From contig CAITHK010000153.1 in assembly GCA_903892175.1 (NCBI GenBank), positions 1 to 35,837 on the forward strand: a stretch of 35,837 nt of DNA, written 5' to 3'. Source of the DNA: an uncultured Burkholderiales bacterium (GTDB lineage: Bacteria; Pseudomonadota; Gammaproteobacteria; Burkholderiales; Burkholderiaceae_C). Below are positions 1 to 35,837 of this stretch, one piece after another. Each line of letters starts with the position of its first letter. Positions within the stretch are counted from its first letter, which is position 1. A model generated the notes under the pieces. The model was not told where the DNA came from, made no database searches, and saw nothing but the letters and a program-made list of their open reading frames with translations. A program made the translations under genes and the position numbers.

Positions 1-330
1 ATGTCTGTGCTGTTGCGCTTGCTCTACCCCGCTTGCCCGCACATCAGCGCCAATCTGTGGACGCAATTGGGCTATGCCGGACGTTTGGGCGACTTGCTCG
101 ACACCGCTTGGCCGGAGGTGGACGAGTCGGCGTTGCTGCGTGATGAAATTGAACTCATGCTGCAAATCAACGGCAAATTGCGTGGTGCCGTGCGCGTCAG
201 CGCCACTGCATCGAAGCAAGACATTGAGCAAGCGGCCTTGGCCGCAGAAGCTTTCATCAAGCAAGCCAACGGGGCTGCGCCCAAAAAGGTCATTGTGGTG
301 CCTGGCCGTTTGGTCAACGTGGTGGTTTAA
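1..330 (+). CDS. leuS: Leucyl-tRNA synthetase, C-terminal fragment
   Basis: Leucyl-tRNA synthetase charges tRNA-Leu in the cytoplasm. Only the last 109 or so residues lie in the window; the gene runs off the left edge, and the ATG at base 1 is an internal methionine. The fragment holds the end of the anticodon-binding helical domain (CPHISANLW, matching the CPHI/TPHI stretch of bacterial LeuRS) and the small C-terminal domain with LQINGKLRG and the closing KVIVVPGRLVNVVV, the typical end of LeuRS. lptE follows after 9 bases, the usual betaproteobacterial order leuS-lptE-holA. The catalytic and editing domains are outside the window, so nothing can be said about their integrity. Confidence 0.96.
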   Translation: MSVLLRLLYPACPHISANLWTQLGYAGRLGDLLDTAWPEVDESALLRDEIELMLQINGKLRGAVRVSATASKQDIEQAALAAEAFIKQANGAAPKKVIVVPGRLVNVVV

Positions 331-339
331 AGGTCAGCC

Positions 340-849
340 ATGCACACACGCCGTCGTTTTGCACTTGGCTTGGCTGTTGGAGCCGCCGTGATGTTGGCGG
401 GCTGTGGTTTTGAGCTGCGCCAATCGCCCAACTATGCATTTCGCACGGTTTTCAGCACGGTGCCCGTCAATTCGCCGCTGGGCATCAAGTTGCATCGCAG
501 CTTGACTTCGAGCGGGCAAGTGGAGGTCATCACCGACGCCAGACAAATTGAGCGCGCGCAAATCATCTTTGATCAGTTGGCTGAGTTCCGAGAGAAGGTG
601 GTGGTGGGGCGCACCTCGTCGGGCGCGATCCGTGAATACCAGCTGCGCTTGCGTTATCGCTTTCGGGTGCGCACCCTAGAAGGCAAAGAGTTGATTCCCG
701 AAGCTGAAATCCAGCTCAACCGCGACATCAATTTCAACGAAACCGGCGCCTTGTTCAAAGAGTCGGAAGAAGGCTTGCTCTACCGCGACATGGAAAACGA
801 CTTGGTGCAGCAAATCCAACGTCGCTTGGCCACCTTGCGCCAACTCTGA
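340..849 (+). CDS. lptE: LPS-assembly lipoprotein LptE
   Basis: LptE is an outer-membrane lipoprotein that plugs the LptD barrel and helps insert lipopolysaccharide into the outer leaflet. The 169-residue product begins with a basic n-region (RRR at 4-6), a hydrophobic stretch and the lipobox LAGC at 19-22, so Cys22 is the expected lipidated residue. The mature part starts GFELRQ, as in betaproteobacterial LptE, and the length fits the family. It lies between leuS and holA, the conserved position. An AAAGG-like ribosome site just after the leuS stop supports the ATG at 340. Sequence conservation in this family is low, so the call rests on lipobox, length and synteny together. Confidence 0.93.
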   Translation: MHTRRRFALGLAVGAAVMLAGCGFELRQSPNYAFRTVFSTVPVNSPLGIKLHRSLTSSGQVEVITDARQIERAQIIFDQLAEFREKVVVGRTSSGAIREYQLRLRYRFRVRTLEGKELIPEAEIQLNRDINFNETGALFKESEEGLLYRDMENDLVQQIQRRLATLRQL

Positions 850-857
850 GAGTCGCC

Positions 858-1928
858 ATGCAGATTGCGGCCAACCAACTCGCGCAACACTTGCAGGCGC
901 AAGCCAGCAAAGGCCTGCGCAGCCTCTACACCTTGCACGGCGATGAGCCCTTGTTGCAGCAAGAGGCCACGGACAGCATCCGTCACATCGCGCGCAGCCA
1001 AGGCTTCACCGAGCGAAGCGTCTTCACCGTGGCCGGAGCCCATTTCGATTGGGGCGAAGTGCTGGCCGCCGGTGGTGCCATGAGTTTGTTTGCCGACAAA
1101 CAAATCATTGAAATTCGCATCCCCTCGGGCAAACCTGGCAAAGAGGGCAGTGTGGCTTTGCAGCAGATCGCAGACATGGCGGTGGGCAATGACAGCACCT
1201 TGACCCTGGTGTTGTTGCCGCGCTTGGACAAACAGACCAAGAGCGCTGCGTGGTTTGCCGCACTCGAGAACAACGGCATCAGCGTGCAGATCGATCCGGT
1301 CGAGCGACAGGCGTTGCCGGCCTGGATTGCCCAACGCTTGGCCGCACAGCAACAACGCGTTGCCGAAGGCGAGGCGGGGCAACACACTTTGCAGTTTTTT
1401 GCCGACCGGGTGGAAGGCAATTTGTTGGCGGCACACCAAGAGATTCAGAAATTGGCCTTGCTCTATCCGGCCGGTGAGCTCAGTTTGGAGCAGCTCGAGC
1501 GTGCCGTGCTCAATGTGGCGCGGTACGACGTGTTCAAACTTGCCCAAGCTGTGCTCGGCGGTCAACCTTTGCGCGTGCAGCGCATGTTGGACGGGCTCAA
1601 AGCCGAAGGCGAGGCCGAGGTGCTGGTGCATTACACCTTGGCCGAAGAAATTCGCGCCTTGAAGCGCGTCAAAGACGCCGTAGCCGCAGGCAAGGCCTTG
1701 CCCATGGTGTTGCGCGAACAACGCATTTGGGGCCCGCGTGAGCGCTTGTTTGAGCGTGTGTTGCCGCGCTTGAGCGTGGGCATGCTGGACAAGTTGTTGC
1801 AGTCGGCCCATCAGGTCGACGGCATTGTCAAAGGCCTCAAAGTGCCCGAGTGGCCCACCGACAACTGGCAAGCCCTGCACCGCTTGGCCATGCGCCTGTG
1901 CCGTGCCTGCATGACGCGGTCCGCTTGA
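858..1928 (+). CDS. holA: DNA polymerase III subunit delta
   Basis: The delta subunit belongs to the clamp loader and opens the beta sliding clamp. The 356-residue product is close to the E. coli length (343). Its N-terminus carries [16 protein letters not shown], the delta counterpart of the AAA+ nucleotide-binding segment, which in this subunit does not hydrolyse ATP. The middle has [13 protein letters not shown] and the C-terminal collar region [29 protein letters not shown], ending in a typical helical segment. It starts 8 bases after lptE and precedes proA by 14 bases, so the run is probably transcribed as one unit from upstream of leuS. Confidence 0.95.
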
Positions 1929-1942
1929 AGGAAAATAACCCC

Positions 1943-3223
1943 ATGACACCACACACACTTGCCGAGCAGATGCAGCTTTTGGGCGCGCAGGCCAAAACCG
2001 CTGCCGCCCAGATGGCCAAAGCCTCTGCGGCTTTGAAAAGCCAAGCGCTGCGTAACTTGGCTGGCTTGTTGCGTGCCAACGTCGACGCCTTGCAAATCGA
2101 CAACGCCAAAGACATCACCCGAGCCACTGCGGCAGGCCTGGAGGCTCCCATGGTGGATCGCCTCAAGCTCAGCCCCAAGGTGCTGGAGACCTGCGCACAA
2201 GGCTGCGAACAACTTGCCACCATGCCCGATGTGATTGGTGAAATCATTGGTATGAAGCAACAACCCAGCGGCATTCGCGTGGGTCAAATGCGTGTGCCCA
2301 TTGGCGTGTTCGGCATGATTTTCGAGAGCCGACCCAACGTCACGATCGAAGCTGCGTCTCTGGCCATCAAGAGCGGCAACGCCTGCATCTTGCGTGGCGG
2401 TTCAGAAGCCATCGAATCCAACAAGGCCCTGGCCATGCTGGTGCAGCAAGCTTTGGTGGCGGCTGGTTTGCCCGCCGAAGCCGTTCAGTTGGTGCCCACT
2501 ACCGACCGCGAAGCCGTGGGCCATTTGATTGCCATGCCGCAGTTTGTCGACGTCATCATTCCGCGCGGTGGCAAAGGCTTGATTGAGCGCATCAGCCGCG
2601 ACGCCAAGGTGCCCGTCATCAAACACCTCGATGGCAACTGCCACACCTATGTGGACGACCCCTGCGATGTGGACATGGCCGTGACGGTCACAGACAACGC
2701 CAAAACCCAAAAGTACAGCCCCTGCAACGCCAGTGAAAGCTTGTTGGTGGCGCGTGGTGTGGCTGCCGCTTTTCTGCCGCGCATCGGTCAAGTGTTTGCC
2801 GACAAAGGCGTAGAAATGCGCTGCTGCCCCGAGGCCCGTGCCTTGCTGGCGGGTGTCCAAGGCGCACACCTCAAAGACGCCACCGAGCAAGATTGGTTTG
2901 AGGAATACCTTGGGCCCATCGTCAGCATCAAGGTGGTCGACGGCTTGGATGCGGCGATTGACCACATCAACCACTACGGCAGCCACCACACCGAAGCCAT
3001 CCTCACTCGCGACCACATGCATGCCCAGCGTTTCTTGCGCGAGGTCGACTCGTCGAGTGTCATGGTCAACGCCAGCACCCGATTTGCCGATGGCTTTGAA
3101 TATGGTTTGGGTGCAGAAATAGGTATTTCTACTGACAAATTCCATGCCCGCGGTCCTGTGGGGATTGAAGGACTGACTTCACTGAAGTACGTGGTGTTGG
3201 GACAGGGCGAAATCCGCCTTTGA
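1943..3223 (+). CDS. proA: Gamma-glutamyl phosphate reductase
   Basis: ProA reduces gamma-glutamyl phosphate to glutamate semialdehyde with NADPH, the second step of proline synthesis. I chose the ATG at 1943 (426 residues) over in-frame codons upstream inside holA, because GAAGGAAA lies just ahead of it and [18 protein letters not shown] matches the family's start. Diagnostic segments are [28 protein letters not shown], the catalytic cysteine at about residue 261 in [13 protein letters not shown], and the end segment [17 protein letters not shown] followed by [16 protein letters not shown]. proB is not in the window. The holA-proA adjacency is common in Burkholderiales. Confidence 0.97.
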
Positions 3224-3253
3224 GACAGTTCAATGACAGGGCCAGGCCCGACG

Positions 3254-3300
3254 CTGTGAAGCTCGGTGCAAGGTCCTAGAATTGCCCTCCACTAGAAGGA
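3254..3300 (+). promoter_or_regulatory. Possible sigma-70 promoter and ribosome site of gshA
   Basis: The 81-base gap between proA and gshA holds a good -10-like hexamer TAGAAT (3277-3282), with a weak -35-like CTGTGA 17 bases upstream (3254-3259). AGAAGGA (3294-3300) is a strong Shine-Dalgarno four bases before the gshA ATG. The -35 match is poor (3 of 6), so only the ribosome site is firm. Confidence 0.4.
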
Positions 3301-3304
3301 CACC

Positions 3305-4600
3305 ATGGTTCCCCACCTCATCACGGCCTTGACGGGCCCCATCAACGAGCTTGAGCAACGCATCCTCGACTCCATGCCCGCCATTGAGCGCTGGTTTCGC
3401 TTGGAATGGATGGAGCACACCCCGCCGTTTTACAGCTCGGTGGACATTCGCAATGCAGGCTTCAAGCTCGCCCCGGTTGACACCAACCTCTACCCCGGCG
3501 GCTGGAACAACCTCACCCCTGAGATGCTGCCTTTGGCGGTGCAAGCTGCGATGGCCGCGATTGAAAAAATCTGCCCCGAAGCACGCAACCTGTTGGTCAT
3601 CCCAGAGAACCACACCCGCAACACCTTCTATCTGTCGAACGTCGCGCAGCTCCAGCGCATCTTTCACATGGCTGGGTTGAATGTGCGCATTGGCTCGATC
3701 AATCCTGAGATCAAAGAAACCACTACCATCGAGTTGCCCACCGGAGACCATGTCACCCTTGAGCCTGTGATTCGCAGCAAACGCCGCTTGGGCCTCAAAG
3801 ACTTTGACCCCTGCACCATCTTGCTCAACAACGACTTGAGCGCGGGCATTCCCGGCATCTTGGAAGACTTGCACGAGCAGTATTTGTTGCCGCCTTTGCA
3901 TGCGGGCTGGAGCGTGCGCCGCAAGAGCAAACACTTTGAATGCTACGAAGAAGTGGCCAAACGCTTTGGCAAGCTGTTGGGCATCGACCCTTGGTTGATC
4001 AATCCGATGTTCAACCAGTGCGGCGAAGTGGACTTTGCCGAAGGCACGGGCATGGAGTGCTTGCAAACCAATGTGGACGCCTTGCTCACCAAGATCAAGC
4101 GCAAATACAAAGAGTACGGCATCCAAGAAAAACCATTCGTCATCGTCAAAGCCGACAACGGCACCTATGGCATGGGCATCATGACGGTGCGTGATGTCAA
4201 AGACTTGGACGCTTTGAACCGCAGAACGCGCAACAAAATGAGCGTGGTCAAAGACGGACAGGCGGTCAACCAAGTGATCATCCAAGAGGGTGTGCTCACC
4301 TATGAGCGCTTGAACGACGCGGTGGCCGAACCCGTGGTCTACATGATGGACCGCTATGTGGTGGGCGGCTTCTACCGCGTGCACGCCGACCGTGGCATTG
4401 ACGAGAATTTGAACGCCCCCGGCGCCAGTTTTGTGCCCTTGGCCTTTGAGCAAAGCGCGCACACGCCGCAGCCCGGCGTCAAGCCTGGTGCGAGCACGCC
4501 CAACCGTTTCTACATGTATGGGGTGATTGGCCGTTTGGCCATGTTGGCCGCGAGTTACGAACTCGAAGCGACCGACCCCGAAGCTGAAAATTACGACTGA
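3305..4600 (+). CDS. gshA: Glutamate-cysteine ligase, proteobacterial GshA type
   Basis: This enzyme joins glutamate and cysteine using ATP, the first step of glutathione synthesis in the cytoplasm. The 431-residue product belongs to the short family first described from Acidithiobacillus and common in betaproteobacteria, unrelated in length to the E. coli enzyme (about 518). Recognisable stretches are [40 protein letters not shown] and [15 protein letters not shown], the last like an ATP-grasp nucleotide loop. A strong AGAAGGA ribosome site precedes the ATG at 3305. It is followed after 5 bases by kup and then by gshB, so both glutathione enzymes probably share a transcript. The N-terminus and end ([14 protein letters not shown]) are intact. 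Confidence 0.93.
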
Positions 4601-4608
4601 GGTTCATG

Positions 4609-6480
4609 ATGGAACAAATCCAAAAATCATCACTGACGGCACTGACACTAGGCGCGATTGGCGTTGTCTATGGCGACATCGGCACTTCTCCTTTGTATGC
4701 GTTCAAAGAGGTTTTCGCCAGCGCGCACGTGCCTATCAATGAGGCCAATATTCTGGGTGTGTTGTCCTTGTTTTTCTGGACACTGACCATCATCGTTTCA
4801 CTGAAATATGTGGCCCTCATCATGCGTGCGGACAACCAAGGCGAGGGAGGGCTGATGTCCTTGCTTGCTTTGGCCTCACAAGCCGTCAAAGACTCACCCC
4901 GTGCCAACCAAGTGCTGTTGATCACAGGCGTTTTTGGCGTGGCACTGTTTTTTGGTGATGGCGTGATTACCCCAGCCATTTCAGTGCTCTCGGCCGTTGA
5001 GGGTCTTGAAATCGTCACGCCTGAAGCCAAACCTTATGTGGTGCCAATTTCGTTGGTGGTGTTGGCCATGCTGTTTTTGATGCAGCGCCGTGGGACGGCC
5101 GACATCGGCAAATTGTTTGGCCCCATCATGGTGGTCTGGTTTCTGGTCATTGGTTACTTTGGCTTGATTTCGGTGCTGGAAAATCCAGCGGTATTAGCCG
5201 CGGTCAACCCTGCCCATGCACTGCGTTTTGCTCTGCAAAACCATGGTTTGGCCTTTCTGACTTTGGGCGCTGTTTTCTTGTGCGTCACAGGTGCTGAGGC
5301 CTTGTATGCAGACATGGGCCACTTCGGTAAAACGCCGATTCAACTGGCTTGGTTTTACATGATCATGCCCACGCTGATGCTAAATTACTTTGGTCAAGGT
5401 GCATTGGTGTTGGCCGATCCTGTAGCGGCTGAAAATCCTTTTTTCCTGTTGTTCCCAGACTGGGCTTTGTTGCCCATGGTGGTCTTGGCAACTGCAGCAA
5501 CGGTGATCGCTTCGCAAGCCTTGATTTCGGGTGCGTTTTCAGCCACCAAGCAAACCATTCAGCTGGGATTTTTGCCACGCATGAGCATCATGCACACATC
5601 CACCACAGACACAGGGCAAATCTATGTGCCCGCAGTGAACTGGACCTTGTTTGGCGGCGTTGTTTTGGCGGTGACGCTCTTTGGCTCGTCCACCGCGTTG
5701 GCGGCTGCCTATGGCATTTCCGTGAGCTTGGTGATGGTCATTACCACCTTGATGACTTATTTTGTGATTCGTCATGGCTGGGGCTATCCTTTGTGGATGT
5801 GCCTGCCAGCAACGGCTTTGTTTTTAACTGTCGATGTGGGCTTTTTCATTTCTAACTCATTGAAATTTTTCCAAGGCGGTTGGTTTCCCATCGCCATGGC
5901 GATCGCCTTGTTTGTCATGCTCGCCACTTGGAAAGAAGGTCGGCGTTTATTGCGCATGGCCGTTCGCACGCATGGCATGGACTTGCAGATCTTTTTGGAG
6001 TCAGTGTTCGCACATCCGCCCACACGCGTGGAAGGTACGGCGGTGTTTTTGACGGCAGAGGCCGAAACAGTGCCTAACTCCATCTTGCACAACCTCAAGC
6101 ACAACAAAGTGCTCCATGCTCAAAACTTGTTTGTGACGGTGCGCAGCCTTGAGGTGCCTTGGGTGGACATTTCTCAAAGGATAGAAGCCCAATCCCTGGG
6201 CAACGACTGTTGGAAGGTTTTCTTGAACTACGGTTTCAAAGATGACCCCGATGTGCCCAGTGGTTTGGCGCTGTTGAGTGGTAAGGGCTGTGATATCAAT
6301 CCCATGACAACAAGTTATTTCTTGTCACGCGATCGCGTGGTTCCGACCGTGGGCAGCGGCATGGTCCCATGGCGCGAAAAACTATTCGCGCAAATGCACC
6401 TCAACGCCAGTTCTGCCGCCGACTTCTTGAACCTGCCCAGCAACTCGGTGGTCGAGTTGGGTAGCAAGATCGAGATTTAA
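4609..6480 (+). CDS. kup: Low-affinity potassium transporter Kup
   Basis: Kup imports K+ with protons across the inner membrane. The product (623 residues) has the usual length (E. coli 622). It has about twelve membrane segments in the first 430 residues and a cytoplasmic C-terminal domain. Family signatures are [20 protein letters not shown] near the start, [19 protein letters not shown], and [16 protein letters not shown]. Two adjacent ATGs exist (4606 and 4609); the second stands six bases from the GAGG at 4599-4602 and is preferred, though one residue more is possible. It is placed between gshA (5 bases away) and gshB (3 bases away), so all three are probably one transcript. The remainder of the protein shows no damage. 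Confidence 0.96.
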
Positions 6481-6483
6481 AAC

Positions 6484-7434
6484 ATGCACATCCTCTTCGT
6501 GGCAGACCCACTGGCGTCTTTCAAAATTTACAAAGACACCACTTTTGCCATGATGCGCGAAGCACAACAACGTGGCCACCACGTGTTGGCCTGTGAGCCA
6601 CACGACATCTTGTGGCAAAGTGGCCAGAAAGTCACCACGCGGGCCCAGCGCATTCGTCTCACCGGCGAGGCCGATACATGGTTTGAGGTGCAAGGTGTTG
6701 ACGAGCACTTGGCCTTGCACAGCGTAGACGCGGTGATCATGCGCAAAGACCCGCCGTTCGACAGCGAATACTTTTACGCCACCCACTTGCTAGAGCAAGC
6801 CGAGCGCGAAGGCGCCCAGGTGTTCAACAAGCCCGCCGCCTTGCGCGACCATCCCGAGAAGTTGGCCATTCTGGAGTTCGCGCAATTCATCAGCCCGACG
6901 CTGGTGACGCGCGATGCACAAGCCATCAAACACTTTCATGCCCAGCACCAAGACATCATCTTGAAGCCGCTCGACGGCATGGGTGGGATGGGCATTTTTC
7001 GTGTCAAATCTGATGGTTTGAACCTCGGTGCCATCATCGAAACCCTCAACCGTGACGGCGCCCAAACCGTGATGGTGCAAAAGTTTTTGCCAGCCATTGC
7101 ACAGGGCGACAAACGCGTGCTGGTGATTGGGGGCCAGGTGGTGCCTTATTGCTTGGCACGGATTCCTCAAGGCGGTGAAGTGCGTGGCAACTTGGCCGCA
7201 GGTGGCAAAGGCGTGGCACAAGCCATCTCACCACGCGACCGCGAAATTGCCGAGACGCTGGGCCCGGTGCTGGCTGCACGTGGTTTGTTGCTGGTGGGTT
7301 TGGATGTGATTGGTGACTGCTTGACCGAGGTGAACGTCACCAGCCCTACGTGCTTTCAAGAAATTTTTGATCAAACCGGCTGCAACGTGGCGGCTTTGTT
7401 TGTGGACGCTCTGGAGGCGGCGGTGCGTTGCTGA
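6484..7434 (+). CDS. gshB: Glutathione synthetase
   Basis: GshB adds glycine to gamma-glutamylcysteine using ATP, completing glutathione. The 316-residue product has the family N-terminus (MHILFVADPLASFKIYKDTT) and the prokaryotic ATP-grasp domain. Matching parts are MRKDPPFDSEYFYATHLLE, ILKPLDGMGGMGIF (nucleotide loop), VLVIGGQVVPYCLARIP, GEVRGNLAAGGKG and VGLDVIGDCLTEVNVTSPT, which holds metal-binding acidic and Asn residues. The start is three bases after the kup stop with only a weak ribosome site, which suggests translational coupling to kup. It converges with the amidotransferase gene, leaving six bases and no visible terminator. Confidence 0.96.
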   Translation: MHILFVADPLASFKIYKDTTFAMMREAQQRGHHVLACEPHDILWQSGQKVTTRAQRIRLTGEADTWFEVQGVDEHLALHSVDAVIMRKDPPFDSEYFYATHLLEQAEREGAQVFNKPAALRDHPEKLAILEFAQFISPTLVTRDAQAIKHFHAQHQDIILKPLDGMGGMGIFRVKSDGLNLGAIIETLNRDGAQTVMVQKFLPAIAQGDKRVLVIGGQVVPYCLARIPQGGEVRGNLAAGGKGVAQAISPRDREIAETLGPVLAARGLLLVGLDVIGDCLTEVNVTSPTCFQEIFDQTGCNVAALFVDALEAAVRC

Positions 7435-7440
7435 ATCGTT

Positions 7441-8220
7441 TCAAGCCGCAACAACTTCCCCATCCACAAACACCTTCAACTCACCCGGTGCAAACGGCGT
7501 CCACACCTCGTTGGTGGTCAGCGGTGCAGTCACCACCACAGCCACGCGGTCATCGGGCGAGGCATGTTCCGCCAAGTTGATGCTCATATCTTGGTCACTC
7601 AAGGTGGCGGTGGCAAATGGGTGGCGCCGCTCGATGTAGCACAAGTGGGTGGAGGCATGGGCCCACAGCGCCTGGCCGTTGGAGAGTAAAAAGTTGAAGG
7701 TGCCATGCTTGGCAATGCGGGGCACCAACTCGCGCAGCGTGAGTGTGAGCTCTGCCACCGAGGGCACACTGGCGTGTGATTTGGCCAGCTCTTGCATCAG
7801 CCAGCAAAACGCTTGTTCGCTGTCGGTCTGACCCACCGGTTTGAAGTTGCCGTGCAAGCGAGGCGCATAGTTTTCTAAATTGCCGTTGTGCGCAAACACC
7901 CAGTAGCGGCCCCAGAGTTCGCGCACAAACGGATGGCAGTTTTCCAGCGCCACCTTGCCTTGCGTGGCCTTGCGAATGTGAGAAATCACGTTGCGGCTTT
8001 TGATCGGGTAGCGACGAATTAGCTCGGCCACCGGCGAGGTGCTGGCCGGTAAGTGGTCGATGAAGTGGCGCAAACCTCGGTCTTGCTCAGAGCCTTCAAA
8101 AAACGCAATACCCCAACCATCGGCGTGGTGGTCGGTGACCCCCGCGCGCTGTGCAAACCCGCTGAAGCTGAACGTCGCATCGGTGGGGTTTTTGCAGTTG
8201 AGGCCGAGGAGTTGACACAT
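7441..8220 (-). CDS. Class II glutamine amidotransferase, YafJ-like
   Basis: This 259-residue protein is a stand-alone N-terminal-nucleophile glutamine amidotransferase domain of the YafJ/EgtC-related kind. After removal of Met1 the expected nucleophile is Cys2 (MCQLLGLNCKNP). The middle has ADGWGIAFFEG, VISHIRKATQG, FAHNGNLENY and TDSEQAFCWLM, the substrate-pocket motifs of this fold. It would release ammonia from glutamine, but no partner synthase domain is attached and the acceptor is unknown. It is the last gene of a minus-strand operon, starting six bases after the MFS transporter stop. Family membership is firm; the substrate and physiological role cannot be read from the sequence. Confidence 0.88.
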   Translation of the reverse strand: MCQLLGLNCKNPTDATFSFSGFAQRAGVTDHHADGWGIAFFEGSEQDRGLRHFIDHLPASTSPVAELIRRYPIKSRNVISHIRKATQGKVALENCHPFVRELWGRYWVFAHNGNLENYAPRLHGNFKPVGQTDSEQAFCWLMQELAKSHASVPSVAELTLTLRELVPRIAKHGTFNFLLSNGQALWAHASTHLCYIERRHPFATATLSDQDMSINLAEHASPDDRVAVVVTAPLTTNEVWTPFAPGELKVFVDGEVVAA

Positions 8221-8226
8221 GGTGGT

Positions 8227-9699
8227 TTATTTTGCTTCAGCAAGTGCCGGGTGACGGACGTCTCGGATTTTCCAGGCGGCCAACATGGCGAGCGAACACA
8301 CGGCCGCCAAGATCAAAAATACTTCGTCAAACGCTGCCAGCCGATGCAGTGAGAGCTGGGTATTGGCCAGTGTGTCGCCATGTGCAGCCAAACGCCACTC
8401 CAGCAAGATACCGCACAAGCTCACGCCGGCGGCGCCGCCAAGCATGCGCAAAAAGTTGATGGTGCTCGCACCCTGCGGAATCAAGTGCGTGTCCAAACTG
8501 CGCATGGCGCCAATGTTGAGTGAGGGCAATACAAATCCCAAGCCAATGCGCCCCAGCACGGCCAGCAGCACCAACACCCACAGCGTGGTTTGCAAATTCA
8601 CGATCAACATCAGCGCAAACGACAGCGCCAACAGGGCCAGCCCAAAGCTCACCAGCAAATGTGTGGGATGGGTGCTGGAGTAGCGGCCCACGATGGCAAT
8701 GGTCAAGGCCAACACCAAGCCTGCGGGCAGCAGCAAGGTGCCTACGTGGCTGGCAGACAGCCCAAGCCCCAATTGCAGATAGACCGGAATCAAATAGGTC
8801 GAGCCAAACAAGGCAATGCCATAGATGAAGGCCACCACCGTGCCCATGGCGAATGGGCGGTGGGCAAACAATGCCAAGTTCATCAGGGGTAGACCGTCGC
8901 GGGCCATTTGCCAGCGTTGCCAGGCAATGAAGCCCACCAAGCAGCCCAGGGTGGCCAACAGCAGCACGGCCGACAGACGGTACTCAGCACGGTGCAGCAG
9001 TACCAGCCCATTGAGCAGGCACAAGGTGCCAACGGTGGCCAGTGCTAACCCACCCACATCCAAGGTGGGTTTGCCGTGGTTGGCACTCACCCCCCCCGGT
9101 GCGCTGGTGGGCACATAGCGGTGCGACAGCCACAGCGAGGCCGCGCAGAACGGAACCACCATGAAGAACAGGGAACGCCAGCCAAACATGTCCACCAACA
9201 AGCCCCCAATGCTGGGGCCAATGGCCGGGGCCAACACCACCCCCATGCCAAACCAGCTGTTGGCCCGCCCTTGTTCTGACGTGTCAAAGGCCCGCAAGAT
9301 GATGATGGCGGGGATGGGCTGCACCACACCTGCGGCCAAACCTTCGGCCACGCGCGCCACCAACACCCAGTTGTAGTCGGTAGACAAGCCGCCCGCAACA
9401 CCTGCGCTGGCCAGCAGCAACATGCAGCCGGTATAGGTGCGGCGGTAGCCAAAGCGCACCAGCAGCCAAGGGGTGGTCAGCATCGACACGGTCATGGCCA
9501 CCATGAAGCCAGAGCTCACCCACTGCGCTTGCTCTTGGCCGATGGCGAATTGCCGGCTCATGTCCGGAATGCCCACGTTCATGATGGTCGACGAAATGAT
9601 GGCCGCCATTGAACCGATCATCACCGTGGCCAGCAACAACCAACGGTGACGGGTGCCGTAACGACTTTGCAATTCGGCCAGTGAGCCGCGATCAGACAT
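8227..9699 (-). CDS. MFS drug/solute exporter, DHA2 (EmrB-like) family
   Basis: The product is a 490-residue polytopic inner-membrane protein with roughly 14 hydrophobic segments, as in proton-driven DHA2 exporters. Typical pieces are SSTIMNVGIPDMSRQF in helix 1, AQWVSSGFMVAMTVSM, LLVRFGYRRTY (the loop 2-3 motif A region) and GMGVVLAPAIGPSIGGLLVD (motif C, antiporter signature). I chose the ATG at 9699 rather than one 23 codons upstream, because it overlaps the stop of the preceding CWC gene (ATGTCTGA), a coupling arrangement. No EmrA-like membrane-fusion partner is adjacent. The coding strand contains a run of eight G (9090-9097) inside the reading frame. Substrate unknown. Confidence 0.88.
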   Translation of the reverse strand: MSDRGSLAELQSRYGTRHRWLLLATVMIGSMAAIISSTIMNVGIPDMSRQFAIGQEQAQWVSSGFMVAMTVSMLTTPWLLVRFGYRRTYTGCMLLLASAGVAGGLSTDYNWVLVARVAEGLAAGVVQPIPAIIILRAFDTSEQGRANSWFGMGVVLAPAIGPSIGGLLVDMFGWRSLFFMVVPFCAASLWLSHRYVPTSAPGGVSANHGKPTLDVGGLALATVGTLCLLNGLVLLHRAEYRLSAVLLLATLGCLVGFIAWQRWQMARDGLPLMNLALFAHRPFAMGTVVAFIYGIALFGSTYLIPVYLQLGLGLSASHVGTLLLPAGLVLALTIAIVGRYSSTHPTHLLVSFGLALLALSFALMLIVNLQTTLWVLVLLAVLGRIGLGFVLPSLNIGAMRSLDTHLIPQGASTINFLRMLGGAAGVSLCGILLEWRLAAHGDTLANTQLSLHRLAAFDEVFLILAAVCSLAMLAAWKIRDVRHPALAEAK

Positions 9700-9934
9700 G
9701 GTGTGTGCCTGGGGTCGCTGCGTCTTGCCGTGCGCAAGTTTCACAAATGCAGGCTTTGCGCTCGGCATTGGATGGCACGCGTGCCAACAGCTCGGCTGAA
9801 AAGCCCACGTTCACGCACCAGCACGCTTGAACAGCTTGACCCGTGGCTTTGGCAATTTCCATTGCACACCCGTTGGGATCGCCACACAAGGGACAGGTGC
9901 GGGGGTCAACAGAGACAACGGGCAAAAAGGACAT
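9692..9934 (-). CDS. Cysteine-rich CWC family small protein
   Basis: An 80-residue protein rich in cysteine: C14-x2-C17, C23, then the C38-W39-C40 motif that names the family, then C62-x-C64-x2-C67. The spacing suggests metal binding (zinc or iron-sulfur), but no function is established for the family as far as I know. I chose the ATG at 9934 (MSFLPVVSVDPRTCPLCG) because family members begin shortly before the first CxxC. An in-frame ATG at 9964 would add ten residues. Its stop overlaps the start of the MFS gene, so both are probably translated together. It diverges from the photolyase-like gene with 45 bases between the starts. Confidence 0.8.
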   Translation of the reverse strand: MSFLPVVSVDPRTCPLCGDPNGCAMEIAKATGQAVQACWCVNVGFSAELLARVPSNAERKACICETCARQDAATPGTHHV

Positions 9935-9946
9935 GGTCAAAGTGTA
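9935..9946 (-). promoter_or_regulatory. -10-like element next to the CWC gene start (possible leaderless promoter)
   Basis: On the minus strand TACACT (9941-9946) lies exactly six bases before the CWC ATG, with no Shine-Dalgarno between. A transcript initiated at the normal distance from this hexamer would begin at or next to the ATG. No convincing -35 is seen. Confidence 0.35.
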
Positions 9947-9979
9947 GCGAGGCAGAGCGGGCACAATTCACTCACTGTG

Positions 9980-11179
9980 ATGAACGAATTTCCTCCAACA
10001 CCCCAAGCAGCGCTTGAGAGACTGAGCTTGGTCGAGCCCAAACACTACGCCTATTCGCGCAATGATTTGAGTGGCGCGGTGAGCCGTTTGTCGCCTTATT
10101 TGACGCACGGATTTTTGAACGTGTTGGATGTGGCCAGCACCATGTACCACCGCCACCGTTTGGGCGTGCAGCACAAGTTCATGATGGAGTTGGGCTGGCG
10201 CGAGTACTACCAGCACGTGCACCAGCACCTGGGCGAGGCAGGCATGGCCGCTTCACTGCACGAAGGGGTGTTGCCTGAATCGGCCTACGCTCAACAACTG
10301 CCCGACGATGTGCGCCATGCCTGCACCCACGTACCTGTGATCGACCAAGCGGTGTCAACCCTCTATGCCAGCGGTTATTTGCACAACCATGCCCGCATGT
10401 GGCTGGCGAGTTATTTGGTGCATTTGCGCAAAGTGCACTGGCGGGTGGGCGCCGATTGGATGTACGGCCATTTGCTAGATGGGGACCTTGCCAGCAATTA
10501 CCTCAGCTGGCAGTGGGTTGCGGGCACGGGCAGCAGCAAGCCGTATTTGTTCAACGCCGACAACGTTGAAAAATTCGCCCCTGCACCGTGGCACAGCCGT
10601 GGCACTTTGTTGGACGCCACTTACGAAACCTTGGAGATCTTGGCGCACAACTCAGCCACCGTCACACAGGCCAGAGGCCACAGCGACGCAGGCGAGGACG
10701 AGCCTGCCCACCTGGATGCGCCGCCTGAAGGTCTTGGTTTTACGGCCCCGCAGGCCGATGTGGTGGCGGGGCGGCAAGTGTGGTGGGTTCACCCTTGGGC
10801 GCTGGCCGATGTGCCCGCTGATTTGCCCCAAGATGTGGTGGTGGTGGCTGCCTTGTGCGCTGAGCAAACACAGGCGCACCCTTGGAACGCGCGACGCTGG
10901 CAGTTTGTGGGCGAGCGCATGGCGGCCCTCACACCGCACCGCTGGTGGGGCAAGGTGTCAACCCTTGAGGCTGCATTGGCACAAGCCCAATCGGTGCACA
11001 CAGTGGCGCATTTGCGCTTGCCAGAGATGCCCTCGGTCTCATGGCAGCGGCGCGCGGCGCCGAGGTTGTTTCGCAATCTTGACAAGCCTTGTGAATCGTT
11101 TTCCAAATGGTGGGTGCAGGTCAACAAGGGCGTACGCCACTTGCAGCAACTGGTCTACCCTATCGCGCCCAGATCTTGA
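9980..11179 (+). CDS. Photolyase/cryptochrome-like FAD-binding protein with atypical domain order
   Basis: The 399-residue product starts directly with the helical FAD-binding domain of the photolyase/cryptochrome family. It shows VSRLSPYLTHG (34-44), FMMELGWREYYQHV, HNHARMWLASYLVHL (135-149) and DGDLASNYLSWQWVAGTG (167-184), the flavin pocket, including the conserved Asn173. The N-terminal alpha/beta antenna domain normally found before it is absent. Instead residues of about 250-365 (VWWVHPWALADVP, DVVVVAALCAEQ, RWQFVGERMAAL) look like an alpha/beta domain at the C-terminus, which may be a permuted antenna domain. Likely a DNA repair or blue-light protein binding FAD. The ATG at 9980 (or GTG at 9977) was chosen because upstream codons lie antisense to the CWC gene. 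Substrate unproven. Confidence 0.82.
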   Translation: MNEFPPTPQAALERLSLVEPKHYAYSRNDLSGAVSRLSPYLTHGFLNVLDVASTMYHRHRLGVQHKFMMELGWREYYQHVHQHLGEAGMAASLHEGVLPESAYAQQLPDDVRHACTHVPVIDQAVSTLYASGYLHNHARMWLASYLVHLRKVHWRVGADWMYGHLLDGDLASNYLSWQWVAGTGSSKPYLFNADNVEKFAPAPWHSRGTLLDATYETLEILAHNSATVTQARGHSDAGEDEPAHLDAPPEGLGFTAPQADVVAGRQVWWVHPWALADVPADLPQDVVVVAALCAEQTQAHPWNARRWQFVGERMAALTPHRWWGKVSTLEAALAQAQSVHTVAHLRLPEMPSVSWQRRAAPRLFRNLDKPCESFSKWWVQVNKGVRHLQQLVYPIAPRS

Positions 11180-11204
11180 TCCGGGCTGGCGCTAGAGGCA
11201 GCAG

Positions 11205-11600
11205 TCACTCACCGGGTGCTAGGCGCACCGCAACGACAAAGTATTGGGTCTCGCCCATGCATTCGGGCAGGCCTTTGTGCTGCTCGTACTCCATGACCAC
11301 TTTTTGGCCAATGTGGCTGTTGATTTGGTCTGCCACTGCGGTGTCACGCACAGTGAAGGCAAATTTTTCAGGAATGGCCGGCATGGTGGCCAGGGCGCGC
11401 ACTTGCTCGCCCTCCCATGTCTTGCACACCCAACCCTTGTAGGAGAGCTTTTGCACATAGCCCACGCTCTCGCCCCGCGAGTAAGTCAAGTGGTACGCAA
11501 ACAGCAAGTACAGCCCTGCCAGAACCACCACCGTCAACACCAAGCCGATGAGGGTGCGCAGTGCGAAGCGCACCAGGGTTTGGGCAAAAGAGTTGGACAT
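11205..11600 (-). CDS. Small single-pass inner-membrane protein of unknown function
   Basis: I do not recognise this 131-residue protein. It has a short cytoplasmic N-terminus, one hydrophobic segment at about residues 12-35 (LRTLIGLVLTVVVLAGLYLLF) and a soluble, probably periplasmic, domain of about 95 residues. That domain contains two cysteines (in WVCKTWEG and LPECMGET), which could form a disulfide. The domain ends GETQYFVVAVRL. The ATG at 11600 has an AGGA five or so bases upstream (minus strand); codons further upstream fall in the malate synthase terminator. It converges with the photolyase-like gene, 25 bases apart, and lies behind the glcB terminator, so it should have its own promoter. 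Confidence 0.75.
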   Translation of the reverse strand: MSNSFAQTLVRFALRTLIGLVLTVVVLAGLYLLFAYHLTYSRGESVGYVQKLSYKGWVCKTWEGEQVRALATMPAIPEKFAFTVRDTAVADQINSHIGQKVVMEYEQHKGLPECMGETQYFVVAVRLAPGE

Positions 11601-11647
11601 GTATGTTCCTGTAGGAGATGAGCCTTCATCATAGTGACTTGACCCAA

Positions 11648-11675
11648 ACAAACGGCACCCGCAGGTGCCATTTGT
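11648..11675 (-). terminator. Rho-independent terminator of glcB
   Basis: Downstream of the glcB stop, the minus strand forms a 12-base-pair stem (ACAAATGGCACC with GGTGCCGTTTGT, one G-U pair) around a four-base loop TGCG, followed by TT. On the plus strand the same hairpin has a C-A mismatch where the minus strand has G-U, so it fits the glcB direction better. Confidence 0.75.
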
Positions 11676-11698
11676 CAGGTGTAGGGGGTGGACTGCTT

Positions 11699-13918
11699 TT
11701 AGGCTGTGCCACCCTTTACCTTCAAGCGCCAAGCATGCAGCAAGGGCTCGGTGTAGCCACTGGGTTGCGCTTTGCCTTTGAACACCAAGTCGACGGCGGC
11801 TTGATAAGCCGCAGAGGTGGCAAAGTTACCGGCCATGTTTTTGTACAGCGGGTCGCCCTTGTTTTGCTTGTCCACCACCTTGGCCATGCGCTTGAAGGTG
11901 GCGTTCACTTGGGCCTTGGTGACCACGTCGTGGTGCAGCCAGTTGGCCATGTGCTGGCTGGAGATGCGCAGGGTGGCGCGGTCTTCCATCAGACCCACGT
12001 TGTGGATGTCGGGCACTTTGGAGCAGCCCACGCCTTGGTCAATCCAGCGCACCACATAGCCCAAGATGCCTTGGGCGTTGTTGTCGAGCTCTTCTTGCTT
12101 TTCGGCGTCTTTCCATTTGGGCTTGGCCACCACAGGCACTTGCAGCAAGTCGTTGAGCAAGGCGTCGCGTTGACCGTCGGCGTCGATCTTTTCCATCTCT
12201 TTTTGCACATCGACGACCTTGACCTGGTGGTAGTGCATGGCGTGCAGCACGGCAGCGGTCGGGCTGGGCACCCAGGCGGTGTTAGCACCGGCTTTGGGGT
12301 GGACAATTTTTTGTTGCAGCATGGCGGCCATCAGGTCAGGCATGGCCCACATGCCTTTGCCAATTTGCGCTTTGCCACGCAAACCGCAGGACAAGCCCAC
12401 CAGCACGTTGTTTTTTTCGTAGGCTTGAATCCACGGGGTGGTTTTCATGTCGCCCTTGCGCAGCATGGGGCCGGCCAACATGGCGGTGTGCATCTCGTCG
12501 CCGGTGCGATCCAAAAAGCCGGTGTTGATGAAAGCCACGCGGCTGGCCGCAGCGGCGATACAGGCTTTCAGGTTCACGCTGGTGCGACGCTCTTCGTCCA
12601 TGATGCCCAACTTGACGGTGCTGTCGGCCAGGCCCAGCACTTTCTCGACGCGACCAAACAGTTCGGCGGCAAAGCCCACTTCAGCGGGGCCGTGCATTTT
12701 GGGTTTGACGATGTAGACCGAGCCGGTGCGCGAGTTGCGAATGCCGTTGGCGCCGTGGCCTTGCAGGTCGTGCAGCGCGATGGCGGTGGTGATCACCGCG
12801 TCCATGATGCCTTCAGGAATCTCGTGCACTTGGCCGTCTTGACCGGTGTACAGGATGGCCGGGTTGGTCATCAGGTGACCCACGTTGCGCAAGAACAGCA
12901 GCGAGCGGCCATGCAGCGTGACGGGTTCGCCCTTGGTGCCGGTGTACACGCGGTCGGCGTTGAGACCGCGGGTGAAGGTCTTGCCGTTTTTCTCCACGGC
13001 TTCGGTCAGCGTGCCTTTGACAATGCCCAACCAGTTGCCGTAGGCCAGCACTTTGTCGTCCGCGTCCACCACGGCCACGGAGTCCTCCAGGTCGAGGATG
13101 GTGGACAAAGCGGCTTCCACCACCAAGTCGCTCACGCCTGCGGCATCGCTGGCACCGATGGCGGTCTTGCGGTTGATTTGCAAGTCCAAGTGCAGGCCGT
13201 TGTGTTGCAACAGCACCGACGACGGCGCGGAAGCATCCCCTTGGTAGCCAATCAATTGCGCGGCTTTGGCCAGCGAGGTGGTCTTGCCGTTTTTCAGCGT
13301 CACCACCAAGGCGCCATTCACCACGGCGTAGCCAGTGGAGTCGATGTGTGAACCGCTCTTCAAGGGGGCGGTGCGGTCCAGCACATAGCGTGCGTACTCA
13401 ATCACTTTTGCGCCGCGCACGGGGTTGTAGCCTTTGCCTTTTTCAGCGCCGTTGGCTTCAGAGATGGCATCAGTGCCGTACAGGGCGTCGTACAGCGAGC
13501 CCCAACGTGCGTTGGCCGCGTTCAGTGCGTAGCGCGCATTGAGCACCGGCACCACCAGCTGCGGGCCGGCTTGCAAGGCCAGTTCGGCGTCGACGTTTTT
13601 GGTGGTGGCTTTGACTTTGGCGGGCACGGGCACCAGGTAGCCAATTTTTTCAAGGAAGGCGCGGTAGGCCTTCATGTTTTTGATGGGGCCGGGGTGTTGG
13701 CTGTGCCAGGCGTCCAGCTCGGTTTGCAGGCGGTCACGCTCGGCCAGCAAGGCGATGTTCTTGGGGGCCAGGTCTTGCACGATGGCATCAAAGCCGTGCC
13801 AAAAATCTTTGACGCTCACGCCCGTGCCGGGCAGCACTTGGCTGTTGATGAACTCGTGCAGGTTGCTGGCAACTTGCAGACTGTGCACTTGAGTGCGGGG
13901 CGTGGCGTGTTGGCTCAT
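11699..13918 (-). CDS. glcB: Malate synthase G
   Basis: Malate synthase condenses glyoxylate and acetyl-CoA to malate, in the glyoxylate bypass or in growth on glycolate. The 739-residue length fits the large monomeric G form (about 725), not the A form. Recognisable parts are [19 protein letters not shown], the catalytic-core stretch [53 protein letters not shown] and [17 protein letters not shown], and near the end [27 protein letters not shown] lies upstream of the ATG at 13918. No isocitrate lyase or glycolate oxidase gene is adjacent; the neighbours upstream are a TDT transporter and below an unknown membrane protein. A clear terminator follows, so it is probably monocistronic or ends the TDT unit. 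Confidence 0.97.
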
Positions 13919-14015
13919 GGGTTGTTCTCTCTGGATGAATCAAAGGGGAAAATTTTGGATCAAAGACATCGGTGCAAATATCAGTGCGAATCTTAGGGGA
14001 TCGCGCAGCACCTAT

Positions 14016-14047
14016 TGCACGTGCAGCGTGTGAGGTTGTCTTGACAA
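14016..14047. promoter_or_regulatory. Two palindromes upstream of glcB (possible operators)
   Basis: The 141-base gap between the TDT stop and the glcB start holds TGCACGTGCA (14016-14025, perfect ten-base palindrome) and TTGTCTTGACAA (14036-14047, five-base arms around TT). They lie about 100-130 bases upstream of glcB, a suitable place for a regulator site. The regulator is unknown and chance occurrence is possible. Confidence 0.3.
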
Positions 14048-14059
14048 ATACATCGGTAA

Positions 14060-15088
14060 TCAGGCGTCTGCCACCAGCAAGTTGCCGTTGCGCAAGCCAC
14101 GCCAGGTGCCCAAGGTCAAGCCCAAAATCACCAACGACGTCAGCGCCAGCATGCCCAGGGCCGGCAGTTGCAACCAAGCACCCGAAGGGGTGCTCGCCAA
14201 GCGCAGGGTCAGGGCACTGAAGGCCGCCAATGGAAAGCTCATCCCCCAAAACGACATGCCAAACGGTTGGGCACGCATGGCCTCCAGTTGGGTCAAGGTC
14301 AGGGCCAGAAAGAACAAGGCCATGCCCCACGCCGCCCAGGCCAACAACACGGGTGCTTGCATCACCAGCAGGCTCAAGCCCACGGCCGAAGGCGGTGCCA
14401 CGCAGATGAACAAGGTGGGGCTGAGCTTGGCGGGCAAGGGCCCCACTTGACCCCAGCGCACAAAGAGAAGGGTTTGCAAAATGGGCCACAGCAACAAGCC
14501 AATGCCAAACTGGGCCACAGACCAAGACTCAAAACCCAGCGGCACGCCACCCAAAGGGGCCAACACATTGCCCACCACCGGAATGAACAGTGCAGGTGTG
14601 AGGGCGGGCCACTGCAGGCCACCTTCTGCATGTGGCCGCAGCCAACGGCTGATGACCCACACCGTGGCCACAAACTCCAGCACCGAGCCGGCACACCAAA
14701 ACACTGCCAAGGCCAAGTCGAGGGTGGGGTGGGTATCTTGAAACAAGGCCGCGCCCAAGGCGGCCAACAAAATCACCGACACCGGAAACGTGGCCATGAA
14801 GGCATGACGAATCGGATGTTGCAAGTCTTTGATCACTGCATGCAAATGCAGTTTCAAGCGCCACACACTGGCCAGGCACAACAGGCAAAAAATCAGCGCC
14901 GCAAAGCCACCGGCCACCAAGGCCAGGCCCAGTGCTGTGTCGCCCAGCAAGTCGGTGCCACGCAGCCAAGCTTGCGCCAGCCCGGTCCACCCCATCACCA
15001 AGGCAAACCATGCTGGAAAAAGATGTTCGAGTGGGGCGCCGATGCGGGTCATCCAGTGGACTGAGCGGGTGGGGGGCGTGTGTTGCAT
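14060..15088 (-). CDS. TDT/SLAC1-family transporter (tellurite-resistance/dicarboxylate/anion channel fold)
   Basis: A 342-residue protein with about ten hydrophobic segments and no large soluble domain. Features fitting the TDT/SLAC1 family are the N-terminal LEHLFPAWFALVMGWTGLA, HAFMATFPVSVILL, LTPALFIPVVGNVLAPLGG in the middle, and WGMSFPLAAFSALTL near the end. The family includes TehA-like anion channels, malate permeases and sulfite exporters; which applies here cannot be decided. The ATG at 15088 has no ribosome site but a TAAACT hexamer six bases upstream. It diverges from the LysR gene across only 41 bases, the usual arrangement for a LysR target. A malate-related substrate would suit its neighbour glcB, but that is inference. 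Confidence 0.8.
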   Translation of the reverse strand: MQHTPPTRSVHWMTRIGAPLEHLFPAWFALVMGWTGLAQAWLRGTDLLGDTALGLALVAGGFAALIFCLLCLASVWRLKLHLHAVIKDLQHPIRHAFMATFPVSVILLAALGAALFQDTHPTLDLALAVFWCAGSVLEFVATVWVISRWLRPHAEGGLQWPALTPALFIPVVGNVLAPLGGVPLGFESWSVAQFGIGLLLWPILQTLLFVRWGQVGPLPAKLSPTLFICVAPPSAVGLSLLVMQAPVLLAWAAWGMALFFLALTLTQLEAMRAQPFGMSFWGMSFPLAAFSALTLRLASTPSGAWLQLPALGMLALTSLVILGLTLGTWRGLRNGNLLVADA

Positions 15089-15129
15089 GCAGCGAGTTTA
15101 GGTGAGGCACCCCCGTGGATAATCGTCCC
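15089..15129. promoter_or_regulatory. Divergent control region of TDT transporter and LysR gene
   Basis: Both starts lack a Shine-Dalgarno. Leftward, TAAACT (minus strand of 15095-15100) is six bases from the transporter ATG. Rightward, GATAAT (15118-15123) is six bases from the LysR ATG. The hexamers are 17 bases apart, so each sits where the other's -35 would be. Between them is GGTGAGGCACC (15101-15111), a small inverted repeat that could bind a regulator. Confidence 0.4.
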
Positions 15130-16056
15130 ATGGACAAACTCAAAGCCTTTGAGTCCTTTGTGTCAGTGGCGCAAAAGGGCAGTCTGACCGCGGCAGCGCA
15201 TGCCGAGGGCGTAGCCCCTGCCATCATCGGACGGCGGCTGGACGGGCTCGAGTCGCATTTGGGCGTCAAGTTGTTGGTCCGCACCACCCGTCGCATCTCT
15301 CTCACCCACGAAGGCACGGCTTTTTTGGAAGACTGCCAACGCCTGTTGGCCGATGTGGCCAATGCCGAGGCCAGCGTGAGCGCCGGGGGTCTACAAGCCA
15401 GTGGGCACTTGCGCATCACCGCCCCGGCAGGATTTGGGCGACGCCATGTGGCTCCACTGGTGCCTCAGTTTTGCAGCGCCCATCCAGAAGTCACGGTGTC
15501 ACTCAACCTGAGCGACCGCGTGGTGGATTTGGCCGCAGAGGGATTGGACTGCGCGGTGCGCGTGGGCGATTTGCCAGACTCTTCTTTGGTCAGCGTGCGT
15601 TTGGCCGACAACCGCCGGTTGTGCGTGGCCACCCCTGAATTTTTGGCGCGACACGGCACGCCCCAAACCCCCAACGACCTCATGCGCCTGCGCTGCCTCA
15701 CACTCTCCAGCGATGCCTCACAAACCAAAGGTTGGGCTTTCCGTGTGCCCACGGCAGCGGGCGCGCACGAGGTCATCCATCTGCGCCCAGCGGGACGCAT
15801 GGACTGCTCGGATGGTCAGGTGTTGCACGACTGGTGCTTGGGTGGACACGGCATGGCTTGGCGCAGCACCTGGGAGGTGGCGGCGCAGATCAAGAGTGGG
15901 CAATTGGTGTCGGTGTTGGACGCTTTTGCAGCCCCTGCCAACGGCATTTACGCCGTGTTCTCCCAGCGCAAACACCTGCCCTTGCGCTTGCGTTTGTGGA
16001 TTGACTTTCTCAAAGACCGCTACGCCCAACCCGACTACTGGGGGGGTCTGGCATGA
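15130..16056 (+). CDS. LysR-family transcriptional regulator
   Basis: The 308-residue product has an N-terminal winged helix-turn-helix (MDKLKAFESFVSVAQKGSLTAAA, then IIGRRLDGLESHLGVKLLVRTTRRISLT) and a C-terminal effector-binding domain of two alpha/beta lobes. This is the usual size and order of LysR-type regulators. I prefer the ATG at 15130 to the GTG five codons upstream because LysR proteins start a few residues before the recognition helix and GATAAT lies where the GTG start would be. It probably controls the divergent TDT transporter. Unusually, its stop overlaps the next gene (ATGA), so it is also translated with the deacetylase and may govern that operon. A run of seven G lies near its end (16040-16046). 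The ligand is unknown. Confidence 0.88.
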   Translation: MDKLKAFESFVSVAQKGSLTAAAHAEGVAPAIIGRRLDGLESHLGVKLLVRTTRRISLTHEGTAFLEDCQRLLADVANAEASVSAGGLQASGHLRITAPAGFGRRHVAPLVPQFCSAHPEVTVSLNLSDRVVDLAAEGLDCAVRVGDLPDSSLVSVRLADNRRLCVATPEFLARHGTPQTPNDLMRLRCLTLSSDASQTKGWAFRVPTAAGAHEVIHLRPAGRMDCSDGQVLHDWCLGGHGMAWRSTWEVAAQIKSGQLVSVLDAFAAPANGIYAVFSQRKHLPLRLRLWIDFLKDRYAQPDYWGGLA

Positions 16057-16889
16057 GTGAGACAGCCTTGATCAAATCCGTGGTGGTGTGCGCCGATGAC
16101 TATGCGGTCAACACCCCCACCTCGCAGGGCATCGTGGCACTGTGCGTGTTGGGGCGCCTGAGCGCCACCAGTGTCATGGCTTTGTCGCCGCGCTGGGCCG
16201 AAGACGCGCCCGCATTGCGCGAAGTGCGTGAACGTGTCGATGTGGGCTTGCATTTGGACTGGACCAGCACCTTTGCGCATCACGCGGGCTTTGGCCGCAG
16301 CTTGGGTGCGGTGATGTGGCGCTCTTGCTGGGGCGGCTTTCGTGGCCCTGCGGTGCGCGATGAAATTGAGCGTCAGCTCGATGCCTTCGAATCCCACTGG
16401 CAAGCCCCGCCTGACCATGTGGACGGGCACCAACATGTGCAGCAATTTGCCGGACTGCGTGAGGCGTTGTGTGAGGTGGTGCTGCGGCGCTACGGCTCCC
16501 AGCAACTTCGACCTTGGGTGCGTGTCTCGCGGGTCGCGCAGGTGGGCTTGAAGGCGCAAGTGATCACCGCCATGGGCGCGCAGGCGCTGCAGGCCTGGGC
16601 CCAACAACACGACTGGCCTTACGTGGCGCCCCTGTTAGGCGCCTATGGCTTTGACGGCAGTCTGAACGATTACCGCCAGCACATGCAACGCTGGTTGCTG
16701 GATGTGCCCGTGGCCGATCAAGCTGCGATCATCATGTGCCATCCGGCTTCGTCGGCTAGTACCGATGACGAGATTGGCCCTGCCCGTGCCCGTGAATTCG
16801 CGTATCTGGCCAGTCACGACTTTGTGCAAGACCTCCGCGACGCAGGCGTGCGCTTGGTGCGCGGTAGCGAACTTTGGAAACGAACGTGA
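16053..16889 (+). CDS. ChbG/HpnK (YdjC) family carbohydrate deacetylase, NaxD/LgmC-like
   Basis: The 278-residue product is a metal-dependent deacetylase of the YdjC fold: CADDYAVN (D15-D16), VGLHLDWT (H67) and DGHQHVQQF (H126, H128) are the metal and catalytic sites, and IIMCHPAS closes the domain. Some relatives remove acetyl groups from chitobiose or hopanoid intermediates; NaxD (Francisella) and LgmC (Bordetella) deacetylate undecaprenyl-phosphate N-acetylhexosamine during lipid A modification. Here it overlaps LysR by four bases (ATGA) and an ArnT-like transferase by four (GTGA). With gtrA and a GT2 enzyme nearby, the lipid A role is the most likely. The substrate sugar is not readable from sequence. 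Confidence 0.85.
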   Translation: MSETALIKSVVVCADDYAVNTPTSQGIVALCVLGRLSATSVMALSPRWAEDAPALREVRERVDVGLHLDWTSTFAHHAGFGRSLGAVMWRSCWGGFRGPAVRDEIERQLDAFESHWQAPPDHVDGHQHVQQFAGLREALCEVVLRRYGSQQLRPWVRVSRVAQVGLKAQVITAMGAQALQAWAQQHDWPYVAPLLGAYGFDGSLNDYRQHMQRWLLDVPVADQAAIIMCHPASSASTDDEIGPARAREFAYLASHDFVQDLRDAGVRLVRGSELWKRT

Positions 16890-18577
16890 ATCAAGCGATG
16901 GATCCCTCAGTCACCGCGGGCACGCCCGCACCCACGCGTTCGGTGGGCTTGCGCTGGGCCTTGGGGTTGTGGCCCGCCTTGTTGCTGGTCTTGGCGGCCT
17001 TGCGCCCTTTGGCCTTGCCCGACGAAGGGCGTTACGCAGACGTGGGCCGTTGGATGTGGGTCAGCGGTGACTGGCTGACGCCACGCTTGGACGGCTTGCC
17101 TTTTTTCCACAAGCCCCCCTTGCTCTATTGGTTAGAGGCCGTGTCGATGCAGATGTTTGGCGCAACGCCTTGGGCAGCGCGTTCGGTGGTGGCCATGCAT
17201 GCGTGTCTGATGTGGGGCTTGATGTGGCACTGTGTGCGCCACTTTGCCGATGCCGTCACCGCCCGTCGAGCGGCGTGGATGTTGGGCAGCAGCTTGGCCT
17301 TTTTGGTGGGCGGTCAGTATGTCAACCACGACATGATGGTGGCGACCTGGATGGGCGTGGCCATTTGGTGTTTTGCCCGCGCCTTGTTGCATCCCGAGGG
17401 CGTTCATGCCAACTGGGCGCGTGCTGGGTTTGTTGCGTGTGCCTTGGGCGTGTTGAGCAAGGGCTTGATTGGCTTGTTGCTGCCCGGCTTGGTGCTGACC
17501 TTGTGGGTGTTATGGACCTGGCAATGGCGCAAAGTTTGGGCGCTGCCTTGGGTCAGTGGCGTGTTGTTGTTTATGGCTGTGGCACTGCCTTGGTTTGTGT
17601 TGGCGGCGCAGGTGCATCCTGACATGCTGGCCTACATGTTTGGCACCCACCAATTTGGCCGTTACACCGCCACCACCTTCAACAACGCCCACCCCTGGTG
17701 GTTTTATGGTGTGGCGGTGGTGGTGTTGCTGTTTCCTTGGGTGTTTTTTGCAGCCGCCGACGGCTGGCAGCGCGTGCAAGCGCATGCGCGGCACAAGTTG
17801 CTTGGCAAAGCACCGTCCCCGCCCGCAGCATCCGGCGACATGCTGGGTCGCGTAGCGTTGAACCAGGGCCCTTGGATCTCGTTGTGTTGGATTTGGATCT
17901 TGGCTATTTTGGTGTTTTTCTCCATCCCCAATTCCAAATTGATTGGCTATGCCTTGCCGGTGATCCCGCCCTTGGCGGTGCTGGCTGCGGTCTGGTGGCA
18001 GCAGCACTGGGCAACGCGTGCATGGGGCCGGCATGTCTTTGCTGTGCTGGTGGGGTTGGCGCTGGCCTTGGCCTTGGCGGCCAACTTTGTGGCGGCGCGC
18101 TACACCCAAAAGCGCAGCAGCGCCGATGTCGCCACAGAGCTGGGCTGCCTGATCAAGCCAGGCGATGTGGTGGCGGTGTTGGACGACTACCCGTATGACC
18201 TGCCGTTTTACGCGCAGCTGCAGCAGCCTGTTGAAGTGCTGCAAGATTGGGACACCTTGCGCCGCACCGCCGGTGACAACTGGCGGCGTGAGCTGTTTGA
18301 AGGCGCAAACTTTGACGCCCAAGCCGCGCGCGTGTTGCAACCAGTGAGTCGCTTGGAGGCATTGCAACAGCAAGCGGGTGCCTGGGTGCTGGCGCCCAAC
18401 GGCTCGGCCCGCCTGAATTTACAAAATCACGCCGGGTTTGACTTGGTGTTGGGGGGGCAGGCTTGGTCGCTGTACCGCAGCAGGATGGCCGCATCAAGCG
18501 CCGCGCCGGAACGCCCACAGGCGGCTGAGCACAAAGGTTTGGGCCGATGCCAGCACCAGCGCCAAGAACAGCGCTAA
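16886..18577 (+). CDS. ArnT/PMT-like lipid-carrier-dependent glycosyltransferase (GT-C fold)
   Basis: A 563-residue multi-spanning protein, close to ArnT (about 550). The first periplasmic loop carries LPDEGRYADVGRWM, whose acidic pair is the catalytic signature of ArnT/PMT enzymes, followed by GLPFFHKPPLLYWLEA, also typical. About twelve membrane segments follow, then a C-terminal periplasmic part with DDYPYDLPFYAQ. Expected role: move a sugar from undecaprenyl phosphate to lipid A or another envelope acceptor on the periplasmic side. The start GTG at 16886 overlaps the deacetylase stop; an ATG at 16898 is an alternative. The last 28 codons overlap gtrA on the other strand. There is a G7 run at 18451-18457. 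Confidence 0.88.
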   Translation: MNQAMDPSVTAGTPAPTRSVGLRWALGLWPALLLVLAALRPLALPDEGRYADVGRWMWVSGDWLTPRLDGLPFFHKPPLLYWLEAVSMQMFGATPWAARSVVAMHACLMWGLMWHCVRHFADAVTARRAAWMLGSSLAFLVGGQYVNHDMMVATWMGVAIWCFARALLHPEGVHANWARAGFVACALGVLSKGLIGLLLPGLVLTLWVLWTWQWRKVWALPWVSGVLLFMAVALPWFVLAAQVHPDMLAYMFGTHQFGRYTATTFNNAHPWWFYGVAVVVLLFPWVFFAAADGWQRVQAHARHKLLGKAPSPPAASGDMLGRVALNQGPWISLCWIWILAILVFFSIPNSKLIGYALPVIPPLAVLAAVWWQQHWATRAWGRHVFAVLVGLALALALAANFVAARYTQKRSSADVATELGCLIKPGDVVAVLDDYPYDLPFYAQLQQPVEVLQDWDTLRRTAGDNWRRELFEGANFDAQAARVLQPVSRLEALQQQAGAWVLAPNGSARLNLQNHAGFDLVLGGQAWSLYRSRMAASSAAPERPQAAEHKGLGRCQHQRQEQR

Positions 18578-18874
18578 AAACGACGGCAGCCCCAAGCCGC
18601 GCAGCAACACCACAAAAATCACCTCGTTGGCCGCAAAGCCTGCGAGGGCGGTGACCGCAAAGCGGCGAAAACTTTGCCACAGCGAGGTGCCCGCATCTTG
18701 AAAACTCAGCCAGCGGTGCCCGGCAAAGCTCACGCCAAACGCCACCCCAAAGCCCACCGCGTTGGCCACTTCAGGCCACAGGTGGGACTCGGTCAGAGCA
18801 AACACGGCCAAGTGTGTGAAGGCCGCGCTGGCGCCCACCAGCACAAACCAAAACCCCGTGCGCAAGTTGCTCAT
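18494..18874 (-). CDS. GtrA-family membrane protein (candidate lipid-sugar flippase)
   Basis: A 126-residue protein with four hydrophobic segments, the size and layout of GtrA. Typical parts are FVLVGASAAFTHLAVF at the start, AVGFGVAFGVSFAGHRWLSF, FRRFAVTALAGFAANEV and the ending SAQTFVLSRLWAFRR. GtrA proteins are thought to flip polyprenyl-phosphate sugars across the inner membrane. It starts seven bases after the GT2 gene's stop, in the common gtrB-gtrA order, and runs 84 bases into the convergent glycosyltransferase gene. In the proposed pathway it would flip the lipid-linked hexosamine for the ArnT-like enzyme; Bordetella LgmD is a small membrane protein of comparable role. That link is inference. 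Confidence 0.85.
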   Translation of the reverse strand: MSNLRTGFWFVLVGASAAFTHLAVFALTESHLWPEVANAVGFGVAFGVSFAGHRWLSFQDAGTSLWQSFRRFAVTALAGFAANEVIFVVLLRGLGLPSFLALFLALVLASAQTFVLSRLWAFRRGA

Positions 18875-18881
18875 GGACGGC

Positions 18882-19922
18882 TTACACGGCCACTTCGTCG
18901 TCCACCGGCAGATCGGGTGGGGCGGGTGCTTTGGGAGAAGTGAATGCCAAGCCTGCGCCCCAGCGTTGTTGTACCAAGTACATCGGCCGTTGCTTCACCT
19001 CTTCATAGATGCGGCCCACGTATTCGGCCAGCACGCCAATCGACAGCAGTTGAATGCCGCTGAAGAACATCAGCCCCACCACCAAGGTGGCATAGCCGGG
19101 AACATTGATACCCCAGAAAAAGTACTCCGCCACCACCCAGGCGCCATAGCCCATGGCCAGGGTGGCCATCAGCAAGCCCACCAGGGTCAAAGCGCGCAGG
19201 GGCGCAATTGAAAACGCCAGCACACCGGTCAGCGCCAGCGCAAACGAGCCCCGCAAACCAAAACTGCTTTCGCCGGCGGCGCGTGGCAGCGGCTCGTAGT
19301 CAATCGCTGTGCTGGCAAAGCCCACCCAGGCGTACAAGCCCTTCATGAAGCGGTTGCGCTCGGGCAGCGCTTTGAGGGCGTCCACCACCTGGCGGTCCAT
19401 CAAGCGAAAGTCGCCGGCATGCGGGGGGATCTTCACGCGGTTGCCCATGTTGATGAGCTTGTAAAACATGCCCGTCAACCCCGCGTGCAAGGCCGATTGG
19501 TCGTCGCGGGTGCGGCGAATCGCGTACACCACGTCCGAACCCTCGCGCCAGCGTTGCAACATGTCCGCCACCAGCGACACCGGGTGCTGGCCGTCGGAGT
19601 CCATCAACACCACCACCTCACCGCGGGCGGCGTCAATGCCCGCTGTCAGCGCAGCTTCCTTGCCAAAGTTGCGCGACAAGTTGATGCCCACCACCTCGTG
19701 GTGTTGGGCGCACAAGGCTTCGATCACCTGGGCGGTGTTGTCGCGGCTGCCGTCGTTGATCAGCACGATCTCTACTTGCGAACTCAGGGCTTGCAGTGCC
19801 CACAGCACGTGCGGCACCAAAGTGCCCAGGTTTTGGCCTTCGTTATAGGCTGGCATCACGCACGTGAGGGTGGGGGTGTATTGAAAGCGGTCGGAGGGGT
19901 GGGGGGCTTGGGGCTGGCGCAT
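18882..19922 (-). CDS. GT2 polyprenyl-phosphate glycosyltransferase (GtrB/ArnC/LgmA-like)
   Basis: A 346-residue inverting GT2 glycosyltransferase anchored by two C-terminal membrane helices. The catalytic domain has VMPAYNEGQNLGTLVPHVL (N-terminal nucleotide fold), VLINDGSRDNT, GINLSRNFGKEAAL, MDSDGQHP (metal-binding DxD) and GDFRLMDRQVVDAL followed by ERNRFMKGLYAWVGF. Hydrophobic segments lie near residues 230-300, followed by GRIYEEVKQRPMYLVQ, as in GtrB, ArnC and dolichol-phosphate mannose synthases. It should make a polyprenyl-phosphate sugar on the cytoplasmic face; the sugar is unknown. It leads a two-gene operon with gtrA and diverges from argS. The N-terminus before TLTCVMPAYNEG is about 18 residues, so the ATG at 19922 is acceptable. 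Confidence 0.9.
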   Translation of the reverse strand: MRQPQAPHPSDRFQYTPTLTCVMPAYNEGQNLGTLVPHVLWALQALSSQVEIVLINDGSRDNTAQVIEALCAQHHEVVGINLSRNFGKEAALTAGIDAARGEVVVLMDSDGQHPVSLVADMLQRWREGSDVVYAIRRTRDDQSALHAGLTGMFYKLINMGNRVKIPPHAGDFRLMDRQVVDALKALPERNRFMKGLYAWVGFASTAIDYEPLPRAAGESSFGLRGSFALALTGVLAFSIAPLRALTLVGLLMATLAMGYGAWVVAEYFFWGINVPGYATLVVGLMFFSGIQLLSIGVLAEYVGRIYEEVKQRPMYLVQQRWGAGLAFTSPKAPAPPDLPVDDEVAV

Positions 19923-19961
19923 GGGTACACATCATGCCAAAAAAAGAAATGGGGTGGCCCG

Positions 19962-19973
19962 TAAAATCCCCAC
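19962..19973 (+). promoter_or_regulatory. -10-like element abutting the argS start (possible leaderless promoter)
   Basis: TAAAAT (19962-19967) stands six bases before the argS ATG at 19974. There is no Shine-Dalgarno at a working distance; GGGGTGG at 19951-19957 is too far upstream. A transcript from this hexamer would start at about the A of the ATG. The -35 region is an A-rich run without a clear match. Confidence 0.38.
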
Positions 19974-21683
19974 ATGCTCCTCGTCAAACAAGAATTGCTG
20001 GCCGCTTTGAGCCAAGCCCTCGATGGTTTGTTGCCCGCCTCCGGCAACAAGGCCGCTTTTGAATCGCCCAAAGTGGCGGCCCATGGCGACTTTGCCATCA
20101 CCGCAGCCATGCAACTGGCCAAACCGCTCAAACTCAATCCCCGTCAGCTGGGGGAGCAGCTGCGCGAGGCCTTGTTGGCCGCGCCCGCCTTTCAGCAGTG
20201 GGTGCAAGACATCGAGATTGCCGGCCCCGGCTTCATCAACATCCGCCTCAAGCCCGCCGCCAAGCAGCAGGTGGTGCGCGAAGTGCTGGTGGCCCAAGAA
20301 TGTTTTGGCTTTCAACCCAGCAACGGCCAGCGCGTGCTGGTGGAGTTTGTCTCGGCCAACCCCACGGGTCCTCTGCATGTGGGCCACGGCCGACAGGCTG
20401 CCTTGGGGGACGCCATTTGCAATTTGTTTGCGACCCAGGGCTACAACGTCTACCGAGAGTTTTATTACAACGACGCGGGTGTGCAGATCAACACCTTGGC
20501 CACCAGCACACAGCTGCGTGCGCAGGGCTTCAAGCCGGGCGATGCCCAGTGGCCCAGCGGTGAGAACGCCCCAGCCTACAACGGGGACTACATTGCTGAC
20601 ATCGCGGCTGACTTTTTGGCCAAGAAGACGGTCACCTCGGACGACCGTGAATTCACGGGCAGCGGTGATGTGAGCGACCTCGACGGCATGCGCCAATTTG
20701 CCGTGGCCTATTTGCGCCACGAGCAAGACCTGGACTTGAAAGCCTTTGAGGTCAAGTTCGACAACTATTACCTTGAAAGCAGCCTCTACACCAGTGGCCG
20801 TGTGGACAACGCAGTTCAAAAGCTGCAAGCCGCTGGCAAAACCTACGAACAAGACGGCGCGCTGTGGCTCAAGAGCACCGACTACGGCGACGACAAAGAC
20901 CGTGTGATGCGCAAGACCGACGGCAGCTACACCTACTTTGTGCCCGACGTGGCTTACCACTTGGCCAAGTGGGAGCGCGGCTTCACCAAGGTGGTCAACA
21001 TCCAAGGCACCGACCACCACGGCACCATTGCCCGCGTGCGTGCGGGCTTGCAAGCCGCTTCGTCGGTGGACGGTCTGGGCATTCCCCAGGGCTACCCCGA
21101 CTACGTGTTGCACACCATGGTGCGCGTGATGCGTGGTGGTGAAGAGGTCAAGATTTCCAAGCGCGCCGGCAGCTATGTGACGCTGCGCGACTTGATCGAG
21201 TGGACCAGCAAAGACGCGGTGCGTTTCTTCTTGCTCTCGCGCAAGCCCGACACCGAGTACACCTTCGATGTGGACTTGGCGGTGACCAAAAACAACGACA
21301 ACCCGGTGTACTACGTGCAGTATGCGCATGCGCGCATTTGTTCGGTGTTGCGCGCTTGGGCAGACAAAGACAGAGGCGATGTGGCCCAGCTCAAAGACGT
21401 GGACTTGTCCGCACTCGACAGCCCGCAAGCCCAAGCCCTCATGTTGTTGCTGGCCAAGTACCCCGACATGCTGAGCGCCGCAGCGCACGACTTTGCGCCC
21501 CACGACGTGACCTTTTACTTGCGCGACCTGGCCGCCAGCTACCACAGCTACTACGACGCCGAGCGCATTTTGGTGGACGACGAGGCGGTCAAAAAAGCAC
21601 GCTTGGCGCTGGTCGCAGCTACCGCGCAGGTGCTGCACAATGGCTTGAAGGTGCTGGGTGTGTCGGCACCCAGCAGCATGTGA
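19974..21683 (+). CDS. argS: Arginyl-tRNA synthetase
   Basis: ArgRS charges tRNA-Arg in the cytoplasm. The 569-residue product has the N-terminal additional domain recognising the tRNA D-loop ([20 protein letters not shown]), the HIGH-type motif in [20 protein letters not shown], and the class I core with [21 protein letters not shown] occupies the KMSKS position. The C-terminal helical anticodon-binding domain ends [19 protein letters not shown]. These are family hallmarks and the length is normal. There is no ribosome site before the ATG. The SPOR-domain gene and dsbA follow, an order conserved in Burkholderiales. Confidence 0.97.
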
Positions 21684-21713
21684 ATGGGTTGCATGAGTTC
21701 GGAGATGACAAAC

Positions 21714-22391
21714 ATGAAACAGCAACGCGGCGGAACCTTGGTGGGGTTCATCATCGGTTTGGTGGTGGGCTTGGCCGTGGCCCTGGGGGTGGCGGTCTAC
21801 GTCACCAAAGTGCCCATTCCGTTCATGAACAAAGGCCAGGGGCGCAGCGCCGATCAAGATGCCGCTGAAGACAAGAAGAACAAAGACTGGGATCCCAACG
21901 CCCCTTTGTATGGCAAAAACCCGGCCAAGCCCTTGGACAAGACAGACACGCCCGAGGTCAAGTCTGAGCCGTCCGCTCCTGCGCCGGCTCCCAAGGTGGA
22001 TGCCAAGCCCGATGTGGCGGCGAAGGTGGACCCTAAGAGCGCGGACCCTTTGGGCGATTTGGCCAAAGCCAAGGCCGCTGACCCCAAGCCGCTGGACGCC
22101 AAAACGCTCGACGGCAAAGCGGCCGAATTCAAGCCCGCGGTGGTGGGGGGCGACCCATTCATTTATTTCGTTCAGGCTGGGGCGTTTCGCACCAGCGATG
22201 AGGCCGAAGCGCAACGCGCCAAGCTGGGTTTGCTGGGGCTGGATGCCAAAGTCAGCGAGCGTGACCAAGGCGGTCGCACCGTGTACCGTGTGCGCGTGGG
22301 CCCGCTAGAAACAAAGGCCGATGCCGAGCGCGTGCGCGTGAAGCTTGAGGCCTCCCATCTGGACTCTGCCATGGTGCGTGTTCAGCGTTAA
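21714..22391 (+). CDS. SPOR-domain membrane protein (FtsN-like)
   Basis: A 225-residue protein with a short basic N-terminus (MKQQRGGT), one membrane helix (about residues 9-28, LVGFIIGLVVGLAVALGVAVY) and a long proline-, alanine- and lysine-rich linker. It ends in a SPOR domain (about 150-225, YFVQAGAFRTSDEAEAQRAKL to YRVRVGPLETKADAERV). SPOR domains bind denuded septal peptidoglycan, so a role in cell division is likely, as for FtsN. I chose the ATG at 21714, behind GGAG at 21701-21704, over an ATG at 21684 that would put ten unusual residues before the basic end. It lies between argS and dsbA as in other Burkholderiales. Confidence 0.85.
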   Translation: MKQQRGGTLVGFIIGLVVGLAVALGVAVYVTKVPIPFMNKGQGRSADQDAAEDKKNKDWDPNAPLYGKNPAKPLDKTDTPEVKSEPSAPAPAPKVDAKPDVAAKVDPKSADPLGDLAKAKAADPKPLDAKTLDGKAAEFKPAVVGGDPFIYFVQAGAFRTSDEAEAQRAKLGLLGLDAKVSERDQGGRTVYRVRVGPLETKADAERVRVKLEASHLDSAMVRVQR

Positions 22392-22411
22392 TTCTTTGAT
22401 TTGAGGTGTCT

Positions 22412-23056
22412 ATGAAACGTCGTGACTTTTCTTTGGCCGCATGGGCTGCCGCAACGTCGGGGCTGACTGGGCTTGCCCATGCCCAGGGCAAGAAGCCTGA
22501 AGAGGGCACTGATTTTTTGGCCTTGGACAAGCGTGTGCCCTCAGAGGCAGGCGAAGGCAAAATTGAAGTCATCGAGTTCTTTTGGTACAGCTGCCCGCAC
22601 TGCAACGCCTTTGAGCCGCGCTTTGCAGCTTGGCTCAAAGCCCTGCCCAAAGACGTGGTGGTCAAGCGCGTGCCTGTGCGTTTCCGTGACGACTTTGAAG
22701 CGCAGCAACGCGCCTATTACGTGTTTGAAACCCTGAACATGGTGGATGCCATGCACGGCAAACTGTTCCATGCCATCCACACCGAGCGTCAAACGCTCAA
22801 CACCTTGGCCACTTTGTCTGCATGGACCGATAAAAATGGCATCCCTGCGGCCAAGTTCACCGAGACCTTCAACAGCTTTGGCGTGGCCACCAAAGCCCGT
22901 CGTGCCACCCAGCTGCAAGAGGCCTTCAAGGTCCAAGGCGTGCCTGCACTGGGCATTGCTGGGCGCTTTTACACCGATGGCGGCTTGACCGGCACGATGG
23001 AGCGTGCTTTGCAAGTCACCGAGTCGCTGATTGCGCAAGCCCGGACGAGTCGCTGA
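22412..23056 (+). CDS. dsbA: Thiol:disulfide interchange protein DsbA
   Basis: DsbA introduces disulfides into exported proteins in the periplasm. The 214-residue product has a signal sequence ending AHA (about residue 24), the active site C61-P-H-C64 in EFFWYSCPHCNAFEP, and the later cis-proline region KVQGVPALGIAGRFYTDGG. The length suits a betaproteobacterial DsbA. A GAGG at 22403-22406 supports the ATG at 22412. The signal begins KRRDFSLAA, which resembles a twin-arginine motif, whereas most DsbA proteins use Sec or SRP. Downstream, lptA follows after a 66-base gap. Confidence 0.94.
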   Translation: MKRRDFSLAAWAAATSGLTGLAHAQGKKPEEGTDFLALDKRVPSEAGEGKIEVIEFFWYSCPHCNAFEPRFAAWLKALPKDVVVKRVPVRFRDDFEAQQRAYYVFETLNMVDAMHGKLFHAIHTERQTLNTLATLSAWTDKNGIPAAKFTETFNSFGVATKARRATQLQEAFKVQGVPALGIAGRFYTDGGLTGTMERALQVTESLIAQARTSR

Positions 23057-23086
23057 ATCCCTGCAAGCCCGAGCGTTGCGGGTGGT

Positions 23087-23122
23087 TAGAATCCGCCATC
23101 AAATAACAGCAATATTCGTGCC
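23087..23122 (+). promoter_or_regulatory. Possible promoter and start region of lptA
   Basis: TAGAAT (23087-23092) is a one-mismatch -10 in the 66-base gap before lptA, without a good -35. A second hexamer AATATT (23111-23116) lies six bases before the proposed TTG start. No Shine-Dalgarno precedes either the TTG (23123) or the in-frame ATT (23114). Confidence 0.3.
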
Positions 23123-23677
23123 TTGACTACATTCGCTTCTTTCTCGTTGGTTGTTCTGATGGCTTGTGTGCCAGCGGCAGCGTACGCAGAAAAAGCCGAC
23201 CGTGACAAACCCTTCAACATAGAAGCGGACAGCTTGGTGCATGACGAGCTCAAGCAGATCAGCGTCTTCAAAGGCCGCGCGGTGCTGACCAAAGGGTCGA
23301 TGCAGATGCGGGGTGAGCGCATAGAAATTCGCCAAGACCCTGACGGTTACCAATTTGGGTTGATCTTGCCCGAGCCCAACAAACGTTCCTTCTTTCGGCA
23401 AAAACGCGAAGGCGTGGACGAGTTCATCGAAGGCGAAGCCTTGCGCATCGATTACGACGGACGGGCCGACCAAGTCATCTTGAATGACCAAGCCGAAGTG
23501 CGCCGCTACCGTGGTGCTGTGTTGGCCGACCAGATGACGGGCAAGCGCATCGTCTACAACAACCTCTCTGATGTGTTCACCATCGACGGCCAAAAGGCCG
23601 GCGAGACGGGCAAGTCCACCGGCGCCCGGGTGCGTGCCACCCTGGCACCGCGCAGCCCTTCAGCGGACAACAAGTGA
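23123..23677 (+). CDS. lptA: LPS transport periplasmic protein LptA
   Basis: LptA forms the periplasmic bridge that carries LPS from LptC to LptD. The product (184 residues from the TTG at 23123) has a signal-like stretch ending AAAYA (about residue 21) and the OstA beta-jellyroll [53 protein letters not shown] and LNDQAEVRR, finishing [11 protein letters not shown]. The start is uncertain: there is no ATG or GTG before the signal core. TTG 23123 gives no basic residue ahead of the hydrophobic core; ATT 23114 would give MRAL. It overlaps lptB by one base (TGATG). lptC is not upstream. Confidence 0.9.
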
Positions 23678-24456
23678 TGTCGATTTCCGCGCCAACGCTT
23701 GCCCCCGATGCGAACGTGAGTTGCCTGCAAGCCCTGCATTTGCAAAAAGCCTATGGCAGCCGCAAGGTGGTGCACGACGTGTCCATCTCTGTGAAAAAAG
23801 GCGAAGTGGTGGGCTTGTTGGGGCCCAACGGAGCGGGCAAAACGACCTCGTTTTACATGATCGTGGGCTTGGTGCGGGCCGATGCCGGCAGCATCACCAT
23901 CGATGGACAACCCGTGACCCATTTGCCGATCCACCTTCGTTCACGCCTGGGCTTGAGTTATTTGCCTCAAGAGGCCTCGATTTTCCGCAAGCTCAATGTG
24001 CAAGACAACGTGCGCGCCGTATTGGAGTTGCAGCACGACGACCAGGGCAAACCGCTGAGCGAAGCGGAGATTGACCGCCGCCTGACCTCTTTGCTGCAAG
24101 AGTTGCGGGTCGAGCACCTGCGCATGTCACCCTCTGTGTCGCTGTCGGGCGGAGAGCGCCGTCGGGTAGAGATTGCCCGTGCCTTGGCAACCCAACCACG
24201 CTTCATCTTGCTGGATGAACCGTTTGCTGGCATTGATCCGATTGCTGTGATCGAAATTCAACGCATCATTGGTTTTTTGAAAGCACGTGGCATGGGTGTG
24301 TTGATCACCGACCACAACGTGCGCGAGACGCTGGGCATTTGCGACCACGCCTGCATCATCAGCGATGGCCGTGTGCTGGCCCAGGGCACGCCCACCGAGA
24401 TTGTCGAGAACGCCGATGTGCGTCGCGTCTATCTCGGCGAACACTTCCGCATGTAG
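23677..24456 (+). CDS. lptB: LPS export ABC transporter ATP-binding protein LptB
   Basis: LptB powers extraction of LPS from the inner membrane with LptF and LptG. The 259-residue product shows the full ATPase set: Walker [12 protein letters not shown]-loop [12 protein letters not shown], signature [16 protein letters not shown], Walker [14 protein letters not shown], and the switch histidine in [10 protein letters not shown], ending [10 protein letters not shown] as in LptB. The ATG at 23677 overlaps the lptA stop (TGATG), pointing to translational coupling. rpoN follows after 22 bases, the conserved order. lptF and lptG are not in the window. Confidence 0.97.
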
Positions 24457-24478
24457 CCATGGCCCTCGCACCCACCCT

Positions 24479-26038
24479 ATGAAGCAAGGCCTCTCCCTAC
24501 GCGTCTCTCAGCATCTGGCCCTGACGCCGCAGTTGCAGCAGTCGATCCGTCTGCTGCAACTTTCTACGCTGGAGCTGAGCCAAGAAATTGAGCAGATGCT
24601 CGACGAGAACCCGTTTCTCGACAAAGAGTTTGAAGAAGCCCCACGCGAAGAGTTTGGCGTGGCTCAGTCCGATACACCTGCCACTGCCGACGACGCCGAG
24701 CCGACGCGCGAGATGGCGGCCATGGACACCGTGTCTGAAATCTCGGTCGACAACACCGCCAGCGACACCGAGCCCAGTGTGGACGGCGTGGCTGAAAGCT
24801 GGGAGGGGGACGGCAGCGTGGAGTTTTCGGCCGATGACTCCGAGTGGGGCGGTGACGCCCCCGCGCACAACAACACCGGCGGGGACGACGCGGCCGATGC
24901 CACCGAGCTGGCGCGCAGCCAAGAGTCTTTGGCGTCGCACTTGCACCGTCAAGCCCTGTCATTGCGCCTGAGCGAGACCGACCGTTCGGCACTGCGCTAC
25001 CTGATTGAAAACCTCAACGACGACGGCTATCTGGAAGACTCGCTGCGCAGCTTGGCCGAGGGTTTGGCGGGCGACGATGAAGAGCAACTCGAAGAGTTGG
25101 AGCACCGTTTTCAAGTGGCACTGCACTTGCTGCAAAGCTTGGAACCCGTGGGCGTGGGCGCGCGTGATTTGGCCGAGTGTTTGTGCTTGCAGCTCAAGGC
25201 CTTGAAGCCCCAAGGCGAAGAAGCGCAAACCGTGTGTGCTGTGGCGCTGCGCATGTGCCAGCAGCCGCTGGAGTTGTTGGCCAAGCGCGACATCAAGCGG
25301 TTGATGATTGCCTTGGGTGACAGCGAAGCGCACATCAAAGCGGCCATTCCGCTGATCGCTCGGCTCGAACCCAAACCGGGCCGCCGCTTTGCCGACGTGG
25401 AACGCCATGTGGTGGTGCCCGATGTGTTGGTGACGCGCATTGGCAAATCGGCCACCCCCAAGTTCCGCGTCATGCTCAACCCCGATGTGATGCCACGCCT
25501 GCGTGTGCACGACATTTATGCCAACGCCTTGAAGGGCGGCAAGGGCGAGGCGCACCAAGGCTTGCAGCAACGCCTGCAAGAGGCGCGCTGGTTCATCAAA
25601 AACATCCAGCAACGCTTTGACACCATCTTGCGGGTGAGCAACGCCATTGCCGAGCGGCAGAAAAATTTCTTCATCCACGGCGAACTGGCCATGCGCCCGA
25701 TGGTGCTGCGTGAAATCGCCGAAGAGCTGGGGCTGCACGAGTCCACCATCAGCCGCGTGACCACCAACAAGTACATGAGCACGCCATTTGGCACCTTTGA
25801 GTTGAAGTACTTTTTTGGCTCAGGGCTGGAAACGGACAGTGGCAACAACGCGTCCAGCACCGCGGTGCGCGCGCTCATCAAACAATTTGTCGCCAGCGAA
25901 AACCCCAAAAAACCTTTGTCAGACAACCAGTTGTCCGAGATGCTCAAAGAGCAAGGCATTGAGTGCGCACGCCGCACCGTAGCCAAGTACCGCGAGGCGC
26001 TGCGGATTGCGCCGACCACTTTGCGCAAGGCGCTGTAA
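24479..26038 (+). CDS. rpoN: RNA polymerase sigma-54 factor
   Basis: Sigma-54 directs RNA polymerase to -24/-12 promoters that need an enhancer-binding ATPase. The 519-residue product has region I rich in Gln and Leu (MKQGLSLRVSQHLALTPQLQQSIRLLQLST), an acidic region II (about 60-150), and region III. Region III has the core-binding part and FFIHGELAMRPMVLREIAEELGLHESTISRVT (helix-turn-helix), and closes with the RpoN box ARRTVAKYREALRI. I took the ATG at 24479 because region I must begin at the N-terminus; upstream in-frame codons lie in lptB. It follows lptB closely, as in most proteobacteria. No hpf or ptsN gene follows here. Confidence 0.97.
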   Translation: MKQGLSLRVSQHLALTPQLQQSIRLLQLSTLELSQEIEQMLDENPFLDKEFEEAPREEFGVAQSDTPATADDAEPTREMAAMDTVSEISVDNTASDTEPSVDGVAESWEGDGSVEFSADDSEWGGDAPAHNNTGGDDAADATELARSQESLASHLHRQALSLRLSETDRSALRYLIENLNDDGYLEDSLRSLAEGLAGDDEEQLEELEHRFQVALHLLQSLEPVGVGARDLAECLCLQLKALKPQGEEAQTVCAVALRMCQQPLELLAKRDIKRLMIALGDSEAHIKAAIPLIARLEPKPGRRFADVERHVVVPDVLVTRIGKSATPKFRVMLNPDVMPRLRVHDIYANALKGGKGEAHQGLQQRLQEARWFIKNIQQRFDTILRVSNAIAERQKNFFIHGELAMRPMVLREIAEELGLHESTISRVTTNKYMSTPFGTFELKYFFGSGLETDSGNNASSTAVRALIKQFVASENPKKPLSDNQLSEMLKEQGIECARRTVAKYREALRIAPTTLRKAL

Positions 26039-26099
26039 ACACCAAGCCACCGCTAACGGGTCTGGCTTGTGCTGGCGACTTGGCTTTGAACGGATCACC

Positions 26100-27473
26100 A
26101 TGAACCAACTCCATCTTTTTTTACCGTGCGCCGCAGGCGTTGAAACGTTTCTGGCCACCGAGGTGCAACGCATCACTGGCATCGGGGCAGACGACTTGCG
26201 TGCATTTCGCGCGGGCGTCATGGTGCGTGGATCATGGCGCGACGCCATGCTGCTCAATCTGCACAGCCGCTTGGCGCAGCGGGTGCTGGTGGAGCTGTCT
26301 TACACCCAATACCGTTCGGAGCAAGACCTGTACAACGCCGCCTCCAACGTGGCGTGGGAGTTGTGGTTTAGCCCCAAGCAGAGTTTCAAGATCGAGATCA
26401 CGGCGCAGCACAGCCCGCTCAAGAGCTTGAACTTTGCAGCACTCAAAATCAAAGACGCGGTGGCCGACCGCTTTCGTAACAAAAGCGGCGTGCGCCCTGA
26501 TGTGGACACCCGCTGGCCCGATTCGCGCATCTATGCCCACCTGACCACCGATGAGCTCACGCTCTATATCGACACCTCGGGCGAGCCTTTGTTCAAGCGC
26601 GGTTGGCGTGCTGACAAAGGCGACGCGCCGTTGAAAGAAACCTTGGCCGCCGCGATGTTGGCGGCCAGCGGCTGGAGCCAGGGCGATGGCACGCCCGCCA
26701 ACCCCGACGGTTGGTGCGCGCAGGGCGTGCCTTTGTATGACCCGTGCTGCGGCAGCGGCACCATCGCCATCGAGGCGGCGCAAATTGCCTGCAACATCGC
26801 GCCGGGCTCGATGCGCCGCTTTGGCTTTGAAAAGCTGGTGCCGTTTCAGCCGCACGTTTGGCAAGGCTTGTTGGAAAACGCGCGTGGTCAGCAGTGCGCA
26901 CCGCGTGCGCCTGTGTTTGGCAGCGATGTGGCGTTTCGCATGGTTGACTTTGCGCAGCGCAATGCCGAGCGTGCCGGTGTGGCCCACGCGGTGGAGTTGC
27001 GTGGTGGCGATGCGCTGCAACGCATGCCGCCCTCCGACTTGCCTGGCGTGATGTTGGTCAACCCGCCGTATGGCGAACGCATTGAGGCGGCGGGTATTGC
27101 CGGTGCAGCACGTCGTGCGCGCTATGCACCACCCACCGAGTACGTGTCGCCCTACGAAGATGTGATGGACGACGAAGCGCCGGACGGTGCGCGCCTAGAC
27201 GCCCCGCGCTTTGGCGCGCGTGAGATCACGCAAACCGAAGACGGTGGCGACTTTTTCAGCCAGCTCGCCAGCCATTGGAAAAAGAACTACCCCGGTTGGA
27301 CCGCCTGGATGTTGACCCCCGACCTCAAGTTGCCAGGGCGCATGCGTTTCAAAGAATCACGCCGCGTGCCGATGTGGAACGGCCCCATCGAGTGCCGCAT
27401 GTTCCGCTTCGATTTGCGCGCAGGCTCGATGCGCAACAAGCCTGCTGAGGGCCAAGAGCCGCCCCAGGCATGA
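26100..27473 (+). CDS. THUMP-domain rRNA (guanine-N2) methyltransferase, RlmL-type
   Basis: The 457-residue product has an N-terminal ferredoxin-like/THUMP RNA-binding region (about 1-165: LPCAAGVETFLATEVQRI, then KDAVADRFRNKSGVRPDVD) and a class I SAM-dependent methyltransferase domain. That domain carries LYDPCCGSGTIAIEAAQIACN (SAM loop) and VMLVNPPYGERIE (catalytic NPPY for N2-guanine methylation). It matches the RlmL half of E. coli RlmKL, which methylates G2445 of 23S rRNA; the RlmK half is absent. An insert between NPPYGER and the end (about 335-395) is acidic. I took the ATG at 26100 over upstream codons. It overlaps the PIN gene by four bases (ATGA). Confidence 0.87.
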   Translation: MNQLHLFLPCAAGVETFLATEVQRITGIGADDLRAFRAGVMVRGSWRDAMLLNLHSRLAQRVLVELSYTQYRSEQDLYNAASNVAWELWFSPKQSFKIEITAQHSPLKSLNFAALKIKDAVADRFRNKSGVRPDVDTRWPDSRIYAHLTTDELTLYIDTSGEPLFKRGWRADKGDAPLKETLAAAMLAASGWSQGDGTPANPDGWCAQGVPLYDPCCGSGTIAIEAAQIACNIAPGSMRRFGFEKLVPFQPHVWQGLLENARGQQCAPRAPVFGSDVAFRMVDFAQRNAERAGVAHAVELRGGDALQRMPPSDLPGVMLVNPPYGERIEAAGIAGAARRARYAPPTEYVSPYEDVMDDEAPDGARLDAPRFGAREITQTEDGGDFFSQLASHWKKNYPGWTAWMLTPDLKLPGRMRFKESRRVPMWNGPIECRMFRFDLRAGSMRNKPAEGQEPPQA

Positions 27474-27931
27474 GTGCGCAGCTGTCTCACGGGATGTCTT
27501 GTGTCACGCCGCCTGTGTGTGTGGTGCTCGACACCAACATCGTGCTGGACCTGTGGCTCTACCAAGACCCGGCCACGCCCGTGTTGCAAGCCGCGCTCAG
27601 CGACAACACCGTGCAATGGTTGGCCACGCAAGTCATGCGCGACGAGTTGGAGCGCGTGTTGGCCTACACCCACATCGTGGCGCGCATGGCCGCCAGCGGC
27701 ATCACCTCAGACCACCTCCTGAACCGCTTTGACGCGTATGCGCAGCTGATGCCGATTGCGGCCAAGGCGCAGTTTGTGTGCAAAGACCCAGACGATCAAA
27801 AGTTCATTGACCTCGCCGCTGCACACGCGGCGCAACTCATCAGCAAAGACAAGGCGGTGTTGACGATGCGCAACCGCATGGCGCGCTTGGGCGTGGCGGT
27901 GGCGCGCAGTTTTCCGGCGCTGCTGCCATAA
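27470..27931 (+). CDS. PIN-domain protein, putative toxin-type ribonuclease without antitoxin
   Basis: A 153-residue PIN fold of the PIN_3 type often annotated as a toxin component. Acidic metal-site residues are visible: D21 in VVLDTNIVLDL, E in MRDELERVL, and the D pair in CKDPDDQKFIDLA, followed by LISKDKAVL. PIN domains cut RNA, but no small antitoxin gene lies on either side: upstream is the rRNA methyltransferase, overlapping by ATGA, and downstream is convergent pncC, 12 bases away. Translation coupled to an rRNA-modifying enzyme suggests a housekeeping RNA role rather than a classic toxin-antitoxin module, but this is inference. Confidence 0.82.
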   Translation: MSAQLSHGMSCVTPPVCVVLDTNIVLDLWLYQDPATPVLQAALSDNTVQWLATQVMRDELERVLAYTHIVARMAASGITSDHLLNRFDAYAQLMPIAAKAQFVCKDPDDQKFIDLAAAHAAQLISKDKAVLTMRNRMARLGVAVARSFPALLP

Positions 27932-27943
27932 AGCGCAAGGAGT

Positions 27944-28468
27944 TCAGTGCTGCGACAGCCAATGCAGCAAAGTGGTCAGCGCGTGTTGCACGGTGGCCTC
28001 GCGCACAGCGGCACGGTTGCCATTGAAATGCACGCATTCGGTTTTCACCCAAGCGGTTTCGGCGCCCAAGGTGGGGCCGGTGTCGCTGGGCAGGGCCCAA
28101 GCAAACCACACCGTGCCCACGGGCTTGTCTTTGGAACCCCCGCTGGGGCCTGCCACCCCTGTCACCGCCAAGGACACCTGGGCTTGCGAGTGGCGCAGCG
28201 CGCCCAAGGCCATGGCCTGCGCCACCTCGGCGCTGACGGCACCGTGCTGGGCAATCAGGGCGGGGTCCACGCCCAGCATCTCGTGCTTGGCCTCGTTGGA
28301 GTAACTCACAAAGCCGCGCTCCAGCCATTGGCTGGACCCGGCCAGGTCGGTGCAGCGTGCGGCAATCAAGCCGCCTGTGCAACTCTCGGCGGTGGCCAAC
28401 ATCCAGCCGTGGCGCAGCAAGGCGCTGGCGAGTTGTTCTGCGAGGGGTGATGTGTTGTCGTGTGCCAT
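27944..28468 (-). CDS. pncC: Nicotinamide-nucleotide amidase PncC (CinA C-terminal domain)
   Basis: The 174-residue protein is the CinA C-terminal domain alone, without the N-terminal molybdopterin-binding-like part. Such proteins deamidate nicotinamide mononucleotide to nicotinate mononucleotide in NAD recycling. Typical parts are MLATAESCTGGLIAARCTDLAGSS, RGFVSYSNEAKHEMLGV, GAVSAEVAQAMALGAL and VTGVAGPSGGSKDKPVGTVWFAW. The ATG at 28468 overlaps the pgpA stop (TGATG). An in-frame start 12 codons upstream exists but lies inside pgpA. It is the last gene of the apaG-thiL-pgpA-pncC operon. Confidence 0.93.
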   Translation of the reverse strand: MAHDNTSPLAEQLASALLRHGWMLATAESCTGGLIAARCTDLAGSSQWLERGFVSYSNEAKHEMLGVDPALIAQHGAVSAEVAQAMALGALRHSQAQVSLAVTGVAGPSGGSKDKPVGTVWFAWALPSDTGPTLGAETAWVKTECVHFNGNRAAVREATVQHALTTLLHWLSQH

Positions 28469-28953
28469 CAAAACCTCCACAAAGCGATCACCAGCAGCGT
28501 GCAAAACGCAGCCACCAGGTCGTCAAACATGATGCCCCATCCGCCGCGCCAGCCAAAGCCCTTGAATTGCTTGTCGGCCCATCGCACGGGACCGGGCTTG
28601 ACTGCATCGAAGAAGCGAAACAGCACGAAGGCGCCAAACTGGCCCCAGAAGGTGGTGGGCGTCACCAGCCACAAGATGAGCCAAAAGGCGACCACCTCGT
28701 CCCACACAATCGAGCCCGGATCTGGCACACCCATGTGACGTGCGCACACCGTGCAGGCCCACCATCCCACCACCAAAGAGGCGGCGATCAGCAGGCCCAT
28801 CTCCAGCGGCGACAGCCAACGTTGCAAAATCAAAAAAGCGGCCCAAGCCCACAAAGTGCCAACGGTGCCAGGGGCAAAACGGCTCAGGCCTGCGCCAAAG
28901 CCCAAGGCAATCAGGTGGGCGGGGTGGTCAAGTAAGAAGCGGCGGTTCAGCAT
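28468..28953 (-). CDS. pgpA: Phosphatidylglycerophosphatase A
   Basis: PgpA removes the phosphate from phosphatidylglycerophosphate to give phosphatidylglycerol in the inner membrane. The 161-residue product has several membrane segments and the family pattern: ALGFGAGLSRFAPGTVGTLW at the N-terminus, DPGSIVWDEVVAFWLIL (acidic metal site) and LFRFFDAVKPGPVRWAD, with GGWGIMFDDLVAAFC near the end. It starts eight bases after thiL and overlaps pncC by one base. The thiL-pgpA pairing is conserved in proteobacteria. Confidence 0.95.
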   Translation of the reverse strand: MLNRRFLLDHPAHLIALGFGAGLSRFAPGTVGTLWAWAAFLILQRWLSPLEMGLLIAASLVVGWWACTVCARHMGVPDPGSIVWDEVVAFWLILWLVTPTTFWGQFGAFVLFRFFDAVKPGPVRWADKQFKGFGWRGGWGIMFDDLVAAFCTLLVIALWRF

Positions 28954-28961
28954 GTGGCTCT

Positions 28962-29948
28962 TTAAGCAAAGTGGTCAAACGACGCAAAGCGGCGGGTGAT
29001 GACTTGTCCTTGGGGGTCGAGCAGCACCAAGCCAGGTGTTTCGGTGATGCGCCCGATGCGCGTCACGGGCGTGTCGCTTTCCCATGCGGCGGCGTGCACC
29101 ATCTCGCGTTGGTTCACCGGGGCGGTGAAGCACAGCTCGTAATCGTCGCCACCAGCCAAGGCAAACTCCAGCCGCTTGTTCCAGGGCAAGGCCATCAGCA
29201 AAGCGGTGATGCCTGCGGCTTGTCCCTCACCAAAGGTCGGTGGGTTGTGCAGCCAGTGGGTGTCGATTTGGGCGCCCACGCCCGAGCGTTTGAGGATGTG
29301 GCCCAGGTCCCCCAGCAGCCCATCACTCAAGTCAATCGCGGCGTTGGCTACGGCGCGCAAGGCCAGCCCCAAGGCCACGCGGGGCGTGGGTTGCTCCATG
29401 CGCAGGCGCGCTTGCTCAAGCCCCGCAGCGTCCAAGGACTGGGTACCACGAAACACTTCGAGGGCCAAGCGCGCATCGCCCACCGTGCCGCTGATGTAAA
29501 TGTCGTCGCCCACTTGGGCGTTGTGGCGCAACAGCGCATCGCCGGGTGGTACCTCGCCCATCACGGTGATGCAAATGTTCAACGGGCCTTGGGTGGTGTC
29601 GCCTCCCACCAGCTCGCAGGTATGGGCGTCAGCCAAGCGTAACAAGCCCCTGGAAAAACCTGCCAGCCAGGCTTCGTCCACACGCGGCAACGACAAGGCC
29701 AAGGTGAAGGCCCGTGGCTCGGCACCGCAGCCGGCCAGGTCGCTCAGGTTGACGGCCAGTGCTTTGTGGCCCAGTCGCTCAGGGTCGACGGTCGACACAA
29801 AGTGGCGCCCTTCCACCAGCATGTCACTCGACACAGCAAGGTGCATGCCGGGGGCGGGCAGCAGCAGGGCGCAGTCGTCGCCCACGCCCAGCACCGCTTG
29901 GTGAGCGGGTCGCTTGAAGTAGCGTTCAATCAGGTCGAATTCGCCCAT
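28962..29948 (-). CDS. thiL: Thiamine-monophosphate kinase
   Basis: ThiL phosphorylates thiamine monophosphate to the active diphosphate cofactor using ATP. The 328-residue product has the PurM-like ATP-binding fold: MGEFDLIERYF, LGVGDDCALL (metal-binding DD), AVSSDMLVEGRHF, ALAVNLSDLAGCGAEP, LVGGDTTQGP and AIDLSDGLLGDLGHI, and the C-terminal part LAGGDDYELCFT. All are textbook ThiL segments, and the length is normal. It lies seven bases behind apaG. No other thiamine gene is in the window. Confidence 0.96.
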   Translation of the reverse strand: MGEFDLIERYFKRPAHQAVLGVGDDCALLLPAPGMHLAVSSDMLVEGRHFVSTVDPERLGHKALAVNLSDLAGCGAEPRAFTLALSLPRVDEAWLAGFSRGLLRLADAHTCELVGGDTTQGPLNICITVMGEVPPGDALLRHNAQVGDDIYISGTVGDARLALEVFRGTQSLDAAGLEQARLRMEQPTPRVALGLALRAVANAAIDLSDGLLGDLGHILKRSGVGAQIDTHWLHNPPTFGEGQAAGITALLMALPWNKRLEFALAGGDDYELCFTAPVNQREMVHAAAWESDTPVTRIGRITETPGLVLLDPQGQVITRRFASFDHFA

Positions 29949-29955
29949 GGCGTGA

Positions 29956-30348
29956 TCAGTGCAGGCGACGTTGGCTGGGGTCGGCGCTCAAGGCGTCGAG
30001 CACGAACATGGGGATGTCCACATCAAACTTCTCACCATCTTCGGCCACACAGAAGTAGCTGCCGTGCATGGTGCCCGTGGGGGTGCGCAAGTGGCTGCCG
30101 CTGGTGTACTCAAACGACTCGCCGGGTTTGAGCAAGGGCTGGTGGCCGACCACCCCCAGACCGCGCACTTTTTCGTGCACGCCGTTGGCGTCGTTGATGT
30201 TCCAGGTGCGCGAGATCAGTTGCGCCGCGATGCTGCCTGTGTTGGTGATCGTGATGGTGTAGGCGAACACAAACACACCGGCTGCGGGTTCGGATTGTTC
30301 GGGCAGGTATTGCGGATGGACATCCACTTTGAATTGGTAGCTGGGCAT
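29956..30348 (-). CDS. apaG: ApaG protein (CorD family)
   Basis: The 130-residue protein is a single fibronectin-like beta domain, the ApaG family, linked genetically to Co2+/Mg2+ handling; its precise molecular role is not known. Recognisable parts are YQFKVDVHPQYLPEQSEP, FVFAYTITITNTGSIAAQLI, SRTWNINDANG and VVGHQPLLKPGESFEYTSG, followed by GTMHGSYFC. The ATG at 30348 was chosen because the open frame further upstream is antisense to rpe. It leads the minus-strand operon and diverges from rpe with only 30 bases between. A weak CAAAAT lies seven bases before its start. Confidence 0.94.
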   Translation of the reverse strand: MPSYQFKVDVHPQYLPEQSEPAAGVFVFAYTITITNTGSIAAQLISRTWNINDANGVHEKVRGLGVVGHQPLLKPGESFEYTSGSHLRTPTGTMHGSYFCVAEDGEKFDVDIPMFVLDALSADPSQRRLH

Positions 30349-30366
30349 GGCAGTGATTTTGGATGA

Positions 30367-30378
30367 AATAATCCCCCT
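30367..30378 (+). promoter_or_regulatory. -10-like element abutting the rpe start (possible leaderless promoter)
   Basis: AATAAT (30367-30372) lies six bases before the rpe ATG, and CCCCCT fills the space, so there is no Shine-Dalgarno. The whole apaG-rpe gap is 30 bases, so the divergent promoters must reach into the coding regions. Confidence 0.35.
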
Positions 30379-31068
30379 ATGAACAGCACCCGTCCTACTT
30401 TTCGCATTGCCCCCTCCATCTTGTCTGCCGACTTTGCGCGGCTGGGCGAAGAAGTGAAGAACGTCATCGCCGCAGGTGCTGACTGGATCCACTTCGATGT
30501 GATGGACAACCACTACGTGCCCAACCTGACGTTTGGGCCCATGATTTGCCAGGCCTTGAAGCCGCATGCCAAAACCGCCGCCGGTGTGGCGGTTCCGATC
30601 GATGTGCACCTGATGGTTTCCCCGGTCGATGCCTTGGCTGCTTCTTTTGCCGATGCAGGGGCTGACTTGATCAGTTTTCACCCCGACGCCAGTGCGCATG
30701 TGCACCGCAGCGTGCAGGCCATCAATGCCCGTGGCGTCAAGGCCGGCTTGGTGTTCAACCCTGCTGAGCCGCTGGATGTGCTGGATTGGACGATTGACGA
30801 GATTGACCTGATTCTCATCATGAGCGTCAACCCAGGTTTTGGCGGCCAAAGCTTCATCGATTCGGCGCTGCGCAAGGTTGAGCAAGCGCGCAAGCGGATT
30901 GACGCCAGTGGCCGTGACATCCGCTTGGAGGTGGATGGCGGCATCAAGGCCGACAACATCCGCCGCGTGGCCGATGCGGGTGCCGACACCTTTGTCGCGG
31001 GCAGTGCGATTTTTGGCAAGCCTGATTACAAGCAGGTGATCGACGACATGCGTGTGGCTTTGGCTTGA
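30379..31068 (+). CDS. rpe: Ribulose-phosphate 3-epimerase
   Basis: Rpe interconverts ribulose 5-phosphate and xylulose 5-phosphate in the pentose phosphate or Calvin cycle. The 229-residue TIM barrel has [36 protein letters not shown] (metal and catalytic Asp), [24 protein letters not shown] and [20 protein letters not shown], followed by VAGSAIFG. All catalytic regions are present. The N-terminus is slightly extended (MNSTRPTF). It overlaps gph by one base (TGATG), the conserved rpe-gph pairing that precedes trpE in many proteobacteria. Confidence 0.97.
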
Positions 31069-31805
31069 TGCGCGTGTCTGAGCGCAGACTCCACGCCGCC
31101 ATCGTGGATCTGGACGGCACGATGGTCGACACCTTGGGCGACTTTGAGCAGGCGCTCAACCGCTGCTTGACCGACCTCGATTTGCCGCCGGTCACCCGCG
31201 CCTTGGTGGAACGCACGGTGGGCAAAGGGTCGGAGCATTTGATTCGCTCGGTGCTGGCCCACCAACTGGCTTTGCCTGACGTTGCAGCCTCGGGGCTGGT
31301 GTGTGCGGGCCGCGGTGTGGATGGTTTGTACGAACCCGCGTGGCTGCGTTACCAGCACCATTACCAACGCATCAACGGCCAATATGCCCAGGTGTATCCA
31401 GGTGTGGTGCAAGGTTTGCAGCAGATGCGTGATGCGGGTTGGGCTCTAGCGTGTTTGACCAACAAGCCGCTGGCGTTTGCCCAAAACCTTTTGGCAGCCA
31501 AGGGGCTGGACTGTTTTTTCACGCAGGTGTTTGGTGGCGACAGCTTTGCCACCAAGAAGCCCGACCCTTTGCCGTTGCTCAAAACCTGTGAGGCGCTGGG
31601 CAGCGTGCCTGAACGCACCTTGATGGTGGGAGACTCCAGCAACGACGCCCAAGCGGCACGTGCGGCGGGTTGTCCGGTGGTGTTGGTGCGCTACGGCTAC
31701 AACCATGGCCAGCCGGTGGAGTCGGTGGACGCCGATGGGTACTTGGACCAGATCGACCATGTGGGCGGCTGGCTGGCGCGCACCCAGTCGTCGGCTGCCT
31801 CATGA
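31068..31805 (+). CDS. gph: Phosphoglycolate phosphatase (HAD family)
   Basis: Gph removes phosphate from 2-phosphoglycolate arising from DNA repair or oxygenation. The 245-residue HAD hydrolase has the nucleophile motif VDLDGTMVDT (D14, D16), CLTNKP (motif II), KKPDPLPLL (motif III lysine) and MVGDSSNDAQAARAAG (motif IV acidic pair). The start ATG at 31068 overlaps the rpe stop; a TTG one codon earlier is unlikely. It is followed by the trp leader. HAD enzymes are hard to tell apart by sequence, but the rpe-gph-trpE context supports the call. Confidence 0.92.
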   Translation: MRVSERRLHAAIVDLDGTMVDTLGDFEQALNRCLTDLDLPPVTRALVERTVGKGSEHLIRSVLAHQLALPDVAASGLVCAGRGVDGLYEPAWLRYQHHYQRINGQYAQVYPGVVQGLQQMRDAGWALACLTNKPLAFAQNLLAAKGLDCFFTQVFGGDSFATKKPDPLPLLKTCEALGSVPERTLMVGDSSNDAQAARAAGCPVVLVRYGYNHGQPVESVDADGYLDQIDHVGGWLARTQSSAAS

Positions 31806-31810
31806 GCCTT

Positions 31811-31819
31811 TGTTAAACT
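31811..31819 (+). promoter_or_regulatory. Extended -10 element before the trp leader peptide
   Basis: TGTTAAACT (31811-31819) reads as TGn plus TAAACT, an extended -10. The leader ATG is seven bases further on, so transcription probably begins at or within a base of it. No clear -35 is seen inside the end of gph. GAG at 31820-31822 is too weak and close to be a good ribosome site. Confidence 0.45.
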
Positions 31820-31826
31820 GAGTCCT

Positions 31827-31910
31827 ATGTTCATTCACCGCAGCACTGTCACAGGTTGTCACGACCGGGGAGCCTGGCCCTGGCGTACGCCGAGTTCTGC
31901 GCGCATCTAA
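31827..31910 (+). CDS. trpL: trp operon leader peptide (27 residues, Trp-Pro-Trp)
   Basis: A short open frame from the ATG at 31827 to TAA at 31908-31910 encodes 27 residues, with tryptophan at positions 17 and 19 (codons 31875-31877 and 31881-31883) in the order Ala-Trp-Pro-Trp-Arg. Two Trp codons eight to ten codons before the stop, directly followed by alternative hairpins and a T-tract, and placed just upstream of trpE, are the hallmarks of a trp leader peptide. Ribosome stalling at these codons when charged tRNA-Trp is short would cover the following CGAGTT. The start appears leaderless. Confidence 0.8.
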   Translation: MFIHRSTVTGCHDRGAWPWRTPSSARI

Positions 31911-31938
31911 CTCGCACGCCTTGCGCCGTGCGTCGCGC
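31891..31938 (+). promoter_or_regulatory. trp attenuator: pause (1:2) and antiterminator (2:3) hairpins
   Basis: Segment 1:2 pairs CGAGTT (31891-31896) with AACTCG (31909-31914). The rival 2:3 structure pairs CGCACG (31913-31918) with CGTGCG (31927-31932) inside an outer stem GCGCG (31899-31903) with CGCGC (31934-31938). The outer stem uses bases 31937-31938 of the terminator's 5' arm, so 2:3 and the terminator exclude one another. A ribosome stalled on the Trp codons would mask 31891-31896 and favour 2:3. Confidence 0.65.
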
Positions 31939-31969
31939 TTCTCGGCAGCTTTGCCAGCAAGCACTTTTT
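31937..31969 (+). terminator. trp attenuator terminator hairpin (3:4) and T-tract
   Basis: GCTT (31937-31940) pairs with AAGC (31959-31962) around a 3x3 internal loop and an inner stem GGCA (31944-31947) with TGCC (31952-31955), loop GCTT. AC and five T (31965-31969) follow. The stem is modest in strength, as befits a regulated terminator ahead of trpE. Confidence 0.6.
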
Positions 31970-31976
31970 GAATGAA

Positions 31977-32009
31977 CGGCCCCACCTCTGCGGGGCTGGG
32001 CTGTGGAGG
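31977..32009 (+). promoter_or_regulatory. Hairpin and Shine-Dalgarno upstream of trpE
   Basis: After the attenuator, CGGCCCC (31977-31983) pairs with GGGGCTG (31992-31998), one G-U, loop of eight bases. It has no T-tract, so it is not a terminator. GGAGG (32005-32009) follows, eight bases before GTG 32018, and fixes the trpE start. The loop contains CCTC (31985-31988), which could pair with GAGG of the ribosome site; whether it does is unknown. Confidence 0.5.
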
Positions 32010-32017
32010 CTCAACCT

Positions 32018-33532
32018 GTGATCACTGAAAACGAATTCAACCAATTGGCCCAACAGGGCTACAACCGCATTCCGCTGATGGCGCAAGCGTTTGCGGATCT
32101 GGAAACCCCTTTGTCGCTGTACCTCAAGCTCGCCCATGTGCAGCAGCAGGGCGAGCGCAGCTTTTTGCTGGAGTCGGTGGTGGGCGGCGAGCGCTTTGGG
32201 CGCTTTAGCTTCATTGGCTTGCCCGCCCGCACCGTGTTGCGCGCCAGCGGTTTTGGCGCTGAGGCCAAGACCGAGGTGGTGACCGATGGCGTGGTGGTGG
32301 AAACCGACCACGGCAACCCGCTGGACTTTGTGTCTACTTACCAGCAACGCTTCAAGGTGGCCTTGCTCGATGGCTTGCCGCGTTTTTGCGGTGGCTTGGC
32401 GGGCTACTTTGGGTACGACACGGTGCGCCACATCGAAAAGAAACTGGCCGGATCGTGCCCGCCAGATGATTTGGGCATGCCCGACATCTTGCTGCTGCAA
32501 ACCGAGGAGTTGGCCGTGATCGACAACTTGTCGGGCAAGCTTTCGCTCATTGTGTATGCCGACCCGGCGCAGCCGGGTGCGTATGCCCAGGCCCGGGGGC
32601 GATTGGCTGAATTGAAGCAGCGCTTGAAAGCACCTGCCGTGGCTCCTTCGATTGCCCCGTGCGACAGCCACCCGGCGCAGCGCAGTTTTGCCAAAGACGA
32701 TTACCTGGAGGCGGTGGCGCGCGCCAAAGAGTTGATCGCGGCGGGTGACTTCATGCAGGTGCAGGTGGGGCAGCGCATTCACAAACAGTTCACCGCCAGC
32801 CCGTTGTCGTTGTACCGTGCGTTGCGTTCGCTCAATCCGAGCCCCTACATGTATTACTACAACCTGGGCGATGCCTATGTGGTGGGCGCATCACCCGAAA
32901 TTTTGGTGCGCCAAGAGTCCACGCCCGAAGGACAAAAGATCACCATCCGTCCCTTGGCAGGCACCCGTCCTCGCGGTGCTACGCCCGAGGCCGACAAGGC
33001 CGCTGAAGAGGAGTTGATCAATGACCCGAAAGAGCGAGCCGAGCACGTGATGTTGATTGACCTCGCGCGCAACGACATTGGACGCATCGCCAAGGTGGGG
33101 AGTGTCAAGGTGACCGAAGCCTTTGTGGTGGAGCGTTACAGCCATGTGATGCACATCGTGAGCAATGTGGAAGGGCTTTTGAGTGACGGCCCCAACGGGC
33201 AACCGTTGACCAGCATGGATGTGTTGCGCGCGACGTTCCCGGCGGGCACCTTGACCGGTGCGCCCAAGGTGCACGCGATGGAGTTGATCGACCAGTTGGA
33301 GCCCGTCAAACGCGGGCTGTACGGCGGTGCTTGCGGCTACTTGAGCTTTGCCGGCGACATGGATGTGGCGATCGCCATTCGCACCGGCATTGTGAAAAAC
33401 GACACCTTGTATGTGCAAGCCGCTGCGGGCGTGGTGGCCGATTCGGTGCCCGAGTTGGAGTGGCGGGAGACCGAGCACAAGGCGCGCGCCTTGTTGCGCG
33501 CCAGCGAGTTGGTGGAAGAAGGCTTGGAGTGA
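32018..33532 (+). CDS. trpE: Anthranilate synthase component I
   Basis: TrpE converts chorismate to anthranilate, the first step of tryptophan synthesis, with TrpG supplying ammonia. From the GTG at 32018 the product has 504 residues and begins [21 protein letters not shown], as in Burkholderiales TrpE. The GTG five codons upstream is not chosen because the GGAGG sits inside it. The N-terminal part has [29 protein letters not shown], including the LLES segment of the tryptophan feedback site. The catalytic part has [49 protein letters not shown] and [20 protein letters not shown]. Expression should be set by the attenuator upstream. Confidence 0.97.
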
Positions 33533-33537
33533 TCGCC

Positions 33538-34107
33538 ATGAAAAAAATCAAACTGCTCATGGTGGACAACTACGACAGCTTCACCTTCAATATCGTTCAA
33601 TATTTTGGTGAGTTGGGGGCCGAGGTGGAGGTGTTTCGCAACGACGACATCACGCTCGAAGGCATTGCGGCGCGCCAACCGGATCGCTTGGTGATTTCAC
33701 CCGGCCCATGCTCACCCGCTGAGGCTGGAATTTCGGTGGCGGCCATCCAGCACTTTGCGGGCAAGTTGCCTATCTTGGGTGTGTGCTTGGGGCACCAAAG
33801 CATTGGTGCGGCGTTTGGCGGCAAGATCGTGCGTGCGCAGACCTTGATGCACGGCAAGACCAGCGTCATCACCACCACGCAAGAGGGCGTGTTTGGGGGG
33901 CTTCCCGACCAATTCACGGTCAACCGCTACCACTCGCTGGCGATTGAGCGTGCCACATGTCCGTCTTGCCTGAAGGTCACCGCGTGGACCGACGATGGTG
34001 AAATCATGGGTGTGCGCCACACCGAGCTCGATATTCAGGGAGTGCAGTTTCACCCCGAGTCCATCCTCACCGAGCATGGACATGCCATGCTGAAGAACTT
34101 TCTGTAA
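33538..34107 (+). CDS. trpG: Anthranilate synthase component II (glutamine amidotransferase)
   Basis: TrpG hydrolyses glutamine and passes ammonia to TrpE. The 189-residue class I amidotransferase has [35 protein letters not shown] (oxyanion region), the nucleophile Cys in [12 protein letters not shown], and the His-Glu pair in [13 protein letters not shown]. The same fold supplies p-aminobenzoate synthase (PabA), and in many bacteria one protein serves both; its place here makes the tryptophan role primary. The ATG at 33538 lies five bases after trpE; in-frame codons upstream are antisense or within trpE and are not used. Confidence 0.96.
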
Positions 34108-34116
34108 GGAGTCGCG

Positions 34117-35166
34117 ATGACCAGCGTTATTCACCCCATCACGCCCCAAGAGGCTTTGCAGCGCGTGATCGAACACCGCGAAATTTTCCACGACGAAATG
34201 CTGCACATCATGCGGCTCATCATGGGTGGCGAGATGTCGCCGGTGATGATGGCGGCGTTTGTCAGTGCCTTGCGCGTGAAGAAGGAAACCATAGGCGAGA
34301 TCACCGCCGCTGCGCAGGTGATGCGCGAGTTTTCTACCAAGGTTGAGGTGAGCGACACCCAGCACTTGGTGGACATCGTGGGCACCGGCGGTGATGGGTC
34401 GCACACCTTCAATATTTCGACCTGCTCTATGTTTGTAGCGGCCGCTGCTGGCGCCAAAGTCAGCAAGCACGGCGGACGCAGTGTGAGCAGCAAGAGCGGC
34501 AGCGCCGATGTGTTGGAGAGTTTGGGGGTGAACATCAACCTTCAGCCGGCGCAAATTGCACAGTGCTTGGCGCAAGTGGGCATTGGTTTCATGTTTGCAC
34601 CCAACCACCATCCCGCAATGAAGAACGTGGCGCCCGTGCGCAAAGAGTTGGGCGTGCGCACCATCTTCAACATCTTGGGGCCGCTGACCAATCCTGCAGG
34701 CGCACCGAATATTTTGATGGGGGTGTTTCACCCCGATCTGGTGGGTATCCAGGTCCGTGCGTTGGAGCGCTTGGGCGCTGAGCATGCTTTGGTGGTGTGG
34801 GGGCGTGACGGCTTGGACGAGGTGTCTTTGGGGGCCGCCACCTTGGTGGGCGAGCTCAAGAACGGGCGCATCCGTGAATACGAAATTCACCCCGAAGACT
34901 TTGGCTTTGCCATGAGCAGCACCCGTGCTTTGCGTGTGGACACGCCAGAGGAGTCGCGTGCGCTGTTGCTGTCGGTGCTGGACAACCAAGCGGGTCCGGC
35001 ACGTGACATCGTGGTGCTCAACAGTGCCGTGGCTTTGTATGCGGCCAATGTGGTCGACAGCATCGAAGCCGGTATTGTTCGCGCCAACGACGCGTTGAAT
35101 TCTGGCGCTGCCAAAGCCAAGCTCGACCAGCTGGTGACAGCCGTGCATCAATTGGCTGCGGCCTGA
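34117..35166 (+). CDS. trpD: Anthranilate phosphoribosyltransferase
   Basis: TrpD joins anthranilate and PRPP to phosphoribosylanthranilate. The 349-residue product has an N-terminal helical region ([17 protein letters not shown]), then [18 protein letters not shown] (PRPP diphosphate loop), [27 protein letters not shown] (anthranilate and metal sites), [34 protein letters not shown], and GRDGLDEVS. It stands alone, not fused to trpG. AAGGAG nine or so bases after trpG provides a good ribosome site. Confidence 0.97.
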
Positions 35167-35179
35167 AGAAAGAATAAAG

Positions 35180-35837
35180 ATGTCTGACATTCTGAACAAA
35201 ATCGTCGAAGTCAAACGGCAAGAAATTGCTGCGGGCTTGAAGCGCAAGTCGCTGGAGGCCATGCGTGCCGACGCCGAGAGTCGTGTGCTCACGCGTGACT
35301 TTGTGGGGGCTATGCGCGGCAAGATTGCAGCGGGCTTGCCTGCGGTGATCGCCGAGATCAAAAAAGCCAGCCCTTCCAAAGGCGTGTTGCGGGAGGACTT
35401 CATCGCCGCCGACATCGCGCAAAGCTATGCCGAGCATGGCGCGGCTTGCTTGTCGGTGTTGACCGATCAGCAGTTTTTTCAGGGCAGCGTGGATTATTTG
35501 AAGCAAGCCCGTGCATCGTGTGATTTACCGGTGTTGCGCAAAGACTTCATGATCGACCCTTACCAGGTGTACGAAGCACGTGTGATGGGGGCCGACTGCA
35601 TTTTGCTGATTGCTGCGTGTTTGGACGATGCGCAAATGGCCGAGTTGGAAGCCATGGCCCGCAGCCTGGACATGGCGGTGTTGGTCGAGGTGCATGACGC
35701 GCCAGAGCTGCAACGCGCCTTGAAGCTCAAAACGCCGCTGGTGGGCATCAACAACCGCAATTTGCGCACCTTCGAGGTCACGCTCGAGACCACCTTGTCG
35801 CTGATGAAAGATGTGCCTGCGGACCGTTTGCTGGTGA
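35180..35837 (+). CDS. trpC: Indole-3-glycerol phosphate synthase, partial at the right edge
   Basis: TrpC closes the indole ring to give indole-3-glycerol phosphate. About 219 of an expected 260-270 residues are in the window, open at the right end. The TIM-barrel features are [37 protein letters not shown] (catalytic Lys), [57 protein letters not shown] and [13 protein letters not shown]. It is a separate gene, not fused to trpF. It follows trpD after 13 bases with AAGAAAG as a weak ribosome site. Confidence 0.96.

What the first reader, a model, noticed from the sequence alone, without database searches (positions are those of the whole stretch)
31811..32018. Complete trp attenuator with a probable leaderless leader peptide upstream of trpE
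Seen: a 27-codon frame with two Trp codons (31875, 31881), hairpin 1:2 (31891-31914), competing 2:3 (31899-31938), terminator with T5 (31937-31969), then trpE. Geometry fits classical ribosome-mediated attenuation: a ribosome on the Trp codons masks segment 1, one at the TAA (31908) masks segment 2. An extended -10 lies seven bases before the leader ATG, so the mRNA may start at the AUG, as reported for the trp leader of Sinorhizobium meliloti, whose released leader RNA (rnTrpL) acts in trans. A similar small RNA of about 145 nt from this locus is an open possibility (inference).
Basis: partly seen in the sequence, partly recalled or inferred. Interest (0 to 1): 0.72.

Follow-up and report, generated by a model that had tools for sequence, protein, structure and literature searches.

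The report
Trp leader whose 5' end refolds
Ahead of the tryptophan gene trpE in this bacterium and many relatives lies a tiny, strongly conserved reading frame with two tryptophan codons; the stop signal expected of a textbook attenuator is mostly missing, and instead the first letters of the messenger can pair with a spot just ahead of trpE, which hints at another way of sensing tryptophan.

Summary
The leader ORF is real: its Trp-X-Trp core stands in frame in 185 of 205 distinct trpE upstream regions. In the 184 used, a hairpin around the Trp codons holds (98.5% of cells) and a -10 lies 6-11 nt before the leader ATG in 167, as for a leaderless start. Not noticed before: the message's first ~10 nt (31828-31837) are complementary to 31969-31978, 40-49 nt before trpE, and this is kept by changes on both sides (variant 5' ends 24 of 159 own, 9.6 +/- 2.7 swapped; collapsed to 70 dissimilar loci 12 against 3.3 +/- 1.7). 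Best reading: ribosomes on a leaderless leader keep the 5' end from pairing near or at the trpE ribosome site. The helix is well supported; the switch is inference, folding does not predict trpE opening, and classical attenuation remains possible in the window's lineage.

The parts
31811..31819 (+). extended -10 element TGTTAAACT, 7 nt before the leader ATG
   Evidence: sequence; TA[CAG]ACT-type -10 6-11 nt before the leader ATG in 167 of 184 loci, TGn in 145; no start-site data
31827..31910 (+). trpL leader ORF, 27 codons, MFIHRSTVTGCHDRGAWPWRTPSSARI*, probably leaderless
   Evidence: translation; core frame in 185 of 205 distinct trpE upstream regions
31828..31837 (+). 5'-end arm A (UGUUCAUUCA), complementary to 31969-31978
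   Evidence: swap tests; RNAalifold consensus of 14 sequences. Not formed in the window's own full-length fold
31865..31883 (+). Trp-codon hairpin TrpH: CCGGGG (31865-31870) / CCCTGG (31878-31883), loop AGCCTGG holding Trp17; Trp19 in the 3' arm
   Evidence: 98.5% of cells paired in 184 loci, slid controls 32-66%, both-sided changes at one pair; further 65 loci 98.2%; codon bias at Arg14, Gly15, Pro18
31889..31894 (+). GCCGAG, possible lineage-specific antiterminator arm (partner 31941-31946)
   Evidence: only WIN and L214 of 14; 31889-31946 folds at -25.5 kcal/mol
31914..31931 (+). hairpin P1 GCACG/CGTGC; its 3' arm could instead pair with GCAC 31961-31964
   Evidence: consensus fold of 14 sequences, few changes; alternative in 13 of 14
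   Evidence: -9.1 kcal/mol; a hairpin ending just before the ACTTG-type tail is in the isolated fold of 9 of 14 sequences, WIN and L214 folding this stretch differently; RNAalifold does not include it
31965..31969 (+). T5 run; terminator tail at best in this lineage
   Evidence: in WIN, L214, L227; L226 intermediate; ACTTGTCC or ACCTGTCC in the other ten
31969..31978 (+). element A' (UGAAUGAACG), partner of the 5' end; core GAATGAAC 31970-31977
   Evidence: consensus fold
31979..31996 (+). hairpin P3 GCCCC/GGGGC directly after A'
   Evidence: consensus fold of 14 sequences, no both-sided change
31998..32012 (+). small hairpin GGGCT/GGCTC around the trpE Shine-Dalgarno (GGAGG 32005-32009)
   Evidence: 29 of 184 loci have GGAGGCTC before trpE, and 29 of these 29 have G[AG]GC within 14 nt upstream, GAGC in 23 against 1.9 expected in shuffles; shared descent not corrected
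   Evidence: translation; relatives

Best explanation
A leaderless tryptophan leader that, in most of its family, acts without an intrinsic terminator. Shown by comparison: the two Trp codons sit in a conserved hairpin, and the first 8-10 nt of the leader ORF are complementary to a site usually 50-77 nt before trpE (in some relatives on the trpE ribosome site itself), kept by changes on both sides. Likely from promoter spacing: the message begins at or within a few bases of the AUG. Inferred: when Trp is plentiful, ribosomes clear the leader, the free 5' end pairs with A', the leader is closed to new 70S ribosomes, and trpE initiation is held down (A' is a little-structured stretch of a GC-rich leader and could be a standby site for 30S). 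When Trp is scarce, a ribosome stalled at codon 17 or 19 with one queued behind covers nt ~4-62, the 5' end cannot pair, and trpE is translated. The Trp-codon hairpin may also pause RNA polymerase until the first ribosome arrives (inference).
For: Exact complement of 7 nt or more between the first 13 nt and the own leader-trpE gap: 55 of 184 loci against 22.1 +/- 3.7 swapped; loci with a non-consensus 5' end 16 of 128 against 6.2 +/- 2.3 (p 0.0002); direct, reversed and complement-only controls show no excess. Duplex-energy swap test z -6.7 for 5' end x gap, -4.4 for 5' end x trpE start region. 65 further loci: 34 against 20.3 +/- 2.5; variants 7 of 31 against 2.3 +/- 1.3, p 0.0028. All 249 loci in one register: 93 with at least 7 of 8 Watson-Crick pairs against 51.2 +/- 4.4 swapped; variants 24 of 159 against 9.6 +/- 2.7, maximum 17 in 200 swaps; both-sided changes at six of eight pairs. 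After collapsing loci with similar gaps (106 groups), 12 of 70 variants against 3.3 +/- 1.7, 0 of 5000 swaps as high. MF[IV]H-type leaders have it in 67 of 119. RNAalifold closes the leader with this helix, present in all 14 sequences. No terminator excess.
Against: Predicted accessibility of the trpE Shine-Dalgarno does not rise when ribosomes mask the leader (0.38 free, 0.39 one stalled, 0.33 stalled plus queued; 75 loci). A single stalled ribosome does not free A' either (0.31 to 0.26); only a stalled plus queued pair does (0.59), and that mask covers the 5' arm by construction; in the window A' hardly changes (0.66 to 0.62). In the window's own full-length fold the helix has probability near 0; a pairing of 31848-31858 with 32012-32022 is in the best fold. 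Only 93 of 249 loci have the helix by the strict count, RK-type leaders 2 of 45. In the 14 close sequences it never varies, so no covariation there. An unrelated upstream segment also shows own-partner excess (z -2.9), so part of the energy signal is composition. With at least 8 nt demanded the further variants give 1 against 0.7. Of the 7 further variant matches only three lie 44-50 nt before trpE; the others lie at -10 (two), -12 and -109; they come from five genera, all of them genera already in the first sample, and two share a genus with L125.
Confidence: 0.4

Rival explanations
1. Classical ribosome-mediated transcription attenuation, with amended arms: P2 (or a longer stem ending at GCAC 31961-31964) plus T5 is the terminator; GCCGAG 31889-31894 with CTCGGC 31941-31946, extended by GCGCG/CGCGC, or hairpin P1, is the antiterminator; a ribosome at Trp17 leaves these free, one at the stop codon covers them.
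For: Hairpin with T5 in the window; the antiterminator dominates the local fold and its stretch folds at -25.5 against -9.1 kcal/mol for the terminator stem; a two-way choice GCAC/GTGC/GCAC is present in 13 of 14 close sequences, and in 54 of 87 loci with A' against 37.6 expected in shuffles for 4 nt, 13 against 5.5 for 5 nt; terminators follow related leaders in 12 of 18 outgroup loci.
Against: T run shared only with L214 and L227, strong antiterminator only with L214 of 14; 17 of 170 loci against 12 of 170 shuffled have a terminator-like site; mismatched stem; local fold z 0.17.
Confidence: 0.28
2. Rho-dependent attenuation: the long untranslated C-rich gap lets Rho terminate before trpE unless trpE is translated or the leader is folded otherwise.
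For: Gap median 135 nt, C 38% against G 30% on average over 184 loci; no terminator excess; Seliverstov et al. suggest the same, as a weak prediction, for terminator-less cys leaders (PMC1262725, section 4 read).
Against: C excess is mild; rut-like stretches were not searched for; does not explain the 5'-end helix.
Confidence: 0.13
3. The 5'-end helix protects the message from decay or limits the leader to one round of translation, and has little to do with Trp sensing.
For: It starts 1-2 nt from the predicted 5' end, which should hinder 5'-end-dependent decay and 70S loading (general knowledge).
Against: In L036, L041, L044, L271, L274 and L301 the best complement lies 6-12 nt before the trpE start, on or beside its ribosome site, which points to trpE translation.
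Confidence: 0.13
4. The inverted repeat is a pair of DNA sites for a regulator rather than an RNA helix.
For: GTTCATTC and GAATGAAC are inverted copies about 140 bp apart.
Against: Partner-specific changes differ between loci; direct-orientation matches are not enriched; distance is variable.
Confidence: 0.03

Closest known systems
trp operon attenuator of Escherichia coli (recalled)
   Same: short leader ORF with nearby Trp codons directly upstream of trpE; hairpin involving the Trp codons
   Different: no Shine-Dalgarno before the leader, Trp codons W-P-W at 17 and 19, no terminator excess across the family, conserved complementarity of the message 5' end with a site before trpE; Rfam models give no match
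Sinorhizobium meliloti trpLE(G) leader, rnTrpL/peTrpL (PMC7298713, passages seen)
   Same: leader ORF read from an RNA that starts at its ATG
   Different: there the leader RNA ends at a terminator and acts in trans; here a terminator is not conserved and trans action is untested; peptides were not compared
LEU element of actinobacterial leuA (PMC1262725, abstract and section 4 read)
   Same: leader ORF with regulatory codons and long-range pairing at or near the structural gene's ribosome site
   Different: there the codon run itself pairs with the Shine-Dalgarno; here the 5' end of the message pairs, usually 50-77 nt before the start
tisB mRNA standby site (PMC7708055, start of abstract seen in a search listing)
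   Different: no amino-acid leader; toxin gene; only an analogy

Membership tests
classical ribosome-mediated trp attenuator | leader ORF with regulatory Trp codons before trp genes | tested here: met
   185 of 205 distinct upstream regions keep the core frame; translation itself not shown
classical ribosome-mediated trp attenuator | intrinsic terminator before the first structural gene | tested here: not met
   family: 17 of 170 loci against 12 of 170 shuffled; outgroup 12 of 18. In the window itself a weak candidate exists
classical ribosome-mediated trp attenuator | antiterminator that excludes the terminator | tested here: inconclusive
   strong form in WIN and L214 only of 14; a 4-bp two-way choice in 13 of 14 and mildly enriched in 87 loci
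classical ribosome-mediated trp attenuator | match to an Rfam leader model | tested here: not met
   no gathering-level hit in the window, none relevant at E up to 10 in 31700-32100
classical ribosome-mediated trp attenuator | expression responds to Trp through the leader | not testable with these tools
   needs bench work
leaderless rnTrpL-type leader | transcription starts at the leader AUG | tested here: inconclusive
   promoter spacing fits in 167 of 184, no SD-like tetramer in 182 of 184; no 5'-end data
leaderless rnTrpL-type leader | terminated leader RNA acting in trans | not testable with these tools
   no RNA data; terminator not conserved
translational leader of LEU-element kind | regulatory codons pair with the structural gene's Shine-Dalgarno | tested here: inconclusive
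   Trp core nearly invariant, so own and swapped partners do not differ (z 0.1)
standby-site control | unpaired site upstream of a sequestered ribosome site | tested here: inconclusive
   A' less paired than the gap as a whole in 72 of 75 loci, but A' is A+U-rich

The most novel reading that the evidence does not exclude
Comamonadaceae-type bacteria sense Trp with a terminator-free, leaderless leader in which the very 5' end of the message is the regulatory arm: ribosome traffic on the leader decides whether the 5' end captures a site at or before the trpE ribosome site. It would be translational attenuation by 5'-end capture, derived from an ancestral transcription attenuator that related families still keep.
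Probability: 0.31. Interest if true: 0.76.

Novelty: new variant of a known kind. Interest (0 to 1): 0.55.

Why it matters
Amino-acid leaders are usually filed as attenuators once regulatory codons and a hairpin are seen. Here a well-supported conserved helix is a different one, at a place the textbook model does not draw. If the 5' end of a leaderless mRNA is itself the switch, it links two odd features, leaderless starts and terminator loss, and gives a simple system for asking how 70S loading at a 5' end competes with RNA folding. It would also show a leader gene kept while its mode of control changed.

Tried and rejected
Window-by-window complementarity scan of leader against gap and trpE start: most values for the 5' end against -84 to -52 are 1-3, but the two highest single ones (3.5, 3.3) are the 5' end against -8 to -4, the trpE start; overall mean 0.6, sd 0.9. 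Pairing of the Trp core with the trpE Shine-Dalgarno: attractive by eye (GGGGAGCC/GGCTC) but untestable because the core hardly varies. Pairing of the stretch after the 5' arm with the trpE start: strong in the window, family-wide z -1.7, within controls. Column covariation inside the leader, 130 loci: the top pair looks like two clades, not a helix. A second small ORF starting in GAATGAAC: frames 26/12/8 of 46 and no shared peptide by eye. Peptide conservation as the sole cause of the core: rejected, since Arg14 is CGG in 166 of 168 Arg codons (10% in trpE) and Gly15 GGA in 160 of 178 (3% in trpE). Opening of the trpE SD by stalled ribosomes: not predicted. The control with segment -75 to -48 returned error values and is not used.

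211 loci plus the window gave 205 distinct upstream regions, 185 with the core frame and 20 without; L122 dropped because its frame runs into trpE, leaving 184. Further set: 71 fetched, 69 new and distinct, 65 with the core; it was drawn from the rows that one search listed, which show the better TrpE matches, and comes from genera already sampled. Alignment A1 left out L217 of 15 prepared sequences. Outgroup of 18 was picked by hand; for L067 and L076 the best-scoring hit lies in the leader itself, not at a terminator; the 170 leave out L138 (TrpE identity under 60). Peptide groups misplace a few loci.

Full report
What was claimed. The sequence features named are at their coordinates. The question was which of them are more than chance.

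The leader is real. Of 205 distinct upstream regions 185 hold an ORF with the Trp-X-Trp core in frame; a common form is MFIH...TG.SDRGAWPWRKP. Of the 20 without it I looked at 14: L002 is cut short, L033 has a frame break, L067 and L073 have another leader, L053 perhaps another, and nine show no recognisable leader. Upstream of the leader a TA[CAG]ACT-type -10 lies 6-11 nt before the ATG in 167 of 184, with TGn in 145; a Shine-Dalgarno-like tetramer precedes the leader ATG in 2 of 184 and trpE in 156 of 184. In 65 further loci the -10 is in 64 and the tetramer in 0. This fits a message that begins at the AUG; no 5'-end data were available.

A hairpin around the Trp codons. CCGGGG/CCCTGG (31865-31870/31878-31883) pairs in 98.5% of cells over 184 loci; sliding the partner drops this to 32-66%; the fourth pair is G-C, G-U, A-U, C-G, U-G or U-A in different loci, G-G in two. 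Codon choice shows selection on the RNA: Arg14 is CGG in 166 of 168 Arg codons (10.3% in trpE of 82 of these loci), Gly15 GGA in 160 of 178 (3.0%), Pro18 CCC in 153 of 166 and never CCG (52% in trpE). A pause hairpin or an internal ribosome-slowing site are possible roles (inference).

No terminator excess. A scan for a hairpin followed by U-rich sequence finds 17 of 170 Comamonadaceae-type loci and 12 of 170 shuffled controls, against 12 of 18 (shuffled 1 of 18) in a hand-picked outgroup of Burkholderia, Massilia, Alcaligenaceae and similar records (in two of the 12 the hit is in the leader itself). A stricter scan gives 12 of 123 MFIH-type and other loci, shuffled 2.8% per locus, a small excess. 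In the window's genus (61 genomes searched, 50 with TrpE), 14 close sequences were aligned; the T run is in three and intermediate in a fourth. A hairpin ending just before that tail is in the isolated fold of 9 of 14. A weaker two-way choice, GCAC/GTGC/GCAC, is in 13 of 14, and mildly enriched in 87 loci (54 against 37.6 at 4 nt, 13 against 5.5 at 5 nt). So a classical attenuator is possible for this lineage, and a hairpin choice may exist more widely, without a shared terminator.

The 5'-end helix. The common start AUGUUCAUUC is the reverse complement of a recurrent GAAUGAAC before trpE. Among 56 loci with GTTCATTC at the start, 26 have exact GAATGAAC in the gap; shuffled gaps have it in 0.07%. 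The stronger test uses loci whose 5' letters differ. With the same search applied to own and swapped partners, exact matches of 7 nt or more occur in 16 of 128 own against 6.2 +/- 2.3 swapped (p 0.0002), and no excess is seen for direct, reversed or merely complementary matches (a looser score agrees, 14.49 against 13.32 +/- 0.19). Loci fetched afterwards gave 7 of 31 against 2.3 +/- 1.3, p 0.0028; at 8 nt or more there was no signal, 1 against 0.7. These are new species of genera already sampled, and only three of the seven matches lie in the usual place. In one register over all 249 loci, 93 have at least 7 of 8 pairs (51.2 +/- 4.4 swapped), variants 24 of 159 (9.6 +/- 2.7). With similar gaps collapsed to 106 groups, 12 of 70 variants stand against 3.3 +/- 1.7, none of 5000 swaps as high. 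Both-sided changes are at six of eight pairs, among them U9-A to C-G in 11 loci, C6-G to U-A and U8-A to A-U in 3 each; some single matches will be chance, as the swapped counts show. Examples are L015 GTTTATCC/GGATAAAC, L131 GTTCAAT/ATTGAAC, L137 GTTTATTC/GAATAAAC and L306 with 11 nt. Among the 93, searched from -112 to -30, the median place is 62 nt before trpE, quartiles 77 and 51. MF[IV]H-type leaders have it in 67 of 119, RK-type leaders in 2 of 45, the rest in 25 of 85 (that split counts 94 in all, one more than because the two scripts bound the search slightly differently). RNAalifold on 14 close sequences closes the leader with this helix, followed without a gap by hairpin P3 and by a small hairpin around the trpE Shine-Dalgarno, though no pair there has changed on both sides. 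In L036, L041, L044, L271, L274 and L301 the complement lies 6-12 nt before trpE, and 5' end against trpE start region is the second strongest swap signal (z -4.4).

What it may do. The leader up to the Trp codons has room for one stalled and one queued ribosome (arithmetic on ~28-nt footprints, general knowledge), which together would cover the 5' arm. Masked that way A' becomes more accessible in prediction (0.31 to 0.59, 75 loci), as it must when its partner is covered; one stalled ribosome alone does not do it (0.26), and the trpE Shine-Dalgarno opens in neither case (0.38, 0.39, 0.33). So the helix is supported and the switch is inferred. In the window's own fold another pairing (31848-31858 with 32012-32022) takes the place of the helix.

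Known or not. Nine literature searches in an open-access library listed no title or abstract start that describes a trp leader of this family or such a helix; only named Comamonadaceae (0 papers), Burkholderiales or Burkholderia. The comparative study of proteobacterial attenuators by Vitreschak and colleagues is recalled, not seen, and may cover related leaders. Nearest in kind are the S. meliloti leaderless trp leader (passages), the LEU element (abstract and section 4) and, by analogy, tisB standby control (abstract start). Verdict: new variant of a known kind.

Noticed in passing
window 31850-31858 and 32012-32020: CACAGGTTG and CAACCTGTG are perfect complements: the leader could cover the trpE start codon directly. 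In the window's best fold, weak family-wide (z -1.7).
   Followed up: partly
window 31914-31918, 31927-31931, 31961-31964: GCAC, GTGC, GCAC: the middle copy can pair with either side, a two-way choice in 13 of 14 close sequences.
   Followed up: partly
L067, L072, L073, L076, L077, upstream of trpE: Leaders with other Trp motifs (for example AWWRWWRLSVG in L067) and, by sequence in L067 and L073, a plain terminator.
   Followed up: partly
L228-L241, upstream of trpE: A second clade of the window's own genus has leaders like MFIHLNTLTGCNDRGAWPWRRQ with a gap of roughly 80-125 nt and, by eye, mostly no clear A' element; L236 has TGGATAAA against TTTATCCA.
   Followed up: partly
L124 and L146, upstream of trpE: A TTTGCTACACTT-type promoter box remains but no leader ORF is recognisable.
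   Followed up: no
L003 and L225, upstream of trpE: trpE appears to follow another open frame directly, with no leader.
   Followed up: no
L213 (G000:C135:10002-10018, minus strand): Second, one-mismatch copy of the Trp core pattern in the window's own genome.
   Followed up: no
RK-type loci such as L173, L189, L196: Leaders such as MFITRKHIKGSNDRGAWPWRR keep the Trp hairpin but have the 5'-end partner in only 2 of 45 and a terminator-like site in 1 of the 34 grouped so.
   Followed up: partly
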